Below, one piece after another: positions 1 through 64,000 of a stretch of DNA of 64,000 bases. A model generated the notes under the pieces. That model made no database searches. It saw only the letters and a program-made list of their open reading frames with translations, and was not told the origin of the DNA. The stretch covers positions 1 to 64,000 of the forward strand of contig CALVHB010000025.1 of the NCBI GenBank assembly GCA_944327275.1. The letters are read 5' to 3'. Every line of letters starts with the position of its first letter. Position 1 is the stretch's first letter. Origin of the DNA: Candidatus Gastranaerophilales bacterium (GTDB taxonomy: Bacteria; Cyanobacteriota; Vampirovibrionia; Gastranaerophilales; Gastranaerophilaceae). The position numbers and the translations under genes are program-made.

Positions 1-98
1 AATCTTTTCATCATATCAGAACCGGTAGTGTGTTCTTTTGTTGATGCACCGATAACCGCAATTGATTTCGGTTTCATGCTTTTGTCTAGAAGATTCAT
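1..98 (-). CDS. Partial acyl-CoA synthetase (NDP-forming)-like protein, N-terminus only
   Basis: Only the first 32 or so codons are inside the window; the gene runs off the left edge. The start is an ATG at 98 preceded by a purine-rich GAAAGGAAAG ribosome binding site. The peptide contains KPKSIAVIGAS, the start of a Rossmann-type CoA-binding domain as in ADP-forming acetate/acyl-CoA synthetases. That family makes acyl-phosphate and CoA thioesters with ATP or GDP. The rest of the protein cannot be seen, so other CoA-binding-domain proteins remain possible. It follows the 134-544 gene in the same direction and may share its transcript. Confidence 0.55.
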   Translation of the reverse strand, partial: MNLLDKSMKPKSIAVIGASTKEHTTGSDMMKR

Positions 99-133
99 TT
101 TCTTTCCTTTCTTTCTAATTCAATTTCATATGT

Positions 134-544
134 TTATTTGCGATTAAATACCTTTTTTATTTTTTGAAATAAAGTTTCTCTTTTTGGGGTAATTGGAATT
201 TCTTCCTCTTCAACTATTTTTTTTGCTAATTTATTTTTATGTTTTGAACTTACAAGTTTTGTCGCTCCCACTACTGCTTCAGGGTGCTTAGTTGTTTTTA
301 CGGTAGTAACTTTTTGTGATGCATATCTTATGATATCTCCTTTTTTATCAGCAGCTACTACTTTGAGAGATTTCTCGAAATCGTTTATAACAAAAATGTC
401 AAAATCGTTGCTTTTTACAACTTTCATTTCATTTAATTGCTTTACAGCTTTTTTTATCAATTTACTGCCATAAGAATTCACATCGTTATTTACAAAAATG
501 GCATTCCCTTGAAAATTTGTGGTTTGAATATTTTGAATTTTCAT
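134..544 (-). CDS. Hypothetical protein with N-terminal NFQG tag-like motif
   Basis: About 136 residues, rich in Lys, with no signal peptide or clear membrane segment. I do not recognise a family. The first 14 residues end in T-N-F-Q-G, the same kind of short N-terminal Phe-x-Gly peptide seen on several unrelated proteins in this window. A short acidic run (VEEEEIP) precedes a basic C-terminus ending KKVFNRK. Two ATG codons occur in tandem; the second (544) is better spaced from the GAGGGAT ribosome binding site. It lies about a dozen bases after the radical SAM gene, so the two are probably co-transcribed. Confidence 0.7.
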   Translation of the reverse strand: MKIQNIQTTNFQGNAIFVNNDVNSYGSKLIKKAVKQLNEMKVVKSNDFDIFVINDFEKSLKVVAADKKGDIIRYASQKVTTVKTTKHPEAVVGATKLVSSKHKNKLAKKIVEEEEIPITPKRETLFQKIKKVFNRK

Positions 545-556
545 CATATCCCTCTT

Positions 557-1180
557 TTAATATCCGTTTTTAATCCATTCTCTAACTCTAAATTTTGCGC
601 CAAGATCTGTTGCAATTTTTTCACAAGCTTGTAAATTTAAATGTTTACCTTTATATCCTTCTACTACACTTGCAACTACTGAGATGCTTTCGTCAGCACA
701 AGATTTTATAAAGTTTTTTACTTCATCATAGGCATTTTCAAATTTTGGTTGAGATAGTTCATTATATTCTTCACTTGTAGCTCCGTTTAAGCTTACGGAA
801 AATTCATCAATGAGTCCTTTAAATTCAGGGACAACATTTCTTTTATACACAAAATTTGCATGACCATTCGTGTTGACTCTTATTTTTGTAGCTGGATAAT
901 TATCTTTTATATACTGAGCAACTTGTTTTAATACTTCAAGTTTCATCATAGGTTCACCGTAGCCACAAAATATTACTTCTTCTGATGGGGTTTGTTTGTA
1001 TATTTTTTCAAACTGTTCTATTACATCTTGAGATGTTGAATTCTCATCATCCAACCAAAGAGTCTGACCGCAGACGTCGCTTTTGTCGTTTCTTAGGCAA
1101 AAGATACAATTATTTGTACATCTGTTAGTCAAATTAATGTATATTTTTCCGTCAAGTAAATAAACTAAGATATTTGACAT
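557..1180 (-). CDS. TatD family-associated radical SAM protein
   Basis: 207 residues. The radical SAM iron-sulfur motif CxxxCxxC is present as C21, C25, C28, within NLTNRCTNNCIFC. A GYGEPMM motif follows (the GGEP-type SAM-binding loop), then a strand with RVNTNGH. Size and layout match the short radical SAM proteins usually found next to TatD-type nucleases (the tatD-linked rSAM family); no tatD gene is visible here. The substrate is unknown. There is no SPASM extension, so it carries a single 4Fe-4S cluster as far as can be seen. It ends just upstream of the NFQG protein on the same strand. Confidence 0.8.
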   Translation of the reverse strand: MSNILVYLLDGKIYINLTNRCTNNCIFCLRNDKSDVCGQTLWLDDENSTSQDVIEQFEKIYKQTPSEEVIFCGYGEPMMKLEVLKQVAQYIKDNYPATKIRVNTNGHANFVYKRNVVPEFKGLIDEFSVSLNGATSEEYNELSQPKFENAYDEVKNFIKSCADESISVVASVVEGYKGKHLNLQACEKIATDLGAKFRVREWIKNGY

Positions 1181-1273
1181 TGCTAGCCTTTCAATAGCTA
1201 AATTATCGCACAGTCAAAAATTTTTTACAAGCATGAAAACCTGCTAATTAACGGTGATTATATTAAAAAAATA

Positions 1274-2875
1274 TTAATTTTTTTTGTGTCTTGCAAATAG
1301 TTTTTCTCTTGGAGGTTCGTTCGAATAATCAGCAGTTCCAGGGAAACTGTTTTGTCCTGTAGTCATTTTTGTAATCCAATATTGCATTTTTGGAATAAGT
1401 GTAGATAGGAATAGAGCTGATATTACAAAACCTATGCTCCAGTTGCATGTATTTTTAATAAAGTTTTCTTTGCATGCTTTTTCCAGAACGTCTTTTGTTA
1501 TTTCAGTTTTATTATTTTTTGCTTTTTCGATTATATTTTGGACATAATGGAATACATCTTCTTTTAATTCTTTCAAATCTTCGTAGTTAACGTATTTATA
1601 TTTGTCAGTAGATGCATTTTGGGTTGCAACGCTGTAGATGTTCTGTATGAATTCCGGCATGTTTATTGCGCCTTCTCTAAAGACATCTTTAATTTGGCTT
1701 TTTGTCAATACAGATACACCTTCAACTTCAGGTTGAAGCTTAGACATGCGTTCTGCAATATTTACAAAGTGTTTTGCTTCTTTTTCAGTGAATTGTTTTG
1801 TATTTTTTAGGTAGTCTTTGAATTCATCTAATGATATAACTTTGTGTTCATTAAATTTTTGAAGCAGTTCTTTATCAATGTAGCCTACATTGCTGTTATC
1901 ACCCATTGCTTTTTTTGCAAATTCTTCAACGCTCATGCGACCGCCATTTTCTTTTAATAATTCTTCCAGATGGTCTGTAACTTGTTTTGCAGCAACAGGA
2001 TCAAGACGAGTTTTTCTTCCATCTTCAATTTGATTTAGCCATCTGTTGATGTTTGGCATACTGAACATATAGAAATATATTGATGTTAAATCTCTAAACA
2101 GTACTTCGGTTCTTTCATGATTATTTCTTGCGCTGATTGTACGACCACCGGCAATACCTGCGTCTGTTGATAGAAGTTGGTATGTATGGTCATTTTCAAA
2201 TTTGTTTGCAACAGATAATAATGTTCCGTAGTTCATTCCAAAAGAGATGTTTTTGTTGCTATCAGATTTTAAGAACTTATCCATCGAAACATTTTGAGTA
2301 TTTATTTGTTGACTTTTATCTTGATTATTATCAGATTTGTCAGAATTATTAAAATGTTTTTCATGATATATAGAGGTGATATGTTGATTTATTTTAGGGA
2401 CGACAAAACCAACTAAAATGTTTGCAAGTAGTATACTTGATCCTATTTTTAGAGCTTTAAATATTGCGATTTGTTTTTGGGTAAGGTTTTTGATTAATTT
2501 ACCTGTTTTCCCTTCAAGTTTGGCTTTTTGTTTTAGAATTTTGTCGTCATGAAGGAAGTTTCTAAGAGGTTTTCTTACACCGTCTTCTTGAGCATCAAAG
2601 TTCGCAGTATGAAGCTTTAACACTTTTTTCCCGATGAAATCGTTCATTTTGTTGAACATATTAACTCCGGCAAACCAGAAGGCAGCACCGATACTTTCTT
2701 CGGTGAATCTTTCGCGAGCTTCTTCAAAACCTCCTCTTTGGTAAGCCTGATATGTTCTGCCGCCTGTAACAAAACATTCTAAAAGAATTAGTGGGGCAAG
2801 GCTACGGCTGGCTAGGCCTCTTATAAATCGTCTAGGATAACTATATTGTGATATTCTTTGAGGTGTTACGTTCAT
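1274..2875 (-). CDS. Lineage-specific membrane protein, function unknown
   Basis: 533 residues. Two hydrophobic segments are visible: residues about 143-163 (KIGSSILLANILVGFVVP) and one about 40-60 residues before the C-terminus (IGFVISALFLSTLIP). Between them lies a long soluble region. The N-terminus MNVTP resembles the MQVTP start of the divergent neighbour at 3068. A motif NISFGMNYG sits near residue 210, followed by a Gly- and Asn-rich stretch. No enzyme motif is recognised. The two transmembrane segments and a large polar loop suggest an inner-membrane protein. Monocistronic, with its 5' end facing the 3068 gene. Confidence 0.7.
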   Translation of the reverse strand: MNVTPQRISQYSYPRRFIRGLASRSLAPLILLECFVTGGRTYQAYQRGGFEEARERFTEESIGAAFWFAGVNMFNKMNDFIGKKVLKLHTANFDAQEDGVRKPLRNFLHDDKILKQKAKLEGKTGKLIKNLTQKQIAIFKALKIGSSILLANILVGFVVPKINQHITSIYHEKHFNNSDKSDNNQDKSQQINTQNVSMDKFLKSDSNKNISFGMNYGTLLSVANKFENDHTYQLLSTDAGIAGGRTISARNNHERTEVLFRDLTSIYFYMFSMPNINRWLNQIEDGRKTRLDPVAAKQVTDHLEELLKENGGRMSVEEFAKKAMGDNSNVGYIDKELLQKFNEHKVISLDEFKDYLKNTKQFTEKEAKHFVNIAERMSKLQPEVEGVSVLTKSQIKDVFREGAINMPEFIQNIYSVATQNASTDKYKYVNYEDLKELKEDVFHYVQNIIEKAKNNKTEITKDVLEKACKENFIKNTCNWSIGFVISALFLSTLIPKMQYWITKMTTGQNSFPGTADYSNEPPREKLFARHKKN

Positions 2876-3067
2876 AAATTATACCGCTATAACATTTTAT
2901 CTAATATCCCTGAAAATTCATTTTTGCTTTTTATATGCGATTTTTTAATATTTTGTTACAACAAATTGGAGAAATGTTTTCAATTAAGTTTTGTTAAAAT
3001 TGTTGTGAAAAATATCAATGTTTTTTATTTACTGTTTTTGTTACAATGTAACTGAAAGGTTAGAACA

Positions 3068-3853
3068 ATGCAAGTAACTCCAATTAGTAATGAATATCTT
3101 ACTCAATTTAAAGGGAATGTAAAAAAAGATGATAAAAAAATAAAGGCGGGGGTTGTACTTTCTTCTGCTTTGGGAGTTGGAGCTGCACTTGCTCATGTAG
3201 CTAAAAAACAAGGGTTCTCTTTATCTCTTTCTTCTATAAAAAAGACTCCTGTTAAGGATTGGGCTATTTTTGGTCTATATAGCAAGAAAAATCCTAATAA
3301 AAGGCTTTTAGAATTAGATAATCCGTTTGATATTATAAAAATTGCTGCAGGTTCTGTTTTAGGAGGACTTGTAGGAGGTGCTTTGCTTGATGATAAGAAG
3401 CATTTGAAATCTAAGTTTAAAGAATCTGTTAATCAATTATTAGGAAATGTTTTAGTTCCAATAGGATGTGTTGGTGCTGCATCCAAGTTGTATAACAAGA
3501 ATGAAGATAAAATATTGAATTTATTACCTAAAATATCAGGTAGTGGTAAAGCTGTAAAAATTGCTAATACTTTAATAAAAGCATTACCTGCTTCATTAAT
3601 TACCTTGGTATCATTGGGAACAGGTATTTTGGCCGGTAATAAAGTATCTAATTTTATAAATGAAAAATTATTCCATAAAAAAGTTGAAAGAGGAATAAAA
3701 GGATCTGATTTCGCTCCGCACGTCGATGATTTAGGTATGGCTATATCTTTGATGTCTAAAAAATCCCCATTTTCTTCATTCGTTCAAAGAATAGTTCCAT
3801 TATTCCTTTGTGTTCCTGGTATTGAGGTTGGAACTCATAGAGATGGCGAATAA
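3068..3853 (+). CDS. Lineage-specific membrane protein with N-terminal QFKG motif
   Basis: 261 residues. The N-terminus ends in L-T-Q-F-K-G at residue 16, a Phe-x-Gly peptide like those on other genes here. Small-residue-rich hydrophobic stretches (VLSSALGVGAALAHV, AAGSVLGGLVGGALL, ASLITLVSLGTGILAG) could be membrane helices or glycine-zipper helices. No family recognised. The start is supported by GAAAGGT about 8 bases upstream, and TGTTACAAT at 3049-3057 is a good extended -10 box. It is divergent from the 1274-2875 gene and convergent with the GH77 gene, whose stop lies only 6 bases away. Confidence 0.7.
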   Translation: MQVTPISNEYLTQFKGNVKKDDKKIKAGVVLSSALGVGAALAHVAKKQGFSLSLSSIKKTPVKDWAIFGLYSKKNPNKRLLELDNPFDIIKIAAGSVLGGLVGGALLDDKKHLKSKFKESVNQLLGNVLVPIGCVGAASKLYNKNEDKILNLLPKISGSGKAVKIANTLIKALPASLITLVSLGTGILAGNKVSNFINEKLFHKKVERGIKGSDFAPHVDDLGMAISLMSKKSPFSSFVQRIVPLFLCVPGIEVGTHRDGE

Positions 3854-3858
3854 TTTAT

Positions 3859-5853
3859 TTATTCTTCAGGCTCTTTAAGGATATCAGCATATTTTTGTAA
3901 TTTATCGAGTATCGGTTGATATTTTATGTATAGTTCTTCTCTAGTTTTATTTTTATCCGAACTATGAACTATCGCCATATCCATTTTAGCTTGAAGAGCC
4001 ATTTTCAGAATTTCTGGAATATTTAAGGCTGTAGGAGAATCACTTGAGAGATTTTTATAGTATTTTTCAATGTAATCAGGCGATATTCTAACTTTCCAAT
4101 TATCATCTTTGTGCACTCCGCCTATATTGTATGTCATGTCTGTTATTCCAAGTAAGTCTGCAAATGATATTTCAAATTTCTTTGTTGTAAGTAGTTCTGC
4201 AAATTTTGCTTTTACTCTTTCTTTATCCGCAATTTTTAGAGCATTTCCTTCTTTTTTAGTATTGCCTATTTTATCGGATATTAAATCACACAATTTATCT
4301 CTGTCGTCTGCTCTTTTGGGGTCTTGATTTAGGTATCCTGCAAGATATAGCGGATTCCAAGCATTACTGTTTTTCGTCCATTCTCTTTCTATCATTTTTG
4401 CAGCAGGTATTGAATCATGAGAACCTACTAGGAACCAGTTTCTAGGATCTTGATTTTCAGCTTTAGCCCACTCAAGTTGAGTTAATTCCGGCAAATTTAG
4501 TCTTTCGTGATAAATCTTTTGAAATTCAATTGGATTTGAACAAATACTTTCCCATAATGGGGTATCGACTTCTAATCCATGTTCTTTAAAAGCTGGTAAT
4601 ACAATTTTTTCAAGTATTCTTGGATAGTTATAATAGTCGTCTAGTTTTTCTCCATTTTCTACAGTGTTAGAAACAAAGGAGCCTTCAATTTTGCTGTAAT
4701 CTATTCCGTTTTCGTCTATAAATATTGAATCTTTTTTGATAAGGAATGGGTCAACCAGCCCTAGAGCATGATCAACTCTTAAATTTTCACAAAATTCCAA
4801 GGCAAAGTCTATTTTTTCTTTCAAGAATTTTCCACCGATATTTAATTCCATATCAGGACCTTTGAATAATTTCCTTGGATCAATTGCAGGGATTCCCCAT
4901 ACTTGGTGATGTCCAGAACTTTCATAAGAACCGACGCTATAGTTTTCGAGGAATGCTTCCTTATAGCGCCATTCATCCATTTTTGAACAGCCGATTAGCA
5001 AATCGTTTATATATTTAAAATTATGTTCATTTCTCCATTGTTTGTTTTCTTTTATTTGTTTTGTTGCGATAAACTGTTCAAATTTATATTGTTCTATTTC
5101 ATTATTATTGTAATGGAGAATTTCATTATATCTTTCGATAGAGTCTATATCACCATTGTTGACTCCAACGATAAGATTTTTATCTAATTCGTTACCCCAT
5201 TTTTCAAATTTATCGGTATTGTAGTGCTTTGCTAAGACTCTAAACATTCCTTCATCGGTAAGTCTTTCGTCGTGTTTTTGTAAAAACAATCTAAACTCTT
5301 TATTTAAGGAAATAGCTTCTGGTTGTCCTTTAGATAAATTTGTTTTGAATGTTTGATAACTTTCTTTTAGAGCTTTGTCATAACATCTTAAAGCTTCATT
5401 AAAATCAGACATATCGTAGTTTTTATCTGATATATTTGGCAATGATGTTGTATTTTCAAGAGTTTCTTTAGATAAAATTTGTCCGTATTTTGGAGTTGTA
5501 AGTTCTTCTAAATCAATGAACAGTCTGTTTTTTGCAAATGCAGAAGAATTGTATGGAGATGTTTTTAATTTTCCTTCTCTCATTTCGAGTTCGCCACCTG
5601 GTCCAAGTTGATTGCCATTAAAGCCGTATAATTGAAGGAATTTAATATATTCTTTTGCCGCTGTTCCATATGGGGAACCTATATACGAATTATAGTCAGA
5701 CGAAGGGAAGCAGGATCCGTGAGTTATTACTACTCTATCTGTTGTTCCCATGATTTTGTAAGCAGAATCTATTGTAGCCTTTAGATCTCTTTCTTCATCT
5801 GCTTTTGGACGTCTCGAAAATGCTATTTTATTGTCTATCCCTAATACGCGCAT
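3859..5853 (-). CDS. malQ: Divergent 4-alpha-glucanotransferase (amylomaltase, GH77)
   Basis: 664 residues. GH77 enzymes transfer alpha-1,4-glucan chains in maltodextrin and glycogen metabolism in the cytoplasm. Supporting segments are a divergent form of the N-terminal family region (GPGGE, then SPYNSSAFAKN at about 88-105), RVDHALGL with the likely nucleophile D361, and GSHDSIPAA with the transition-state Asp D480. The usual EDLG acid/base motif is not obvious; E435 in PLWESI is a candidate. The N-terminus (MRVLGIDNKIAFSRR) has a Phe where other proteins here carry a Phe-x-Gly tag, but the Gly is Arg. It starts 41 bases after the FlhA-like gene. Together with the GH13 enzyme at 40-44 kb it points to glycogen use. 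Confidence 0.8.
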   Translation of the reverse strand: MRVLGIDNKIAFSRRPKADEERDLKATIDSAYKIMGTTDRVVITHGSCFPSSDYNSYIGSPYGTAAKEYIKFLQLYGFNGNQLGPGGELEMREGKLKTSPYNSSAFAKNRLFIDLEELTTPKYGQILSKETLENTTSLPNISDKNYDMSDFNEALRCYDKALKESYQTFKTNLSKGQPEAISLNKEFRLFLQKHDERLTDEGMFRVLAKHYNTDKFEKWGNELDKNLIVGVNNGDIDSIERYNEILHYNNNEIEQYKFEQFIATKQIKENKQWRNEHNFKYINDLLIGCSKMDEWRYKEAFLENYSVGSYESSGHHQVWGIPAIDPRKLFKGPDMELNIGGKFLKEKIDFALEFCENLRVDHALGLVDPFLIKKDSIFIDENGIDYSKIEGSFVSNTVENGEKLDDYYNYPRILEKIVLPAFKEHGLEVDTPLWESICSNPIEFQKIYHERLNLPELTQLEWAKAENQDPRNWFLVGSHDSIPAAKMIEREWTKNSNAWNPLYLAGYLNQDPKRADDRDKLCDLISDKIGNTKKEGNALKIADKERVKAKFAELLTTKKFEISFADLLGITDMTYNIGGVHKDDNWKVRISPDYIEKYYKNLSSDSPTALNIPEILKMALQAKMDMAIVHSSDKNKTREELYIKYQPILDKLQKYADILKEPEE

Positions 5854-5894
5854 ACTATTTTAAAATTCCAACAAAAAATTTTTTGCTAATTTAA

Positions 5895-7373
5895 TTAAAT
5901 TTCGGCAATTATGTCAATTTGAGAATTACATCCTATTTCTTCTCTTGATAGTACTGCAATGTTATTCATATAGTTGCTTAATAGAGTAAATATAAGATGT
6001 CTAAATTCTAGCGGTACTAATAATTTTGGATTTTTTACATGCAATTTTTTTACCTGCTTTTCAATTTTTTTTGCAAGTTGTTCTGCAAAATCAGCATCTA
6101 TCCTAATTATAGCATCATCACTTTCATCAAAGTTCGGACAGAATTTATCTAAGGTAGTTTCTGAAATTTCAAACGCTTCAATTATACCATCTTCATTTTG
6201 ATGATTTCTACATATTTGACGTGCTAATGAGAGTCTAATCTTTTTTATTAAATCAGATTTAGAGCTTTCTGCTGCAAAATCATTGATTTTTTCAAATATA
6301 TAGGTAATATCCTTTATTGAAACGTGTTCTCTGATTAAGCTTGTAAGAATAAATCTTAAATCTGACAGGGTAACAAAGTCTGGGATTATATTTGAAACGA
6401 GAAATTCATTAGAATTGCTTACTACATCAATATATTTATCTAATTCTTCATAGTCAAGCAAATCGTCAACGTATTTTACTGCACAGAATTCAAGAGCTTT
6501 TGTAATGTATTCTGCACTAGACAAACCTTTTTCCCAAAAATCTTTTGTGCAAGATTTTTCAACCCATACAACATCTTCTCCGCTAATTTTGTCTACATCT
6601 GAAATTGAATTTTTTATTTTATTTTCAGTATGTAGCTTTTCAGAGTAGAACATAAGATAGTTTGGATAAACTGTTGAACGGAAAACTTCAAGTCCGCGAA
6701 TTTTTATGCTGAATTCATAAGGATTTAGGTTTTCGTCGTCTTGAAAAACTATTTTAGGGATTATAAATCCGAGTTTTTCTGCCAGTTTAAGTCTTAATTT
6801 TACGGTTTCAGAAATTAATTCTTCTTCCATAATTTCTTCATTAGGGTTAATATAACCTAATATTTCTTCACTCAAATGTATTGAAAGTTTTTCTTCTTTA
6901 AGCATTGAATACATTGAGTTAGGAGAAGTTGCCTTTGCAAGTCTTTGTTTTAGTTCTTCAAGTTCTTTCAGTCCTGCAGAAATTTTATCGTTTAATTTTT
7001 TTCTGCTTACTGAAGCTGGAGCTTCTCCTTCTAATTCTGTTTTAATTTTTGCAATTTTATTTTTTTGTTCTCTTATTTTTTCCTGAATTTCTAAGCACAA
7101 ATCATATGGAGATTGTTTTGAAGAAAGCATTTTTTCCATTTGCGTTTTGAACGTTGATATGTTCATAACATCGGAGCTTATTTCATTTCCTGAATATTCT
7201 GCTTCTTTCATAAAAATGCAATGACAAAGTACCTGTCCATCGTCATTTTCAACTTCTTGCATACTATACAACTCCCAATTGTTCATAGACATTTCATTAA
7301 GAAGATTCTGCAACTCTTGGGTGTTGTCACTTGAACAGGTTTTTATGACATATTGCAATTTTTTATTATACAT
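5895..7373 (-). CDS. Soluble FlhA/SctV cytoplasmic-domain-like protein with DUF4177-like N-terminus
   Basis: 492 residues without any transmembrane segment. Residues 1-58 resemble a small DUF4177-type domain (YVIKTC...NNWELYSMQEV...IFMKE). Residues about 95-150 are a charged coiled coil. From about 165 to 470 the chain follows the C-terminal cytoplasmic domain of the flagellar/type III export gate FlhA: IVFQDDENLNPYEFSIKIRG at 208-227, EDVVWVE near 266, IIPDFVTLSDLRFILTSL at 329-346, and RLSLARQIC at 380-388. In true FlhA this domain forms the nonameric substrate-docking ring under an eight-helix membrane channel, which is missing here. GGAG sits 6 bases before ATG. It follows uridine phosphorylase by 10 bases in the bamA cluster. 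Export, scaffold or unrelated reuse cannot be separated from sequence. Confidence 0.75.
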   Translation of the reverse strand: MYNKKLQYVIKTCSSDNTQELQNLLNEMSMNNWELYSMQEVENDDGQVLCHCIFMKEAEYSGNEISSDVMNISTFKTQMEKMLSSKQSPYDLCLEIQEKIREQKNKIAKIKTELEGEAPASVSRKKLNDKISAGLKELEELKQRLAKATSPNSMYSMLKEEKLSIHLSEEILGYINPNEEIMEEELISETVKLRLKLAEKLGFIIPKIVFQDDENLNPYEFSIKIRGLEVFRSTVYPNYLMFYSEKLHTENKIKNSISDVDKISGEDVVWVEKSCTKDFWEKGLSSAEYITKALEFCAVKYVDDLLDYEELDKYIDVVSNSNEFLVSNIIPDFVTLSDLRFILTSLIREHVSIKDITYIFEKINDFAAESSKSDLIKKIRLSLARQICRNHQNEDGIIEAFEISETTLDKFCPNFDESDDAIIRIDADFAEQLAKKIEKQVKKLHVKNPKLLVPLEFRHLIFTLLSNYMNNIAVLSREEIGCNSQIDIIAEI

Positions 7374-7383
7374 TGGGTACTCC

Positions 7384-8157
7384 TTAATTTTGTTTATCTT
7401 GAGAAATTAAGATTTTTAGTGCTTCTATTGCAGTTTTTATTGCTTTATCGGTATCATGAACTACAGGATTTTCAAGACCTTGTTTTTCTCTCTCCTGATT
7501 TGCAACAGTTAAAAATACTGAACCGACTCTAACCTTTAAAAGGCTTGCGACAATAAATAATGCTGCAGATTCCATTTCAGAAGCTAAACATCCAAGCTTT
7601 TTCCATGCTTCCCATTTATTCATAAGTTCATAGCATACAGGCATTTTTTCTGGGGTATGTTGCCCATAAAAAGAATCTTTACATTGGACGACTCCTGTAT
7701 GATATTCATAGTTAAGATTTTTTGCAGATTGAACAAGAGAATTTGTAATTTCAAGATTTGCAACTGCAGGAAATTCAATAGGAGCATATTCCTTTGAAGT
7801 TCCTTCCATTCTTATGGCTCCGGTTGCAATAACAATATCTCCGCCTTTTACGTTTATGTCCATACCGCCACATGTACCAACTCGAATAAACGTATCGGCT
7901 CCCACATTTACAAGTTCTTCCATTGCAATTGATGCAGACGGACCTCCTATACCGGTAGATGTTACGCTGACCTTTTCACCGTTCAAATATCCGGTATAGG
8001 TGACGAATTCTCGTCTGTCTGCAACCAGTTTTGCATCATCAAAATATTCGGCAATTTTTTTGCACCTCTTGGGATCACCAGGCAAAATTATGTACCTGCC
8101 GACGTCACCGTCTACTAAGCCAATATGATACTGTTCATTATTTTCCGAATATTTCAT
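7384..8157 (-). CDS. udp: Uridine phosphorylase
   Basis: 257 residues, the normal length for the NP-I nucleoside phosphorylase family. It converts uridine and phosphate to uracil and ribose-1-phosphate. Visible motifs are ILPGDPKR near the N-terminus (phosphate binding), [22 protein letters not shown] (phosphate/ribose site), and SEMESAALF (the Glu-Met-Glu ribose-binding motif). The alternatives are other NP-I enzymes; the GDPKR and TGIGGPS segments favour Udp. It sits 15 bases after ompH and 10 before the FlhA-like gene, so it is probably read from the bamA promoter. Confidence 0.9.
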
Positions 8158-8172
8158 TATTTTCTGCCTTCC

Positions 8173-8631
8173 TTAGAAATTTCCGCTTTTTAGTTTTTGG
8201 ATTACTAAATCAGAAATATCTACACCACCTACAAATATTACTCTGTAATCAACTACAGCATCAAGTTTTTGTTCTACAAGAACTTGTTTTGTAGCTGCTT
8301 GAATTTTATTGTATACTTGTTCTTCTTTTTGAGATTTTAACTTCATATACGCATCTTCTTTTAATTTGAATTCGCGAGCAGTTTGTTCTTCAAAATTTTG
8401 TTTTTTCAATGGTGTATCTAAAGATTTGTATTGTTTTTCTTTATCTACCATATATTGTTGCATTTCTAGAGCTTTTGCATCAATCTCTTTGATAGCTTGT
8501 TGTGCAAAAGGGAAATTGTCTTGCACTTTTTGGTAATTGATATATCCAACTCCTGCGGCATCAGCTTGATTTGCAAAAGTTAAAAACAAACCTGCTGTCA
8601 TTAAAAGTGCTGCTAATTTGAATTTTTTCAT
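8173..8631 (-). CDS. OmpH/Skp family periplasmic chaperone
   Basis: 152 residues. An N-terminal signal peptide ends near AFA/ADAA (hydrophobic LAALLMTAGLFLTFANQADA). The mature part begins VGYINYQKVQDNFP, the typical OmpH start, followed by a long Lys/Gln/Glu-rich helical hairpin and a short C-terminal strand region. Skp-type proteins hold unfolded outer-membrane proteins in the periplasm and deliver them to BamA, which is encoded directly upstream. TAGGAGG before the ATG is a strong ribosome binding site. Confidence 0.85.
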   Translation of the reverse strand: MKKFKLAALLMTAGLFLTFANQADAAGVGYINYQKVQDNFPFAQQAIKEIDAKALEMQQYMVDKEKQYKSLDTPLKKQNFEEQTAREFKLKEDAYMKLKSQKEEQVYNKIQAATKQVLVEQKLDAVVDYRVIFVGGVDISDLVIQKLKSGNF

Positions 8632-8657
8632 GTAATACCTCCTAAGGAATTTTATTA

Positions 8658-10616
8658 TTAGTACATTATGTCGCCTACACCAAAAGTAAAGTAACCGTTT
8701 CTGTTGCCGTTGTCTCCAGGGTTTGTAAGAGGAATACCATAATCGATAGATAAAGGTCCCATACCAGGAATGTACAATTTTAAACCTACACCGGCAGATA
8801 CTGCATAAAGCGGTCTGTCATATATTTGGTCTGTAATTGATGGGTTAAATATTTTACCTGCATCAGCCCAGACAGTGAATCTTAAGTTATTTAAGAAGTT
8901 AATTCTTGTTCTATCTAAGAATGGAATTGGTGTTGCAAATTCAGCACTACCCATGATGAACGCATCACCTGTACCTACACCACTCATTTTGAAACCTCTT
9001 ATGGTGTAAGGTCCACCAAGTCTGTATGCCATTACCTCAGGCATATTATCCCCGTGAAGTTTACCGCCACCTTTTGCAGTGAATGATAACGAAGATTTTT
9101 TACCAACAGGAATGTATTGTTTAACCATACCTGTTAATTTTCCGTGTGTTTTGTTGAAGTCTATTATGCCTATTTCTTCATCAAACCTTAAACTTGCCAT
9201 TGTACCTTTTCTAGTTACAGTTGCATTGTCACGAGTGTCGTACAATAGTGCAGGACTCAATGAAAGGAATAGACCACCTTCCAACTGTTTAGCACGTTCT
9301 GAAATTGGAATATTATATTTAGAATACAAGCTGCTGATTTTATTCCAATCACCTTCAGAAACATCAATATTTTCTATACCAAGTGAGAATGTTGATGTTA
9401 CATGTTTATTACTTTTCATTCTATGCGCAACAGTTGCTTCTGCTCCTATTCTGCGTTCAATTGCCAAAGGAACCTGATAGCTACCGAAGTCTCTGTAGAA
9501 TATTTTACTCATTAAAGAAGTATCAGCATTGTAGAAATAAGGTTTAAAATAGCTTAATTCTGCTTGTAAATTCATTCTACGTTTTATAGATGCATCGTTT
9601 AAAATTACACCTGTACCGGCAATACCATTCAATGCAAGTCTTTCATTTCTACCAAGGAAATTGTTATCAGCAATACCAACTGATCCAAATACACCGGTTA
9701 CTGAGTCAATACCTCCGCCAACGGAAATACTTGCAGTTCTTTGTTCTTCGATATTTATTGTAATATCGTATTTGTCAGGATCTTCTGTTGGTTCAATTTC
9801 TCTTGTAACATCTTTGAAAGCTTGTGTTGCGTATAATCTTACAAGATCTTCTTTTAACAAATTTTCATTATAAATCATTCCGGGTTCGGTCAAGATGTTT
9901 CTTTCGATAACGTAATCTTTTGTTTTTTCGTTTCCGGAAATTAGGATTTTATTGATAGTTCCTTCTTTAATACTGATATTTACTGTTCCATCAGGATCGT
10001 CTGAAACTGATTCGATTCGAGCAAGAATGTATCCTTTTGAACTGTAGCAATCTTGAATTTTTGCAATTGCTTCGTTAATTTGAGCAATATTTTGAGGCTT
10101 GCCTTTCATCGGTAAAAGGTAAGTTAGTATTTCATCTGTAGAAATAACGGTGTTCCCCTCAATTGTGAAATCCGTTATTGGAGCATTTTCTTCCAGAATA
10201 ATTTTTAAGGTAACAGTTCCATCATGGTTATTAATAGGGATAGCTTTCATTTTTTCTGAGAAATAACCAAGTTGATATATCGCTTTTAAATCTCTTCGAA
10301 CAGCGTCTCTTGTGTATTTATCGCCTTTTTGCATTTTCATCTGTTCAAGAATAAGAGATGTATCTATAACGTTGTTTCCAAGGATTTCAATATTTTTAAT
10401 TGTCTTTGTTCCGGCAGTATTTTCGGTAGTGCTTACTGATGCTGATGTAGTTGGAGTTTCATTCCCAAATTGAGTGGCAGCAGGCGGTTGAAGATTGTGC
10501 ATTTCAGGATTAGCATTGCTATCCCAAAAATCATCTTGAGCTACACCCTGTAATGGGGACATCATAACCAACAGCAGGGTTATTAAAGATATATGTATTT
10601 TGTTCAATAAATTCAA
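8658..10616 (-). CDS. bamA: Outer-membrane assembly protein BamA (Omp85 family)
   Basis: 652 residues. Signal peptide (LLNKIHISLITLLLVMM...VAQ), a low-complexity linker to about residue 70, then three POTRA-like repeats (starting near TIKNIEILGNNVID, APITDFTIEGNTVI, TINKILISGNEK), and a C-terminal 16-strand-type barrel. Barrel signatures are LFLSLSPALLYDTRDN, the lid-loop motif RGFKMSG and GPLSIDYGIPL. It folds beta-barrel proteins into the outer membrane, so the organism has one. Three POTRA domains rather than five is as in cyanobacterial Omp85. The start appears to be TTG at 10616, with GGTAGAG a few bases upstream. First gene of the bamA-ompH-udp cluster. Confidence 0.92.
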   Translation of the reverse strand: MNLLNKIHISLITLLLVMMSPLQGVAQDDFWDSNANPEMHNLQPPAATQFGNETPTTSASVSTTENTAGTKTIKNIEILGNNVIDTSLILEQMKMQKGDKYTRDAVRRDLKAIYQLGYFSEKMKAIPINNHDGTVTLKIILEENAPITDFTIEGNTVISTDEILTYLLPMKGKPQNIAQINEAIAKIQDCYSSKGYILARIESVSDDPDGTVNISIKEGTINKILISGNEKTKDYVIERNILTEPGMIYNENLLKEDLVRLYATQAFKDVTREIEPTEDPDKYDITINIEEQRTASISVGGGIDSVTGVFGSVGIADNNFLGRNERLALNGIAGTGVILNDASIKRRMNLQAELSYFKPYFYNADTSLMSKIFYRDFGSYQVPLAIERRIGAEATVAHRMKSNKHVTSTFSLGIENIDVSEGDWNKISSLYSKYNIPISERAKQLEGGLFLSLSPALLYDTRDNATVTRKGTMASLRFDEEIGIIDFNKTHGKLTGMVKQYIPVGKKSSLSFTAKGGGKLHGDNMPEVMAYRLGGPYTIRGFKMSGVGTGDAFIMGSAEFATPIPFLDRTRINFLNNLRFTVWADAGKIFNPSITDQIYDRPLYAVSAGVGLKLYIPGMGPLSIDYGIPLTNPGDNGNRNGYFTFGVGDIMY

Positions 10617-10742
10617 AAAATCTCTACCTTAAAAACTTCGTTATACTATCCTGAAAACATTATACCATAAATTAAAAAAAGTGAAATATGTTAAACTAAG
10701 TTATGTGAAGTAATTTTTTAAATTTTTATGTGATATTACAAT

Positions 10743-11552
10743 TTAATTTATGCATTTTTTGTAGACATCATTTTTGTTTAGTTCGTATAATTCGGATAGA
10801 ATTATTGATATATCTTTAGCTTTAAATCCTTTTGATTTTAGGATATCAATTTTATCTTCGATATCTATATCGTTTTCAGTTTGTTTTTCTTTAAATATAA
10901 TTCCTACAATTTCACCTTTAATTGGGTTATTTTTAAAATATTCAATTACGTTTTCTGTGGAATCAATTACGACTTCTTCATATATTTTTGAAAGTTCTCT
11001 TCCTATACCTACTTTTGTGTTCGGTCTTGAAGTTTTTACAATTTCAAGTGTGTTTAAAATTCTATTTGGTGAATCATAGAAAACTAAATCATTTTTTTTG
11101 TGATTTTTTATAATATTTTCAATTTGACTTTTTGTTTTCGGTAAGAATCCTACAAATATGAATTCTTCTCTATCTCTTGGAATTTGTGAAAGAAATGTTA
11201 CAACAGCGTTTGCTCCTGGAAGTGAAGTTACTTTATAGTTTTGTCTTTTTAATTCTTTTACGATTACAGCTCCTGGATCGCAAAACAAAGGAGTTCCAGC
11301 ATCTGATACTAATGCTATTTTTTCTCCGTTTGATAATATTTTTAAAAATAAATCTATGCGTTCTTTTTCATTAAACTTATGATATGAGATGCATCTTGTT
11401 TTTATATCATAATGATTTAAGAGTTTTTGAGTTACTCTTATGTCTTCACAAGCTATGACATCAACGGAATTTAAGACTTCTATCGCCCTTAGAGTTATGT
11501 CTTTAAGGTTGCCTATTGGAGTTGGAACTATGTAAAAATCATAATCTTTCAT
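10743..11552 (-). CDS. rsmI: 16S rRNA (cytidine(1402)-2'-O)-methyltransferase
   Basis: 269 residues, normal for RsmI, a tetrapyrrole-methylase-fold enzyme that methylates C1402 in the decoding centre of 16S rRNA with SAM. Motifs: VPTPIGNLKDITLRA at residues 8-22, ACEDIRVTQKLL, ALVSDAGTPLFCDPG (SAM-binding loop) and LPGANAVVTFLS. A TGATAAAAT extended -10 box ends 6 bases before the ATG, so the transcript is probably leaderless. It lies downstream of the binding-lipoprotein gene on the same strand. Confidence 0.93.
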   Translation of the reverse strand: MKDYDFYIVPTPIGNLKDITLRAIEVLNSVDVIACEDIRVTQKLLNHYDIKTRCISYHKFNEKERIDLFLKILSNGEKIALVSDAGTPLFCDPGAVIVKELKRQNYKVTSLPGANAVVTFLSQIPRDREEFIFVGFLPKTKSQIENIIKNHKKNDLVFYDSPNRILNTLEIVKTSRPNTKVGIGRELSKIYEEVVIDSTENVIEYFKNNPIKGEIVGIIFKEKQTENDIDIEDKIDILKSKGFKAKDISIILSELYELNKNDVYKKCIN

Positions 11553-11568
11553 AAGCTGATTTTATCAC
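11553..11568 (-). promoter_or_regulatory. Extended -10 promoter directly before rsmI start
   Basis: Read on the minus strand, TGA-TAAAAT ends 6 bases before the rsmI ATG. Transcription would begin at or next to the A of ATG, leaving no room for a Shine-Dalgarno sequence. No consensus -35 box is visible, as expected for TGn-type promoters. Confidence 0.5.
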
Positions 11569-11583
11569 AAATAATGCTTAAAA

Positions 11584-12720
11584 TTAATTAAAAATTTTTT
11601 CCGTTTCCTTTTTTACGTCATTGAGTATTTCGTTATAATTCACTGTTACAGGCGTTGGTTTGGATGTTGATATGATGTCTAAAAATATTTCTGCATGTTC
11701 AGGCTTTTTGTTGTCAAGAAATATTTTGGAATTTGCTACATCTATTCTTGCCGGTACTATAAGTCCGCTTTGGGTAAATTTTTCACTGCTGTTTTTTGAT
11801 GATAGATAGTTTATCAACATATTAGCCTCTTTTTTATGTTTTGAAGCTTTTGAAATAGCCCATCCGGAGGCGTCAAGTTGAACAATACTGCCATTAGTAC
11901 CCTTTGGAAACGGTGCTATATCCCAGTCAAAACCAGCTTCTTCTCTGATTTTAGGGGTCATCCATCTACCTGAAAGATACATTCCCAAACGTCCTTGAAG
12001 AAACATTTGTCCCATCGTAGCGCTTGCACTCTCATTAGTTTTCGGGGCAACGTGATATTTTTTTCGTAAGTCAGCATAAAATTTAATTGCATCTATACTT
12101 TCTTTCTTGTTTATTTCGGAAGGCAGTATTCCGCCGCCGTTGCTCATAAGGTATGGAAGATAAAATAGAGGATCTTCCTCAAAACTGATTCCAAAAGTGT
12201 CCTTATCTGTCAACTTGATTGCTGTTTCCAGAAAATCTTTCATTGTCCAATTTTTTGAAGGGTATGGGATGTGCTTTTTATCAAATATGTCCTTGTTGTA
12301 GTATATTACAAGATTTGAGACATCTCGAGGAATAGCGTATAGTTTGCCGTTAAAACTAAGAGCTTCTGTTGACTGTTTGAAAAATGCTCCGTTGTCATTG
12401 AGCGGTTCGAGTAAATTTGCGTTGGCATATATCGGCAGGTATAAATTGTTTATGAATATAACATCAGGAGAGGTATTTGAAGCAAAGAGAAGATGTATTT
12501 TTTGAAAGTAATTTTGCGGAATGTGCATAAAGTCAACTTTTATATCTGGGTTTGACTGTTCAAATTCGTTAATTATTGGTCTAAGAATATCAACCTCAGA
12601 TTTAGACCCCCAACTTGCAAATTGGATTGTCGTTCTATTCTCATTTTTAGAACATCCACAAAATAAAAAAATACAAAATATCAGAATTGGTAGTAATTTT
12701 ATGCTATTTGTAAATTTCAC
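11584..12720 (-). CDS. Extracellular solute-binding lipoprotein, ABC sugar transport type
   Basis: 378 residues. A lipoprotein signal peptide is visible (ILIFCIFLFCGCS; lipobox Cys near residue 23), so the protein is anchored outside the inner membrane. The mature start TTIQFASWGS and the segments DVIFINNLYLPIYANANLLEPL, YAIPRDVSNLVIYYNKD and GRWMTPKIREEAGFDWDIAPFP are typical of family 1 (MalE/UgpB-like) binding proteins. No permease or ATPase gene lies next to it, so it must work with a transporter elsewhere. The start is probably GTG. It sits 26 bases after the AMIN-like gene. Confidence 0.85.
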   Translation of the reverse strand: MKFTNSIKLLPILIFCIFLFCGCSKNENRTTIQFASWGSKSEVDILRPIINEFEQSNPDIKVDFMHIPQNYFQKIHLLFASNTSPDVIFINNLYLPIYANANLLEPLNDNGAFFKQSTEALSFNGKLYAIPRDVSNLVIYYNKDIFDKKHIPYPSKNWTMKDFLETAIKLTDKDTFGISFEEDPLFYLPYLMSNGGGILPSEINKKESIDAIKFYADLRKKYHVAPKTNESASATMGQMFLQGRLGMYLSGRWMTPKIREEAGFDWDIAPFPKGTNGSIVQLDASGWAISKASKHKKEANMLINYLSSKNSSEKFTQSGLIVPARIDVANSKIFLDNKKPEHAEIFLDIISTSKPTPVTVNYNEILNDVKKETEKIFN

Positions 12721-12746
12721 TTTTTAATGCTCTCTTTTAATCTGTA

Positions 12747-14645
12747 TTATAGTTCAATCAAAACACCCATTTTGTTGTTGTCAACTTCTACGAGAGATTT
12801 GAAACCTTCTGTTTTTACCATATATACGTTGTTTTTATCTTTTCTTACTTGAATAGGTTTGCTTATATTTTTGTTGAATTTTTTTAGTACAAATATGTCA
12901 TCATTAACTTTTCCAATCAAAGATGATTTACCGTCAAGGTTTACCATATAGAAACCTTTGTTTTCGTCAATGTTAAATCCTGATTTGATTATCAAATTAT
13001 TTAAATAATCTTGTTTTGTATTTTTATGAGTCATTTCAATAGGATTTGTTTGAATTTCCGGTTTTTGTATCGGTTGTTCAATTTTTACGGGTTCATTGGT
13101 GATTTTGTTTTGTTGTTCTTCTTTATCCAATATTGAGAAGTACTCATCAACAGAAGACATAATATATTCAGAGTGTTTGAACTTAATTCTTGATTTATCG
13201 ACATCTTCAATATTCAAGTTTGCATTTTTCAAACTTCTAGGATTTGAGTGTAATGGAGAACTTCCCAAGTCTACATTCTTTTGTTCATGAAGTGGAATTT
13301 CTTTTTCATATTTTTTGAAACGGCTCTTGATTCTATCTCTGCTTGTTGTGTTCAAAGATTTTTTTCTATCAAAAGCTTTGAATTTAATTGTATTTTGGAT
13401 TGAATCTTCTTCGCTTTGTACCTCTACTATTTCAGGAGTGATTTCGTCAGGAAGAGGCATTTCTTCAAGTAATTTTTCAAGTTCAGTACGTTTTTGATTA
13501 AGTTCATCAACAGCTGCAGGTTTTTTGATGAATGTGTATGAACCTTTGTTTTTACCTCTTGAAACAGGTTTTGCACTTTCATCCAGGTACATTTGATATT
13601 TTTCTTGCCAAGAAAGAGATTTGTTGTTTACGATATTACTATATTTGTTGTTAGAAGAACCATTCGCTGGAACGTTAGATTCTGCGTAATTGGTCCTTTG
13701 ATTATTCGAGTTTTTAAACAACATTCCTAGTATTTTCATTAGCATAATAACACCTAAAACACCTGCCAGTGGCTTTTTAGCTTTATTAGGGATTTTGTTA
13801 TAAAGCTTTTTAGCATTTTGTTTAACAGTAGACAATATCGGGGTATTGTTATTTACATTAATATTATTTTCTTTTGGTAAATATTTCATATCGACCGGTT
13901 GATTATTCTCAACTGGTTGTTTTACTTCTTGCAGAGGAATGCTTGGAACATGTTTTTCAAGCTGATCTTGTTTAGCTTCATTAATAAGTTCTGCTAAATG
14001 TTCTCTTCTGTTTTGTCTTTCAACAATTTCAGGAGAGATTTCTTTTAATTCTATTTTTGGTTTATTAATTTGTTTTTGTACAGATGAGTTTGTCTTTTGC
14101 TCTTGAGTATTTTTTACTGTTGTATTTGATTTATTTACAGTAATTTCTGTTTTTGGAGCTTGTTTTTTAGCTTGTACAGGTTTTGCTACATTGTTTTTCA
14201 CGGCATTTGCCTGTGCAATTAATGTTTTGTATTCTTTTTGTTCATTAGCATCCAAGATGCTTTTTTGAGTATTTGTTTTAATATCAAGCGGTTTTGTAGT
14301 AATCAAAGTTACTTTAGTGTATCCGCCACTTGTATCGTTAACTGTTTTAACATCTATGTTAGAAACAAGATCTTTAACCCCGTTCAAACTAGAGCTGCTA
14401 AAACCATTACTTTGAACTTTAGGGATAAGGATTACGTATTTATTGTCGGATTTTTTTCTTACAAGTACGTTATCATTGTAGGTGTTAGAAGTAAAAAGTG
14501 TTACGTTAACAGAATCGTTTGAAGAACGTTTCAAATCCAGTTGCACTAAATTATTACCTTCATTTGCAACCGAACTTGACAAAGTCGCTGCAGATAAGGC
14601 AAGCAATAGAGCAACACCTATTAATTTAGATTTTTTTACTACCAT
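12747..14645 (-). CDS. Large secreted/membrane protein with AMIN-like N-terminal domain
   Basis: 632 residues. A signal peptide (LIGVALLLALSAATLSSSVA) is followed at about 30-130 by a beta-rich region (VQLDLKRSS...VLVRKKSDNKYVILIP...TKVTLITTKPLDI). This resembles an AMIN domain, which localises cell-envelope proteins to peptidoglycan. Then come a long Lys/Gln/Asn-rich low-complexity region, a second hydrophobic helix at about 293-310 (LAGVLGVIMLMKILGMLF), and a disordered charged tail that ends in a small folded domain (NKGFYMVNLDGKSSLIGKV). The two hydrophobic segments suggest a periplasmic N-terminal domain and a cytoplasmic C-terminal half. Domain assignment is by pattern only. Confidence 0.6.
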   Translation of the reverse strand: MVVKKSKLIGVALLLALSAATLSSSVANEGNNLVQLDLKRSSNDSVNVTLFTSNTYNDNVLVRKKSDNKYVILIPKVQSNGFSSSSLNGVKDLVSNIDVKTVNDTSGGYTKVTLITTKPLDIKTNTQKSILDANEQKEYKTLIAQANAVKNNVAKPVQAKKQAPKTEITVNKSNTTVKNTQEQKTNSSVQKQINKPKIELKEISPEIVERQNRREHLAELINEAKQDQLEKHVPSIPLQEVKQPVENNQPVDMKYLPKENNINVNNNTPILSTVKQNAKKLYNKIPNKAKKPLAGVLGVIMLMKILGMLFKNSNNQRTNYAESNVPANGSSNNKYSNIVNNKSLSWQEKYQMYLDESAKPVSRGKNKGSYTFIKKPAAVDELNQKRTELEKLLEEMPLPDEITPEIVEVQSEEDSIQNTIKFKAFDRKKSLNTTSRDRIKSRFKKYEKEIPLHEQKNVDLGSSPLHSNPRSLKNANLNIEDVDKSRIKFKHSEYIMSSVDEYFSILDKEEQQNKITNEPVKIEQPIQKPEIQTNPIEMTHKNTKQDYLNNLIIKSGFNIDENKGFYMVNLDGKSSLIGKVNDDIFVLKKFNKNISKPIQVRKDKNNVYMVKTEGFKSLVEVDNNKMGVLIEL

Positions 14646-14731
14646 TTTCTACCGTTAAATTTTTCCCTATATTATATATAATACTTTGAGATTAAAAAAA
14701 TTGCTAGTTTGTAAAAAAAATACACTTTTTA

Positions 14732-14747
14732 TGTTACAATTATTTTT
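14732..14747 (+). promoter_or_regulatory. Extended -10 promoter directly before era start
   Basis: TGTTACAAT (14732-14740) is a TGn-type extended -10 box and ends 7 bases before the era ATG. No ribosome binding site fits between them, so the era mRNA is probably leaderless. The -35 region has only a weak TTGTAA at an over-long spacing. Confidence 0.55.
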
Positions 14748-15638
14748 ATGAAAAGTGGTTTTACAGTTATAATAGGTCGTCCAAATGTCGGGAAATCAAC
14801 TCTTTTGAATTGTATTTTGGGTCAAAAGATAGTTATTGCTACGGATAAGGCCCAAACTACAAGAAAAAGAATCAAGGGAATTTACACAAGTGAAGAAGGA
14901 CAAATAGTTTTTGTAGATACTCCCGGAGTTCACAAACCTTTGAACAAACTTGGAGAATTTTTGTTAGATGAATCAAAACTTGCTGTGCCGGATGCTGATT
15001 TAATAATTTTCCTTGTTGATGGATCTGAGCCTGCGGGAAAAGGCGATAAGTGGATCGCGAAAAATCTTCTGCAAACGGATATTCCTATTCTAATTGTTAT
15101 GAATAAAGTTGATAAGTTAAAAAATCTTGGTAAGGTAGAAGAAAATCTTTTATCTTATAAGACTTTGTTTGAAAAGAATTATCCTGTTGTGCGAATTTCC
15201 GCTAAAACAGGGCGTAATATTGATACTTTAATGAAAAATATTTTTAAAAATCTTCCTGAAGGAGATCTTTTATATCCTGAGGATATTGTCACTGAAGAAT
15301 CTATGCGTGATGTTACGGAAGAAATTGTAAGAGAAAAAATCCTTCTTAATACGTCTGATGAAATACCTCATTCTGTGGCGGTAAAAATTGAAAATTATAC
15401 TGAAAGTGAGGATATTGACAGGATTTATGCAACTATATTTTGTGAAACAAAAAGTCAGAAAGGAATTCTGATTGGTAAAGGCGGGAATTTGCTTAAGAAA
15501 ATAGGTATGGAAGCCCGTATGGAATTAGAAAAAATAGTTGAAAAGAAAGTGTTTTTAGGTCTGGAAGTTAAAGTCGAAAAAGATTGGCGAAAAAAACAAA
15601 ATATGTTAAAGCAATTTGGTTACGAACAAGAAAAGTAG
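14748..15638 (+). CDS. era: GTPase Era, ribosome assembly
   Basis: 296 residues. Walker A GRPNVGKST begins at residue 10; switch/G2-G3 region TTRKRIKG and DTPGVHKPLNKLGEFL; G4 NKVD; G5 SAKTG. The C-terminal KH domain is marked by GILIGKGGNLLKKIG. Era binds the 3' end of 16S rRNA and helps 30S maturation. Full family length. It stands alone, convergent with the GNAT gene (6 bases between the stop codons). Confidence 0.95.
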   Translation: MKSGFTVIIGRPNVGKSTLLNCILGQKIVIATDKAQTTRKRIKGIYTSEEGQIVFVDTPGVHKPLNKLGEFLLDESKLAVPDADLIIFLVDGSEPAGKGDKWIAKNLLQTDIPILIVMNKVDKLKNLGKVEENLLSYKTLFEKNYPVVRISAKTGRNIDTLMKNIFKNLPEGDLLYPEDIVTEESMRDVTEEIVREKILLNTSDEIPHSVAVKIENYTESEDIDRIYATIFCETKSQKGILIGKGGNLLKKIGMEARMELEKIVEKKVFLGLEVKVEKDWRKKQNMLKQFGYEQEK

Positions 15639-15643
15639 TCTAG

Positions 15644-16315
15644 TTATTGCAAGTTGCATTTTTTTAGCAGGTCAACTTCTTTTGAACTTTTGTTCTTTTC
15701 TGTGAAAATTATTTTATTTAATTTTTCCAGAGCTTGTTTTACCCCTTCTTTATTGATTCTCATTGCAACAAGGTAATCTTCGCCTCCTGTTTGTTTAAAA
15801 CCAAGCTGCATGTACTTTGATACAGCTGAAAACGGACCATTAAGTATTGCATTTAGTTTGATTATTTCCGAATCATTTGATAAAAATTTAGAAAATAAAG
15901 TTTTGAATAAGCTTTTGCCTGCAAGTGTAACTTTTTCACCTTTGTTTACTGGCCAGGTGCAAACACTTTCGATATTAAATGTTTTCCCATTGCTTTGGTA
16001 CGTTAATATCCCACAGGGTTTATCATCTTTTACTGCAAGTATGCTTGTTCTGTTCGATGTGTTAGCTCTTCTTATCGCTAAATTGAAAATTTCTTGCCAT
16101 CTTTCAAATTCATCCTCTGTTATGTTAGAGTCTGGCATGAGTTCTTTCATTTTTATTCTATTGCGTAACTTTTCAAGAAAATCGTCATCTTTTTTGGTAA
16201 TTTCGTATAAATCTATCTTAGTTTCAATATTTTTTACAAAATTTTTTGATGTCTCAAGTTTTATTCCTGTAAAATTAGGGTTTATGCTAGTGTTGTAAAT
16301 ATTTATCTTTTGCAT
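15644..16315 (-). CDS. GNAT-like acetyltransferase with N-terminal NFTG tag
   Basis: 223 residues. The N-terminus MQKINIYNTSINPNFTG carries a Phe-x-Gly peptide at residues 15-17. From about 60 onward the chain looks like a GNAT fold: ILAVKDDKPCGILTYQSNGKTFNIESVCTWP for strands 2-4, a KGEKVTLAGKSLFKTLF segment where the acetyl-CoA loop is expected, and MQLGFKQTGGEDYLVAM for the last strands. The pyrophosphate-binding R/QxxGxG/A motif is degenerate, so activity is uncertain. Convergent with era. Substrate unknown. Confidence 0.65.
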   Translation of the reverse strand: MQKINIYNTSINPNFTGIKLETSKNFVKNIETKIDLYEITKKDDDFLEKLRNRIKMKELMPDSNITEDEFERWQEIFNLAIRRANTSNRTSILAVKDDKPCGILTYQSNGKTFNIESVCTWPVNKGEKVTLAGKSLFKTLFSKFLSNDSEIIKLNAILNGPFSAVSKYMQLGFKQTGGEDYLVAMRINKEGVKQALEKLNKIIFTEKNKSSKEVDLLKKCNLQ

Positions 16316-16391
16316 ACCAATATTATCTTTCTTCTGTATGCAGAAAAATTGGAGTAAAAAATTTTTTGCTAAATTTTTAAGTTATTTTAAG

Positions 16392-17090
16392 TTAAACAGA
16401 AAACTTGTATCCACCGCCATATATTGTTTCGATGTATTTTTTACCGTTTGAGATTTTTTCTATTTTGCTTCTTAAGTGTCTAATATGAACTCTTATAGTT
16501 TCTATATCATCATCCGGAGAATAGCCCCATACGTCTTTCAATAATTGTGCAGAGGATACCATATTGCCATGATTTTGGAACAACAGGTTTAGAATTTCAA
16601 ATTCTATAGGTGTTAGTTTAGCTTGTTTATCGCCTATTTTAATACTGTATAATTCAGGCAACAGAGTAACTTCTCCAAGGGTTAATAAGTCTCTTGTAGA
16701 TGCACTTTCAGGGATTTGTCTGGTGCGTTTTAATAAAGCCCTTACTCTTACTTGAAGTTCTTCCATCTCAAAAGGTTTGACCAGATAATCATCAACGCCT
16801 ATGTTAAACCCGTTTACTTTGTCATTTATTTGAGAAAGTGCAGTTAGCATTATTATTGGAATATCTTTTGTTGAATCATTTTTTCGAATTCTTTGTGCTA
16901 CAGTAAACCCATCAACTTCAGGCATCATAACATCAAGTATTACAAGAGACGGTAGTTCTTGTTTGCATAAAGCAAAGCCTTTTATCCCGTCAAAAGCTTG
17001 TATTACTTTGTATCCGCAAAGCTCAAGATTTACTTTGATTAACTCGTTTATTGCACTGTCGTCATCAATTACTAAAATTTTATTATCCAT
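16392..17090 (-). CDS. OmpR/PhoB-family response regulator
   Basis: 232 residues. The receiver domain (1-120) has acidic residues D9/D10, phospho-acceptor D53 in VILDVMMPE, a Thr in IIMLTALS and K in DDYLVKPFE. The winged-helix DNA-binding domain (about 135-232) has LTPIEFEILNLL, ETIRVHIRHLRSKIE and the C-terminal IYGGGYKFSV. The layout resembles cyanobacterial RpaB-type regulators, but the ortholog cannot be fixed by eye. No histidine kinase is adjacent, so it is an orphan. A TAGAAT box ends 6 bases before the ATG, suggesting a leaderless mRNA. Confidence 0.9.
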   Translation of the reverse strand: MDNKILVIDDDSAINELIKVNLELCGYKVIQAFDGIKGFALCKQELPSLVILDVMMPEVDGFTVAQRIRKNDSTKDIPIIMLTALSQINDKVNGFNIGVDDYLVKPFEMEELQVRVRALLKRTRQIPESASTRDLLTLGEVTLLPELYSIKIGDKQAKLTPIEFEILNLLFQNHGNMVSSAQLLKDVWGYSPDDDIETIRVHIRHLRSKIEKISNGKKYIETIYGGGYKFSV

Positions 17091-17347
17091 ATTTGTATTC
17101 TACAACAAAAAATCAGAGATATTTATATCTTGGATTAATAATTCTTAATAAAATTTATTCAGTAGGATTATTACTAACAGTGCATTCGGGGGTGTAAAAT
17201 TTTGAAGAAATGTAAAAAAAATAAATTTAAGTGTAAAAAATACAAATTTTTTATTTTTTGTAGTACTATGTTGATTGCATAATACATTTTAGTATTGATG
17301 TAGTAGTTTGTAGTAAGTATACATTTATGCAAAAGGAGGCACATGAA

Positions 17348-17803
17348 TTGGCAGTAACATCACCTTTTACAGCGTTTCAAGAAAACGGCAAAAAAGAAAT
17401 CCACTTAGGACAACACGTTTTAGCAGAATTTTTTGAGTGTGATCCAAACACACTGAATAGTATTGATAAAGTAGAAAAGTACATGGTGGATGCCGCCCTT
17501 GAATGTGGTGCTACTATCGTTCAAAAATGTTTCCATATGTTTAACCCATACGGAGTTTCAGGAGTTGTAATCATTTCTGAAAGTCACTTGGCTATTCATA
17601 CTTGGCCGGAATTAGGATATGCTGCAGTTGATTTATTCACTTGTGGTGATAAATGTGATCCGAAGGTTTCATATGAATTTTTGAAGAAAAAATTTAACTC
17701 TAAAAAGGCAACTTTCTCAGAATTAAAAAGAGGGATTATTGATGAAGAAACTCTTAAAGTTGCAGAAAAACCATTTGAAATTATGCAACAGTTTGCTGAT
17801 TAA
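17348..17803 (+). CDS. speD: S-adenosylmethionine decarboxylase proenzyme
   Basis: About 151 residues. The prokaryotic class pyruvoyl enzyme decarboxylates SAM to supply aminopropyl groups for spermidine. The self-cleavage and active-site region is ISESHLAIHTWPE; the Ser that becomes pyruvoyl is residue 79 counted from this start. Further markers are GYAAVDLFTCGD and the LGQHVLAEFFECD start of the fold. The ribosome binding site AAGGAGG (17332-17338) lies downstream of the in-frame ATG at 17327 and about 9 bases before TTG 17348, so TTG is the more likely start. No speE is adjacent. Confidence 0.93.
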   Translation: MAVTSPFTAFQENGKKEIHLGQHVLAEFFECDPNTLNSIDKVEKYMVDAALECGATIVQKCFHMFNPYGVSGVVIISESHLAIHTWPELGYAAVDLFTCGDKCDPKVSYEFLKKKFNSKKATFSELKRGIIDEETLKVAEKPFEIMQQFAD

Positions 17804-17830
17804 TAAGTAATGATTCAAACAAATATATAA

Positions 17831-17860
17831 AAAGGATTGGTAAAAGCCAATCCTTTTTTA
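17831..17860 (+). terminator. Rho-independent terminator after speD
   Basis: A perfect 10-bp stem AAAGGATTGG / CCAATCCTTT (17831-17840 with 17847-17856) with a 6-base loop, followed by a T run. It ends the speD transcript. Confidence 0.9.
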
Positions 17861-17943
17861 ATGTTAAATCATGTAAAAAAATTGACTTTATTGCATGACA
17901 TTGGACTTCTCTTTTTGTATCATTTAGCTAATAGGGGGTAGTA

Positions 17944-18423
17944 ATGCCGGAAGATTTAATAGAAAAGAAATCCAATTTTGATTTGACATCCAGAAGTGCT
18001 TTTTCCAGAGATGAAGAAGTTTTTACGTCTCGCTCTTATGCAGCTCTGTTAGCTAAGAATACGATACCGTATTCTCATAGAAAGCTTGCTGACAATTATG
18101 TTATCATAAAACGTGTTTTTAAATTCCAAGCAGTGATGAGTCGCATAACTAATTCTGAAAAAAATCTTCTTGCAAAATATGATTTCAATATTTTGGAATA
18201 TACTACTGTAAAACAAATGTATGAAGAATTATCTTTATTACAAAAATGGTCTATGTCTTCTGATGAGACATTAAAAAAAGATTCAGATGCTATTTTGGAA
18301 ATTAGAACTAAAGAATTGAAGTTTATAGTTGCTACAAGTTATGCAAATATTTCAAATGAAATTTATAAAGGATACTTGGCGTTAGAAAACTACTTTACTG
18401 AAATTAGTAAATATAACGATTAG
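17944..18423 (+). CDS. Conserved-looking hypothetical protein
   Basis: 159 residues, mostly helical by composition, with no signal peptide, membrane segment or motif I recognise. AGGGGGT 5-6 bases before the ATG supports the start. The N-terminal 30 residues are Ser/Arg-rich (SRSAFSRDEEVFTSRSY) and could be disordered. It stands between the speD terminator and the convergent XRE gene, so it is probably transcribed alone. No function can be assigned. Confidence 0.65.
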   Translation: MPEDLIEKKSNFDLTSRSAFSRDEEVFTSRSYAALLAKNTIPYSHRKLADNYVIIKRVFKFQAVMSRITNSEKNLLAKYDFNILEYTTVKQMYEELSLLQKWSMSSDETLKKDSDAILEIRTKELKFIVATSYANISNEIYKGYLALENYFTEISKYND

Positions 18424-18464
18424 TCTAAACATTAGTATTCAAATAAATTAAAATGCCAAAAAGG

Positions 18465-18788
18465 TTATTCGTTTATTGTTGCTTTTATAATCTTATAGAT
18501 TGTTTCGATTTTCTGTTTGTCTTTGAGATTTTGAACATCAGTAATAATTTCATTTACTAAATCCTCTTGAGATTTAATATGTTCTATTGCAAACAACTCT
18601 GCACTTGTAACGTTTAGGACGTCAAGAATTTTTTCAAGAGTATCTGCTGTTAGGAAATTTTCACCTGTTTCAATTCCACTCAAAGTTCTTGTTGCAATGT
18701 TAATCTTTTCTGCAAACTGTTCTTGAGTAAAGCCTTCTTTAAGTCTTAATCTTTTTATTTTTGCGCCGAGTTGCTTCTTTATGTTCAT
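18465..18788 (-). CDS. XRE-family HTH transcriptional regulator
   Basis: About 107 residues. N-terminal lambda-repressor-type HTH: LGAKIKRLRLKEGFTQEQFAEKINIATRTLSGIETG, followed by LEKILDVLNVTSAELF. A 40-residue helical tail follows (EDLVNEIITDVQNLKDKQKIETIYKII), which may dimerise. The best start is ATG at 18788 with GAGG upstream rather than the TTG at 18803. The ribosome binding site overlaps one of several repeated GAGATTAAA-type sites in the divergent intergenic region, so autoregulation is likely. Confidence 0.85.
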   Translation of the reverse strand: MNIKKQLGAKIKRLRLKEGFTQEQFAEKINIATRTLSGIETGENFLTADTLEKILDVLNVTSAELFAIEHIKSQEDLVNEIITDVQNLKDKQKIETIYKIIKATINE

Positions 18789-18998
18789 GATATTTAACCT
18801 CAAGTTTATTCTAAAAGATAACTTTATATATCAAAATGAGATTAAAATGATAAAAATTTGAATATCTATCCACCTAATATCAAGTATAAATATAATATTA
18901 TTAAGAAATGTAAAGTGTTAAAAGCTTTGATATACGTGGTATATATAAAATATATGATATTTAATCTCTAATATTATGCAATTTTTGAGATTAAAATG
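18787..18998. promoter_or_regulatory. Operator-like repeat cluster between XRE gene and 19070 gene
   Basis: A 15-base unit ATGATATTTAAYCTC occurs at 18787-18801 and 18954-18968 (one mismatch). The related GAGATTAAAATG occurs in the other orientation at 18838-18849 and 18987-18998. The 18961-18968 and 18987-18994 halves form an inverted repeat. One copy covers the XRE ribosome binding site. Such spacing is typical for repressor binding, with the XRE protein as the obvious candidate. Confidence 0.6.
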
Positions 18999-19069
18999 TT
19001 TTTTATATAAATGTAAGATGTGCAATTGCAACACAAGCGTTACTACAAGATATTAAAGGAGATTGAATT

Positions 19070-19567
19070 ATGACAGAACCAGTACACAAAAAAGTTTTTG
19101 GCGGAGTAAAAATGAATTGGAACGAAGTGAAATCCGCTCAGGTAAATGTAGATAAGAAGAATAACAAAAATACTTACGATGTAATATTTAAAACAGGTGT
19201 TAGAGTTGAGTACCCAGAACAAACAAACCCAAAGGCATCAATTTATTCTGAAGAAGAGGGAAGTATATTTTCAGGGCATGATACAAGTACTCGTATAAAT
19301 TATCTTGATGGTGCAAAAGTTACAGGATCACGAGATGATGACTATATCCGTTGTAACCAAGTAAAAAATTCAACTATTGATGTTAGTAAAGACCACAATG
19401 ATGATGAAGTTGAAATGATTACCACTGCAAAGAATTACAAAGAATTCAAGGAAAATAATGATAATAATACTATAATGCTAGATGAGGAAGATACTGCGAA
19501 GATTTATACCGCAAAAGGTTTCAATACGCTTAAAGAGGTTGAAGGACCTGGTATTGAAAACCCATAA
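19070..19567 (+). CDS. Acidic hypothetical protein divergent from XRE regulator
   Basis: 165 residues, very rich in Asp, Asn and Glu, with no signal peptide. Segments such as KVTGSRDDDYIRCNQ and STIDVSKDHNDDEVEM recur as short D/N-rich turns between beta strands. This is reminiscent of calcium-binding or beta-helix folds, but no RTX nonapeptide is present, so the comparison is weak. AAAGGAG 8 bases before the ATG is a strong ribosome binding site. It shares its upstream region with the XRE gene and ends at a strong terminator. Confidence 0.65.
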   Translation: MTEPVHKKVFGGVKMNWNEVKSAQVNVDKKNNKNTYDVIFKTGVRVEYPEQTNPKASIYSEEEGSIFSGHDTSTRINYLDGAKVTGSRDDDYIRCNQVKNSTIDVSKDHNDDEVEMITTAKNYKEFKENNDNNTIMLDEEDTAKIYTAKGFNTLKEVEGPGIENP

Positions 19568-19584
19568 AAATTCTTTAATAAAAA

Positions 19585-19616
19585 AAAGAGGACGATAGTA
19601 AAATCGTCCTCTTTTT
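19585..19616. terminator. Bidirectional terminator between 19070 gene and rpsP
   Basis: Stem AAAGAGGACGAT / ATCGTCCTCTTT (19585-19596 with 19603-19614) with A and T runs on both sides. It can end transcripts arriving from either strand. Confidence 0.9.
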
Positions 19617-19636
19617 CATATGAAATAATTCTAAAC

Positions 19637-20008
19637 TTATGCTTCTGCTGGAGCTTCTTCTGCAGCTTGAGCTGCTTCTGCTTCAGCAGCGGCTTTTGCT
19701 TCAGCTTCAGCTTGAGCTTTAGCTTGAGCCTTTTTAGAAAGTTTTACTGTTTCTTTTTTAACATAGTTTAATGTGCCGTCATCATTACAATTTTTGATTA
19801 GGTAAGCAACTGTTTCTGTAGGTTGAGCACCTTTTTTAATCCATTCCAAAGCAGAAGCTTTGTCTAGTTGCATAACTTTAGTTTTTGGATTGTAGTGACC
19901 CAATTCTTGAACAGGTCTGCCTTCACGTTTTGTTGTTGAATTGATAACGATAATTCTGTATGTTGGAGCTTTTTTAGCGCCTAATCTTTTTAATCTGATT
20001 TTTAGCAT
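19637..20008 (-). CDS. rpsP: 30S ribosomal protein S16 with Ala/Glu-rich tail
   Basis: 123 residues. The first 80 are a standard S16: LKIRLKRLGAKKAPTYRIIV, RPVQELGHYNPKT, and the A-L-E-W-I-K-K-G-A-Q-P-T-E-T-V segment. About 40 extra residues at the C-terminus are almost only Ala, Glu, Lys and Gln (KAQAEAEAKAAAEAEA), as seen in some other bacteria. It sits alone, without the usual rimM, trmD or rplS neighbours in the window. Confidence 0.95.
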   Translation of the reverse strand: MLKIRLKRLGAKKAPTYRIIVINSTTKREGRPVQELGHYNPKTKVMQLDKASALEWIKKGAQPTETVAYLIKNCNDDGTLNYVKKETVKLSKKAQAKAQAEAEAKAAAEAEAAQAAEEAPAEA

Positions 20009-20073
20009 TTGTTTTTTCCTTCTTAATTTTTTTTGTAAATTTTTCGTTCGGACCGTTCAAAACACTGCAGCCG

Positions 20074-20090
20074 CGCCGTATTTTAACAAT
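20074..20090 (-). promoter_or_regulatory. Extended -10 promoter and leader of rpsP
   Basis: On the minus strand TGTTAAAAT (TGn-type -10) is followed by a leader of about 65 bases to the rpsP ATG. The first part of the leader (20045-20080) is markedly GC-rich for this genome and contains the near-palindrome CGTTCGGACCGTTC. A regulatory leader is possible but no known class is recognised. Confidence 0.4.
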
Positions 20091-20175
20091 CCTTGAATCA
20101 GGCTAAGAGGAATTGCCTCATTCCAATCTAATAAAAGCACAAATAAAGAAGCTAATCAAGTCTTTTGTAAACAAA

Positions 20176-20203
20176 TTGAAAAATACTTTAATATCAGTAT
20201 AAT
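20176..20203 (+). promoter_or_regulatory. Sigma-70-type promoter abutting the FliI-like gene
   Basis: TTGAAA (20176-20181), a 16-base spacer and TATAAT (20198-20203). The ATG follows after 7 bases, so the transcript should start at or beside the initiation codon. No Shine-Dalgarno sequence is present. Confidence 0.75.
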
Positions 20204-20210
20204 AATACTT

Positions 20211-21557
20211 ATGGATGGTTTGGATACAAGCAGAATTGATGACCTCAAGGTGAGGGTTAAAAATAAGTTGAATGAGACAGAACTTTTTCAGTATAAGGGG
20301 TCTGTATCTAAACTTTTGGGCTTGACTGTTGAAGTAAAACTTCCCGGGTTGAAAATTGGTGATTTGTGTTACATTGAGACTTATGATGGTCGTAAAAAAC
20401 CTGCTGAAGTAGTAGCTTTCAAGGGTGAAGTTGCACAGTTGCTATTGCTGTATGATGGAGAAGGTATAGGACAGGGGAGTCTTGTTACTACTACAGGAAA
20501 GCCTATTATTATACCTGTTGGAGATTTCTTGTTGGGAAGACTGATAAATCCTATGGGCGAGCCTATAGATGGACGTCCGCTTGATACCACAGGTGCAACT
20601 TGGCGTCCTGTTGAAGGACCGCCTCCGGGACCTTTTGAAAGACCTATTATTACTGAGGTCTTTTCTACAGGAGTAAGAGCGATAGACAGCTGTATGACTA
20701 TGGGTTGTGGTCAGCGCTTGGGGTTGTTTGCAGGCTCAGGAGTTGGGAAAAGTACTCTTTTGGGTATGATTGCAAGGAATTCCGATGCTGATGTGAACGT
20801 TGTAGCACTAATCGGAGAACGTGGTCGTGAGGTTAAAGAATTTGTAGAGGACGCCCTTGGAGAGCAAGGTATGGCTAAATCAGTGCTTGTTTGTTCTACA
20901 GGTGATCAGCCTCCATTGATTCGTCAAAAAGCCTTGTTGACTGCTACTGCTGTATGTGAGTATTTTAGGGATCAAGGAAAAAAAGTTTTCTTAATGACTG
21001 ATACTGTTACTCGTTGCGCGATGGCCGGGCGTGAAGTTGGTTTGTCTATCGGCGAGCCGCCTACTATGAAAGGATATCCGCCTTCTATTTTCTCTTGGTT
21101 GCAAAAAGTTTTAGAACGTGCCGGTAATAGTCCTAAGGGCTCTGTAACAGCTTTGTATACTGTTTTGATGGAAGGTGATGATATTTCAGATCCTATTGTA
21201 GATATTGTTCGTGGTATCGTTGACGGGCACATTTTCCTTTCAAGAAAAGTTGCTGAAATGAATCATTATCCCGCAATTGATGTTTTGGGAAGTATTTCAA
21301 GGCTTATGTCTTCTATTGTTACGCCAGAACATAGGGAAGCTGCAGGGAAAATGCGTGCGATTATGGCTTTATACAGAGAAAATAAAGATTTGATTGATGT
21401 TGGTATGTATCAGCCTGGGACTAACCCTAAGTTGGATATTGCTATTGAAATGATGCCGAAAATTAATGCATTTTTGCAACAGAGAACATCGGACATTGTG
21501 AGTATGGATACTACGATTAGTACGCTTGTAGATATGATGAGGGGTGTCGATATTTAA
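20211..21557 (+). CDS. fliI: FliI/SctN-type export ATPase, orphan
   Basis: 448 residues, full length for the flagellar/type III secretion ATPase. Walker A GSGVGKST at 175-182; LIGERGREVKEFVED; Walker B region KVFLMTDTVTRCAMAGREVGLSIGEPP; YPPSIFSWLQKVLERAG. The N-terminal part follows the beta-barrel domain of this family, with GDFLLGRLINPMGEPIDG. In flagella and injectisomes it forms a hexamer that unfolds substrates at the export gate. No FliH, FliJ, gate or basal-body gene is nearby. The only other type III-like gene seen here is the FlhA C-domain protein at 5.9 kb. Rho and F1-beta are excluded by the family-specific segments. Confidence 0.9.
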   Translation: MDGLDTSRIDDLKVRVKNKLNETELFQYKGSVSKLLGLTVEVKLPGLKIGDLCYIETYDGRKKPAEVVAFKGEVAQLLLLYDGEGIGQGSLVTTTGKPIIIPVGDFLLGRLINPMGEPIDGRPLDTTGATWRPVEGPPPGPFERPIITEVFSTGVRAIDSCMTMGCGQRLGLFAGSGVGKSTLLGMIARNSDADVNVVALIGERGREVKEFVEDALGEQGMAKSVLVCSTGDQPPLIRQKALLTATAVCEYFRDQGKKVFLMTDTVTRCAMAGREVGLSIGEPPTMKGYPPSIFSWLQKVLERAGNSPKGSVTALYTVLMEGDDISDPIVDIVRGIVDGHIFLSRKVAEMNHYPAIDVLGSISRLMSSIVTPEHREAAGKMRAIMALYRENKDLIDVGMYQPGTNPKLDIAIEMMPKINAFLQQRTSDIVSMDTTISTLVDMMRGVDI

Positions 21558-21603
21558 TCTTTTTTCTTTTGTGGTACAATTAGTGCGAAAGGAATTAATT
21601 TAT

Positions 21604-22404
21604 ATGAATTTACCACAAAATTTTATCCCGGCCATGTTAATTACTCTGTTTGCAGGTTTGTCTACTGCTATTGGCGGTGGAATTGCTTTTATTGTCAAAA
21701 AAGATAATTTGAAAGCTTTATCTGTTGGGTTAGGATTTTCAGCCGGAGTTATGATTTTTATTTCTTTCATTGATATGTTGCCCGAAGCGGATAAGCTTTT
21801 GACAGTTAATTTTCCTAATGTTCATGAGTGGCTTTTGTATTTTGGTTTTATAATTGGTCTGGTTGTTGCAATTTTAATTGACTATTTTTTACCGGATCAC
21901 ATTGATACAGATGATGTTTTACATCCTGACAGCACTGCTCATCATAATTATAAAATAAAACGTGCAGGTATTTTTACAGCAATAGCTATTTGTGTTCATA
22001 ATTTCCCTGAGGGGCTTGCTACTTTTATGACTACAACTCAGAACATAACTTTAGGTTTGTCTGTTGGGATTGCGATTGCTATACATAATATTCCTGAAGG
22101 AATTGCAGTTGCTTTGCCTATGTATCACGTTACTGGAAAAAAACGTTATGCTATGTTATATGCAGCTTTGTCGGGAATAACAGAACCTATTGGAGCCTTG
22201 GTTGGGATGCTTATTTTTGGCTTGTTCTTGCCTCAGGCTCTTATTGGGGTTTTGATGGCTGCTGTGGCAGGTATTATGATTTATATATCTTTTGATACAT
22301 TGTTGCCTTTGGCTAAGGAATATGGAGATTGGCACCAATCTTTGGTTGGAATAATTTCAGGTATTCTTGTTATATGGGTTAGTTTGATTTTAATTGGCGG
22401 TTAG
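21604..22404 (+). CDS. ZIP-family divalent metal transporter (ZupT-like)
   Basis: 266 residues from the ATG at 21604, which has AAAGGAATT upstream. Eight hydrophobic segments. The metal-binding helices carry the ZupT signatures HNFPEGLATF and HNIPEGIAVALP. A His/Asp loop (DHIDTDDVLHPDSTAHHN) lies between helices 3 and 4, as is usual in ZIP proteins. It imports zinc and perhaps iron or manganese across the inner membrane. A TACAAT box at about 21575 within the end of the preceding gene could give it its own promoter. Confidence 0.9.
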   Translation: MNLPQNFIPAMLITLFAGLSTAIGGGIAFIVKKDNLKALSVGLGFSAGVMIFISFIDMLPEADKLLTVNFPNVHEWLLYFGFIIGLVVAILIDYFLPDHIDTDDVLHPDSTAHHNYKIKRAGIFTAIAICVHNFPEGLATFMTTTQNITLGLSVGIAIAIHNIPEGIAVALPMYHVTGKKRYAMLYAALSGITEPIGALVGMLIFGLFLPQALIGVLMAAVAGIMIYISFDTLLPLAKEYGDWHQSLVGIISGILVIWVSLILIGG

Positions 22405-22405
22405 T

Positions 22406-23476
22406 ATGGTAAATTTATCTAATTTGTTTGATATTGGCAGAAATTTATATGCATTACCTGCATATAACAGTAAAAGTGGGATTGCTCCGATGCCTTTGAG
22501 GTATTTTTTCGAGTTAACTTATCGCTGTAATTTGAATTGTCCATATTGTTATGTCGGTGACGATAGAAAAAAAGATGAACTTTCAACTGAGGATTGGTAT
22601 AGAATTATAGACCAAATTCCGTTTTATTCTTTTGTAACTCTTGTAGGTGGAGAACCTTTAATCAGAAAAGATTTTATTGATATATTGATGAAAACTTCAA
22701 AGAAAACATTCGGGAAGCTCAATGTCGTATCAAACGGGATTTTGATAAATGATGAAATAATAGATGCATTTATAAAAAGTAAAATGATGCTTTTATCGGT
22801 ATCTTTAGATGGGTATGGTAAAAACCATGATATTAACAGGAATAAAGACGGAATATGGGATAAAATTATGGATAATTTTGATAATATGAATTCCAGAAAA
22901 AAACGTCCGATGGTCGATATAAAGACTATTGTCCTTGAAAATAATTTGGATGATTTGGTAAAACTTTATAAGATGTGTGATGAAAAAGGTTTTAACTTCT
23001 TGTCAATTTCTTTTTTGAGAAATAATAATTTAAAACAAAATTCCGTTTTGTTTGATAGTTTTGTTCCTGAATTTAATGGGAATTACCCGATAAAAAAATA
23101 TTTTGATATGGAACATTTTAAGGAAGTGTACAGAGAATTGGAGTCTTTGAGTAAAAACTCGAAGGTAAAAATAAGATTTTCTCCTAAGTTTGAGTATGCA
23201 AAAAATCCTATTGAAAAAATTGAAGAATTTTTTAATACTCCGGAAGACAGACCGGTTAATCAGATTTATAAACCTTGTATGTATCCTTTTTCAAATATGA
23301 TGATTACTCCTTGTGGAGATGTATATCCTTGTCTATCTCAACGGATTGGGAATGTCAAGGAAATGAGCATAAAAGAAGTGTTTAATTTACCGCATTACAG
23401 ATGTTTTAGGAAAAATTTGAAAGCTGCAAAAGTTTTTGGAGCTTGTCAGATGTGTTGTGAACTTCAGGTAAAATAA
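22406..23476 (+). CDS. Radical SAM/SPASM-domain protein
   Basis: 356 residues from ATG 22406. The radical SAM cluster motif is C41, C45, C48 (YRCNLNCPYC), followed by TLVGGEPLIRKDF and VSNGILIND. The C-terminal SPASM region is visible as PCMYPFSNMMITPCGDVYPCLSQRIGN and ACQMCCELQ, which should hold auxiliary iron-sulfur clusters. SPASM enzymes often modify peptides or mature enzymes such as sulfatases; no precursor peptide is seen next to it. The start codon lies 1 base after the ZIP gene stop, so the two are co-transcribed. Confidence 0.85.
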   Translation: MVNLSNLFDIGRNLYALPAYNSKSGIAPMPLRYFFELTYRCNLNCPYCYVGDDRKKDELSTEDWYRIIDQIPFYSFVTLVGGEPLIRKDFIDILMKTSKKTFGKLNVVSNGILINDEIIDAFIKSKMMLLSVSLDGYGKNHDINRNKDGIWDKIMDNFDNMNSRKKRPMVDIKTIVLENNLDDLVKLYKMCDEKGFNFLSISFLRNNNLKQNSVLFDSFVPEFNGNYPIKKYFDMEHFKEVYRELESLSKNSKVKIRFSPKFEYAKNPIEKIEEFFNTPEDRPVNQIYKPCMYPFSNMMITPCGDVYPCLSQRIGNVKEMSIKEVFNLPHYRCFRKNLKAAKVFGACQMCCELQVK

Positions 23477-23484
23477 TTTTTTTT

Positions 23485-23502
23485 ATCCATGAAAACATGG
23501 AT
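23485..23502 (+). other. Perfect 7-bp hairpin after radical SAM gene
   Basis: ATCCATG, loop AAAA, CATGGAT. It has no T run on its 3' side in either direction, so it is not a classic terminator. It may stabilise the 3' end of the ZIP-radical SAM transcript. Confidence 0.4.
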
Positions 23503-23627
23503 GTTGTTACATGTGTATATAAGTGTGGACTTTTAAAATAATTCAGATAAGTTATACTGAAAATGTGGTTAAGGTTCACACTCAAAGATAGTAAAACCGT
23601 TTACCACTTGGGTTAGGGGATAGTAGT

Positions 23628-24008
23628 ATGGGTTATATACACTGCTGCGGTGCTCTGCATAAGACTAAAACTTTTCGTCTTGTGCCGCGGGAAAATTTTG
23701 TTATATGTGAATTGGACTGTTTATCAAGATGTCCTATTTGCGGTCATACGGTCGTACAACTTACAAGGGTTGATGTTAATGATAATATATCAGTTGTCAG
23801 GAAGGTTAATAGAAAAGCTAAGTTATTTTTTGAAAAATTGAAAAATTCAATTCAATATGAAATCCGTTCAATTAATTATAACAAAGTAAATACCGGAAAA
23901 TTTTACTTGAATTATAACGAGTTTGGAGTAAAGAAAAGATGCTATTCCAACTTAAGTACTATGAAAATTGGTTTGGCAGAAAACAAAGATTTAAAAACAA
24001 ATCCTTAA
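23628..24008 (+). CDS. Small zinc-ribbon-like hypothetical protein
   Basis: 126 residues. The N-terminal 45 residues are Cys/His-rich (HCC near residue 6, then CELDCLSRCPICGHT), which could form a zinc ribbon. The remainder is basic with many aromatics (IQYEIRSINYN, KFYLNYNEFGVKKRCYS). AGGGGATA precedes the ATG. It is not clearly phage-related, although it lies immediately before the phage-like cassette and is cut off from it by a terminator. Function unknown; RNA or DNA binding is a guess from the charge and the Cys pairs. Confidence 0.6.
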   Translation: MGYIHCCGALHKTKTFRLVPRENFVICELDCLSRCPICGHTVVQLTRVDVNDNISVVRKVNRKAKLFFEKLKNSIQYEIRSINYNKVNTGKFYLNYNEFGVKKRCYSNLSTMKIGLAENKDLKTNP

Positions 24009-24023
24009 AATTATCTTACTCTC

Positions 24024-24048
24024 GGGCGGATTACCCGCCCTTTTTTTT
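24024..24048 (+). terminator. GC-rich terminator marking left side of phage-like cassette
   Basis: GGGCGG (24024-24029), loop ATTAC, CCGCCC (24035-24040), then eight T. It insulates the cassette starting at 24.1 kb from upstream transcription. Confidence 0.92.
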
Positions 24049-24127
24049 GAACGGAAATATTATGAATTAAGTTTTGATATTTTTTAGTACGCTAAATATG
24101 AAACTTTAATTAGAGGAATTAGGAAAG

Positions 24128-24388
24128 ATGGCACTATCTCCAAAGGAAGAACAAGTATTATCCTTGGTTGCACTAGGATATTCTGATAAGCAAATAGCCG
24201 TTGAATTAGATATAGCATATGGGACAGTGAGAAATCATGTTGATAAGGCCGTTTTGAAGTTAAATGCTCAGAATAGAACACATGCAGTCATGATATATAA
24301 ATTTATTAACAAAGATTGGTTAGAGGAATTTTATGAAGCGAATAATAATACACTGGACCGCAGGAGGGTATTATCCAACAGATTATGA
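24128..24388 (+). CDS. LuxR/GerE-type HTH protein heading the phage-like cassette
   Basis: 86 residues. The first 60 form a LuxR-type HTH: LSPKEEQVLSLVALGYSDKQIAVELDIAYGTVRNHVDKAVLKL, with the typical T-V-R-N-H recognition helix. There is no receiver or ligand domain, so it is a stand-alone DNA-binding domain, as in some phage and spore regulators. RBS AGGAAAG precedes the ATG. Its last 56 bases overlap the endolysin gene in another frame. As first gene of the cassette it may control late-gene expression. Confidence 0.8.
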   Translation: MALSPKEEQVLSLVALGYSDKQIAVELDIAYGTVRNHVDKAVLKLNAQNRTHAVMIYKFINKDWLEEFYEANNNTLDRRRVLSNRL

Positions 24389-24824
24389 AAAAGAACATTA
24401 TCATTTTCTTGTTGACAAGAGTGGAAATGTTCATAAAGGAAAGTTTTCTCCTGAAGATAATGAATTTTGTAGAGTTGGGAAATATGCTGCACATACAGGT
24501 GGTGGGAATACCGGTAGTATTGGAGTTGCACTGTGTGCGATGGCGGGATTTAAAAATAAAAATAATGTTGGGAATTTTCCGATTGAAAAGAAACAGTTTG
24601 AAAGTGCGATGGAGTTGTGTGCCAAACTTGTAGAAAAATATAATTTAATTATCTCTCCACAGTCTGTTATGACTCATTATGAATTCGGATTGAAAAATCC
24701 TAAAACGACATCGGCAGGTAAAATCGATATTATTTATCTGCCGCCTTATTCTTGGGTTGAGAAAGAAGAAGTTGGAAGTTTTATACGTTCTAAAGTTAAG
24801 TGGTACAAAGCAAAGGGAGTGTAA
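24333..24824 (+). CDS. N-acetylmuramoyl-L-alanine amidase, endolysin (PGRP/amidase_2 type)
   Basis: 163 residues. The amidase_2 fold cleaves the amide bond between muramic acid and L-Ala in peptidoglycan. Zinc ligand candidates are H8 in IIIHWTAGG and His/Asp later in TSAGKIDIIYLP; VMTHYEFGL and HTGGGNTGSIGVALCAMAG are also typical of the family. No signal peptide, so release needs the holin. The start has GAGGAATTTT upstream and lies inside the HTH gene, suggesting coupled translation. Confidence 0.88.
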   Translation: MKRIIIHWTAGGYYPTDYEKEHYHFLVDKSGNVHKGKFSPEDNEFCRVGKYAAHTGGGNTGSIGVALCAMAGFKNKNNVGNFPIEKKQFESAMELCAKLVEKYNLIISPQSVMTHYEFGLKNPKTTSAGKIDIIYLPPYSWVEKEEVGSFIRSKVKWYKAKGV

Positions 24825-24827
24825 TGT

Positions 24828-26336
24828 ATGGAAGTAGCTTATTATAATTTATCCGGTGGTATTAATCAGGCTCTTACAAAAACAGAACTTGGGATTGATA
24901 CAAAAAAAATTTATTGGGCGGATTCTGAGAATGTTGAAATCTTTCAAAATAGAGGCATCATAAAGCAAAAGGGTAATATCTTGTTTAAAGAAATTGGAGA
25001 AGAAATTACCGGAATGGCGGAGATGGATGCGTATGATATAAAAAAATTAGTCATTACAACTGTATCTGGTAAGATTTATATCTATGATAATAGAAATGCA
25101 AGTTTAAATTTGGTTGAAAAAACTTTAACAGGGGTAAAGCCTGTATTTTTAAATTTTTTAAACGGGATATTGATTATTACAGAAGCAGATGGATTATTTT
25201 ATATAAAAAATAATGAGACTTATGATGTTGTAGATTGTAATTTGAAAGATTTATCCCAAAATACACTTGTAGGGGGTGTACTTGCGGTATATAAGGGCAG
25301 AGTATGGGTGGCTAAAGATGCAACTATTTATTATTCTGCGTTAGGTACTTATGATGATTTCTCATCTGAAAATGATGCAGGATATATAAATGAGTTTCAT
25401 ACTGATACAGGTTCAATTACTGCGCTTATGCCATATAAAGATTATTTGGCAATTTATAAAAATGACAGTGTGTATTTATTGACGGGTGTAAGTCCTGATG
25501 ATTTTGCAATTACTCTTTTTGCAAACAAGGGCGCTGTCGCTCCGAATTCTATTGTCAATGTTGAAAATAAACAATATTTTTTGAGCAATGGGATTTTTGC
25601 TCTTGAACAAGTTGGAGAATTAAATCAAATACAATTAGGAAGTGAAATTTCGTTAAAAATAAAGCAGGAATTTTCATTGTTTGGTTATTTGCAAAACACT
25701 TTTTGCTTGCATTATGAGGCGAAATCTCAAATGTGGTATTTCTTTCCTTATGCAGATGATGAATATTTTCATACTGTATGGATTAATGATTATGTTAATA
25801 AATCTTGGTATAAGAGGGTGATTCCTCAGGATATAGTCTGCGCTTGTATATATGACGGGGAGATATACACTGCTGATAAATCCGGAAATATTTACAGGGA
25901 AGGTATGGGGACATCTTTTAATGGCAGTCCAATAAAATTTATGTGGAAATCGCCTTTTCTTGCTATATCAAACCCTCATCGTAGAAAGTTAATTGATGAA
26001 TTTTATTTTTTACTTGATACTGAAAATGATAACGATTTTAATTTTTCTGTTTACAAAGATTATGATAGCGAGTTTATAGATGATGTTGAGAGAATATACT
26101 CTGTTCATCAAGATCATTTGGTTTGGGCTGATGAAAACACATCTGAAAAATTGCCTTGTAAGTGGCCTTTAGATAATGAAAATGTACCTATATGGTCTAT
26201 AAACAAAGATACTATGGAAAAGGCTGAAATATCTGAATCTAATTATTCTGTACAAATATGTGTAACAGGGGAGGAATTAGCTCAATCTTGTGCAATTATT
26301 GGTCTGCAATTTAGAGAAGTGTATGAAGACGATTAG
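24828..26336 (+). CDS. Probable phage tail nozzle / DNA-stabilisation protein (P22 gp10 or T7 gp12-like)
   Basis: 502 residues, almost all beta strand, with repeats of about 40-50 residues that look like propeller blades (KIYIYDNRNASL, LFYIKNNETYDV, VWVAKDATIYYS, SVYLLTGVSPDDF, GIFALEQVGE). Size, fold type and the presence of an adaptor, portal and P22-like coat protein in the same cassette suggest the short-tail nozzle that plugs the head after packaging. Sequence identity to named phage proteins cannot be judged by eye. It starts 3 bases after the endolysin stop. Confidence 0.6.
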   Translation: MEVAYYNLSGGINQALTKTELGIDTKKIYWADSENVEIFQNRGIIKQKGNILFKEIGEEITGMAEMDAYDIKKLVITTVSGKIYIYDNRNASLNLVEKTLTGVKPVFLNFLNGILIITEADGLFYIKNNETYDVVDCNLKDLSQNTLVGGVLAVYKGRVWVAKDATIYYSALGTYDDFSSENDAGYINEFHTDTGSITALMPYKDYLAIYKNDSVYLLTGVSPDDFAITLFANKGAVAPNSIVNVENKQYFLSNGIFALEQVGELNQIQLGSEISLKIKQEFSLFGYLQNTFCLHYEAKSQMWYFFPYADDEYFHTVWINDYVNKSWYKRVIPQDIVCACIYDGEIYTADKSGNIYREGMGTSFNGSPIKFMWKSPFLAISNPHRRKLIDEFYFLLDTENDNDFNFSVYKDYDSEFIDDVERIYSVHQDHLVWADENTSEKLPCKWPLDNENVPIWSINKDTMEKAEISESNYSVQICVTGEELAQSCAIIGLQFREVYEDD

Positions 26337-26392
26337 GAAAATCCACACCACTCATATTAATATTACTTAGGAAAAAGAAAGGAAAAGAAATT

Positions 26393-27247
26393 ATGACAAA
26401 TGCTTATTCTGCATTTATTCCGGAAATTTGGAGCCAAAAATTAAGCTATATGCTTTCAAAAGAATGCGTAATGCTTCAGTGTGTTAACAGAAATTGGGAA
26501 GGTGAAATTAAGAATCAAGGCGATAAGGTTAAAATTATTACACCTGCTGAAGTTACTATTTCAACATTGAGTGATTCTAATATTGAATACAACGAGTTGA
26601 CACCTACTGCGCAGGATTTATTAATTGATCAACAAAAATTCTTTGCTTTTAAAATTAATGATGTTGCTCAAGCTCAGGCTAATACTGATATTATGGAAGC
26701 TCATTTGAAAAATGCTAAAAAAGCTATTGAAGAAGTTCAAGATTCTTTCATTTTGTCTTTACATAAGGATGTTGATTCTAAAAATATTGTTGGTTCTGAA
26801 GAAGCTGCTGTTACTCTTGATAAATCTACTGTTTATTCAAAATTTGTTGAATTAGCTTTGTGTTTGAAAAATTCTAGCGCAGTAACAAGCGGTGTCAGAC
26901 CTTGGGTAGTTATTAACCCAACTATTGAATCTTATTTGTTACAAAGCTCTGAGTTTATAGGTGCTCACAATGTTGCTGATGAAACTTTGAGAGAAGGTGC
27001 AATTGGCAGAATTGCAGGCATGGATGTACTAGTTAGTTCAAATTTAACAGATGTTGCAGGTAAATATTATGTTCTTGCAGGTACTAATGAAGCTATTACA
27101 TTTGCATCTCAATTAGCAAAAATTGAAAGTCTTAGAGATAAAGATAGCTTTTCTGACTTGGTTAGAGGCTTATACTTATACGGTGCAAAAGTCGTTCAAC
27201 CTAAAGCTCTTGCTAAAATGGTTGTTACAGCTCCTGCAGCTGCATAG
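26393..27247 (+). CDS. Major capsid protein (P22 coat-like, HK97 fold)
   Basis: 284 residues. The N-terminus AYSAFIPEIWSQKLSYMLSKECVMLQCVNRNWEGEIKNQGDKVKI is typical of P22-type coat proteins, and the C-terminal half contains GRIAGMDVLVSSNL and KYYVLAGTNEAITFASQLAKIES. No maturation protease is fused or adjacent, matching P22-like phages that use a separate scaffold. A very strong AAAGAAAGGAAAAG ribosome binding region and a stable hairpin after the stop suggest high expression. It should form the icosahedral head. Confidence 0.88.
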   Translation: MTNAYSAFIPEIWSQKLSYMLSKECVMLQCVNRNWEGEIKNQGDKVKIITPAEVTISTLSDSNIEYNELTPTAQDLLIDQQKFFAFKINDVAQAQANTDIMEAHLKNAKKAIEEVQDSFILSLHKDVDSKNIVGSEEAAVTLDKSTVYSKFVELALCLKNSSAVTSGVRPWVVINPTIESYLLQSSEFIGAHNVADETLREGAIGRIAGMDVLVSSNLTDVAGKYYVLAGTNEAITFASQLAKIESLRDKDSFSDLVRGLYLYGAKVVQPKALAKMVVTAPAAA

Positions 27248-27269
27248 GACTTTTTTATTTATCCCTGTA

Positions 27270-27300
27270 TGCATCTTCGATATTTTTTATCGAAGGTGCA
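27270..27300 (+). other. Strong hairpin downstream of major capsid gene
   Basis: TGCATCTTCGAT (27270-27281) pairs with ATCGAAGGTGCA (27289-27300) with one G-T wobble and a T-rich loop. No T run follows, so it is more likely an mRNA stabiliser or partial attenuator that raises capsid levels over the downstream genes. Confidence 0.55.
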
Positions 27301-27327
27301 TTGTATTAAATATATTGAGGTAAATTT

Positions 27328-27564
27328 ATGTTTGACAGTTTGAAATCAACTATTAAGGAATTAGCCAAAACTGCAGTGATAAAAGCCGAAGAAGCTTTAG
27401 GTAGTCAAAAAGGGCAACAAAAAAAGGAGATGGCTATTGAATACATTGTGAGTAATATTCCTGTAATAGGTTTTTTGAAACCGCTAATATCTATGTTATT
27501 GTCCTCATTTATTGATGATGCTGTAGAATTCGCGGTTGAATACATGAAAAGTGAGGTATTATGA
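27328..27564 (+). CDS. Putative LL-H-type phage holin
   Basis: 78 residues. An amphipathic N-terminal helix (KSTIKELAKTAVIKAEEALGSQKGQQKKEMAIEYI) is followed by a hydrophobic stretch (IPVIGFLKPLISMLLSSFI) and a C-terminal helix (DDAVEFAVEYMKSE). The order of A-E-x-A-L-G-S-x-x-G-Q-x-K-K-E and a terminal A-V-E helix resembles LL-H-family holins, which make membrane lesions that let the endolysin out. Its position away from the endolysin is unusual. The stop overlaps the next start (ATGA). Confidence 0.55.
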   Translation: MFDSLKSTIKELAKTAVIKAEEALGSQKGQQKKEMAIEYIVSNIPVIGFLKPLISMLLSSFIDDAVEFAVEYMKSEVL

Positions 27565-28214
27565 ATCCAGTAAATAATCAAAATGTTTCATCCTATGCCG
27601 AAAATCAATCTGCGGCATTTGGTCAACAGCCTGTAGGTAATGATATTGAAACTTACAAACAAATGGCTGTTAGAGATTTAAAAGTGATTGAAAATCTTGT
27701 AAAAACAGGAGTTATGACCGAAGAACAAGGACAAAATTTAATGAATTATGTTACTAAAAAGGCGTTTGAAAAGTATACATTAAGTCAGCAAAATGGTCAG
27801 GTTCCTGTATCTACACAAGCTGCTGTAATGCCTGTTCAAAATTCCGAAATGTCCGTTTTATCCCAAATGCCGGAATTCTTTAACAGAGAAGGAAGACTTG
27901 ATGTTTTTGATTACTTGAAAAATGCAAATGTTAATGTTGATCAGGATGAGATCTCTAAAATATCTGCATTGGTAGAAAAAATTGAAAATTCTGCTATAGC
28001 CAGGTATTTGAGAGAAAAAGAACACGAAAAAACATTGAATAATGAAAATGAAGCCGCTAAACAGAGATTGAGAGCTAATGCTCAAAATGCTGTGTCTGAC
28101 GGGAATAAAAATTTGGTTTTCACTCGTGAACAAATCGGCAAAATGAGTGGTGCGGAATTTGCTAAATACGAACGTATGATTATGGATCAATTAAAAAAAG
28201 GTCTTATTAAATAG
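27561..28214 (+). CDS. Probable capsid scaffolding protein
   Basis: 217 residues, helical, Gln/Asn-rich at the N-terminus and with no membrane segment. The C-terminus (FTREQIGKMSGAEFAKYERM, then QLKKGLIK) is the type of short basic helical module by which scaffolding proteins bind coat subunits. Neighbouring the coat gene fits. Overlaps the holin-like gene by 4 bases; followed by a terminator. A minor head protein is the main alternative. Confidence 0.65.
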   Translation: MNPVNNQNVSSYAENQSAAFGQQPVGNDIETYKQMAVRDLKVIENLVKTGVMTEEQGQNLMNYVTKKAFEKYTLSQQNGQVPVSTQAAVMPVQNSEMSVLSQMPEFFNREGRLDVFDYLKNANVNVDQDEISKISALVEKIENSAIARYLREKEHEKTLNNENEAAKQRLRANAQNAVSDGNKNLVFTREQIGKMSGAEFAKYERMIMDQLKKGLIK

Positions 28215-28236
28215 CAATATTCAAAAATCTTTTTTG

Positions 28237-28267
28237 AAAAAACAGTCTTTTTATAAGACTGTTTTTT
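28237..28267 (+). terminator. Terminator inside the cassette, after scaffold gene
   Basis: AAAAAACAGTCTT (28237-28249) pairs with AAGACTGTTTTTT (28255-28267) around a short loop. It splits the cassette into an early block (lysis, nozzle, coat, scaffold) and a later block (adaptor, terminases, portal). Confidence 0.9.
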
Positions 28268-28295
28268 CTTAAAGATTTCTAGTGAAAGGAAGTTT

Positions 28296-28934
28296 ATGAA
28301 TTATTTAGAATTGATAAATAAATGTCTTGTTGAACTTAATTATAAACAAGTTAGTGCTTTTTCAGAATTGACAAAGAATGAGCATAAAAAATTGAAAAAT
28401 ATATTAAATGTTTTGAATACAGAGATTTGTGGGAGTGACAGATGGAATTTTCTTTTGAGAAGAAAAACAGAAATTCTCCCTAAAAATACAGGAGAAATTC
28501 AAAACAATGTAGAAGGAAGAATAGAGACCGTTATTGTCGATGGAGTAAAATTTGATTTCTATGAAGATTTTGAAAAGTTTTTTGTTGATTCTCAGACTCA
28601 AAATACTTATAGTGTTTTTAATGATAAGATTTTGTTTCCGATTTTTGATAAAGACAAGACTGTAGAAATTGTTTATTACACAAAAAATTGTGCTAAGGAC
28701 TCTGAAAATCAAGAAAAATTTTCGATGGAAGATGCTTTAGATGCATCTTTGATTCCTGATCCGTACGTGGAACCTCTTTTGGTTTATGGTGCTTGTATGA
28801 GATTAAAAGGGAATCCGCAAAATGTCAGATTTAGCTATTGGTACAGTATGTATAAGGAGGCATTGGCAAATTTAAGGGCGAGAGTATCTCCAAGTATAGA
28901 TGATTCCCCTTCTGTGAAACTTCATAGAAAATAG
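28296..28934 (+). CDS. Head-tail adaptor protein (P22 gp4 / T7 gp11-like)
   Basis: 212 residues. The start NYLELINKCLVELNYKQVSAFSEL, then KKLKNILNVLNTEICGSDRWNFLLRRKTEIL, is the recurring pattern of podoviral adaptor (tail tubular A/gp4-like) proteins, with alternating helices at both ends and a beta-rich middle. It would form the ring joining portal and nozzle. AAAGGAAG lies before the ATG. Confidence 0.78.
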   Translation: MNYLELINKCLVELNYKQVSAFSELTKNEHKKLKNILNVLNTEICGSDRWNFLLRRKTEILPKNTGEIQNNVEGRIETVIVDGVKFDFYEDFEKFFVDSQTQNTYSVFNDKILFPIFDKDKTVEIVYYTKNCAKDSENQEKFSMEDALDASLIPDPYVEPLLVYGACMRLKGNPQNVRFSYWYSMYKEALANLRARVSPSIDDSPSVKLHRK

Positions 28935-29096
28935 TGCACAAAAAAAACAGGAAGTTTAAAATTCATTTCCCCTCCTGTTAAGATTTACACTAGCCGAAAT
29001 ATAAATAGCATGTCTATTATACAATTTTTTTTAAGAAAATACAAATAATAAGAAGATTTGTAACGAAAATACATAATTAGTAAATAAAAAAATATT
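28935..29096 (+). other. Non-coding gap inside cassette
   Basis: 162 bases without a coding signal. AACAGGA (about 28948) and TCCTGTT (about 28973) can pair across about 20 bases but have no T run. Several TATTAT/AATAAT stretches lie before the small-terminase ATG, which lacks a clear Shine-Dalgarno sequence; a promoter here is likely but cannot be placed. Confidence 0.4.
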
Positions 29097-29534
29097 ATGA
29101 ATCATTTAACCCAGCAACAAAAAAAATTTGTTTTAGAATATATTAAATCCCTCAATGGTGAACTTTCAGCTAAAAAAGCAGGATATAAATCTAAAAATTT
29201 AAAAGAGACAGCAAGTGAACTTTTAGCAAAAGATGCAATTATCCATGAAATCAAAACTCAGATAAAAAATCAGATTTCGTCTTTAAGAGTTAATAAAGGA
29301 TATGTAATTCAAAAATTGTTAAAGATTGCGGAATTTTCCTTGGAAGAGGAAGATATTTTGGATAAAGACGGTTCTATTACTGGTAAAAAGAAGTTGAGAG
29401 ATACATCTGCAGGATTAAAAGCTCTTGAAAGTTTATGTAAGTATTTGGGATTTACAGCTGTTCAAGATGAGGAAGATGAGTATAAACAGGCAAAAATTGT
29501 TACTATTTCCAATCTTGACGATAGTAAAATTTAG
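29097..29534 (+). CDS. Terminase small subunit
   Basis: 145 residues. N-terminal HTH typical of small terminases: LTQQQKKFVLEYIKSLNGELSAKKAGYKSK, then a helical oligomerisation region (NQISSLRVNKGYVIQKLLKIAEFSLEE) and an acidic C-terminus. It recognises DNA to be packaged and presents it to the large subunit. If the cassette is a gene-transfer agent, this protein would set packaging specificity. Confidence 0.85.
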   Translation: MNHLTQQQKKFVLEYIKSLNGELSAKKAGYKSKNLKETASELLAKDAIIHEIKTQIKNQISSLRVNKGYVIQKLLKIAEFSLEEEDILDKDGSITGKKKLRDTSAGLKALESLCKYLGFTAVQDEEDEYKQAKIVTISNLDDSKI

Positions 29535-29555
29535 TTTACTTATAAGGAGAATTTT

Positions 29556-29906
29556 ATGAAAAACAACGATGCTGAAGCTATGCTTTTAAATAATGCATCT
29601 TTAGAAGATCTTATAAAAATGAAAATCGAAAAAGAGTTTATGAATGATTTGAAAAAGTCAAAAGAAAAGCCGTCTAAAAAAGAATATCTGGATATAAAAG
29701 ACATACCAAAAGATAAAATATTTTCTAAAGATTCTATTTTTAGATATTTTAGCAGAAAAACAGGATGTGAAACTTTTATAAACGGTATTCAGGCAGAAGC
29801 TTTAGTCGGAGTACAAAGACATCTTAGGAATCAAATATTGAACGGCAGGCTAAATGCTTTTACGACTGATGATGCTTATGTGAAGTTTGAGAAAGCAGTG
29901 TTTTAA
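29556..29906 (+). CDS. Unknown cassette protein between terminase small subunit and GNAT
   Basis: 116 residues, strongly charged, with Lys-rich middle (KKSKEKPSKKEYLDIKDIPKDK) and a C-terminal globular part (TGCETFINGIQAEALVGVQRHL). TAAGGAGAA precedes the ATG. I do not recognise a family. It overlaps the GNAT gene by one base (TAATG), so the two are co-translated and may work together. Confidence 0.6.
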   Translation: MKNNDAEAMLLNNASLEDLIKMKIEKEFMNDLKKSKEKPSKKEYLDIKDIPKDKIFSKDSIFRYFSRKTGCETFINGIQAEALVGVQRHLRNQILNGRLNAFTTDDAYVKFEKAVF

Positions 29907-30406
29907 TGACGGAATTTAAAAATCCATTTGAAAAGTCTGCTTATTTTGAGCAGGCATTATTTTTGTATATAAAACATTCAAAATTTTTAGATGATGACTA
30001 TGCCTCTGATGGGAAATCAGTGTATGAATATTTCTACAATTTGGTGTGCAGAACTTTACCGTTATTTTTTGTGATAACAGAAGGTGATTGTGTTAGCGGA
30101 TTCGTATATTTAGACAATATAATTGGAAATAGTGAAAACTTGCATAGTGCAGAACTTTCTACCTGTTTTGACAGAAAATTTTGGGGTGATTATACAAAAA
30201 AATGTGCCAAATTTTTCATAGATCATTGTTTTCAAAAATATGGTTTTACGAAAATTAAGGCTCAAGTTTATCCTGAAAATTGCAGAGTCAAAAACCTTTT
30301 AAAAAATGCGGGATTTAAAAAAGAAGCACTTTTGAAAGGTGAGACTTTAAGAGGCGGAAAATTACAGGATATAGAGATATATTCTGTATTCAACAAGGAA
30401 AGGTGA
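29906..30406 (+). CDS. GNAT acetyltransferase encoded within the cassette
   Basis: 166 residues. The C-terminal half reads as a RimJ/RimL-like GNAT: KFFIDHCFQKYGFTKIKAQVYPENCRVKNLLKNAGFKKEALL, with the N-x-x-x-x-x-L-L-x-x-A-G-F signature. The acetyl-CoA phosphate loop in front is degenerate. GNATs appear in several phage genomes between packaging genes, with unknown targets; acetylating a coat, tail or host protein is possible. The start overlaps the preceding stop. Confidence 0.75.
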   Translation: MTEFKNPFEKSAYFEQALFLYIKHSKFLDDDYASDGKSVYEYFYNLVCRTLPLFFVITEGDCVSGFVYLDNIIGNSENLHSAELSTCFDRKFWGDYTKKCAKFFIDHCFQKYGFTKIKAQVYPENCRVKNLLKNAGFKKEALLKGETLRGGKLQDIEIYSVFNKER

Positions 30407-30410
30407 TGTA

Positions 30411-32075
30411 ATGAAAATAGAAACAGAAGATTTAACTCAGGAACTTTCTTCTACGGAAGAACTTTTTTTAGTTGGAAATATTACCCAAAAATACGACAGG
30501 TTTAATGATCAAAGAGCCACTCAGTTGAGTGATATGAAATTTGTAAGGGATGCTATTTACAACACAGATATTCCTAAAATTGACGGTTGGGACAACAAAA
30601 TAGAGCTGCCGGATATTTATGAGTTGGCACAAACTTTAAAATCTCATATTAGTCAAAATTTATATTCTCATCCGGATGCAATGTTTGATGTTACCGGAAC
30701 AACTCCAAATACTCAATCTTTTGCTAATAAGCAGAAAGCAATGCTTGTCAATACTTTCGAGAATATGAAAATTGAAGATGAAATTGAAAAAGTTATTGAT
30801 GGGATAGTTGAGACCGGTGAAAGCACTCTTTTTGTCGGTTGGGAGACTAAAATAAAATCAGTAAGGCGTCCTCAAACTTTTGAAGAACAAATTTTGAATC
30901 CCGAAAAAAGAGGATTTACTATTGATGAAAAAGTTATTTATGATAACGCAAAAGTAAAACACATCAAGGCAGAGGACTTTGTATTCGATAAATATAACAA
31001 GGAAAATTGGGACAAATGTGCAAAGATTTACAGAACATATTCAACTATTGATGAATTGTTTTCTGACAAGGCAAATAATTTGTTGGATGAAAGAAAATTG
31101 GAAGTATTGAAAGGAGTGGTGGCTGGTAAAAAATATCCGAATAATGATGATAATGATGGAGCTGTAGAAGGTAAAAAAGTAGAAATACTTGAATATTGGG
31201 GTGATATTGAACTTTCAAACGGAAAATTATTGAAAAATTGGTTGATAGTTGTAGCTGCAAGAAAAGAGATTATTAGATTTGAAAGTAATCCGTTTGTTAT
31301 AAATCCGTTTATTCATGCAAATATTATAGAATCCCCTCAGACAGGAAGAGGAATTTCTCCTTTGCGTGTTGCTTTAATTTTGAACAATATTGCATCAACT
31401 ATTTTAAATAAACAAATTGATGCTCTTGCATTGATGATGAATCCTCCTTATCTTGCACCGAAAGGTTGCTTTAAAGGTCAGCAAGATGTAAGACCGGGTA
31501 AAATTATAGAGTATGATGCTGCTCTTATGCCTACTGCTCCGACGCCTTTATCTTTTGATAAAGCTATGGTGGGTTGGGATTTCTTGAATTATTTTAAATC
31601 AACAATTGAAAGTGCAACAGGTATTTTCAAAAATATGGCAGGGAATCTCCAGTCTGCAGAGCGTACTGCTACAGAACTGAATTATTCGGTAAGCGGACAA
31701 GAAGCAAGACTCAATATGATTTTGGATTCAATAAACAGAAAAATTATAGTGCCAATGGTCGAAAAGACTGCTGAAATAATATCGTATTTTAAACTGGGGT
31801 CTGAAATTATCGGAGTCAATGATAGAGGAAAAACAAGTTTTCTTGAAATAACTGATGAAATAAGAAGCGCAAATTATGTTTATCGATATGGTGATCGAAA
31901 AGCGACATTTGAGCGTAAAACAAAATTAAAAGAATTATTTGCGGTTGTTCAATCCTTTGCTCAGGTACCTGAAGTTGAAGAAAAAATAGACTGGTTAGAA
32001 TGCTTTAAATTTGCTCTTGAACAATATGGAATAGAAAATGCAAATAATTTTTTATTAAATGATGACGAATCATAG
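30411..32075 (+). CDS. Phage portal protein (podovirus type)
   Basis: 554 residues. Portal rings form the head vertex through which DNA enters. Segments RVALILNNIASTILNKQIDALALMMNPPYLAP and SAERTATELNYSVSGQEARLNMILDSINRKIIVPMV match the stem and clip helices of P22/phage-type portals. An N-terminal wing region includes NKIELPDIYELAQTLKSHI. Immediately followed by the large terminase, its usual partner. Apparently intact. Confidence 0.85.
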   Translation: MKIETEDLTQELSSTEELFLVGNITQKYDRFNDQRATQLSDMKFVRDAIYNTDIPKIDGWDNKIELPDIYELAQTLKSHISQNLYSHPDAMFDVTGTTPNTQSFANKQKAMLVNTFENMKIEDEIEKVIDGIVETGESTLFVGWETKIKSVRRPQTFEEQILNPEKRGFTIDEKVIYDNAKVKHIKAEDFVFDKYNKENWDKCAKIYRTYSTIDELFSDKANNLLDERKLEVLKGVVAGKKYPNNDDNDGAVEGKKVEILEYWGDIELSNGKLLKNWLIVVAARKEIIRFESNPFVINPFIHANIIESPQTGRGISPLRVALILNNIASTILNKQIDALALMMNPPYLAPKGCFKGQQDVRPGKIIEYDAALMPTAPTPLSFDKAMVGWDFLNYFKSTIESATGIFKNMAGNLQSAERTATELNYSVSGQEARLNMILDSINRKIIVPMVEKTAEIISYFKLGSEIIGVNDRGKTSFLEITDEIRSANYVYRYGDRKATFERKTKLKELFAVVQSFAQVPEVEEKIDWLECFKFALEQYGIENANNFLLNDDES

Positions 32076-32128
32076 TGCCGCTAATGCGGCACTATAAACT
32101 ATTAAGGGTTAGTCTGTTATAGGAGATT

Positions 32129-33418
32129 ATGTTATATAAATTATTAAAAGCTCAGCGGGAATTTTTGGAAATCCCGCATGATTACACATTGGATGTTGCG
32201 GTGTATCAGGGAGGTTATGGGTCTGGGAAGACTTTTGCAGGTTCGCTTTTAGGGATATTACTCGCTTTAAAATTCCCGGGGGTGCGAGGTTTGGTAGGTG
32301 CTCAGACCTACACTCTTGTTAGGGATACAACCTTGCAGACATATTTTGAACATTTAGAAAATTTTGGGTTTATTGAAGGAAAAGATTACGAGTGGTCTTC
32401 CTCTTTGCAAAAATTGACTTTTAAAAATGGATCAGAGATTCTTTTTAGACATTTTGATGAACCGAATAAGTTAAAATCTTTGAATCTTGGGTTTGTGGAA
32501 ATTGAAGAAATGTCTGATATCCCTTATGATACTTTTAAGATGCTTTTAGGTCGTATGCGCCAAAGAGTAAAAAAGGTATGGAAAAACTTTACTTACAGAA
32601 TTTTTGGACATACTAACCCTGAGATGCAAAGAGGATGGGTTTACAAAACTTTTATAGAAAATCCTGCACCTAATTACAGGTTAATTACAGCCCCTACAAC
32701 TCAGAATATTTATCTGCCTGAAGGTTTTTGTGATGAATTAAAAAAATTATATGATGAGCAATATTACAATATATTTGTGTTAGCTCAAAATGGAGAGTAT
32801 AACAATGGGCTTGTGATAAAAGATTTTGGGAATGATAACATAAGAGATATTTCATATCAGCCGGATATGGATTTGCATATATCTTGTGATTTCAACGTTG
32901 ATCCGATGTGTTGGGTATTTGCTCATAAAACTGATGATAAAGTTTTTTATTTTGATGAAATTGCGATGGAGAACACTACAACCGCTAAGGCTTGTGATGA
33001 ATTTTACAGGCGTTATCCGAATCATAAGGGTAAAGTTATTGTAAATGGTGATGCATCAGGAGATAACAGGAGTTGTACAAGTGAATATACTAATTACGTG
33101 ATAATAAAGAAAAAACTTTTGCAATATGGATATGATGTTGAAATCCAAATTAAGGCGTTTAATCCTCCTATTAAAAATCGAATTATGGCTTTTAATTCAA
33201 AAGTAAGATCTGCTGATGGGGAAGTTTGTCTTTTTGTCGATAAAAAATGCGAAAAACTTCTTTATAATATCTACAATTTAAAATATAAGGAAGGAACTTC
33301 GAAAATAGATATTCCGACATATCAACAGATTAAACAGTCAAAGGAACTAAAATTTTTATCTCACCCAATGGATGCAGCTTCTTACCTTGTCGATTTTTAT
33401 TGGCCTATTACACTCTAA
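32129..33418 (+). CDS. Terminase large subunit
   Basis: 429 residues. ATPase domain: Walker A GGYGSGKT at residues 28-35 and Walker B-like GFVEIEEMSD. RNase H-like nuclease domain: Asp in SCDFNVDPMCW, VNGDASGDN, and Asp in SHPMDAASYLVDF. It cuts concatemeric DNA and drives it into the head. AGGAG before the ATG. All catalytic residues expected are present, so the motor is likely functional. The packaging mode (cos, pac or headful) cannot be told from sequence alone. Confidence 0.92.
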   Translation: MLYKLLKAQREFLEIPHDYTLDVAVYQGGYGSGKTFAGSLLGILLALKFPGVRGLVGAQTYTLVRDTTLQTYFEHLENFGFIEGKDYEWSSSLQKLTFKNGSEILFRHFDEPNKLKSLNLGFVEIEEMSDIPYDTFKMLLGRMRQRVKKVWKNFTYRIFGHTNPEMQRGWVYKTFIENPAPNYRLITAPTTQNIYLPEGFCDELKKLYDEQYYNIFVLAQNGEYNNGLVIKDFGNDNIRDISYQPDMDLHISCDFNVDPMCWVFAHKTDDKVFYFDEIAMENTTTAKACDEFYRRYPNHKGKVIVNGDASGDNRSCTSEYTNYVIIKKKLLQYGYDVEIQIKAFNPPIKNRIMAFNSKVRSADGEVCLFVDKKCEKLLYNIYNLKYKEGTSKIDIPTYQQIKQSKELKFLSHPMDAASYLVDFYWPITL

Positions 33419-33430
33419 AGAAAGGATAGT

Positions 33431-33661
33431 ATGGATAAAATAATAGAGTATTCTCCAATAATTATTGTTGTTTTAATGTTTTTTGTTCAGCAAAAAATTT
33501 TTGTTACGCCTGAACAGTTGGAGAAAAAACACAGAGAAATTGTTGAAGAAATTGAGGAAAAATTTGTGACGATACATAGTTTTGTTGATTTGAAGGATCA
33601 ATTTTCCGAAGTGAAAGATAAAATTGATAAAATGTATGATTTATTAATTGATTTAAAATAA
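33431..33661 (+). CDS. Small single-pass membrane protein at end of cassette
   Basis: 76 residues. One N-terminal hydrophobic helix (YSPIIIVVLMFFVQQKIFV) and a charged coiled-coil C-terminus (EQLEKKHREIVEEIEEKF). AAAGGATAG precedes the ATG. Could be an antiholin, spanin-like or accessory protein; it lacks a lipobox. Same strand and 12 bases after the large terminase gene. Confidence 0.6.
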   Translation: MDKIIEYSPIIIVVLMFFVQQKIFVTPEQLEKKHREIVEEIEEKFVTIHSFVDLKDQFSEVKDKIDKMYDLLIDLK

Positions 33662-33777
33662 TGTAAACAAATGTTAATTTGCCCAATCAGTTTTTAAAGT
33701 TTCAAAGTAAAAATGACGTATATACGAATAACGGACATGTTGTTACTAAGTAAAACTGAAAGGAAAATGTAACTAAA

Positions 33778-35481
33778 ATGGGATTGGCAGCTTCACAAGC
33801 AAGATTTTTAGCCATAACATCAAGAAAGATGAATTGCGAATTTCAGTCTATGCAAATTGCGCAAGAAAAACTTTCTGTTACACGTGATCTTCAGGCAGCA
33901 TCTCAAAAGTACCAAAATTCTTTAAACGCAACAAAACTTGTATGGGATACTGATGCAGATGAAGTATATGATTTGTCATATGATATTATGATGAATCCTT
34001 CTGCATTGAATGATTACAATCCTTATTTGATTACTGATACGCAAGGGAAACTTGTACTTTCAGAAAAAATGTTTCAAGCAGCTGTTACAGCTGGAATTAT
34101 TGATAAAAACGGTGATCCTATTCAAGGGGCTTCTTTATTTACTGAAGGTGCTGCTGATGCAAAGGGTGATGGTTCTCGTAACGCATTTTTGAATGCACTA
34201 GGTGAAAGAGGACAAGTTAGTCAATCAACTATCGATTCTATAACTAAATTAGAAAATAGTTATACTAAATCAGGAGTTGGTGGAGATATCTTAGATAAGA
34301 CTATTGCTAATGCACTTACTTCTACAGCGTTTATTTCTGAATTAAAGAGTAAATATGATAAAACTGAAGAAGGGCATGAAGCAGGTGATTTAAAATATCA
34401 ATTGGATTTGATTAGTTTACTTGGAGATAAAGATGGTAACGGAGAAGTGACTGATGATGAAATCAGCAGTACTTTCTGTTTTACAACATCTCCGGATCCT
34501 GAAAAAGATAAAGGTAAGTTTATAATTACTAATAATGGTCAAGCATTAACTAAAGATCAGTTGCAAAACTTATCTTTGGGTGACATTTTGAGTGGAAAAT
34601 ATGCTATGACAGTTGTTGGAACTCAGGATTTAGCTCCTACTTCTGAAAAAGCTTTGTATGAAATGGCAAAACTTCTTGGGTATGAGTCCGGAAGCAGCGT
34701 GCCTAACGGTGTAGGACTTAATGTTGACAGTGAAGCTGCGGATGCATTATCCCAAGCTATTAGTTTTACTTTATTGAATATAACAGGGCCTGATGCAAAG
34801 GCTGTTACAACTGGCGGTAATACATATGAAGCTATTACAAATGCGGCAAATGAGTCCCAAAATTACAATGGTATTGTTATAAGTGATAAACAGCACGCGT
34901 CTATCAGTTTGACTAACTTGTTGAAATCTTATTTAACAAACTTTGCAATAGCAATAGATGGTTTTTCAAATACTCAGTTTATGGTTTCAGATAAAGTTTC
35001 TGATAGTGTATTTGCAACCGATGATTTGAATTATACATTCCTCATAGAGGAAAAAGATGCTATTACAGAATCCGATGTGTTGACTGCTGATTTTTATAAC
35101 CAGTTGTATAACCAATTATGTATGAATGGTGCAACTTCTGATGCAATAAAACGAGAAAAAGTAACTGATCCAGAGTATCTTTCTCAGGCAATAAAGAATG
35201 GACAATTGTTTATATCTTCATTGAATACTGACGGATATTTTTACCAAGGCGCATATACTTTGAACGGATATGTTGCAGAAGTTGCTGATGAGGATGCAAT
35301 TGCACAAGCAGAAGCTGAATATGAAACAACAAAAGCTAAATTGGATTATAAAGAACAAACACTTGAATTGAAAATGAAAAATATTGATACTGAATTATCA
35401 GCTTTGACTACAGAATATGATACAGTCAAGAACTTGATAAACAAAAATGTAGAAAAAGTATTTACGATGTTTAGTACATAA
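33778..35481 (+). CDS. Lineage-specific protein with flagellar/type III axial-like ends
   Basis: 567 residues, no signal peptide. The N-terminal 50 residues ([17 protein letters not shown], then [17 protein letters not shown]) and C-terminal 60 ([19 protein letters not shown], then [18 protein letters not shown]) are amphipathic helices, like the paired terminal coiled coils of flagellar axial and some type III-exported proteins. The middle is Asn/Gly/Thr-rich and holds [12 protein letters not shown], an EF-hand/dockerin-like calcium loop at about 213. Family identity is not proven. The absence of a Sec signal with a surface-type composition is compatible with non-Sec export. AAAGGAAAA precedes the ATG. 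Confidence 0.55.
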
Positions 35482-35572
35482 TAATAAATTTTTCCTTAAG
35501 ATTAAGCAAATTTTCCTTGTCCATGTTAGTATTATAATTAAGTTAATACCAGATGGAGAGGAAAATTTTATA

Positions 35573-38209
35573 ATGATAAGCTTTTTACTAAAGATGTTGG
35601 GTGATCCCAATGAAAAGAAAATTAAAAATATAATGGGAATTATAGACCATATCAATGCGTTAGAACCTCAGTTTGAGCAATTGTCTGATGAAGAATTGAG
35701 AGCAAAAACTGATGAGTTTAAAGAAATTTTGGCTAAAAGACCAACATCTTCGGACTTTAAAACAGACAGAAAATTAGAAAAGGAAGCTTTAGATAAAATT
35801 TTACCGGAAGCCTTTGCTACTGTCAGAGAAGCAGGAAAACGCGTATTGAATATGCGTCATTTTGATGTTCAACTTATAGGTGGATATTTCTTGCATAATG
35901 GGCATATTGCAGAGATGAGAACTGGTGAGGGTAAGACTCTTGTTGCAACATTGCCTGCATATTTGAACGCTTTAACTGGCAAGGGTGTTCATGTAATTAC
36001 TGTGAACGATTATCTTGCAAAACGTGATAGTGAGTGGATGGGCAGGATATATAAGTTTTTGGGCTTATCTGTCGGAGTTATTCTTTCAGGAGGAAGAACT
36101 GCTGAAGATTTTGAAGCAAAAAAAGCGGCTTATGATTGTGACATAACTTATGGAACAAATAACGAATTTGGATTTGATTATCTTAGAGATAATATGGCAT
36201 CAAGTGTTGAGATGCTTGTTCAACGTCCTTATAATTATGCGATTATCGACGAAGTTGACAGTATTTTAATTGATGAAGCTAGAACTCCTTTAATCATAAG
36301 CGGGCGTCTTGAAAAGTCTGCTGAAACTTATCAACTAATGGCTAAAGTTGCTCCGCAGTTAGAAAAAGTTAAAGATTATGAAGTCGATGAAAAGAATAAA
36401 AATATTATCTTGACAGAAGATGGTATTGATAGAGCTCAAGAAATTATTGGAGTAAAAGATTTATTTGATATAAATACTCAATATGCTCATCATCTATTAC
36501 AAGCATTAAAGGCAAAAGAATTATTTGTTAAGGATACCGATTATGTTGTAAAAAATGGTGAAGTTATGATTGTAGATGAATTTACCGGACGTCTTATGGA
36601 AGGAAGACGTTGGTCTGATGGTCTTCACCAAGCTATTGAAGCAAAAGAAGGAGTAAAAATTCAAGATGAGACTCAAACTCTTGCAAGTATAACTTTCCAA
36701 AATCTTTTTAGATTGTATCCGAAATTATCTGGTATGACAGGTACTGCAATGACAGAAGAAGCAGAATTCGGAAAAATTTATAATCTTGAAGTTACAACGA
36801 TTCCGACAAATAAACCTGATATTAGAATTAATTATCCTGATGTTATATATAAAACTGAAAGGGCAAAATTTAATGCTGTAGTCGAAGACATAATTCAGAT
36901 GCATAAAATTGGCCGTCCTGTTTTGGTTGGTACAATAAGTATTGAAAAATCAGAGTATGTTTCAGCATTATTGAAACAAAAAGGTATTCCTCACCATGTT
37001 TTAAATGCAAAACATCATGAAAAAGAAGCTTATATTATCGCTCAGGCAGGTCGTGTCGGTGCAGTTACAATTGCAACAAATATGGCAGGTAGAGGTACTG
37101 ATATTTTACTTGGTGGTAATGCTGAGTTCCTTGCAAAAGATATGCTTGAACAAAAGGGAATTACTCCGGAACATCCTGATTATGAAATTGAAAAGGAAAA
37201 TGCTTTAAAAGAAGCAAGAGCTATTACTGAAGCAGAGCATGCAAAAGTTGTAGAAGCAGGAGGTTTGCATGTAATTGGTACTGAACGTCATGAATCAAGA
37301 CGTATTGACAACCAATTGCGTGGTCGTGCTGCTCGTCAGGGAGACCCTGGGTCTACAAGATTTTTCTTATCTATGGAAGATAATTTAATGAGAATTTTCG
37401 GTGGAGATAAGATGGTTGCCTTGATGAATATGCTTAATGTTGAAGAAAATATGGCAATTGAAAATACTTTGATTACTAAGCAAATTCAATCAGCACAGAA
37501 GAAAGTTGAAACTTACCACTTTGATATAAGAAAAAGTGTTCTTGAGTATGACGATGTTATGAATATTCAACGTGAAAAGTTTTATGCTCAACGTAGGAAA
37601 GTGCTTGCAGGTAAAAATTTATCTGAAGATATCTATTATATGATTGAAAAAGAAATTGACAGACTTTTAAGAAGCTATATTGCTCCGGATCTTCACCCTG
37701 AAGAGTATGTCTATGAGGATTTGCAGACAATGGTAAAAGAGCTTCATTCAATAATTCCTCAATTGTCTGGTATTCAGGTGTCTGATATTCAAAATCTTAG
37801 ATTTGAACCGATTTATGATAAACTAAAGACTCTTGCGATTGATGCTTATAGACAGCATGAGGAAGAAGTTATTAACTTCTATAACCAAGTTATATCTCAA
37901 TATGATCCTGAAGCAATTTTGCAAGAACCTTTCAGTGAAAATAATGTGATTAGAAATTTAGAAAAAGATATATTACTTAGAGTTGTGGATAATAAGTGGA
38001 TTGATCACTTGCACAATATTGATATGTTGAGAGAAGGAATTGGTTTGCGTGCATATGGACAGAAAGATCCTTTAATTGAATATAAACGCGAAGCTTATGA
38101 CTTGTTCAATAAAATGATGTATGAAATTCAAGGGGATACGGTTAAACACTTGTTCAGAACGAAATTCGGAATACAGGTTATAGGACCTGATAATCAAGAA
38201 ATTCTATAA
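35573..38209 (+). CDS. secA: Preprotein translocase ATPase SecA
   Basis: 878 residues. SecA hydrolyses ATP to push precursors through SecYEG. Motifs: Walker A in [86 protein letters not shown] and [12 protein letters not shown]. The C-terminal zinc-binding tail is absent; the protein ends at [18 protein letters not shown] precedes the start; a TATAAT lies near 35532. Confidence 0.97.
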
Positions 38210-38251
38210 TTGTATTAAATGTAAAATAATATATGATAAAATAAGATGTAT

Positions 38252-38319
38252 AGAAAGGAGTACGTATGAGTTTGTTAACTAATTTTTTCGGGGGGGGGGC
38301 GACTTTAAGCTGTTTATGA
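38252..38319 (+). promoter_or_regulatory. Phase-variable-type start: strong RBS and ATG separated from pilin frame by G10 tract
   Basis: AGAAAGGAG (38252-38260) precedes ATG 38266. Its frame encodes MSLLTNFFGGGATLSCL and stops at 38317-38319. The downstream ORF at 38316 has no ribosome binding site of its own. With 11 or 8 G instead of 10, the 38266 frame runs on through G-D-F-K-L-F into the pilin frame without a stop. This is the layout of slipped-strand ON/OFF switches. Confidence 0.65.
38290..38299 (+). repeat. G10 homopolymer tract
   Basis: Ten consecutive G in an AT-rich genome, located 24 bases after the ATG with the good ribosome binding site. No other G run of this length was noticed in the window. 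Either a mutational hot spot used for phase variation or a sequencing-length uncertainty. Confidence 0.95.
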
Positions 38320-39044
38320 GTCCTTTAAATATTGGTGTAGAAAATGGTAAACATTACAATAATGCCAGACAAATATTTAAAAGCTCATTTATTAAAGGAT
38401 TTACTATTGCAGAAGTCTTGATTACTTTAGGAATAATTGGTGTTGTTGTAGCACTTACATTACCATCTATAGTTGCGAATTATCAAAAAAAAGTTGCAGT
38501 TGCAAAGTTGAAAAAGGTATATTCTTCAGTAGCACAAATTTTAGAAAAAGAACAGGTTGTGGAAAGTTTGGATGAGTGGGATAATTCAGAGAAAATTTTA
38601 AAAAAATATTTTGTCCCAAATTTCCAAGGGGCAAAAGTTTATTCTGCAATTTCTAATAATGGATATAGGGTAATGTGCAGAACGTCTTGGTATAAGTATT
38701 TTTGGGCTACAGGTGTTGGGATATCAACTCCATTCAAGTCTGATACTGCAGCAATAGAGTTGTCTGATGGAACTTGTATAGGTATAAATCCAAACCCGAC
38801 TCGTGACGTTTTTATTGATATCAATGGATCGTATAATCCCCCAAATAAAGCTGGGAAAGATTTATTTTTCTTTATAGTGAATTCTGATGGCCGATTGTTA
38901 CCTTATGGGCATGATTGGAGATATGAACAAGTTAACAGAGGAAGAGTTGGTAGTTGTAATAAACAGGATAGTGGTGGCGGAAAGGTTTGTGCTGCCAAAA
39001 TAATGATGGATAATTGGGAGATGAAAAAGGATTATCCTTGGTAA
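38316..39044 (+). CDS. Type IV pilin-like / pseudopilin protein
   Basis: 242 residues from ATG 38316, or about 259 if translated from ATG 38266 after a one-base change in the G tract. Prepilin peptidase site KG-FTIAEVLITLGIIGVVVALTLP, with the conserved Glu at +5 and a long hydrophobic helix, then a globular Cys-containing domain (CRTSWYKYF, ELSDGTCIGINPN, FFIVNSDGRLLPYG, CNKQDSGGGKVCAAKI). Such proteins assemble into pili or type II-like pseudopili; Ca. Gastranaerophilales genomes are known to carry many. The leader (31 residues or 48) is longer than usual. Monocistronic. Confidence 0.8.
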   Translation: MSPLNIGVENGKHYNNARQIFKSSFIKGFTIAEVLITLGIIGVVVALTLPSIVANYQKKVAVAKLKKVYSSVAQILEKEQVVESLDEWDNSEKILKKYFVPNFQGAKVYSAISNNGYRVMCRTSWYKYFWATGVGISTPFKSDTAAIELSDGTCIGINPNPTRDVFIDINGSYNPPNKAGKDLFFFIVNSDGRLLPYGHDWRYEQVNRGRVGSCNKQDSGGGKVCAAKIMMDNWEMKKDYPW

Positions 39045-39111
39045 ATTTAATATTTTTTCTATTTGTTGTATTATATTTAGAGGTATAAAATATAATATAA
39101 GGAACATAAAT

Positions 39112-40209
39112 ATGCTAAGAACTGGAATTGTCGGGTTGCCGAATGTTGGAAAGTCTACTTTATTTAATGCTTTGACAAGTGCTAAAAATGCTCAAAGTGC
39201 AAATTATCCGTTCTGTACAATTGAACCAAACGTTGGAGTGGTAAACGTTCCTGATGAACGTCTGGATATACTAGCAAAGTTATGTAAGACGGAGGAAATT
39301 ATACCAACTGCTATTGAATTTGTGGATATTGCCGGACTTGTAAAGGGTGCTAGTAAAGGAGAAGGTTTAGGAAACCAGTTTTTGCATAATATAAGAGAAG
39401 TTGATGCAATTATTCAGGTTGTAAGATGCTTTGATGATCCTAATACAATTCACGTTGCGGGAAAAGTAAATCCTCTTGATGATATTGAAGTTATAAATAC
39501 AGAACTAGCTTTAGCAGATTTAGCCTCTGTTGAAAGACGTCAGGCAAGAATTTCTAAGCAGGCAAAAGGTGGAGATAAAGCTGCTGTTTTAGAGGATAAA
39601 GTTTTGAATAAACTTACAGAGTTGCTATCAGAAGGAACCTTTATAAATGTAAATGAGCATTTTGATGAGGAAGAAATCCCTGTCGTAAAACAATTGAATT
39701 TGATGTCAACTAAACCTGTTATATATGCTGCAAATGTTTCAGAGTATGATTTGAAAGATGGAAATGATTATACAAAACAAGTTCAAGAATATGCATCAAA
39801 GCATAGTGCGGAAGTTGTTTTGATTTCTGCAAAAATAGAAGAGGAACTTGCTGAACTTGGTGAAGATGAAGCGAAAGAATATTTACAAGAACTTGGCATT
39901 GAAGATAGCGGTATAAATAGGATGATTAAATCTGTTTATCGTTTACTTAATTTGAGAACTTTTATTACTGCAGGTGAAAAAGAAGTTCACGCTTGGACAA
40001 TTCCTGCAGGAGCAAAAGCTCCACAAGCTGCAGGTGTAATTCACACGGATTTTGAAAAAGGTTTTATAAGAGCCGAAATTACACCATATGATGATTTTGT
40101 TAAATATGGATCTTATGCCGCTTGTAAAGATAAAGGTGTAACTCGTCTTGAAGGAAAAGATTACGTTGTTCAAGACGGAGATTTGGTGCATTTTAGATTT
40201 GCTGTATAA
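39112..40209 (+). CDS. ychF: Ribosome-associated GTPase/ATPase YchF
   Basis: 365 residues, full length. Walker A GLPNVGKSTLFN begins at residue 8; YPFCTIEPNVGVVNVPDERL, VDIAGLVKGASKGEGLGN (G3) and the C-terminal TGS-type domain with HAWTIPAGAKAPQAAGVIHTDFEKGFIRAE and VQDGDLVHFRF. Binds ribosomes and prefers ATP over GTP in characterised members. AAGGAAC before the ATG. Confidence 0.96.
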   Translation: MLRTGIVGLPNVGKSTLFNALTSAKNAQSANYPFCTIEPNVGVVNVPDERLDILAKLCKTEEIIPTAIEFVDIAGLVKGASKGEGLGNQFLHNIREVDAIIQVVRCFDDPNTIHVAGKVNPLDDIEVINTELALADLASVERRQARISKQAKGGDKAAVLEDKVLNKLTELLSEGTFINVNEHFDEEEIPVVKQLNLMSTKPVIYAANVSEYDLKDGNDYTKQVQEYASKHSAEVVLISAKIEEELAELGEDEAKEYLQELGIEDSGINRMIKSVYRLLNLRTFITAGEKEVHAWTIPAGAKAPQAAGVIHTDFEKGFIRAEITPYDDFVKYGSYAACKDKGVTRLEGKDYVVQDGDLVHFRFAV

Positions 40210-40223
40210 TATGTTTTATAAAT

Positions 40224-40259
40224 AAAAAACAGGATCTTTTTTCAAGAGTCCTGTTTTTT
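40224..40259. terminator. Bidirectional terminator between ychF and GH13 gene
   Basis: AAAAAACAGGA (40224-40234) pairs with TCCTGTTTTTT (40249-40259); A and T runs serve both converging transcripts. Confidence 0.9.
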
Positions 40260-40272
40260 ATTTGTTTATTTA

Positions 40273-43200
40273 TTATTTACTTGTAATTACAAGTTTTTTC
40301 CCGATTTCAGCTTTCTTTTCATTTGTTTGAGAGTAAGGGGCAGATACAAAATGATATTGAGGGTTGTACAATGTTTTTCTTCCTGTAAAGCTTGGTTCAT
40401 GATATAAAATCATTGTTGTATCATTTACTTTAATTGGTTTATGGTCAGGACCTGTTATTTGATTATGACCATTTACATAATACACATCATTTTTATCGTT
40501 AGCGTTTACGAATTTTGTCCCCGGTTTTAGACCGCCTGCGATACCGACTTTTCCGTTTCTGTCTTCGCTCAAATCAATGCTTGTGAGTTCTATTTCTTTT
40601 GGAGAATAGTATTCGTTGTATTTATGATTTAGACCGGCTGTGTTGAACAAGGAAATTGTCATAGCTCCGTTAGGACTTTGTCTTAAAAGAGCGGATATTT
40701 TAATATTTCCACCATCTATAATTTTAGCATTTTGTTCTTTAAGAGCAAATGGTGTTCCGTCATTTAACGGTTGTAATTCTTTTCTTGTTCGTAAGCTGTA
40801 TTGATAATCAATATGATCTTTGAATCGTTTAACAAATTCCTTATATTCAGGATTTTTCGGATCAACCCATTCTTCATGAATTATGTTACGGTTTTGTTGA
40901 TATATATTTTTGGTTTTGGTTTCAAAACCTGTTGAACCATATTCATCACCTGCGTATAAAGTAGGGTTACCTAGTAATGCGACAAGAAATTTTGTTTGGC
41001 CCAGCAACTTAGACATTGCCGGATCGATAATGTTTTCCATTGCTTTATTTTTTAATTTTCTTCTTTCCTTGCCGGAAAGTACTTTATTTTTGTCTTCTTC
41101 TAGGTACTCCATTTCATTTAAAACAACTTCTAAAGCCGTATTATAATCTTTTGATCCGAAACCATCAGCTTCGAAAAGTCTTCCCTTATGTATTCCGTTT
41201 GACAAATTAGCTAAGGCTTGAATCATTTTTTCATAAACATAATCTTTTTTTTCTTTGCTAAAGCCTACTTGGTTGCAGGCATTTCCTAGGCCGCTTGCAA
41301 TAGATTCGCTTTTAGCGATTGCTAAGTTGCTTACTCTATCGAAGTCATAGTTCTTAAGTTTTTGCTCATCAGTTTTTGTTCCATAGCCGACACCTTCAAG
41401 TATTCTGAAAGCTCGTTCTCTGTATTGTTCATTATTTTTATCGGTTAAATCTGTGTATACCATATCCATATCCATTGCGTAACCGTCTAGAGCTCTTGCT
41501 TTATCGTGGTTGCCTGCAAATGTGTATGTGTATAGTAAGGATTCTAATGAACCGGAATTTAGGAAATTATCTGCTCCAACTAATTTTTCAAGAATTGTTT
41601 CTCCTTGATCAATACCTTTTTCCGGACTATTTTCTCCGTCAAAGTCAAATAGTTTTCCGAATATTTTTGTAATATCTGATGAAAAATAGCTGTAGTTAGC
41701 TGTAGTAGTGAAACCTGTTTCATTTAACAATTTTCTTACAGCTTCAGTTCTGTTTGAATATCTTGAACCTGATTTTGAACCATATCCTTGGTCATATATT
41801 TCACCTTCGTCAGTTACCTCTGCTGCGATATATACATCCGGGTGGTATTCTTTTACTGCATCAGTAAATTTTGACCAGAATTTAATTACATCATTCCAAG
41901 TATCTTCAAAATCGGTCTTTCCGTTTCTCAACGATGTCATATCTCCGATATCTTTTGTTGCATCTATTCTCCAATCCAGACCGGCTTGAGTTCTGTCAAC
42001 AATCATTTCTGCAAGCTTAAAACTGTTGGTATTTGTGCCTTCAATAGATCTATAAAGTGCACTTGCAAGATATTCTTTATCTCCTCTGCCAATTCTTTTC
42101 AATCCGCTTCTAATTTTTTTGATTAAGTTTAGAGCATCATTTTCAGGACTTGCAGACACAATTCCCAATCCAAGTAAAGTAGTATCTTTTAGGGTTTTGT
42201 AATCGTAAGAAATTTCTCCTGTTTCTTTATCAAAGAAGAATTTAGTATCAGGTGTTAATGACTTAACGATTGCATATTTAGCTATATCTTGAGTTATTCT
42301 TGGCAGTACATATTTTGCAAAATCTGTAGGTTGGTCATTTTTATCTTTAAGGCTTTCCATATTTTCTTTTTTAAGTCTTACATCAAGAATATCAAGAACT
42401 TCTTGCGTAAATTTTGTAAGGTCTTGAGTGTATAATTTATCTGTTGCATCATATGCAGTTTTAAATTTTGGAAGAACATGTTTGTTGCCAGCTTTATACA
42501 TATCAAAACGTGGAACTCCAATTTGGTCTTCTTTTATAGCTCTTTTAGTCATGTAAGGTGACGCAAATGTTGCAGCTATATCATCCCCAAATTCTACTGA
42601 ATCTAGAGGGAAGTCCATAATTCCACGCAAAACGATATCATTATAAGATTCCTCAGACTGATTTCCTTTTAAGAAATATGAGTCATTCATAACATTTCTT
42701 ACTATTTCTTCTGTAACATCCATGTCTTTAGGGAAAACTTTTCCATTTTCAAGACTCTTTATTTTTTCATAAACTTCTTTTGGACTATTTGTATCAATAT
42801 TACGCAGATTTTGAGCTACATATGTGTTTAATATATCGTTAGTTTTTCTTGTCCAATATTTTGCAGATGTTACTGCATAATCTTGAACTTGCATATTATT
42901 TTGTCTTAAATGTTTTGCAGCTTCACTACGTTTGGTAGGGTCAGCAATATTTTTTAATTTTTGGTTATCAGAATGAGAGAATACAAAATTTAGTTTTGCA
43001 ATATCAGGGTTTGCGTCCCAAGTTTCAAATCCGCCTTCATGTTTTCCACCAAGGCCGAAGTATTCAAATTGGGTCAGCATCCTTGTTGCAGGACCGCTTA
43101 AATATTCTGTTCTGTAGTTAACATTTAATTTTTCATTGAGTTCGTTTAGTTTTTCTACATTTTTCTTGTAGGTTTCAATATTTATTCTAAAACTGTATGG

Positions 43201-44400
43201 TATTACAGTATCGTTGTGGTTATTAATTCTTATATGATCTCTGTTTAATTTATTGTATGCCTTAATAAGTTCTTCACTTGTCATATTTTCGGCATGTTTT
43301 ATCCTACTGTCATAAATTTGAATATAAGTAGGAGCTTTAGAGTTGTATTTTTTGTTGCGGCTTATTTTTACGATTCCGTTAGGTTTTTCATCAAAATTAT
43401 ATTTTGAATTTATAAGTCTGTGAGTTATGTATCTGTCTTTCTTTCCAAAAACACCAAGGTTCAGAGGTCCCGCACTTAAATCTGAGAATTTAAACCAATC
43501 AACATATGGAGAGTCTGCACCGTATTTTAGAACATTTTGGAAGTGTATACCTTCAAGTCCTTCATTTACGTAAGCTCCATCTGCGACCAAATTTATACCT
43601 TTTGCAAACATTTTTCTTTGTAAAGAGGCATAATTATTTATATTCCCAAGACTTTGAGCCATTTGCATACAGTTTTTATTCCAGTATCCGTGAGAGCTTA
43701 GGCTGTCATCCGCAAATAGTGGAGTTGTAATTATTCTTGTAAAATTGTCTAATTTTCCATCTTCTATATCTTTTTCAATACCAGCGATTGATCCGCCCAT
43801 TTTATTTACAAAGTTTTTAGAAACCTGTCTTAATTTATTTATATCTTTGTTTTTTACAATCTTATTTTTATCGTCATATACCCAACTTACATTGTTAATG
43901 TCTGGGAATATTAGTTTCATTGCACCGCCTTTAGAAACGGTTGAACTTCTTTCCGGAACAACGTTATATATATCCCAGGCATGGCCGTTAGCTGTTTCAT
44001 TTATTATGTTTCCGGCTTCAACTCTCCAAGAAGCATTGTCTCGTTGACCTTTTGGATAAAATTTGTAGTGATAAGCAAATGGCTCATCAGGAGCAATTCC
44101 AAATTCGGTCGCTAAATCGACTCTGGTAGCTTTTCCGCTTTCGAGTTTTAATCCGGGTTCGTTGTCATTAGGATCTGTTTTGTAAAAGTCGTCACGTTGA
44201 CAAATTCCTGTTGTATAGTAATTGCCGTTTGAATCTTTTCCAAGTGTAAATATTTCTACATAGCAGTCATATTTGTCACTATCAAATACATAGTTAAATT
44301 CGTATTCTTTATCCCCATATTTTGATTTAACGGGTTTGTATCCTTCAAAGTTTATATTTCTAATAGCTCTTGGTTGGTTAATATTTTGGATAATTTTCAC
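40273..44400 (-). CDS. Giant GH13 alpha-amylase-family enzyme with N-terminal NFEG tag
   Basis: 1375 residues, two to three times the normal size of a GH13 enzyme. The catalytic triad is visible as D813 (DWRIDATKD), E861 (AAEVTDEGE) and D966 (AGNHDKARA), and GNPTLYAGDEYGS near residue 1145 is the usual conserved region after it. The first 100 residues look like a beta-sandwich carbohydrate-binding domain; ADGAYVNEGLEG near 270 is the first GH13 region, so the barrel is interrupted by a long helical insertion (about 340-800). The N-terminus MKIIQNINQPRAIRNINFEG has a Phe-x-Gly tag and no signal peptide. GTG start with AAGGAG upstream. Likely acts on glycogen or related glucans in the cell. Confidence 0.82.
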   Translation of the reverse strand: MKIIQNINQPRAIRNINFEGYKPVKSKYGDKEYEFNYVFDSDKYDCYVEIFTLGKDSNGNYYTTGICQRDDFYKTDPNDNEPGLKLESGKATRVDLATEFGIAPDEPFAYHYKFYPKGQRDNASWRVEAGNIINETANGHAWDIYNVVPERSSTVSKGGAMKLIFPDINNVSWVYDDKNKIVKNKDINKLRQVSKNFVNKMGGSIAGIEKDIEDGKLDNFTRIITTPLFADDSLSSHGYWNKNCMQMAQSLGNINNYASLQRKMFAKGINLVADGAYVNEGLEGIHFQNVLKYGADSPYVDWFKFSDLSAGPLNLGVFGKKDRYITHRLINSKYNFDEKPNGIVKISRNKKYNSKAPTYIQIYDSRIKHAENMTSEELIKAYNKLNRDHIRINNHNDTVIPYSFRINIETYKKNVEKLNELNEKLNVNYRTEYLSGPATRMLTQFEYFGLGGKHEGGFETWDANPDIAKLNFVFSHSDNQKLKNIADPTKRSEAAKHLRQNNMQVQDYAVTSAKYWTRKTNDILNTYVAQNLRNIDTNSPKEVYEKIKSLENGKVFPKDMDVTEEIVRNVMNDSYFLKGNQSEESYNDIVLRGIMDFPLDSVEFGDDIAATFASPYMTKRAIKEDQIGVPRFDMYKAGNKHVLPKFKTAYDATDKLYTQDLTKFTQEVLDILDVRLKKENMESLKDKNDQPTDFAKYVLPRITQDIAKYAIVKSLTPDTKFFFDKETGEISYDYKTLKDTTLLGLGIVSASPENDALNLIKKIRSGLKRIGRGDKEYLASALYRSIEGTNTNSFKLAEMIVDRTQAGLDWRIDATKDIGDMTSLRNGKTDFEDTWNDVIKFWSKFTDAVKEYHPDVYIAAEVTDEGEIYDQGYGSKSGSRYSNRTEAVRKLLNETGFTTTANYSYFSSDITKIFGKLFDFDGENSPEKGIDQGETILEKLVGADNFLNSGSLESLLYTYTFAGNHDKARALDGYAMDMDMVYTDLTDKNNEQYRERAFRILEGVGYGTKTDEQKLKNYDFDRVSNLAIAKSESIASGLGNACNQVGFSKEKKDYVYEKMIQALANLSNGIHKGRLFEADGFGSKDYNTALEVVLNEMEYLEEDKNKVLSGKERRKLKNKAMENIIDPAMSKLLGQTKFLVALLGNPTLYAGDEYGSTGFETKTKNIYQQNRNIIHEEWVDPKNPEYKEFVKRFKDHIDYQYSLRTRKELQPLNDGTPFALKEQNAKIIDGGNIKISALLRQSPNGAMTISLFNTAGLNHKYNEYYSPKEIELTSIDLSEDRNGKVGIAGGLKPGTKFVNANDKNDVYYVNGHNQITGPDHKPIKVNDTTMILYHEPSFTGRKTLYNPQYHFVSAPYSQTNEKKAEIGKKLVITSK

Positions 44401-44421
44401 GTGATCACTCCTTACTACTAA

Positions 44422-45807
<1,386 letters not shown>

Positions 45808-45817
45808 GGCATAGAAT

Positions 45818-46696
45818 TTAAATGATATAAGAAAGAATTACCGTTAGAATTAGTCTGACGGTATTTCTTTTTCCAAGCTTTTCTTTTTCTTGCCACAGAA
45901 ATTTTATTGTTTCGGGACGGATTTTTAAATTATTTTGTATATTAATTTTAGTTATGTAGTCACTGTGAAGTCTTTTATCCCCTGTTACAAGCGAGCAGTT
46001 CCCTGCGTTATTACTATGTCTTCTGTATCCGATTAGAGGTTTATATATTATTGCGGAACCTCCAATTAAATTTGCATAGTTAAATAAAAATTTGTCAGGA
46101 CAAATTTTCCATTTGTCTGTATTTTTGTAGTCTAAAATATTTATTATTGAAGCTTTTCTAAACATTGCGGAACTGTTAGGAGACCAGTACCATCCTCCAA
46201 AGCGTTTGTTGTTGAGGAGCTTGTAGTTTACCTGCTCGCTGTTAATAATTGTATCCAGATTTTCACAGTGAGGAGATGATATTGAATGAGTTGTGTGCAC
46301 TTCATTTTCTTCTCCTATTTCAACTATTTGGCATGATGTAAACGCAACGGATGTTTCTAAATGTACTTTTATATGATTTGCGGCATAATCAGGTAGTAAA
46401 ATGTCATCACTATCAATAAAGCTGACAAGTTGTCCTTGAGCGATTTTAAGCCCTTCAAGCATTGCGGCAAGTTGACCTAAATTTTTTTCTTGTTTAATTA
46501 GTGTAATTCTTAAATCTTGATTGTCTGATATAAATTGTTCTACAATCTGGCAAGAATTATCTTTTGAGCAATCATCAACGACGATTATTTCAAAGTTTTT
46601 GTAAGTTTGATTTTTTATACTTTGAAGTGTTATTTCAATGTATTTTTCATAGTTGTATGATGTAACTATAAAAGATATTAGCGGTAGTTTAAGCAT
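45818..46696 (-). CDS. Family 2 glycosyltransferase
   Basis: 292 residues. GT-A fold: PLISFIVTSYNYEKYIEITLQSIKNQTYKNFEIIVVDDCSKDNS at the N-terminus and the metal-binding SFIDSDDILLP (DxD-type) near residue 96. GGWYWSPNSSAMFRK is an acceptor-side segment. The enzyme transfers a sugar from a nucleotide sugar, typically for surface polysaccharide. The acceptor is unknown. The start overlaps the end of the DUF475 gene by 8 bases, so the two are co-transcribed. Confidence 0.88.
   Translation of the reverse strand: MLKLPLISFIVTSYNYEKYIEITLQSIKNQTYKNFEIIVVDDCSKDNSCQIVEQFISDNQDLRITLIKQEKNLGQLAAMLEGLKIAQGQLVSFIDSDDILLPDYAANHIKVHLETSVAFTSCQIVEIGEENEVHTTHSISSPHCENLDTIINSEQVNYKLLNNKRFGGWYWSPNSSAMFRKASIINILDYKNTDKWKICPDKFLFNYANLIGGSAIIYKPLIGYRRHSNNAGNCSLVTGDKRLHSDYITKINIQNNLKIRPETIKFLWQEKEKLGKRNTVRLILTVILSYII
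45829..45875 (+). terminator. Probable terminator of ahcY, inside 3' end of glycosyltransferase gene
   Basis: AGAAAG, ATTACCGT / ACGGTATTTCT with an imperfect stem, followed by TTTTT. It overlaps the last codons of the convergent gene. Confidence 0.6.
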
Positions 46697-47759
46697 TTTT
46701 TGATTCCTGTTCTGCTAATAATCTTTCCATTTTCTTGTTGTGCATAACCGAAGAAATGAAAGCCGTTACGATAAATCCGAGTCCTATTCCGCCAGTAACT
46801 ACCTCCGGTATTTCTTTAACAGTAGAAATTAACATAAGGCAGGCTAAAGCTCCGATAGCCCAATGAGCACCATGTTCTAAATATAAAAATTGTTTTAATG
46901 TTTTCTTTTCTACAAGCATAATGGTCAATGATCTTACAAACATTGCACCTATAGCCAGACCTATTGATATTATGATAATATCCTTACTCAAAGCAAAAGC
47001 TCCAAGTACTCCGTCCAATGAAAAAGAAGCATCGATTAGTTCAAGATATAGAAAACTTACAAGCCCTGTGCATCCTGCACCTTGTACAGCACAGCTTGCA
47101 AGTCTCATTTCTTCGTGCTTTTCGAGATAGTGTGTAAATCCGTCAATTGTAAGATAAGTTATAATACCTGATATCCCTGCGAGTAAAACGTGTACTTTTT
47201 GTTCTGCAGGAACGAAGTTTTGAGTTGCGACAAGCATTAGAAGAGATATGATTACCTCAATACCTTTTATGTGATCAAAATGAGCAAGCCATCTTTCTAT
47301 TGGTTTTATCCAGTGAACCTCTTTTTTGTGATCAAAGAAGTAGTTTAGGAATAACATTATTAGGAACATACCTCCGAATGTAACAATTGGAGCGTGTGTT
47401 TGATGTAAATAATAAGCATATTTATCAACATCGTGTAGGGCGATATTTGCAACTTCAAGCATTTTTAATTTAGCAAATATTGAAACCACTAATATCGGGA
47501 ATAAGAAACGCATTCCAAATACCGCGATAAGAATACCCCAAGTTAAAAAGCGGTGTCTCCATTTATGACTCATTTTTTCAAGTTTCATCGCATTTACAAC
47601 TGCGTTGTCAAAAGATAAACTTACTTCTAAAACCCCAAGAACTATTGCAATGAATACACAGGTTAGTCCGGTTCCATTGTGTACGTGCTCACCCCAAAGA
47701 TAAGCTCCAATAAGTCCTGCTATTGTAACAATGTATGATCCTAAAAAATATTCTAACAT
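46689..47759 (-). CDS. DUF475 / TerC-like integral membrane protein
   Basis: 356 residues with about nine hydrophobic segments. The paired signatures EVSLSFDNAVVNA near residue 45 and DASFSLDGVLGAFALS near 245 put acidic residues inside membrane helices, as in TerC and related metal-handling proteins. DUF475 proteins are thought to be metal (perhaps manganese) exporters, but this is not established for this one. AAAGGAG precedes the ATG. No tellurite-resistance genes nearby. Confidence 0.85.
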   Translation of the reverse strand: MLEYFLGSYIVTIAGLIGAYLWGEHVHNGTGLTCVFIAIVLGVLEVSLSFDNAVVNAMKLEKMSHKWRHRFLTWGILIAVFGMRFLFPILVVSIFAKLKMLEVANIALHDVDKYAYYLHQTHAPIVTFGGMFLIMLFLNYFFDHKKEVHWIKPIERWLAHFDHIKGIEVIISLLMLVATQNFVPAEQKVHVLLAGISGIITYLTIDGFTHYLEKHEEMRLASCAVQGAGCTGLVSFLYLELIDASFSLDGVLGAFALSKDIIIISIGLAIGAMFVRSLTIMLVEKKTLKQFLYLEHGAHWAIGALACLMLISTVKEIPEVVTGGIGLGFIVTAFISSVMHNKKMERLLAEQESKNA

Positions 47760-47854
47760 TAATTTCTCCTTTTTCTCGCAAACAATTATACCCGAAAACT
47801 TCTTAGTTGCAATCGTTCAATCTTTGTATAAACAGTATATAAGAATTCTATTAT

Positions 47855-47882
47855 TTGAAAAAATTTTTGTTCCTGTTATAAT
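47855..47882 (+). promoter_or_regulatory. Sigma-70-type promoter abutting prfA
   Basis: TTGAAA (47855-47860), 16-base spacer, TATAAT (47877-47882). The prfA ATG follows after 6 bases (CGGGGT), so the mRNA is probably leaderless. It should drive the whole prfA-truB operon. Confidence 0.75.
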
Positions 47883-47888
47883 CGGGGT

Positions 47889-48971
47889 ATGAAAGATATG
47901 TTAGATAAAATTCTCCAGATTGAGAAAAAATATAATGAATTAGGTGTTACACTTTCTGATCCTGCTGTTATTCAGGATTATAAAAAGTTTAGGGACCTTT
48001 CTAAACAAAGAAAGTCTATGGAAGAAACTGTAAACCTTTATTATGAGTGGAAAAAAGCAGTTGATGCGATAGATGAAGCAAAAGAACTTTTAAAAGCTGA
48101 GCACGATGAAGAGATGCGTTCTTTTCTTAAAGCTGAGATTGAAAGTAATGAAAGCAAACTCCCTGAGTATGAAGAAAAAATGAAAGTTCTTCTTTTGCCT
48201 AGAGACCCTATGGACGATAAAGATATTATGCTTGAAATCAGAGGCGGCGCAGGTGGTGATGAGGCAAATATTTTTGCAGGAGATCTTGCAAGAATGTATA
48301 TGCGTTATGCTGATAAACAAGGTTGGCAAACACAAGTTTTGAGTAAGACTGAATGTGAAGCCGGCGGAGTTTCTGAAATAATAATTTCAATGAAAGGTGA
48401 TAGCATATATTCTAAGCTTAAGTATGAATCAGGAGTTCATAGAGTACAAAGAGTTCCGGCAACAGAGTCTCAAGGTAGAGTTCATACCTCTACAGCTACA
48501 GTTGCGGTAATGCCTGAGGTGGACGACGTTGAAGTTGAATTGAATATGAATGATGTTGAAATTACAACAGCTCGTTCAGGTGGTGCAGGTGGTCAAAACG
48601 TTAACAAAGTTGAGACTGCAGCAAGGGTATTCCACAAACCAACAGGAATTATGATTTTCTGTACAGAAGAACGTTCTCAGCTTCAAAATAAAGAGCGTGC
48701 ATTGCAAATTTTGAAGGCTAAGCTTTATGATATGGAAGTTCAAAAGCAAATGCAGGAAATAACAGATTTGCGACGTTCTCAAGTAGGTACTGGTGATAGA
48801 AGTGAAAGAATAAGAACATATAACTTCCCGCAAGGCAGATTAACAGATCACAGAATTAATCAAAATTTGAATGTTAATACTGTAATTGATGGTGATTTAG
48901 ATGAACTTATAAATTTACTAATTGAACACGATCAAAAATTGAAGTTAGAAAAACTTGCAGAGGTAAATTAG
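47889..48971 (+). CDS. prfA: Peptide chain release factor 1
   Basis: 360 residues, full length. RF1-specific segments: [29 protein letters not shown] with the P-A-T stop-codon recognition tripeptide, and the universal GGQ motif in [15 protein letters not shown] that triggers peptide release. [13 protein letters not shown] follows. Recognises UAA and UAG. The stop codon overlaps the ylxR start by one base. Confidence 0.96.
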
Positions 48972-49216
48972 TGGTTGAACGAAAATGTGTAGGTTGCGGT
49001 AAGCTGAAAGATAGGAAAGAACTTATAAAAATTACTAAAGAAAACCTGCACGGACAAGTCGTTGTTAACCATAGTAATAAAATATTTGGCAGATCTGTAT
49101 ATCTCTGTTATAATAATTCTTGTATAGAGGCAGCTTTTAAAAAAGATAAAATAAAAAAAGCTCTGAAAGCTTCTGTACCTGAAGATTTGAAAGGAAAATT
49201 GATAAATGAGTTTTGA
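48971..49216 (+). CDS. ylxR: YlxR-family nucleic-acid-binding protein
   Basis: 81 residues, GTG start fused to the prfA stop (TAGTG). RKCVGCGKLKDRKELIKI at the N-terminus and GRSVYLCYNNSCIEAAFKK are the YlxR (DUF448) signatures. Usually found between nusA and infB; here nusA is replaced by prfA. Its last 11 bases overlap infB. Proposed to bind RNA or affect RNase P in other bacteria. Confidence 0.9.
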   Translation: MVERKCVGCGKLKDRKELIKITKENLHGQVVVNHSNKIFGRSVYLCYNNSCIEAAFKKDKIKKALKASVPEDLKGKLINEF

Positions 49217-51710
49217 GACAATAAGAATAAATGAATTAGCTAAAGAATTAGGACTTACCAGCAAGGAAGTTATTGAAAAGCTGGCTCAACTTTCGATTAC
49301 TGGCAAAACTCATTCTAGTACGCTTACAATGGATCAGGTGAAAAGATTAAAGGAATTTATAGCTTCTGGTGGCGTTAAGGAAGCTAAAAAACCTAAGGCT
49401 TTCGTAGTAAAAAAGGCAAAAGCTCCGGAACCTGAAGTCGAGACAAAACCTGAACCAAAGAAAGAAGCAGAACCGAAGAAAGAAGTTGAAAAAGTTCCTG
49501 CTTCAAAACCTGTCGTTCCAAGAGTTGAAGTTGTAAGAAGACCTCAATCAAGATTGGAAATTGTAAGACGTGCTCCTCAAAATACTAGTGGAGAAAAGGT
49601 TGAAAAGAAAACTTCTCAAAGACCTGATAGACCTCAAAGAGGTGAAAAACGTCCTTTCCCTCCTAAAAAAGACGGGGCTCCAAATCCTAAAAAGCCTTTT
49701 GAAAAACCGTCTGGAGAAAGAAAACCTATTCAAAGAACTATAATTTCTCAAGATATTTATGAAAATAAAGGTACAGGTCGCAAAAGATCTTCAAATGATG
49801 CTCATAAAAAGGGTAAAGATTTTAACTCTAAAAAAGAAGAGCAAGAAAGAATTTCTCTAGAAAAAGCTGCGGCTCAAAAACATAAAAAACGTTCTCATAA
49901 AGAGGAAGAAACAGCTCAAGTAACTCAAATAGTAGTTAATAGAGCTATGACGATTAGTGAATTGTCTGATAAAATTCAAAGGACTCCTGCTGAAATTGTT
50001 AAGTTCTTAATGCTTAACGGTATAATGGCAACAGTAAACCAACTAATTGATGTTGATGTTATAAAGAAAATCTGTGCAGAATATGAATTAGAGGTTCTTG
50101 ATGAAGATTTAGAAGCTTATATGGAAGAGGAACTCGAAAAAGAAGAAAAAGTTAAGAAACTTACAGAAGTTGATAAAAAATTGCTTAAGAAAAGAGCTCC
50201 TGTCGTTAGTATTATGGGGCACGTAGACCACGGTAAAACAACCTTGTTAGATAGCATTAGAGCTTCTAAACACAAAATTGTCTCAACTGAAGTTGGCGGT
50301 ATTACTCAGTCAATCGGTGCTTATACAGTATATTTAGATAATAACAAAGAAAAGAAAATTGTTTTTGTTGATACTCCAGGTCACGAAGCTTTTACAGAAA
50401 TGCGTGCGAGAGGCGCAAAAGCGACTGATATAGCAATTCTTGTTGTTGCTGCTGATGATGGTATTATGCCTCAAACTATTGAAGCTATTAACCACGCTAA
50501 AGCTGCAGAGGTACCTATTATTGTTGCGGTTAACAAAATAGATAAACCAAGTGCAAACCCTGATAAGATTTTGCAACAGCTTACAGAACATGGACTTGTT
50601 CCAGAAGAATGGGGCGGTGATACAATCACTGTAAAAGTATCAGCATTGCAAGGTACCGGTATTGATGAATTGCTTGAATATATATTGCTTGTAGCTGATA
50701 TTCAGGATTTAAAAGCTAACCCTAAAGCTGAAGCGTCTGGTGTAGTAATTGAAGCTAACTTAGATAAAGGTAAAGGTCCTGTGGCTACATTGCTTGTTCA
50801 GAATGGTACATTGCGTGTAGGAAATTGTATAGTTGTTGGAACTGCTTGCGGTCGTGTAAGAGCATTGTTATCTGACTCAGGAGAAAGAATTCAAAAAGCT
50901 GAGCCTTCAACTCCTGTTGAGATTCTGGGGCTTACAGAAGTTCCTCAAGCTGGGGATTACTTTGAAGTTGTTAAGAACGAAAAAGAAATGAAGACAATTG
51001 TTCAAGAAAGAAAAGAAAAAGAACGTGATAAGCGTCTTGATGCAATGCTTCCTGCTCACGTTAGACGTGAAGCTGTTGCAGGAGAGGATGATATTCCTCA
51101 ATTGAATTTGATTATTAAAGCAAACACTAATGGATCTGCAGAAGCAGTATCTCAAGCGATTGCACAGTTAGAATCTGATGAAATTAAGACTAAGATTATT
51201 CACGTTGGTGTAGGTGATATTTCAGAAGCTGATGTTATGTTGGCATCTGCATCAAATGCTTTGATTCTAGGATTTACAGTTAAAGAAGATTCTAATGCGC
51301 TTGCTGCTGCGGAAAAAGAAGGTGTAACTATCAAGAAATATGATATTATTTATCAAATCTTGGAAGATATTGAAAAGACAATGTTGTCTTTACTTGAGCC
51401 TGAAATTAAACATGTTGAACTTGGTAAAGCAGAAGTTCGTCAAGTATTTACTATCGGTAAAACTACGAGAATTGCGGGCTGCTATGTTACTGAAGGTAAG
51501 ATTGTAAGAAGTAAGGATGCTGTTCTTGTTCGTGATGGAAAAGAAATATTCCGTGGCGCTATTGATCAGTTGAAACGTTTTAAAGATGATGTAAAAGAAG
51601 TTGCTCAAGGTTTTGAATGCGGTATTTCGTTCGCTAAATGGAATGATATTGAAGTTGGTGATATTATCGAAGTTTCTACAACCGAAGAAGTTGAACGCGT
51701 AAATCTGTAG
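49206..51710 (+). CDS. infB: Translation initiation factor IF-2
   Basis: 834 residues. The N-terminal IF2-N domain (IRINELAKELGLTSKEVIEKL), a long Lys/Glu/Pro-rich linker (about 55-240), a second IF2-N-type domain (MTISELSDKIQRTPAEIVKFLM), then the G domain with Walker A GHVDHGKT at 338-345, DTPGHEAF, NKID, and C-terminal domains with VEILGLTEVPQAGD. GTPase that places fMet-tRNA on the 30S subunit. Translationally coupled to ylxR. Confidence 0.97.
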   Translation: MSFETIRINELAKELGLTSKEVIEKLAQLSITGKTHSSTLTMDQVKRLKEFIASGGVKEAKKPKAFVVKKAKAPEPEVETKPEPKKEAEPKKEVEKVPASKPVVPRVEVVRRPQSRLEIVRRAPQNTSGEKVEKKTSQRPDRPQRGEKRPFPPKKDGAPNPKKPFEKPSGERKPIQRTIISQDIYENKGTGRKRSSNDAHKKGKDFNSKKEEQERISLEKAAAQKHKKRSHKEEETAQVTQIVVNRAMTISELSDKIQRTPAEIVKFLMLNGIMATVNQLIDVDVIKKICAEYELEVLDEDLEAYMEEELEKEEKVKKLTEVDKKLLKKRAPVVSIMGHVDHGKTTLLDSIRASKHKIVSTEVGGITQSIGAYTVYLDNNKEKKIVFVDTPGHEAFTEMRARGAKATDIAILVVAADDGIMPQTIEAINHAKAAEVPIIVAVNKIDKPSANPDKILQQLTEHGLVPEEWGGDTITVKVSALQGTGIDELLEYILLVADIQDLKANPKAEASGVVIEANLDKGKGPVATLLVQNGTLRVGNCIVVGTACGRVRALLSDSGERIQKAEPSTPVEILGLTEVPQAGDYFEVVKNEKEMKTIVQERKEKERDKRLDAMLPAHVRREAVAGEDDIPQLNLIIKANTNGSAEAVSQAIAQLESDEIKTKIIHVGVGDISEADVMLASASNALILGFTVKEDSNALAAAEKEGVTIKKYDIIYQILEDIEKTMLSLLEPEIKHVELGKAEVRQVFTIGKTTRIAGCYVTEGKIVRSKDAVLVRDGKEIFRGAIDQLKRFKDDVKEVAQGFECGISFAKWNDIEVGDIIEVSTTEEVERVNL

Positions 51711-51730
51711 TATTTTAGCAGGAGATGATT

Positions 51731-52075
51731 ATGAGTCTAAGAAATGAACGTGTAAGAAAAGAATTAATGCGAGATATCTCTGATATTTTACGTAAAGAAA
51801 TTAGAGGCCTTGCCGGTGTTGTTTCCGTTTTGGATGTTGAAGTGTCTCATGATAATTCTTTTGCAAAAGTTATATATAGCGTTTTAGGTTCACCTGAGCA
51901 GGTTGAGAAAACTAAGGATATAATTGAAAAAAGTACTCCAAAAATCCGTTATGAAGTTGGTAAACGTATAAGATTGAGACTTACTCCTGAGTTAAAATTT
52001 GTCTATACTGATTCTTTAGAAAAAGGTTCTAAAGTTAGTGAGATAATTGATAAGATTTCTAGAGGAGAATTGTAG
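51731..52075 (+). CDS. rbfA: Ribosome-binding factor A
   Basis: 114 residues from ATG 51731, the better start because CAGGAG lies 6-7 bases upstream. RVRKELMRDISDILRKEI, VSVLDVEVSHDNSFAKVIYS and IRYEVGKRIRLRLTPELKFVYTDS are RbfA signatures (KH-type fold). It helps late 16S maturation. Between infB and truB as in many bacteria. Confidence 0.95.
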   Translation: MSLRNERVRKELMRDISDILRKEIRGLAGVVSVLDVEVSHDNSFAKVIYSVLGSPEQVEKTKDIIEKSTPKIRYEVGKRIRLRLTPELKFVYTDSLEKGSKVSEIIDKISRGEL

Positions 52076-52080
52076 TTTTA

Positions 52081-52932
52081 ATGTTTGGTTTCTTGAATGT
52101 CTACAAGCCAAAGGGAATGACATCTCATGACGTTGTTGCTAAACTTAGAAAAATTACAAAAATAAGACAGATTGGACATACAGGGACATTGGATCCTTTT
52201 GCGGAAGGGGTTTTGCCGGTGTGTATTGGCAAGGCAACAAGGCTGATTGAGTATTTAAATGATGATAAAGAGTATATTGCAACAGTCCAGTTTGGTGCGG
52301 CTACTTCTACTTATGATTTAGAGGGAGAAAAGGTTTTTACATCTGACAAAAAAGTTTGCGAGGAAGATGTTGTTTCTGCCTTGAAAAATTTTGAGGGGGA
52401 TATTCTTCAAACTCCTCCAATATATTCTGCTATAAAACTTAATGGAAAAAAATTGTATGAGTATGCGAGGGAAGGCAAAAATGTTGAAATCGCTCAAAGA
52501 AAAGTTAATATTAGTAAAATAGTTTTGTCTCATTTTGATGAAAAACTGCAAGTGGCTGAAATAGTTGTTAGATGTTCTAAAGGAACTTATATTAGGTCCA
52601 TTGCAAACGATTTAGGGAAAATTTTAGGTTGTGGCGGTTATTTGATAAAGCTTGTCAGGACTGTTGCAGGAGATTTTACAGTGGATAGTACTGTAGAATT
52701 AAATGAAGAAATTGACGTTGGGAAAAATTTGATAAATCCTTTAAATGTTCTGCAGTTCGAAAAAATTAAAATTACTGACGATGAGTTTAATCGAGTAAAA
52801 AATGGAAATTATTTGCAAAATAAAAATATAAAAACTGGTGATAAAGTTATTTTGATTTATAATGAAAATGAAATCTGTGCTATTGGAGTTGCAGATGATA
52901 ATAAGATAATGATAAAGAAAGTGTTTTTATAA
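52081..52932 (+). CDS. truB: tRNA pseudouridine(55) synthase
   Basis: 283 residues. The catalytic Asp is in GHTGTLDPFAEGVLPVCIGKATR near residue 37. Other TruB segments are YIATVQFGAATSTYDLEG and GTYIRSIANDLGKILG. The C-terminal PUA-like region is short. Makes pseudouridine 55 in tRNA. The ribosome binding site GGAG is inside the end of rbfA; its stop overlaps the next start. Confidence 0.95.
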   Translation: MFGFLNVYKPKGMTSHDVVAKLRKITKIRQIGHTGTLDPFAEGVLPVCIGKATRLIEYLNDDKEYIATVQFGAATSTYDLEGEKVFTSDKKVCEEDVVSALKNFEGDILQTPPIYSAIKLNGKKLYEYAREGKNVEIAQRKVNISKIVLSHFDEKLQVAEIVVRCSKGTYIRSIANDLGKILGCGGYLIKLVRTVAGDFTVDSTVELNEEIDVGKNLINPLNVLQFEKIKITDDEFNRVKNGNYLQNKNIKTGDKVILIYNENEICAIGVADDNKIMIKKVFL

Positions 52933-53786
52933 TGAAAAAGATTGTTTTAGTATTTTTACTTTTATTGGCAGGACATATTAGTTATGCTGCTTGTGACTGT
53001 AGTTCTTGTGTTGAACCTTATGATTTAACTTCAGGATTTTCAAGATTTTTTAGCAAAGTTACAGGACAAAATTTTATAGCAGAACGAGTTGGTGAGAGTC
53101 TCGTAAAAAAAGCTGTTAAAAAAGATATTGAAGAAGGTAAAATAAATGTAGATTTAGATTCTTTCAGTACCAGAGATTTGAAGGCGGGAAGATTTAAATC
53201 TTTGAAAATCTCCGGAAAAAATGTAGTAGCGGATGGAATTTATATTTCATATTTTAGTGCACGTACTTTATGTGATTTTAATTACGTCGTACAACAGAAA
53301 AATGGAGATATAATTGTAAAAGAAGACATTCCTATTGCTGTAAATGTCGTGATTACAGAAGATGATTTGAATAGTACAATGAATTCTTCTGATTATAAAA
53401 GACTTGTAAATGATATAAATTCAATAGGTGGCGGGCTAAATTTATTTCAGATATTATCAACATCTGTAAAACTTAAAGATGGTAAGATGTTTTATATAAT
53501 GAAATATTCTATTCCGTTTGTAAGAAAGCCTCAGGAAGTGGTTATTAGTGCAGATTTATGTGTTTATAACGGAGAAATAATTCTTGCAAATACAAATATG
53601 GTGGGTAATCATCATGAATTTGATATTAATAAGTTTTCAAGAATATTGAATTATATTAACCCTCTTGATTTTTCTGCCAAAATACTGGAAAATAAAGAGG
53701 CAAGGTTTAACATTAATAATGTAAATGTTCAAGGTGATAAGATTTTGATTGATGGCAAAATAACCGTTTTAAAAGATAAGGAATAA
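52932..53786 (+). CDS. DUF2993/LmeA-family secreted lipid-binding-like protein
   Basis: 284 residues. Signal peptide IVLVFLLLLAGHISYA, then a Cys cluster (ACDCSSC) where a lipoprotein signal could also act. SLKISGKNVVADGIYISYFSARTLCDFNY and VVITEDDLNSTMNS are typical of DUF2993 proteins. These are common in cyanobacteria and, in actinobacteria, include the periplasmic phospholipid-binding LmeA. Start overlaps the truB stop (TAATG). Confidence 0.75.
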   Translation: MKKIVLVFLLLLAGHISYAACDCSSCVEPYDLTSGFSRFFSKVTGQNFIAERVGESLVKKAVKKDIEEGKINVDLDSFSTRDLKAGRFKSLKISGKNVVADGIYISYFSARTLCDFNYVVQQKNGDIIVKEDIPIAVNVVITEDDLNSTMNSSDYKRLVNDINSIGGGLNLFQILSTSVKLKDGKMFYIMKYSIPFVRKPQEVVISADLCVYNGEIILANTNMVGNHHEFDINKFSRILNYINPLDFSAKILENKEARFNINNVNVQGDKILIDGKITVLKDKE

Positions 53787-53790
53787 TATT

Positions 53791-54399
53791 ATGCGTAAAG
53801 ATGAAAGAGTTTTTCTTATTGTAACTGCAGTATTAATGGTCGCAGTATGCTGTGTTTTGGGTTTAAGAATGTTGTATCATAATGATGAAAATGTTTCCGG
53901 ACCGCTTTTACCTGTTCCTGAAGAAGAGGTTAAAAAGGCAGAAACTCCTGTTGAACAAGTAAAACCGGTTGAAAAGGTCTACGTAAATGTATTTTTTATC
54001 GGACAAAACTCTAATAAAGAAGAAGTGTATAAGGCTGTTAATAGAGAGTATGATAAAAATGTTGACGGTTCAAAGATAAAATTTGCAATTCAAGCACTTA
54101 TTTCAGGGCCAAAACAAGATGAAAAAGCTAAAGGTGTATATTCTGAAATTCCTGCAAGTACAAGAATAATTGCAATAAATGAGTCAGCTGATAAGGTGAT
54201 AATTGACCTTTCTTCTGATTTTGAATATGGTGGAGGAACTGATAGCCTTTATAAAAGACTTAATCAACTTATCAAGACAGCTAAAAGAAATACAAACAAA
54301 CCTGTTTATTTGTACATAAACGGTAATAAAGCTGAAGTTATTGGCGGAGAGGGTATTATGATTACCCAGCCTTTGAGTGAAAATTCTTTGGATAGTTAA
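53791..54399 (+). CDS. GerMN-domain membrane-anchored protein
   Basis: 202 residues. N-terminal membrane anchor (RVFLIVTAVLMVAVCCVLGLRML), a Pro/Glu/Lys-rich linker (PVPEEEVKKAETPVEQVKPVEK), then a GerMN domain (KVYVNVFFIGQNSN, KFAIQALISGPKQDEK, YSEIPASTRIIAI, KVIIDLSSDFE). GerMN domains occur in spore-germination and cell-wall proteins; sporulation is not implied here. Five bases after the preceding stop. Confidence 0.88.
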   Translation: MRKDERVFLIVTAVLMVAVCCVLGLRMLYHNDENVSGPLLPVPEEEVKKAETPVEQVKPVEKVYVNVFFIGQNSNKEEVYKAVNREYDKNVDGSKIKFAIQALISGPKQDEKAKGVYSEIPASTRIIAINESADKVIIDLSSDFEYGGGTDSLYKRLNQLIKTAKRNTNKPVYLYINGNKAEVIGGEGIMITQPLSENSLDS

Positions 54400-54672
54400 A
54401 TGGCAGAAGAAAAAAATTTAGAATATTATCTTAATTTGGATTGGACATTAATTGAAGGACAGGATTTGGATTTTGATGGAAATCCCTATTATTTTGTTGA
54501 AATAAAAGAAATTCCAAGTTTTTTGTTCTGCGCAAAAACTCAGGAAAAGGCAAGGGAACGGTACAAACAGCAGCTTAAATGGACTCTTCAGGTAATGTTA
54601 GAAAGTGGAGAGCATATTGCTGAACCCGGAGAAGCTGATGATGATACTGATTGGGAAAGTCTTTGTCCCTAG
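54400..54672 (+). CDS. HicB-like small protein
   Basis: 90 residues. The core YYFVEIKEIPSFLFCAKTQEKARERYKQQLKWTL follows the partial RNase H fold of HicB antitoxins, without the C-terminal DNA-binding domain, and the end is very acidic (EPGEADDDTDWES). No HicA toxin gene is next to it. Its ATG follows the GerMN stop directly (TAAATG). A housekeeping protein rather than a toxin-antitoxin pair is likely. Confidence 0.65.
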   Translation: MAEEKNLEYYLNLDWTLIEGQDLDFDGNPYYFVEIKEIPSFLFCAKTQEKARERYKQQLKWTLQVMLESGEHIAEPGEADDDTDWESLCP

Positions 54673-55811
54673 TTTTTGTAAACTTCCGCATATTTAGGGT
54701 TAACAGCTAGCCATTTGAATGCTTGCTCTTCTGTTTCCGGAATGTCTATTACAAAAGTTCCGCCGTATCTGCCTCGAGAAAATGCTAAGTAACCTTCTTT
54801 TGCCAAATTGTGAAAAGCTTTCCTTACGGTGTTAGGACTTAGGTCAAGCTGTTTTGAAAGATCCAAAATTGAAGGAAGCTTGGCTCCAATTTCATGATTT
54901 TCAGCTATCATTTTCTTTATATGATTTTGAGTTATTTCGTAATAATAAAAAGCAGTGTCAGGAGCCGGTGCAAAAATTGACGTTTCCTTTTGAATTTGTA
55001 TATTTTTGTTATTAGGCATTTTAACAACGGTTGTGCCGTATCTGCCACGTCGTGCAAGTAGTATACCTTCATCAATAAGTAATTTTAATGCATCGTGTAT
55101 TGTTTTTATGCTTACTGACAAATCTTTTGAGAGAGTTTCGTGTGGAGGCATTTTGCTTCCTATTTGAAGATTTTCTGTAATGTATTTTTTTAAATCATCT
55201 TCAACTTTTTTTACCAAAGACAGGTTTTTGTCAATATTTTCATCCAGTTTGAATTCAAGAGTTTTCACAATCCATCCAATTTCGTTAGAATTCTTAAATT
55301 TATGTTCCAAAATGTTTTGTGTTGATAAGAATTCAAGAGCTAATCTTGTAGTGTTATTGGAACATCCTATTTCTTCCGCAATTGATCTTGATGATGGAAG
55401 AGAATCATTTATTTTAAAGTCTTTTTCAATAATGTATTTTTTTATTGCATTTATCGCAATTTCTCTTTTTGATGTGAGTTTTCTTATATTATTCCCTTTT
55501 GCATTTCTGTCTTTTATAATTGTTCCAATACATTGCTTGGATTCTACATATCCCATATCTTCAATGTATCTGAGTGCATTTTGAATAGTACCGATACTTA
55601 CACCTAATAAGTATGCAAGCTCAGGTTTTGAAGGCATAAGCGTATTCGGACTAATATTGTTTTTATCAATCCAGCTCATAATCCATTTTCCTATGACTAT
55701 TGCTTTTGATTCTTTAATATCTTTTAGGTTAGGAAGCTCCTGAGAAATATCGTTAATTCCAAGTTGACGTAACTCAGATTTTTTAGGCTGAATATATTTT
55801 TCTTCTTTCAT
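54669..55811 (-). CDS. GntR-type regulator made of four tandem winged-helix domains
   Basis: 380 residues from ATG 55811. Four GntR-like winged helices follow each other with no effector domain: about 40-100 (LAYLLGVSIGTIQNALRYIEDMGYV), 115-185 (IAEEIGCSNNTTRLALEFLST), 205-268 (LSKDLSVSIKTIHDALKLLIDEGIL, RRGRYGTTVV) and 290-358 (LSKQLDLSPNTVRKAFHNLAKEGYL, SRGRYGGTFV). Usual GntR proteins carry one such domain plus a ligand domain. A single chain could bind four half-sites or loop DNA. It is convergent with and overlaps the HicB-like gene by 4 bases. Confidence 0.85.
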   Translation of the reverse strand: MKEEKYIQPKKSELRQLGINDISQELPNLKDIKESKAIVIGKWIMSWIDKNNISPNTLMPSKPELAYLLGVSIGTIQNALRYIEDMGYVESKQCIGTIIKDRNAKGNNIRKLTSKREIAINAIKKYIIEKDFKINDSLPSSRSIAEEIGCSNNTTRLALEFLSTQNILEHKFKNSNEIGWIVKTLEFKLDENIDKNLSLVKKVEDDLKKYITENLQIGSKMPPHETLSKDLSVSIKTIHDALKLLIDEGILLARRGRYGTTVVKMPNNKNIQIQKETSIFAPAPDTAFYYYEITQNHIKKMIAENHEIGAKLPSILDLSKQLDLSPNTVRKAFHNLAKEGYLAFSRGRYGGTFVIDIPETEEQAFKWLAVNPKYAEVYKN

Positions 55812-55903
55812 ACGCACACACCCTTCATTAAAACTAATGATACACTATTTATAAAAAAACATCAATTCTTTTTTTTGCTATTTTGTAAAAATATTTTTAC
55901 ACA

Positions 55904-55932
55904 TCTAAAAAAAAGACCGCTTTGCGGTCTTT
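55904..55932 (-). terminator. Terminator of CopG-family gene
   Basis: On the minus strand AAAGACCGC, loop AAA, GCGGTCTTT (55912-55920 with 55924-55932), followed by a T run. Confidence 0.92.
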
Positions 55933-56119
55933 ACTCTAATAGTGATTCCAAAAGTTCTGCGTTTCTTGATGATGTGGTCGATTCACGAACTTTTTGTTTG
56001 TAAATGTAAGTCCTCAGCGCTTCTCTGATTAGCTCACTGCGCGAACGATTTTCTCCGTCTGCTACCTGATCAATTCTGTGTAAAAATTCTTCGGGCATAG
56101 AAATTAGAACTCGTGCCAT
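55931..56119 (-). CDS. Ribbon-helix-helix (CopG-type) DNA-binding protein
   Basis: 62 residues. ARVLISMPEEFLHRIDQVADGENRSRSELIREALRTYI is a complete ribbon-helix-helix: an N-terminal strand for the DNA major groove, then two helices with the S-R-S-E-L-I-R-E-A-L signature. The tail is Ser/Glu-rich. AAAGGAGAA before the ATG. No toxin gene is adjacent, so a stand-alone regulator is more likely than an antitoxin. Divergent from pyrH. Confidence 0.85.
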   Translation of the reverse strand: MARVLISMPEEFLHRIDQVADGENRSRSELIREALRTYIYKQKVRESTTSSRNAELLESLLE

Positions 56120-56355
56120 ATATTCTCCTTTTCTTTATCTAGAACTGTTCGCTTATATTTAAATAAAAACATTTTGATTTAAAAAAGTGCTATTTTTTAA
56201 ATAAAAAATATATACAAATTTTAAAGTCCTTATCTGGTAACGGTTTTGGGATTTATTTTGTTTTAACATTTCTTCACATTATCTTTTTATGAAGCTCATC
56301 TTATCTCTTTACAATATACTTGTTTTGCGCTAACATAAGGAAAAAGAGGTATCCT

Positions 56356-57072
56356 ATGGACATGAAATATAAAAGAATACTATTAAAAATAAGCGGAGAG
56401 GCATTACTCGGAGATCAACAGTTTGGTATAGACCAAAAACCTGTTAAAAAGATTGCTGAAGAAATTAAAAAAGCTAGAGACTTAGGAGCGGAAATTGCTG
56501 TTGTTGTCGGTGGCGGAAATATTTTCAGAGGGATGAAAAATAGTGCAAAACTAGGTATGGATCAGGCATCTGGTGACTATGTCGGTATGCTTGCTACTGT
56601 TATGAATGCTATTGCGCTTCAAAGTGCTTTAAATCAGATGAAAATTCCTTGCAGAGTCCAAAGTGCAATTGGAATGAATCAGATTGCAGAGCCTTACATA
56701 AGACATCGTGCAATAAGACACCTTGAAAAAGGTCGTGTTGTGATTTTTGCTGCAGGTACCGGGAACCCGTTTTTTACAACCGATACTGCTGCAGCTCTAA
56801 GAGCTTCCGAAATTAATGCTGAAGCTATGTTAATGGCTAAAAATGGTGTTGACGGTGTATATACAGATGACCCAAAAACTAATCCGAATGCTAAAAAGTT
56901 AGAAAATATAACTTATGATGATATCATAATAAATGGGTTGAAAGTTATGGATACATCAGCTTGTGCACTTTGTAAACAAAATAATATCCCGATTTTGGTG
57001 TTTGATTTTGATGCTGAAAACGGTATTACTGATATCTTGAATGGCAAAGATATTGGAACATATATAAGTTAA
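56356..57072 (+). CDS. pyrH: Uridylate kinase (UMP kinase)
   Basis: 238 residues from ATG 56356, which has AGAGGT upstream. YKRILLKISGEALLG, AVVVGGGNIFRG and RHLEKGRVVIFAAGTGNPFFTTDTAAALRA are PyrH signatures; amino-acid-kinase fold. Phosphorylates UMP to UDP, normally allosterically controlled by GTP and UTP. First gene of pyrH-frr-cdsA-rnc-rpe. Confidence 0.96.
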   Translation: MDMKYKRILLKISGEALLGDQQFGIDQKPVKKIAEEIKKARDLGAEIAVVVGGGNIFRGMKNSAKLGMDQASGDYVGMLATVMNAIALQSALNQMKIPCRVQSAIGMNQIAEPYIRHRAIRHLEKGRVVIFAAGTGNPFFTTDTAAALRASEINAEAMLMAKNGVDGVYTDDPKTNPNAKKLENITYDDIIINGLKVMDTSACALCKQNNIPILVFDFDAENGITDILNGKDIGTYIS

Positions 57073-57113
57073 TTAGATGTAATTGATTATTAGTAATATA
57101 GAAAGAGGTTAAA

Positions 57114-57680
57114 ATGTCAGAAGCTTTAGATGAATTATTCTTATTTGGCGAAGAAAAAATGGAAAAAGCCATTAATCAGCTTCATAGAGAATTTGGTTCA
57201 ATCCGTTCAGGAAGAGCTAATCCTATGATTTTAGACAAAGTATTAGTTGATTATTATGGAGCACCTACTCCGCTAAGACAAATGTCTCAGGTTAGCGTTC
57301 AAGATGGAACTACTCTTGTAATTACTCCTTATGATAAATCAATTTTGAAAGAAATTGAAAAAGCTATCATTAAGGCAGAAATTGGAATTACCCCAAACAG
57401 TGATGGTATTTGCATAAGATTACCTTTCCCTCCTCTTACTGAAGAAAGAAGACGCGAAACTGCTAAAGAAGTTAAAAAATTGGGTGAAGACGCAAAAGTA
57501 GCAATCAGAAATATTCGTAGAGATATGACTGATGACCTTAAAAAGATCGAAAAAACTGAAAATATGCCGGAAGATATGGTAAAAGATAACCAAGATAAAA
57601 TTCAAAAATTAACTGATAAATATACAGGTATTATTGATAAATCAGTATCAGACAAAGAAAAAGAGGTTATGACCGTATAA
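57114..57680 (+). CDS. frr: Ribosome recycling factor
   Basis: 188 residues, normal length. EKMEKAINQLHREFGSIRSGRANPMILDKVLVDYYG and RLPFPPLTEERRRETAKEVKKLGEDAKVAIRNIRRD are family signatures; tRNA-shaped two-domain protein that splits post-termination ribosomes with EF-G. AAAGAGGT precedes the ATG; stop overlaps the cdsA start. Confidence 0.97.
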   Translation: MSEALDELFLFGEEKMEKAINQLHREFGSIRSGRANPMILDKVLVDYYGAPTPLRQMSQVSVQDGTTLVITPYDKSILKEIEKAIIKAEIGITPNSDGICIRLPFPPLTEERRRETAKEVKKLGEDAKVAIRNIRRDMTDDLKKIEKTENMPEDMVKDNQDKIQKLTDKYTGIIDKSVSDKEKEVMTV

Positions 57681-58537
57681 TGGAAATTAAAGGCTTGAAT
57701 AAAAACGCGACAAGAATGTTGACTGGTTTTGTGATGGGCACAATAGCCATGAGTTGTATTATACTTGGTGGTGTTGCTCTTTTGGTACTTTTAGGATTTG
57801 TTATCTATTTTGCATCAAAAGAGTATGTCAAAATTTTGGAGCATAAAGGTTTTTATCCAAGCCTTAAAATTATTTTAGCATCCGAGGCAATTTTAGCTTT
57901 AATAACATTTTTTGACAGAGTAGAGTACGTTGCTCTTGCTCTGACTTTGTGTACTTTCGCATCATTTATGTGGGTATTATTCAGAGGCCGTCAGCCTTAT
58001 ATTGCAAATGTAGCAACAACTATTTTGGGTTTTGTGTATTGCGGTTATTTCCCATTGCACTTATTGTTACTTAGAGATATGAGTTCTGCTCAGTATCATG
58101 ACGGATTAGGATTTGTAGTAATGATGTTTACATCAATATTACTTACTGATGTTGGCTGCTATTATGCCGGAACAAGATTTGGAAAACATAAATTAGCTCC
58201 GGTTGTTAGCCCAAATAAAACTATAGAAGGCTCTGTTGGTGGTGCTTTAAGTGCGGTTGTCGGAGCATTAATCGTAGGATATTTTATCGGAGTTGAATGG
58301 TATATTGCCGTGTTAGCAGGTTTAATTTGTACTGTATTTGCTCAGATTGGTGATTTGTGTGAATCTCTTATAAAAAGAGATGCAGGCGTTAAAGATTCCG
58401 GAAATTCTTTGCCTGGTCATGGTGGATTTTTAGATAGATCAGATAGTTTTATTTTTACTATCCCTATCATGTATTACTTCTGTAAGTATTTTGTTTTTTC
58501 AAGTGACTTGATTAACAATATTAAAGGATTATTTTAA
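57680..58537 (+). CDS. cdsA: Phosphatidate cytidylyltransferase
   Basis: 285 residues with about eight membrane helices. The C-terminal CdsA signature is SPNKTIEGSVGGALS, then GDLCESLIKRDAGVKDSGNSLPGHGGFLDRSDS, which holds the metal- and CTP-binding Asp residues. Makes CDP-diacylglycerol for phospholipid synthesis at the inner membrane. Start inside the frr stop (TAATGG). Confidence 0.95.
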   Translation: MEIKGLNKNATRMLTGFVMGTIAMSCIILGGVALLVLLGFVIYFASKEYVKILEHKGFYPSLKIILASEAILALITFFDRVEYVALALTLCTFASFMWVLFRGRQPYIANVATTILGFVYCGYFPLHLLLLRDMSSAQYHDGLGFVVMMFTSILLTDVGCYYAGTRFGKHKLAPVVSPNKTIEGSVGGALSAVVGALIVGYFIGVEWYIAVLAGLICTVFAQIGDLCESLIKRDAGVKDSGNSLPGHGGFLDRSDSFIFTIPIMYYFCKYFVFSSDLINNIKGLF

Positions 58538-59224
58538 ATGGATAGATTGGAAGAAATATTCGGAATAAAAATTGATAATCCGAGTTTCTTTAAAAAAGCT
58601 TTAACTCATCCTTCTTATACAAAGGAAAAAGAATTACCTTATGTCGAAAATTATGAACGCTTGGAGTTCTTGGGGGATGCAGTTTTAAAACTTGTGACTT
58701 CAGATATTTTATATAATCTTTTCCCTGATTATACCGAAGGGGATTTGTCAAAGATTAGGTCAATCGTTGTTTCTGATAGTACATTATCTAAGATTGCTCA
58801 TGATATAAAATTATGCGACCTGATTATTGTGGGACATCATGAAGCAAAGCAAGGAGTTGCAAACATAGAGTCAGTTTGTGCTTGTACTTTTGAAGCTGTT
58901 TTAGGAGCGTATTATTTGGATGGAAAGTTACAAGATGTTATCCCATTTTTAAGAAAAGTTCTTACTCCTTTCATGCATGAGGTTGATAAAAATTTTGAAA
59001 AATTTAATGCAAAAGCTTTGTTACAGGAGTATACACAGTCTTTAACAAAAGAAACTCCTGTGTACACTCTAGTGAAAGAAGATGGACCAGCTCATAAAAA
59101 GACCTTTGAAATAGAGGTTTCTTATCAAGGGAAATTTGTGGCTTCCGGTGTTGGTAAAACAAAAAAAGAGGCTGAGCAACATGCAGCTTATGAAGCTTGT
59201 AAAATATTTGGAGTAGTAAAATGA
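58538..59224 (+). CDS. rnc: Ribonuclease III
   Basis: 228 residues. Catalytic signature NYERLEFLGDAVLKL near residue 40; a second acidic cluster at FEAVLGAYYLDG; the double-stranded RNA-binding domain covers about 155-225 (ALLQEYTQSLTK, GKTKKEAEQHAAYEA). Processes rRNA precursors and double-stranded RNA. It follows cdsA directly and overlaps rpe by 4 bases (ATGA). Confidence 0.96.
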   Translation: MDRLEEIFGIKIDNPSFFKKALTHPSYTKEKELPYVENYERLEFLGDAVLKLVTSDILYNLFPDYTEGDLSKIRSIVVSDSTLSKIAHDIKLCDLIIVGHHEAKQGVANIESVCACTFEAVLGAYYLDGKLQDVIPFLRKVLTPFMHEVDKNFEKFNAKALLQEYTQSLTKETPVYTLVKEDGPAHKKTFEIEVSYQGKFVASGVGKTKKEAEQHAAYEACKIFGVVK

Positions 59225-59862
59225 AAAATATTGTTTCACCGTCTATACTGTCTGCAGATTTTGCAAATTTGGAACGTGATATTAAAAGAGTTAAAGATGC
59301 TGGTGCGCAATGGCTTCATATTGATGTAATGGATGGGCATTTTGTTCCAAATATTACAATAGGAGTGCCAGTTGTTGCTTCTATTAGAAAAATTACGGAT
59401 TTGTTTCTCGATGTTCACTTAATGATTGAAAATCCAAAAGATTACATAGAGCCTTTTGTCAAGGCTGGTGCTGATATTATTACTTTTCATTATGAGGCTG
59501 TTGAACCTGAGAGTATAAGCGAGCTTATAGAATACATTAAGTCATTTAATATAAAAGTTGGTATGTCTATAAAACCAAAAACGTCTGTAGAAGTTTTGTA
59601 TCCTTATTTGAACGAATTGGATATGGTTTTAATTATGACCGTAGAACCTGGTTTTGGCGGTCAAAAATTTATGGAAGATTGTGCAGAAAAAATTATTCCT
59701 TTAAAATCTAGAGGTAGTGAAGATTTAATAATTCAAGTTGACGGTGGTATAAATGCTGATACAGCAAGAATTTGCACTTCTTACGGTGCAAATTCATTGG
59801 TTTCAGGTAATTATATTTACAAAGCTGATGATTTAAATTCTGCTGTCAAAAGTTTATTCTAA
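59221..59862 (+). CDS. rpe: Ribulose-phosphate 3-epimerase
   Basis: 213 residues, TIM barrel. SPSILSADFANLERDI, HIDVMDGHFVPNITIGVPV, LDVHLMIENP, MTVEPGFGGQKF and IQVDGGINADTA carry the zinc-binding His/Asp residues and phosphate loop. Interconverts ribulose-5-phosphate and xylulose-5-phosphate. Last gene of the operon; overlaps the convergent gene by 9 bases. Confidence 0.96.
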   Translation: MKNIVSPSILSADFANLERDIKRVKDAGAQWLHIDVMDGHFVPNITIGVPVVASIRKITDLFLDVHLMIENPKDYIEPFVKAGADIITFHYEAVEPESISELIEYIKSFNIKVGMSIKPKTSVEVLYPYLNELDMVLIMTVEPGFGGQKFMEDCAEKIIPLKSRGSEDLIIQVDGGINADTARICTSYGANSLVSGNYIYKADDLNSAVKSLF

Positions 59863-60357
59863 ACCTCTTCTGATTCTTCTTTTTCGAATTTCTTCAGGAT
59901 CAGTTGTTAAGTTTTCGTCAGCAAGAGTTATTTCTTCATTTTCATTTACTTCGTCATCATTATTTGGTTCTTGTAATCCTGCATATCCAGGAGTTGGATT
60001 CATAAATATATTTTGTTCTGTTTCTTCTGTTCTAGCTGGATCACGTACAGCATCCGGATCTTCTGTTACAGTAGGCTCTTCTGCGTTTTGAGCTTCAGGT
60101 CTTGTCGCAAGATTTTCTTCAGTATCAAGTCCAAGTTTACTCAATGCATCAATTCCAACATCCCCATCTACTTCTTCATATGTAATGTTATCTGGAATTT
60201 TGGCAAATGCAGCCATCTCTTGGGCCCAAGTAAGAATTTCTTCTGGTATTTCTTGTCCCCTGCTTTCTTCTCTTATAATTTCTCTTGCGGTTAGTTTTTT
60301 CCACTTTGCGATATCTATGTTTACTGAAGAACCTGAAATATTTATAGGATCTGCCAT
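59854..60357 (-). CDS. Acidic, largely disordered hypothetical protein
   Basis: 167 residues. The N-terminal 85 residues look folded (IDIAKWKKLTAREIIREE, PEEILTWAQEMAAFAKIP); the rest is Glu/Asp/Asn/Pro/Thr-rich and probably disordered until a basic tail RKRRIRRGLE. No family recognised. GAAAGGAGAA before the ATG is a strong ribosome binding site. It faces rpe convergently. Confidence 0.65.
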   Translation of the reverse strand: MADPINISGSSVNIDIAKWKKLTAREIIREESRGQEIPEEILTWAQEMAAFAKIPDNITYEEVDGDVGIDALSKLGLDTEENLATRPEAQNAEEPTVTEDPDAVRDPARTEETEQNIFMNPTPGYAGLQEPNNDDEVNENEEITLADENLTTDPEEIRKRRIRRGLE

Positions 60358-60535
60358 TTTTTCTCCTTTCTTTATTTACCTAATTTATCGGGATAATATG
60401 TTAAAAACTTTAGTAAGTTTTAAGTTTTGTAACAAGATTTATATAAATTGAATATAAAAAGTCAATATTTTTTTATATAAATTTTTTATATAAATACAAG
60501 AGAGAAATAAATAAAAAGAGAGGTTTAAAAAGGCT
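60358..60535. other. AT-rich intergenic region
   Basis: 178 bases between a divergent pair of genes. Several TATAAA/TATATAA stretches (about 60440-60495) offer -10 candidates for either side; none has a clear -35 box. Confidence 0.4.
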
Positions 60536-60712
60536 ATGGCAACTATGCTTTTATTTTCCAATACAGTTACTGATACATATAAACAGACTTCTGATGCAGT
60601 TAATTCAATTGATTTAAATAAAAAACACGTTATAAAGAAAACTTTAGTGGATATAATGAAACAGTCATTTTTCCACGGTGCAAGCAGGTATGGAACTAAT
60701 TTTATTGCATAG
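60536..60712 (+). CDS. Small 58-residue hypothetical protein
   Basis: Starts MATMLLFSNTVTDTYKQ and ends GASRYGTNFIA. AAAGAGAGGT lies about 12 bases before the ATG. The chain has a mildly hydrophobic start, a helical Lys-rich middle (NKKHVIKKTLVDIMKQ) and no recognised family. It is followed at about 60 bases by a strong bidirectional terminator, which supports a real transcript. No other gene explains this interval. Confidence 0.5.
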   Translation: MATMLLFSNTVTDTYKQTSDAVNSIDLNKKHVIKKTLVDIMKQSFFHGASRYGTNFIA

Positions 60713-60775
60713 TCGTAAGGAAAATCATAGGAAGAATTAGGGAATTAATTAAAATTTAGGATGGAAGGATAAAAA

Positions 60776-60808
60776 AAGACCGATTTTTTAAATCGGTCCT
60801 TTTTTTTA
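60776..60808. terminator. Bidirectional terminator
   Basis: GACCGATTT (60778-60786), loop TTT, AAATCGGTC (60790-60798) flanked by A and T runs; serves the 58-residue gene and the small membrane-protein gene. Confidence 0.9.
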
Positions 60809-60991
60809 GAAGTTTTCTTTAATTGTTTTTTGAGTTTCGTCTTTATTTTGTTGGTCTGCATCGAAAAATACTTTAATTGTTTTTTCTTGTTTTACAGTTT
60901 CTTCGGCTTTTTCTCCTACTTGAGAAAAATCAACATTAAGGTAAGTCCAAACTCCTGCAGCAATAACCAATAAAAGAATAATCCATTTCAT
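60806..60991 (-). CDS. Small single-pass membrane protein
   Basis: 61 residues. One hydrophobic helix at the very N-terminus (WIILLLVIAAGVWTYLNV) followed by a Lys/Glu/Asp-rich tail (EKAEETVKQEKTIKVFF). AAGAGGAT precedes the ATG. The tail would lie outside the inner membrane if the N-terminus stays in. No function recognised. Confidence 0.6.
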   Translation of the reverse strand: MKWIILLLVIAAGVWTYLNVDFSQVGEKAEETVKQEKTIKVFFDADQQNKDETQKTIKENF

Positions 60992-61070
60992 TTTCCAATC
61001 CTCTTAACTTTTTCATCAGGTTAAGTATATATTTATGGAAAATTTAATAAATCGGGTTAATGGTTGATTT

Positions 61071-62438
61071 TTAATTATTTGCAATTTTATAAAGAATAAC
61101 GTTTTGTTCCGGTCTTGAAAGCTCAATTAGTTTTTTTAAGACTTTTTCAAAATCCTTACTCAATCCTACTTCCGTTTTCCCGGCTGTTGCTTCTATTGTG
61201 TAGAATTTTATTGATAAGTCTTTAACTTTTACTTTGAAATCAGCTACATCTTCATCGGACCAATCTTTTGGGACTCTTGATTTGTTGATAAAAGTTGCTA
61301 TTCTGTTTATCCATAAGGTGTCATCTGCATCTTTTTCAACCACGTTATTCAATAATATTTTTAATTCTTTTCCTCCGATGTATTCTTTAGAATTTTCGAA
61401 TCTTTCGGATAATTCTTTTCTCGATTTTGTGTTGAAACTTTCAAAGAAAAATTTATGAATTTCTTTTATCATATTTTTTGTTGCATTTTTTAATTCATTA
61501 GCTGAATTTTTGTATTCTTCTACAAGTTCATAATCACATTCTGCAAGAGTTTTACCTGTTAAAACTTTGGGTATATCTCTGTAAAATAAACTTATGGGAT
61601 CTTTTGCGTTCATTATTACATTTCTAAATCGGATTGTTTTTTTTGATAGTCTTTCTGTATTCAAAGTATATTTTTCAAGATCTCTTATAAAGTAAATCAG
61701 CGTTTTTGTAATATCTAATATATTATTAGAGCTTTGTTTTGATAGTACTGTGGAAATATCTTTAAGAATGGGATAATTGTCCATAATTGTTTTTTGTATT
61801 TCAAAGTTCTGAGGGCAGAATAACATTCTGTCAAACATTAGTTGATTAAGTTTTAGCTGAAATTGAAGTTTTTCGTATATTGCAAGTATGTTTTTATTCC
61901 TTGCGAGAATGTCAAGTAACAATATTCCAATTATTGATTTAGTTAATCCAAGTGAAATAAATTTGTTGAAAAGGTTTTCAAGTTTAATTTTTTCACCTTG
62001 TAGAATTATTTTTTCTATTTCATTTTTCAGTTTTGTACAGGTGGAGTTTTCTGAAAGTAATTCTTTCATTAGGGATTCTTCAATTGAATATTTTTTTAAT
62101 TCATCACCTTCAAGTAAATGTCTAGCCAGACATCTTATAGCTTTTGTCAGCGTTGGTGGCATTTTTCCAAGTTTAAGGTATTCCAGATTAATTTCAGGTC
62201 TTTCAGGAAATTCTTCGTTACACCAAGATTTTATGGGATTTGTTTTTAGATATTCTGTCCCTTTTGTGGTTAGAAAATATTCCTTTTTTTCTTCTTTAAT
62301 TAACCCATTACTAACTGCAAATTTTTTTAAATCTTTTATCTGGGTGTTTGTGAGCCCGATAATAAAGTTAATTTCGGGATTTTTAAAGATTGTAGATTCT
62401 TTTTTTACGCAACTAAGAAATTTGTTTAAATGTTCCAT
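61071..62438 (-). CDS. Large hypothetical protein with N-terminal winged-helix-like domain
   Basis: 455 residues. The first 65 residues look like a winged helix (GLTNTQIKDLKKFAVSNGLIKEEKKEYFLTTKGTEYL). The rest is mostly helical; TIRFRNVIMNAKDPISLFYRDIPKVL near 280 resembles a segment often seen in large ATPase-associated proteins of defence islands (DUF6079-like), but this is a faint likeness and no Walker motif is present. AAAGGGGAAAA precedes the ATG. It stands alone, so any partner lies elsewhere. Confidence 0.55.
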   Translation of the reverse strand: MEHLNKFLSCVKKESTIFKNPEINFIIGLTNTQIKDLKKFAVSNGLIKEEKKEYFLTTKGTEYLKTNPIKSWCNEEFPERPEINLEYLKLGKMPPTLTKAIRCLARHLLEGDELKKYSIEESLMKELLSENSTCTKLKNEIEKIILQGEKIKLENLFNKFISLGLTKSIIGILLLDILARNKNILAIYEKLQFQLKLNQLMFDRMLFCPQNFEIQKTIMDNYPILKDISTVLSKQSSNNILDITKTLIYFIRDLEKYTLNTERLSKKTIRFRNVIMNAKDPISLFYRDIPKVLTGKTLAECDYELVEEYKNSANELKNATKNMIKEIHKFFFESFNTKSRKELSERFENSKEYIGGKELKILLNNVVEKDADDTLWINRIATFINKSRVPKDWSDEDVADFKVKVKDLSIKFYTIEATAGKTEVGLSKDFEKVLKKLIELSRPEQNVILYKIANN

Positions 62439-62464
62439 TTTTTCCCCTTTCTAAAAAATTACAC

Positions 62465-62501
62465 AACACAAAAACACAGCAAAGCTGCTGCTTCACTGTG
62501 T
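62465..62501 (-). terminator. Hairpin with T run on minus strand; end of upstream RNA or leader attenuator
   Basis: On the minus strand ACACAG, an inner AAGC/GCTT stem, and CTGTGT (62474-62501), followed by TTTTTGTG. It lies between the 62652 gene and the start of the 61071-62438 gene, so it either ends the upstream transcript or attenuates the downstream gene. Confidence 0.65.
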
Positions 62502-62640
62502 ATAAAAACTTCAGTTACTCCTTGCAAGTGCCGAAAATCATCTAAGGATTAAAGCTTAACAAGAGGTATACTACCACTTATATTATTCACTATAATTGAG
62601 AATATTGTAAATACATTAATAATTTATTAATCTTTTTTAT
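62502..62640 (-). other. Structured-looking 140-base intergenic stretch, possible small RNA or leader
   Basis: Read on the minus strand it contains GGTAGTATACC (a 4-bp hairpin), then CTTAG...GGAG and leads into the terminator at 62465-62501. CCTT and AAGG can pair around a 20-base loop. No known riboswitch or sRNA class is recognised. Confidence 0.35.
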
Positions 62641-62651
62641 TAAAAAATATA

Positions 62652-63095
62652 TTATTCAACAATTTTGCACTGTCCGAGTGCATTTGCAAGTCTATACCAT
62701 GTACCAAAGTCTCTTTTTGCAGAAAATTTATATTCTCCTGTTTTTCTGTCGATAGTAACCCATTTGTAGTTCATTGTCCAAGTTTCGTAATACCTATCTT
62801 TAAATTTAATTTCATCATCTGTTATTTTTAATTTTAAAACTTTTCTTGGATCTTCATTAATTTTTCCATATAATTTCACCAAATTTGGACTATAAACTTT
62901 ACCGTTTTTGAAATAGTAATAATCGGTTGTATCAATGTAATCATCTATAGAACCATTAATTCTTTTTGCAGTACATTCCAATTTTGTTCCATCTTCTACG
63001 GTATAAATAACATTTTCTTTGTTATCTTTTGCGTTTACTGCGTTGATACCAGTTAGAATAAGTAAAAACGCAATGCCAAATAAAATCTTTTTCAT
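62652..63095 (-). CDS. Secreted hypothetical protein
   Basis: 147 residues from ATG 63095 (AAAAAGGAG upstream), rather than the ATG at 63146, which lacks one. Signal peptide KKILFGIAFLLILTGINAVNA. The mature part is beta-rich and charged (NVIYTVEDGTKLECTAKRI, YYFKNGKVYSPN, WVTIDRKTGEYKFSAKRDFGTWYRL). Two Cys residues may pair. Probably periplasmic; no family recognised. Confidence 0.65.
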   Translation of the reverse strand: MKKILFGIAFLLILTGINAVNAKDNKENVIYTVEDGTKLECTAKRINGSIDDYIDTTDYYYFKNGKVYSPNLVKLYGKINEDPRKVLKLKITDDEIKFKDRYYETWTMNYKWVTIDRKTGEYKFSAKRDFGTWYRLANALGQCKIVE

Positions 63096-63247
63096 AATAA
63101 CTCCTTTTTGATTTTGTAATTTACTATAAATTATTTTTTTTATCAAGGATATTTTATGGTAGAAAATTCTTTTTGTTAAAATAAGTTATAATTTCTCAGG
63201 ATCTCAAATACAGTATCAAAACTTTTTTTTATTTTATAATTACCGTA

Positions 63248-64000
63248 ATGAAAAAGTTTTTTTTATTAATAATATTAGTGTTATTTATATCTACCACTTT
63301 AGTCTTAGCAAATGAAAATAATAAAAATTCTGTTGAAGGTATAAAATTTTATTACGTAAGAGCTAGGGATTATAATGTTCCAAGTTATAAAACACGTACT
63401 CAAGCAGGTCAGGAATTAATAAAATTGATTAATGATGCCCAAGAAAGTATTGACTTTGCTTTTTATGGCTTTTCTTACCAAGAAGATATTTTAAGTGCGT
63501 TAATAAACGCGCAGAAAAGAGGCGTAAAAGTGAGAGGGGTTGTTGATATAAATGTTAATGGTAAAAATGATTATTCTGGGACTGATTACGCTATAAAAGT
63601 ACTTGGTGATGGGGTGGTAAAAACAGATTATTTAGCTGATGTTCAAAAACTTGAAAAAATAAGAAAAGAAAGTCCTAATCAATATAAATTTTTTTATGGG
63701 CATATTATGCACAATAAATTTTGTGTTGTTGACAATGTCTATGTTTGGACTGGGACATTAAACATTTCTACAACAGGTACGGGAGGTTTTAACGAAAATA
63801 TAGCTACAGTTATTAATTCAAAAGAATTGGCAAAGTACTATAAAAATGAATTTGAGCAGATGTATTTGAGCAATAAGTTTCATGAGAATAAAGATAAAAT
63901 TTTTACTAAAAATTTTATTAATGTTTGTAATAGTGAAGTTAAATTATTCTTTTCTCCTAATTCAAAGATTGTTGAAGATGGAATAATTCCAGAAATAAAA
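63248..64000 (+). CDS. Secreted phospholipase D-like protein, truncated at window edge
   Basis: The first 251 residues are seen and the gene continues past the right edge. Signal peptide FFLLIILVLFISTTLVLA. The PLD domain follows: AQESIDFAFYGFSYQEDILSALINAQKRGVKVRGVVD, and the HKD-type motif HIMHNKFCVVDNVYVWTGTLNIS. One HKD motif is visible; a second may follow beyond the window. The family includes secreted nucleases and phospholipases; the single-domain Nuc-like type is possible. Distinguished from cytoplasmic cardiolipin synthase by the signal peptide. Confidence 0.85.
   Translation, partial: MKKFFLLIILVLFISTTLVLANENNKNSVEGIKFYYVRARDYNVPSYKTRTQAGQELIKLINDAQESIDFAFYGFSYQEDILSALINAQKRGVKVRGVVDINVNGKNDYSGTDYAIKVLGDGVVKTDYLADVQKLEKIRKESPNQYKFFYGHIMHNKFCVVDNVYVWTGTLNISTTGTGGFNENIATVINSKELAKYYKNEFEQMYLSNKFHENKDKIFTKNFINVCNSEVKLFFSPNSKIVEDGIIPEIK

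Follow-up and report, generated by a model that had tools for sequence, protein, structure and literature searches.

A soluble paralogue of the FlhA cytoplasmic domain in Gastranaerophilales, encoded beside bamA and ompH

To our knowledge, FlhA/SctV has always been described as one membrane protein of the secretion gate, its soluble part forming the docking ring. In CdsV, contacts between SD1 and SD3 stabilise the closed ring, and the ATPase stalk protein is bound in the SD4-4 cleft (PMC7584215); domain motion is switched by the GYXLI motif (PMC9431611). In injectisomes, the soluble, mobile sorting platforms of the cytosol (SctQ and partners) handle substrates away from the membrane gate (PMC10769875); these resemble the role that we propose below, but are built from different proteins. 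The partial flagellar gene sets of the bacteria considered here have been interpreted as incomplete or lost flagella (PMC3787301, Di Rienzi et al.; PMC4040986, Soo et al.). In the open-licence papers that we searched, we found neither a soluble FlhA paralogue nor a type III secretion system (T3SS) of Melainabacteria described. Here we describe such a paralogue from a 64-kb stretch of DNA (the window; 64,000 nucleotides) of a Candidatus Gastranaerophilales bacterium, a member of a gut-dwelling, non-photosynthetic group related to cyanobacteria: cut loose from the membrane and carrying a new N-terminal domain, it offers a natural test of what FlhA-C is able to do without a channel.

Architecture and genomic neighbourhood of the soluble paralogue

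The protein (Table 1) matches the Pfam FHIPEP profile over residues 137-481, corresponding to profile positions 307-653 of 657, with 170 bits (cut-off 29.1), which places it in the superfamily, and phmmer relates it to the B. subtilis FlhA-C structure 3mix (E 1.4e-23). It scores 164 bits with TIGR01398, the FlhA equivalog model, for which 772 are required, and thus lies outside the equivalog. An AlphaFold2 model computed from an alignment of 49 orthologues (mean pLDDT 80.3, mostly 83-95 in the FlhA-C part, with weak loops near residues 171-180 and 411-430) superimposes on 7amy with Z 28.6 and an rmsd of 3.0 Å over 325 residues (VIA) and recovers 6ch2 at 2.6e-21 (Foldseek). The best 23 structural matches of the model are exclusively FlhA/SctV-C, so that all four FlhA-C subdomains are present. 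An FlhA/SctV C-domain had been read from this open reading frame in an earlier note, which named a different predicted fold as the outcome that would speak against it; the profile and structural matches bear that reading out. With the FlhA/SctV cytoplasmic domain (7amy, 6ch2, 3a5i) the protein shares the four subdomains, the linker and the SD3 motif E-x-V-S-I-K-D-I, but differs in lacking the membrane domain, in its changed GYXLI and F459/T490 positions and in a strongly diverged SD4.

Residues 1-160 contain no membrane helix (the highest 19-residue hydropathy is 0.22, whereas the full-length FlhA of the same genome reaches 3.0) and the profile match is confined to the C-part, so that the eight-helix membrane domain of the export gate is missing. 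In its stead, the model predicts a small domain (residues 6-57) with strands at 6-14, 34-42 and 48-57 and a helix at 18-30, followed by helices at 72-83, 89-115 and 124-148. The replacement of the membrane part by a small domain and a coiled coil, as the same note had it, is therefore upheld as regards the absent membrane helices and the predicted small domain and helices, but the DUF4177-like identity given to the small domain fared less well: weak matches to this profile were obtained for 16 of 35 orthologues, the best at E 0.0067, and the window's copy gave none at E 0.5. A fold search with the N-terminal domain returned no decisive match (best Z 6.5), and we set aside the KCTD5 C-part, dodecin and GNAT as sharing merely a common arrangement. 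A FliJ-like identity for the helices was likewise rejected, as no alignment was obtained when the profiles were compared (probability 0.1; the system's FliJ profile comprises 2 sequences only). We conclude that this is a real, conserved protein, a cytosolic paralogue of the docking domain of the export gate.

The gene occupies the last position in the order bamA-ompH-udp-paralogue, in keeping with its earlier assignment to this cluster, and the gaps of 26, 15 and 10 bp suggest that the four genes are co-transcribed. At the 103 loci compared, the same strand carries ompH in 85 cases, bamA in 83 and udp in 77 (udp being present at 78). In distant genera (44-54% identity; e.g., L071, L100), ompH precedes the paralogue and udp is absent; the bamA-ompH neighbourhood is missing at about 18 of the 103 loci, largely from more distant genera, and was not seen in the most distant ones.

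Table 1. Coordinates of the soluble paralogue, its predicted parts, its neighbours and T3SS genes (positions refer to the window unless a locus is named)
Feature	Coordinates	Strand	Evidence or remark
Soluble FlhA-C paralogue	5895..7373	-	492 aa ORF, stop codon within coordinates; FHIPEP 1.1e-49
N-terminal beta-alpha-beta-beta domain, residues 1-60, weakly DUF4177-like	7194..7373	-	AlphaFold2 model
Three predicted helices, residues 72-148, two long, at the place of the membrane domain	6930..7160	-	AlphaFold2 model
FlhA linker and four-subdomain FlhA-C, residues 151-492	5898..6923	-	Foldseek, VIA
SD3-equivalent, about residues 306-384, contains LIREHVSIKDITYIFEKINDF, best-conserved part	6222..6458	-	Entropy, identity
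udp-like nucleoside phosphorylase	7384..8157	-	PNP_UDP_1 2.9e-44; 10 bp upstream of the paralogue
OmpH/Skp-like chaperone	8173..8631	-	OmpH 9.6e-10
BamA (Omp85)	8658..10616	-	Omp85 7.8e-43 and POTRA repeats
FliI/SctN ATPase	20211..21557	+	ATP-synt_ab 5e-82, T3SS_ATPase_C 5.8e-28
Compact second-T3SS operon, G012	L218:5663-15001		Gene names by eye

The paralogue occurs in 141 of the 146 genomes of the family (order Gastranaerophilales; 41 genera), with 37-81% identity to the window's copy. The five genomes without it (G002, G003, G031, G079 and G089) are 98, 93, 63, 89 and 94% complete, respectively; its absence from G002, G003 and G089 (93-98% complete), in which a full-length FlhA is present, and from three genomes of the sister family f2 indicates that it is not indispensable. 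Judging from a within-genus dN/dS of about 0.04, a value that is indicative only as dS is saturated, it is under purifying selection. In a search across the phylum, the sampled genomes devoid of any FHIPEP protein included many complete ones from other families, which we take to be photosynthetic cyanobacteria.

A second, flagellum-like type III secretion system

The earlier note was wrong in placing the gene far from any flagellar gene, as a FliI/SctN ATPase is encoded in the same 64-kb window and a full-length FlhA elsewhere in the genome. This ATPase accounts for the one T3SS_ATPase_C match found in the window's genome and was therefore assigned to a second, flagellum-like T3SS. The gene inventory of this genome, drawn from family searches and individual stretches of sequence, comprises family matches for FlhA, FlhB, FliP and FliI, FliQ and FliR beside fliP (read by eye) and a FliH-like gene adjoining the full-length flhA (by eye; FliH was confirmed by Pfam in the congener G006). 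The genome search that the note had recommended thus recovered every gate component named in it, including a full-length FlhA, and its term "orphan" is apt for a gene unlinked to those of the gate, but not for a genome that retains FlhA, FlhB, FliP, FliQ, FliR, FliH and FliI homologues, i.e., the export apparatus, of a second T3SS. Rod-type proteins were also found for this system, as were FliH, FliE and FliF at a congener locus (L063; confirmed by Pfam) and a FliM/N-like protein in the window's genome (L097; Pfam). Flagellin and FliG_C gave no match in the window's genome (93% complete) or in G006 (99% complete), and are absent too from most other sampled genomes carrying the second FliP type alone; the system therefore lacks the rotor FliG and the flagellin filament of a bacterial flagellum.

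FliP and FlhB were present in all 40 sampled genomes of the family, and flagellin in 17, all of which carry a second FliP and a higher-scoring FlhA, with FliG in 16 of these 17; these counts indicate that flagellated members possess two systems and the others the second system alone. A view of the latter comes from G012 (99% complete, without flagellin or a FliG_C match), where a compact operon encodes, in order and as named by eye, two flgG-type proteins, FlgB, FlgC, a 216-aa lytic transglycosylase-like protein, FliE, FliF, a 319-aa protein, FliH, FlhA and FliI. The 319-aa protein occupies the position of FliG, and its 338-aa counterpart at L063 has no Pfam match. From gene content, we infer that much of the subset formerly counted as "incomplete flagella" is a separate, maintained secretion system, apparently present in nearly all gut Gastranaerophilales including the non-flagellated ones, the substrates of which could bear on the interplay of these gut bacteria with their neighbours or host. 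At 8 of 103 loci, fliI is no more than 10 kb from the paralogue, and in 3 genera fliP lies no farther than about 11 kb from it; as the genes of the second system are scattered over at least five places, we judged such linkage too weak as evidence of function.

The window additionally contains a prophage-like head and packaging block (24828-33418), flanked by the fliI region on one side and a secA-like gene on the other, with matches to a major head protein (1.1e-47), a head-tail adaptor (9.2e-32) and a terminase (1.5e-35). A 567-aa protein (33778-35481) has no Pfam or PHROG match; N-termini resembling its own (MGLSASQIRYL, MGLIASQIRLL) occur beside second-T3SS loci (L106:14484, L063:871), and it is possibly a member of a family of candidate secreted substrates.

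Origin and residue conservation

A phylogeny of 55 FHIPEP C-parts recovers its 25 soluble paralogues as a single clade (100/100) whose sister is the full-length second FlhA of the family itself (G000 C31; L001; support 99/97), and the FlhA of the sister family branches outside both (99/95). This position shows that the paralogue is an old duplicate of the flhA of the second system that arose in an ancestor of the family, with some caution due to its long stem (1.64 vs 0.29 in the full-length sister), which also marks its faster evolution. These nearest full-length relatives have the linker P-x-x-M in common with it, but are 27% identical over the C-part; L001 retains the membrane domain, adjoins fliH and evolves slowly.

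Deeper relatives encode further soluble FlhA-C proteins, namely HTH_17 fusions in the genus g46 (L192, L193; HTH_17 4.2e-13), a stand-alone copy (L191) and proteins of about 600 aa with an FlhA-C stretch (L196-L198). The fusions resemble our protein in joining a soluble FlhA-C to a new N-terminal domain; however, that domain is DNA-binding, and they are of separate origin. Grouping the soluble paralogues with the HTH fusions was disfavoured (p-AU 0.014), and a single origin of these two and the stand-alone forms was rejected (p-AU 0.0016); soluble FlhA-C paralogues thus arose separately in related lineages, two being fused to a DNA-binding domain. One fusion (L193:7315-8556) directly adjoins a fliP-flhB cluster in divergent orientation. 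In a family that branches more deeply, FHIPEP C-part paralogues also occur as adjacent pairs (L195:6651-9577, L194:3-2140), some with N-termini that appear hydrophobic by eye.

Residues of 25 soluble paralogues were mapped on E. coli FlhA. The boundaries of the linker and the point where FlhA-C begins follow PMC9431611; for the other subdomains we used limits that we take to apply to this fold. Conservation is highest in SD3 (entropy 1.09; 25% of columns reach at least 90%), with E349, S352, E361, N364 and D365 invariant, and this subdomain is also the one most similar to the full-length paralogue (36% identity); SD4 is the least conserved (entropy 2.02; 6% of columns reach at least 90%). R391 (R194) is invariant as well. 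At the GYXLI position the paralogues have S-E-E and two hydrophobic residues, and in the dimple D456 persists in 24 of 25, F459 is replaced by T or S, and T490 by R or K in 20 of 25. In the full-length second FlhA, the GYXLI glycine is retained and the tyrosine is not, and positions 459 and 490 are Y and T, respectively. As neither the switch nor the dimple is kept, canonical docking by the soluble paralogue is unlikely, and the combination of conserved SD3 and R391 with altered GYXLI and dimple suggests that ring packing may persist while client binding has changed.

Candidate roles

We tentatively favour, at a little short of an even chance, the proposal that the paralogue serves the second, motor-less secretion system as an accessory ring or as an adaptor for substrates, a link to export that derives from its homology. 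In the duplicated flhA, a small alpha/beta domain and helices took the place of the membrane helices; the product would self-assemble into, or dock onto, an FlhA-C-type ring through the retained SD1/SD3 packing surface; its altered dimple and diverged SD2 and SD4 would bind clients other than chaperones of the FliS/FliT/FlgN type, such that substrates are gathered, held back or handed over in the cytosol. The oligomeric state or the partner might be set by the N-terminal domain and helices, and co-transcription with bamA and ompH would couple the amount of the protein to envelope growth. Co-occurrence of the paralogue with the second system does not discriminate, since the latter is nearly universal in the family, and the absence from some nearly complete genomes, a bamA-ompH neighbourhood that is not one of export genes and evolution faster than that of its sister count against this proposal. 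A bolder form, in which a free cytosolic nonameric ring is a detachable substrate-docking platform of the motor-less, flagellin-less system across Gastranaerophilales, one of several soluble gate paralogues that evolved repeatedly, appears doubtful to us.

It is rather unlikely that the protein is instead a regulator or decoy that binds the chaperones or substrates of the gate and signals, via its N-terminal domain, their free or occupied state to gene expression or another process. The separately evolved g46 fusions with HTH_17, one of them divergent beside fliP-flhB, are consistent with such a function, and we know of no catalytic DUF4177-like domains; however, our protein has no DNA-binding domain, two of its three dimple residues are changed, and the HTH fusion was found in a single genus among five genomes searched in its family and, given the rejected common origin, is an analogue and not a homologous intermediate. 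The frequent same-strand ompH and bamA genes, the retention of ompH ahead of the paralogue in distant genera that lack udp, the loss of GYXLI and the divergence of SD4 would suit an FlhA-C fold repurposed for envelope biogenesis with BamA and OmpH, with no role in type III export. This we regard as improbable, as about a sixth of the loci, largely from more distant genera, lack that neighbourhood, SD1, SD3 and the linker remain close to the export-gate paralogue, and no envelope protein with an FlhA-C fold is known to us. The published view of partial flagellar gene sets as flagellar loss would make the protein a relic of a decaying flagellum, which is very improbable for one with a complete fold that is retained in nearly all genomes of the family under a low dN/dS (with dS saturated); moreover, the flagellated members keep it too.

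What the first reader, a model, noticed from the sequence alone, without database searches (positions are those of the whole stretch)
24110..33661. Stripped-down phage head/packaging cassette: gene-transfer-agent-like element or satellite
Portal, both terminase subunits, coat, scaffold, adaptor, nozzle candidate, endolysin and holin candidate are all intact in 9.5 kb. There is no integrase, repressor, replication or tail-spike gene and no visible att site. The first gene is a host-style LuxR-type HTH. Retained lysis and packaging with lost autonomy is the hallmark of GTAs and of some satellites. I know of no described GTA in Gastranaerophilales.
Basis: partly seen in the sequence, partly recalled or inferred. 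Interest (0 to 1): 0.85.

Follow-up and report, generated by a model that had tools for sequence, protein, structure and literature searches.

The report
Inherited phage capsid that carries toxins
A group of gut bacteria has kept a stripped-down virus-shell gene set in its chromosomes by descent, and most relatives also encode enzymes and toxins carrying the tag that virus scaffold proteins use to enter the shell, so the shell is probably a bacterial delivery device (DNA, proteins or both) rather than a virus.

Summary
A 13-gene podovirus-type head, nozzle, packaging and lysis cassette lies at 24128-33661, and a zinc-ribbon gene (23628-24008) travels with it. It is not a phage or satellite. 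TerL is present in 33/33 genomes of the genus and at 78% identity or more in 16 of 41 genera of the family. Gene order is conserved, frames are intact, dN/dS is 0.04-0.24, and the tree follows rpoB. No free phage carries the block. So it is a vertically inherited, domesticated, GTA-like element.

The last 36 residues of the scaffold protein recur, once or twice per protein, in unrelated enzymes encoded between portal and TerL or elsewhere in relatives' chromosomes: muramidases, transglycosylase-like proteins, lipases, DUF6973 proteins and a PBECR1 nuclease. Of 37 such genes, 30 have a small secreted or membrane neighbour (controls 7/133), such as a lysozyme inhibitor beside the muramidase. I infer that the tag loads these proteins into the procapsid, a natural version of P22 scaffold-fusion loading, and that the particle delivers effectors, perhaps with DNA. 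The window's own genome shows no tagged cargo. Particle formation, DNA content and delivery are untested.

The parts
23628..24008 (+). zinc-ribbon ORF (126 aa), conserved just upstream of the cassette
   Evidence: conserved at this place in the genus and several other genera; 29-49% homologues near TerL in distant phage-like loci L107, L146, L217, L219, L220
24024..24040 (+). intrinsic terminator between the zinc-ribbon gene and the cassette operon
   Evidence: GGGCGG-ATTAC-CCGCCC followed by TTTTTTTT
24128..24388 (+). LuxR/GerE-type HTH protein, candidate regulator
   Evidence: PF00196 E 8e-16; dN/dS 0.20
24333..24824 (+). endolysin, N-acetylmuramoyl-L-alanine amidase
   Evidence: PF01510 E 1.6e-12, phrog_5867
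24828..26336 (+). tail nozzle (P22 gp10 / T7 gp12 / SU10 type beta-propeller)
   Evidence: AF2 pLDDT 86.9; Pa223 tail Z 29.3 over 434 aa, SU10 27.1, P22 gp10 25.4
26393..27247 (+). major capsid protein
   Evidence: phrog_267 E 1e-47; PDB 8e16 phage MCP E 1e-26
27328..27564 (+). holin candidate (Holin_LLH-like)
   Evidence: phrog_6918 E 1e-5; PF09682 23.3 bits, just below the 24.9 cut-off
27561..28214 (+). scaffold protein
   Evidence: position beside MCP; all-helical model; C-terminal motif at the end of scaffold-position proteins of phages such as L146 and L148
28104..28211 (+). scaffold C-terminal motif (FTREQIGKMSGAEFAKxExxIMxQLxKGLI), proposed coat-binding and cargo tag
   Evidence: near-invariant in scaffolds; found in unrelated cargo proteins; helical, pLDDT 76-95 over residues 181-217
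28296..28934 (+). head-tail adaptor (SU10 type)
   Evidence: PF24175 E 1e-6
29097..29534 (+). terminase small subunit
   Evidence: PF03592 E 2e-18, phrog_51
29556..29906 (+). conserved cassette protein of unknown role (116 aa)
   Evidence: no family but kept in all full cassettes, dN/dS 0.16
29906..30406 (+). GNAT-fold protein
   Evidence: PF13302 E 2.5e-7; weak phrog_651 head morphogenesis
30411..32075 (+). portal protein (SU10 type)
   Evidence: PF23899 E 8e-18, phrog_332 E 9e-32
32076..32128 (.). portal-TerL gap (53 bp): the place where many relatives hold tagged cargo and putative immunity genes
   Evidence: 2-5 kb inserts here in L171, L178, L179, L187, L190
32129..33418 (+). terminase large subunit
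   Evidence: PF04466 E 4e-20, phrog_2 E 1.5e-35
33431..33661 (+). small N-terminal-membrane, coiled-coil protein; accessory holin or spanin candidate
   Evidence: sequence; dN/dS 0.06; beside amidase and holin in phage-like locus L141

Best explanation
The cassette is a domesticated podovirus head, nozzle, packaging and lysis module that Gastranaerophilales bacteria inherit vertically and keep under purifying selection. Proposed working: coat protein assembles around the scaffold; TerS and TerL fill the head through the portal with DNA; adaptor and nozzle close it as a short-tailed particle; holin and amidase lyse the producer. In most relatives, effector proteins (muramidase, transglycosylase-like, lipase, DUF6973, PBECR1 nuclease) carry one or two copies of the scaffold's C-terminal, presumably coat-binding, motif, so they enter the procapsid with the scaffold and are delivered to other cells, while secreted or membrane neighbours give immunity to kin. 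Shown by sequence: the cassette, its inheritance, its selection, the shared motif, the effector domains and the paired neighbour genes. Inferred: particle formation, loading, delivery, killing, and any transfer of DNA. In the window's genome itself only the chassis was found, without tagged cargo.
For: Domestication: TerL in 33/33 genomes of the genus and at 78% identity or more in 16 of 41 family genera. Same gene order and near-constant gene lengths in about 20 fetched genus loci and about 10 other genera, at the same left flank (zip-rSAM) in most. Median dN/dS TerL 0.044, portal 0.076, MCP 0.109, amidase 0.110, scaffold 0.24; housekeeping controls 0.03-0.05. Cassette tree against rpoB on other contigs: Mantel r 0.88, 0 of 2000 permutations, 13 of 30 splits shared. 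Close IMG/VR hits are the same cassette in fragments under 19 kb or in chromosomal contigs. Cargo: motif in scaffold and in unrelated ORFs, mostly E 1e-9 to 1e-19 per genome. 24/33 genus genomes and 11/13 cassette-bearing genomes of other genera have motif hits beyond the scaffold, against 5/21 cassette-less genomes of the family with any hit, two of those five at E of about 0.02. Effector domains by Pfam. LprI lysozyme inhibitor beside GH108 cargo in 4/4 tested. 30/37 cargo genes have a small membrane or secreted neighbour within 120 bp against 7/133 control ORFs, Fisher 4e-20. Nozzle fold. Scaffold residues 238-303 of P22 suffice to load foreign proteins (PMC9962691).
Against: The window's own genome has no tagged cargo, nor do several other near-complete genomes of the genus (G006, G010, G020, G025, G027 show only the scaffold hit). 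No receptor-binding protein or tail spike was found. Coat binding by the motif was not tested. Tagged enzymes could be ejection proteins for crossing the envelope rather than toxins. All genomes used are draft assemblies, most of them metagenome bins. Two cassettes look partly lost (G008, G048).
Confidence: 0.6

Rival explanations
1. A classical gene transfer agent: the particle packages fragments of host DNA for kin, and tagged muramidases, transglycosylases and lipases are only ejection or entry enzymes.
For: Complete packaging motor and lysis genes under purifying selection; ComEC in the window's genome could take up delivered DNA; podovirus-like FpGTA in gut Faecalibacterium packages seemingly random 8.4-8.9 kb host DNA (PMC12946183); the window's genome and others have the chassis without tagged cargo.
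Against: Entry enzymes do not explain tagged DUF6973 and PBECR1 nuclease proteins, changing effector sets, or paired lysozyme-inhibitor and membrane genes. TerS matches nearly the whole Terminase_2 family model rather than a reduced form. DNA content unknown.
Confidence: 0.25
2. An active or recently active temperate phage or satellite that happens to sit in this lineage.
For: All structural genes are phage genes; related phages with integrases exist at low TerL identity (L146, L147, L123, L127).
Against: Cassette-type TerL in all 33 genomes of the genus, tree following rpoB, no integrase in the block, no free phage with the block.
Confidence: 0.03
3. A prophage remnant in slow decay without function.
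For: Parts are missing in G008 and G048; some 25 genera of the family lack it.
Against: The genes have intact frames and dN/dS well below 1 at median dS near 1; lengths are near constant.
Confidence: 0.03
4. The shared motif is a general phage structural repeat with no sorting role; tagged proteins are stray phage genes.
For: The motif also ends scaffold-position proteins of other phages (L146, L317, L327, L329). A second C-terminal element (WVTINGNHVLI or YTRSDGTxVxGYYR) of unknown role follows it.
Against: Tagged genes mostly sit alone with immunity-like neighbours, concentrate in genomes with the cassette, and their tail has no match in 50,697 phage records.
Confidence: 0.09

Closest known systems
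FpGTA of Faecalibacterium (PMC12946183)
   Same: about 10 kb operon with terminase, portal, scaffold, MCP and short-tail proteins, present in all Faecalibacterium genomes examined, podovirus-like, gut bacteria
   Different: different phylum; FpGTA lysis and tail-fibre genes lie in a second operon; its TerS is said to lack an obvious DNA-binding domain; no tagged effector cargo is mentioned in the sections read; sequences were not compared here
RcGTA-type alphaproteobacterial gene transfer agents
   Same: vertically inherited, purifying selection, head, packaging and lysis genes, no integration or replication genes
   Different: siphovirus-like long tail; no known scaffold-tagged effectors (from general knowledge)
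MuF phage-capsid-like toxin secretion (predicted, PMC3482391)
   Same: toxins proposed to be loaded into phage-derived capsids and delivered to other cells
   Different: there toxins are fused to MuF in prophage remnants; here no MuF protein in the window's cassette, the tag is the scaffold C-terminus, cargo is mostly encoded in trans, and the chassis is inherited across genera
Phage T4 internal proteins and P22 scaffold-fusion cargo loading (PMC9962691)
   Same: a short scaffold or core-type signal brings unrelated proteins into the procapsid
   Different: T4 is a lytic phage with an N-terminal signal (general knowledge); P22 loading is man-made
SU10- and P22-type podoviruses
   Same: portal, adaptor and nozzle families or folds
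   Different: no tail spike, needle, ejection, replication or lysogeny genes in the cassette; gene order differs

Membership tests
Gene transfer agent | phage-derived head and packaging genes in the host chromosome | tested here: met
Gene transfer agent | vertical inheritance in a host clade | tested here: met
Gene transfer agent | genes kept by purifying selection | tested here: met
Gene transfer agent | no integration or replication genes in the cluster | tested here: met
   all cassette ORFs scanned
Gene transfer agent | packages host DNA without preference for its own genes | not testable with these tools
   needs particle DNA
Gene transfer agent | transfers genes between cells | not testable with these tools
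   ComEC present, which is only compatible with uptake
Gene transfer agent | TerS with reduced sequence specificity | tested here: inconclusive
   TerS matches nearly all of PF03592; specificity cannot be read from this
Phage satellite (PICI or cf-PICI) | integrase and variable integration sites | tested here: not met
   no integrase in the cassette; conserved position and tree
MuF capsid toxin system | MuF-domain toxin fusion in the cassette | tested here: not met
   no MuF hit in the window's cassette; a MuF-like ORF was seen by eye only in relative L040
Polymorphic toxin system | variable effector domains on a constant trafficking module, each with an adjacent immunity gene | tested here: met
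   in relatives only; immunity genes are candidates by position and, for LprI, by family
Polymorphic toxin system | toxicity and immunity shown | not testable with these tools
   needs expression tests
Podovirus tail (SU10/P22 type) | nozzle fold with portal and adaptor | tested here: met
FpGTA (Faecalibacterium) | sequence homology of the structural genes to FpGTA operon I | not tested
   FpGTA sequences were not fetched

The most novel reading that the evidence does not exclude
A bacterial family has turned a phage capsid into an inherited toxin-delivery particle in which chromosomally scattered effectors are sorted into the shell by a copy of the scaffold protein's coat-binding tail: a secretion route that uses phage heads rather than tails.
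Probability: 0.5. Interest if true: 0.93.

Novelty: new variant of a known kind. Interest (0 to 1): 0.82.

Why it matters
Domesticated phage tails (T6SS, eCIS, tailocins) are well-known weapons; domesticated heads are known mainly as gene transfer agents, and capsid delivery of toxins has been proposed mainly for MuF prophage remnants. Here a head cassette is fixed in a genus, and a sequence tag links it to polymorphic effector and immunity pairs across genomes. That gives a simple rule for finding the cargo of a phage-derived particle and makes head-based toxin delivery directly testable. It may also be a further podovirus-like GTA-type element from the gut, outside Bacillota.

Tried and rejected
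Complete phage with this block: two IMG/VR scans and tblastn on 50,697 phages gave only the same cassette in short or chromosomal contigs, or distant phages. One IMG/VR contig (33.8 kb, L066) has an integrase-family ORF about 15 kb downstream, but the DNA between is not phage-like and was judged chromosomal. Satellite: rejected for lack of integrase and for vertical descent. Cargo in the window's genome: searched with the motif and both tail tags, none found. Known structure for the motif or scaffold: none in PDB by sequence; the only motif hit is a designed repeat protein and not meaningful. Clean empty site in cassette-less genera: most have other genes next to fliI; in G047 fliI and secA lie about 4 kb apart without the cassette, so gain or loss at the root stays open. 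No tRNA or Rfam hit in the window. Whole-genome download was not available. No prior report of a Gastranaerophilales GTA in the held library. Sequence comparison with FpGTA was not done.
Full report
What is there. From 24128 to 33661, all on the + strand and tightly packed, lie a LuxR-type HTH protein, an amidase endolysin, a nozzle, the major capsid protein, a holin candidate, a scaffold, an SU10-type adaptor, TerS, a 116-aa conserved protein, a GNAT protein, an SU10-type portal, TerL and a small membrane/coiled-coil protein. The nozzle was confirmed by fold: the AF2 model (mean pLDDT 86.9) matches full-length podovirus nozzles (Pa223 Z 29.3 over 434 residues, SU10 27.1, P22 gp10 25.4). So the particle should have a portal, adaptor and nozzle, that is a short tail, but no spike or receptor-binding protein was found. 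A zinc-ribbon gene at 23628-24008 travels with the cassette, separated from it by a strong terminator. GC content is close to that of the flanks (0.32 against 0.33).

Descent. TerL was found in 33 of 33 genomes of the genus and at 78% identity or more in 16 of 41 genera of the family. In the neighbourhoods I fetched, gene order is the same in about 20 genus genomes and about 10 other genera, with near-constant gene lengths. The left flank (zip, radical SAM) is shared in most; in g7, g9 and g27 it was not recognised. The right neighbour is usually the same fast-evolving ORF (33778), followed in some genomes by secA and in others by rpsP, so there has been local rearrangement. Median within-genus dN/dS is 0.044 for TerL, 0.076 portal, 0.094 TerS, 0.109 MCP, 0.110 amidase, 0.118 nozzle, 0.149 adaptor, 0.20 holin and HTH, 0.24 scaffold, against 0.03-0.05 for fliI, secA and rSAM. 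Low dN/dS alone would also fit an active phage; the trees decide. The seven-gene cassette tree agrees with the rpoB tree from other contigs (Mantel r 0.88 overall, 0.73 within the genus, 0.76 outside it; no permutation of 2000 reached it; 13 of 30 splits shared). Named database hits are gut Gastranaerophilales bins; a few records carry other labels such as Fusobacterium sp. CAG:439.

Not a phage. Close hits in the viral contig collection are this same cassette in fragments under 19 kb or in one 33.8-kb contig whose further genes look chromosomal. True phages with the same gene families are distant (TerL about 30-60%), and four of those tested have an integrase. In reference phages the best MCP match is 44% and the best TerL 30%.

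The tag. In many relatives the gap between portal and TerL (53 bp in the window) or near TerS holds 1-5 kb of extra genes. Several of their products share a module with the last 36 residues of the scaffold, FTREQIGKMSGAEFAKxExxIMxQLxKGLI. That tail is nearly invariant in scaffolds of the family and also ends scaffold-position proteins of distant phages. A profile of the module (A1) found, besides the scaffold, many proteins scattered in the chromosomes. They are modular: an enzyme domain, one or two copies of the module, then one of two short C-terminal elements. In a second architecture the module comes first. The enzyme parts are Glyco_hydro_108 muramidase, a transglycosylase-like domain, Lipase_3, DUF6973 and PBECR1 nuclease.

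Association and pairing. Motif hits beyond the scaffold occur in 24/33 genus genomes and 11/13 cassette-bearing genomes of other genera; any motif hit occurs in 5/21 cassette-less genomes of the family, two of them at E of about 0.02 (Fisher 1e-4 overall, 1e-3 without the genus). The genomes were picked from tables that list only part of the negatives, so this is a weaker test than the next one. Of 37 orphan cargo genes, 30 have a neighbour of 85-210 aa with at least one hydrophobic segment within 120 bp, against 7 of 133 control ORFs (several cargo genes are orthologues, so the 37 are not fully independent). The neighbour fits the enzyme: secreted LprI-type lysozyme inhibitors precede GH108 muramidases (4 of 4 tested), related secreted proteins precede transglycosylase-like cargo, and divergent multi-pass membrane proteins lie beside lipase and DUF6973 cargo. 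The cargo tail has no match in 50,697 phages.

How it most likely works. Coat and scaffold form a procapsid. Proteins with the scaffold's tail enter with the scaffold, as P22 cargo does when fused to scaffold residues 238-303 (PMC9962691). TerS and TerL package DNA, adaptor and nozzle close the head, and holin and amidase release particles. The effectors and perhaps DNA reach another cell; neighbours protect kin. The scaffold model has a confident helical C-terminal segment on a flexible link, which fits but does not prove coat binding. Loading, delivery and toxicity are inferred.

Limits. The window's genome (93% complete) has the chassis but no tagged cargo and neither tail tag; several other near-complete genomes of the genus look the same. 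There the particle may carry DNA alone, or cargo I cannot recognise. DNA content and transfer cannot be tested here; ComEC is present. All data are draft assemblies, mostly metagenome bins. The polymorphic-toxin comparison is to PMC3482391, which already proposed capsid delivery for MuF fusions; the GTA comparison is to FpGTA (PMC12946183), whose sequence I did not compare.

Verdict. Observation confirmed; GTA-like domestication well supported; satellite rejected; classical GTA function open. The scaffold-tag cargo system is the more surprising part and deserves a direct loading test.

Noticed in passing
33778-35481: Fast-evolving ORF ([31 protein letters not shown]..., dN/dS 0.31) usually next to the cassette; a paralogue sits inside the cassette of L187 (6060-7781).
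   Followed up: partly
L168, L174, L178, L181, L183, L185: Beyond the 33778-type ORF these genomes have rpsP and the 17327/17944 genes instead of secA: a local rearrangement next to the cassette within one genus.
   Followed up: no
L193, L208, L301, L303: Genus g8 has a variant cluster: scaffold, three tagged cargo genes, MCP, nozzle, GNAT, TerL in another order; possibly a second domesticated capsid or a phage with the same cargo trick.
   Followed up: partly
L211:700-10400: G096 (genus g36) has a compact 10-kb relative of the cassette in a different order; G067 of the same genus had no TerL match.
   Followed up: partly
L040:7286-8272: MuF-like protein (W..C.EC.ALDGQ.F...PHPNCKC) inserted between adaptor and TerS of a related cassette, near a double-motif ORF.
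   Followed up: no
L182, L199: Cassettes with missing parts: G008 lacks HTH to scaffold yet keeps tagged cargo; G048 lacks nozzle, holin, GNAT and the last gene.
   Followed up: no
just upstream of TerL in G001:C21:3443-3517, G012:C7:22494-22529, G015:C35:14799-14873, G023:C144:1577-1654: Short leftover WVTINGNHVLI-type tails just upstream of TerL suggest decayed or contig-cut cargo genes at the portal-TerL site.
   Followed up: no

Follow-up and report, generated by a model that had tools for sequence, protein, structure and literature searches.

Ten-guanine runs with conserved flanks in the leaders of type IV pilin-like genes of Candidatus Gastranaerophilales: a candidate frame switch

The pilin-like locus between secA and ychF

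The window, by which we mean the whole stretch of 64,000 nucleotides analyzed, comes from a genus of the Candidatus Gastranaerophilales (Melainabacteria), uncultured gut bacteria related to cyanobacteria. Between two genes reading as secA and ychF lies a type IV pilin-like open reading frame (ORF), preceded by a short leader ORF with its own ribosome-binding site and, within that leader, a run of exactly ten G (Table 1). The pilin-like ORF possesses the prepilin N-terminal cleavage/methylation motif; it scored 17.8 bits against the TIGR02532 profile (cut-off 16.3), which also scored a paralogue above its cut-off, while the 16.5 bits obtained against Pfam N_methyl were below the cut-off of 21.2.

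Table 1. Features of the pilin-like locus, in positions of the window
Feature	Position	Strand	Basis or remark
Candidate promoter TTGTAT-N16-TATGAT, between secA stop and leader	38210-38237	+	by eye
Ribosome-binding site AGAAAGGAG of the upstream start	38252-38260	+	sequence; other copies laid out alike
Zero-frame leader ORF, ATG 38266-38268, 17 codons, stop TGA 38317-38319	38266-38319	+	frame read at ten G
Putative switch element TC-G10-C-N7-AGCT	38288-38311	+	sequence, motif statistics
Element part TC	38288-38289	+	
Element part G10 (the tract)	38290-38299	+	on GC-skew-positive (leading) strand
Element part C	38300	+	
Element part AGCT	38308-38311	+	
Type IV pilin-like ORF, 242 aa, ATG 38316, prepilin N-terminal motif GFTIAEVLITLG	38316-39044	+	profile match

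A preliminary description of this DNA had a ribosome-binding site and an ATG opening a 17-codon frame across the ten G, and a pilin-like frame starting one base before the stop of the first; the coordinates of both frames were reproduced. The pilin-like ORF is one base out of frame with the upstream ATG, and addition of one G to the tract, or removal of two, leads the upstream frame into that of the pilin with no stop, exactly as had been claimed. The run had also been called very improbable in such AT-rich DNA, which is in accordance with a rough estimate from base composition (GC about 0.33) of roughly 0.003 G10 runs expected on both strands of 64 kb. The window has no second G run of at least eight.

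In this copy the TGA of the zero frame, i.e. the frame read from the upstream ATG at ten G, overlaps the inner ATG (ATGA), so that termination-reinitiation is possible and translational coupling could yield some pilin even at G10. The window copy appears unusual in this respect, a start codon being situated near the zero-frame stop in only 8 of 133 copies.

Ten-G runs and their flanks across the genus

That the locus is an isolated single-gene curiosity is ruled out by the abundance of such runs. In the window's own genome, 1.62 Mb in 56 contigs, exactly ten consecutive G occur 24 times, nearly always just past the start of type IV pilin-like genes, and runs of 8, 9 and 12 once each. Pattern counts in 24 genomes of the genus gave 115, 1079, 108 and 38 runs of 9, 10, 11 and 12 G, respectively, with up to 126 exactly-ten runs per genome; in other genera of the order there were 0-3 ten-G runs per genome. 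All genomes are assemblies, probably mostly metagenomic, and most of the named relatives found to have the element are MAGs of Candidatus Gastranaerophilales. Selected stretches totalling 381 kb and derived almost entirely from one relative (G006) had 6, 0, 0, 1, 80 and 1 runs of G6, G7, G8, G9, G10 and G11, respectively, and of the 77 pilins in the stretches of G006, 75 carried the tract. Most copies examined fall within the cleavable leader encoded by a type IV pilin-like gene, after a ribosome-binding site and a start codon. Related genomes without the tract but with the same start had been named as evidence against a switch; upstream of ychF a pilin with exactly G10 was found in seven genomes, despite differing leaders. 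At this site the pilin is absent in several genomes and no clean empty site was seen. Viral contigs yielded no phage-borne copies with the pattern, and the matches in unrelated phyla (L116, L121, L128, L132 and L133) look like chance occurrences of a short pattern in 257 Gb.

The tract is part of a longer element with the consensus TC-G10-C-N7/8-RGCT, from which the motif boundaries were set. The strict form, TC-Gn-C-N7-RGCT, occurred in 33 genomes 445 times with G10, 18 times with G11 and 10 times with G9 (445/473 or 94% G10), and the reversed control pattern 0, 0 and 1 times, respectively. The spread of lengths to be expected of a simple slipping tract is thus not present at motif tracts, and length variation between loci and related genomes, a property of contingency loci, was found only in the sister species G002 described below. 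In most copies RGCT is situated 7-10 bases past the tract, compared to a background of 0.15% per position, and its position spans different codon phases and both gene orientations. Among fetched pilin tracts the motif accompanied 119 of 157 with G10 and 13 of 51 with other lengths, a comparison confounded by genome and fetching mode.

About a third of the scored copies are inverted, with the gene on the other strand, C10 and the same flanks reversed. In the stretches from G006 and G018 the G run was on the regional-majority strand 80:0, whatever the strand of the gene. Regional GC skew gives the same (leading) strand, gene-inverted copies included, the exceptions being a few short stretches or ones with near-zero skew. 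Listed contigs of other genomes with several copies are strand-uniform by eye, with a single switch in contig C52 of G004. Shorter G runs are weakly polar (203:154 for G4 and 38:18 for G5). A genome-wide marker resembling KOPS, Chi or an uptake signal is not favored, because the copies examined are mostly in pilin leaders and shorter runs show such weak polarity. A silent-cassette model is not favored either, since the scored copies each come with a ribosome-binding site and start of their own. To our knowledge, neither a fixed flanking motif nor a replication orientation is a feature of described contingency tracts.

Some relatives and copies depart from this pattern. In G002 (L215-L234), a sister species of the same genus, the pilin genes carry G11 or G12, the remaining tracts range from G8 to G15, strict-motif copies were not found, and the non-pilin poly-G genes are surface- or glycan-like by eye; this species seems to present a more classical contingency-locus picture inside the same genus. 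A related family (L091, L096, L102-L104 and L122, from E08__bin45 and O72 bins) has the usual length G9 (TC-G9-CGACTCCTCTAAGCC) and mostly needs one more base. Two species have G10 with TC...C flanks between two genes, just before the ATG of the second gene: in L042 (position 1502, minus strand; contig C30 of G010) it lies between ZorA- and ZorB-like defence genes, and in L054 (position 1502, minus strand; contig C10 of G004) between genes which by eye are like those of L042. In L049 (position 1502; contig C2 of G008) G10 is located mid-way in a long repetitive adhesin-like ORF, and the open frames differ on either side.

Reading frames around the tract and their explanation

Loci were considered scorable if they had an upstream ribosome-binding site and start and a downstream prepilin motif. 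Since pattern matches contributed to their selection, the shares of G9 and G11 among them do not represent population frequencies, for which the whole-genome pattern counts are the better source. The pilin frame was open in almost all of the 142 scorable G10 loci, and one additional base was needed to join the frames in 133 of them, none in 9 and two in 0; a change of one repeat unit thus changes the frame, as in simple-sequence contingency loci. This relation is not one inherited spacing, because the distance from start to tract occurs in all three phases. A stop within 12 nt was found in the zero frame of 88 out of 89 gene-sense copies, mostly at offset 5, 6 or 7, tracking the phase of the start, and in the third frame of only 12 out of 89. 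The pilin-frame codon lying over the zero-frame stop is TTA or CTA in 86/89, and the rare CTA accounts for 37/89, compared to 5% of leucine codons in the same ORFs. Because the stop is conserved and the rare codon enriched, the zero-frame reading appears to be real and its early end selected.

In 63 of 133 loci the stretch from the tract to the mature pilin lacks a start codon. Mature pilin ORFs have a median length of 226 aa and reach at least 120 aa in 120 out of 121 cases, and the G10 pilin loci look like intact genes which need their frames joined. Copies with G11 were in frame in 13 of 20 scorable cases. In the window's own genome one copy (L059, position 1336; G000:C45:12335) has an 11-base run interrupted by T (GGGGGGGGTGG) and is in frame, so this pilin looks locked ON; a search for such interrupted 11-base copies returned mainly ordinary G10 with N8 spacing and few interrupted ones. 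Leaders in L034, L100, L158, L201 and others contain stretches resembling translated repeats (e.g. CHSEGVYPKESSLLLIPKAGLLRHKPRNDK) between tract and mature pilin, all kept in open frame, and the leader seems to be insertion-tolerant.

Judged from sequence, a frame switch in the pilin genes is well supported. Because the same arrangement returns throughout the genus and preserves the frame relation, it is a genuine device of frame control rather than a sequencing error. The phase-variable switch of the preliminary description stands with respect to this genus-wide frame control, but not with respect to free slippage of the Neisseria or Campylobacter type: the length is nearly fixed where a spread would be expected, so a simple slipping contingency tract is not supported. 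The explanation we favor, with a probability of about 0.5, is a replication-coupled switch at the DNA level between OFF (ten) and ON (eleven), with unusually buffered length. Read from the sequence, translation from the strong upstream start ends at G10 after a short peptide, while with one more base it carries on into the intact pilin, and the orientation of the element with respect to replication is the same for genes on either strand. A replication-coupled change of one base in the G run, from 10 to 11 and back, could then restrict expression in each cell to a few pilins out of a large repertoire. The approximately 4% of motif copies with G11 (18/473) fit few pilins being ON per cell. The replication orientation and the inverted flanks indicate the DNA rather than the RNA level, and the fixed length together with selection on the zero frame alone indicates a tract that rarely changes. 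As the length is sharply ten and RGCT is conserved, a sequence-specific factor, which is hypothetical, or strong selection on the motif is suggested to hold the tract at ten. The switch is also favored by the variable length of pilin and other tracts in G002 and by the position of the window's tract on the GC-skew-positive strand. Against it speaks the uniformity of the 94% at ten, far greater than in known slipping tracts (PMC4965091). Moreover, a mostly-OFF tract should drift to nine equally easily unless held, and stops are selected in the zero frame only and not in the third, as if other lengths were hardly visited. A more specific version, in which a hypothetical trans-acting factor reads TC-G10-C-N7/8-RGCT during replication, holds the tract at ten and occasionally directs a +1 change, thereby controlling tens of pilins, is in our opinion unlikely.

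The main rival of the DNA switch is programmed recoding, in which the DNA remains unchanged at G10 and a fixed, small amount of pilin is produced through -1 ribosomal frameshifting or +1 transcriptional slippage on G10/C10. It would account for the fixed length and the constant need for one base, for the early stop conserved in the zero frame only, and for about 95% of loci looking OFF although the genes are intact; a slippery run with conserved zero and shifted frames, as in -1 frameshift sites, is indeed present. However, a stimulatory RNA structure downstream, expected at such sites, was not found: the 70 nt past the tract contained no stem-loop, with a mean z of about -0.1 in gene-sense and 0.0 in inverted copies. 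A recoding signal should also follow the coding strand, whereas the orientation follows replication and not transcription, and inverted copies have C10 in the mRNA with flanks reversed. Transcriptional slippage is characteristic of A/T runs of about nine or more, while the run here is G or C; homopolymer insertions in the transcriptomes of E. coli and Buchnera were confined to A/T runs (PMC5574713). We regard recoding as rather unlikely on these grounds.

A primary role of the motif as a DNA site, serving pilin recombination or gene conversion or else ssDNA-dependent insertion, with only a secondary effect on the frame, is still less probable. The conserved flanks, fixed length and strict replication orientation resemble attC sites of chromosomal integrons (PMC11023631), and the leaders of many paralogues are nearly identical, but the constant +1 at different start distances and the selected zero-frame stops would be left unexplained, and a recombinase and element ends were not found. 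The least credible explanation, an assembly or sequencing artefact in which a true in-frame run of eleven is systematically called ten, appeals to the errors of short-read platforms at poly-G or poly-C of at least 8 (PMC4235727), and we reject it because assemblies of the genus also contain runs of 9, 11, 12, 14 and 15 G, ten recurs in many independent assemblies, and conserved rare-codon stops would be pointless in a frame never read.

Comparison with known systems

In the literature searched we found no paper that describes poly-G tracts, phase variation or frameshifts for the pilins of the order. Poly-G switches are textbook cases of random slippage. In this one genus runs of exactly ten are nearly all of one length, one base out, with one motif and, where tested, one replication orientation, and the combination of run, conserved motif and orientation suggests that surface pili have a dedicated on/off switch. 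Either sequence context holds and directs slippage, or dozens of genes are expressed via a fixed off-by-one frame; neither alternative was found described in the literature searched. In this common gut lineage many pilins will probably be truncated or given a wrong start by gene callers.

Type IV pilins are varied by recombination in Neisseria pilE, with its upstream G4, and in the R64 pilV shufflon. Like the switch proposed here these are DNA-level devices, but they consist of one expressed pilin with silent donors or of C-terminal shuffling, while the copies described here are equipped with a ribosome-binding site and start of their own and bear the element in the leader. The attC sites of chromosomal integrons are similarly constrained in orientation relative to replication (PMC11023631); here, in contrast, the G run lies inside a reading frame, and no integrase or attC-type hairpin was found. 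In the contingency loci of Campylobacter jejuni and Neisseria, as in ours, a G tract lies inside the frame of a surface gene that is a single base away from ON (PMC4965091, PMC4235727). In C. jejuni colonies, however, phase-variable loci were spread over G8 to G12 (257, 214, 431, 77 and 9 for G8, G9, G10, G11 and G12, respectively), unlike the uniform tract with conserved flanks described here; switching occurs at about 10^-3 per division and was found to be determined mainly by repeat number rather than by flanks (PMC4965091).

The closest described case is the poly-G tract of the sortase pili of Bifidobacterium breve, where slippage in bbr_0113 and bbr_1889 switches the pili (PMC9187656). 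In this gut commensal, too, a G tract whose length sets ON or OFF is located between an ORF providing the start or secretion signal and the pilin ORF. It differs in having one or two tracts per genome, G10-G12 between strains and mixed within a culture, and its pili are of the sortase type, with no shared DNA motif or replication-orientation rule reported (PMC9187656), whereas a genome of the genus studied here has a tract of nearly fixed length in tens of type IV pilin-like genes.
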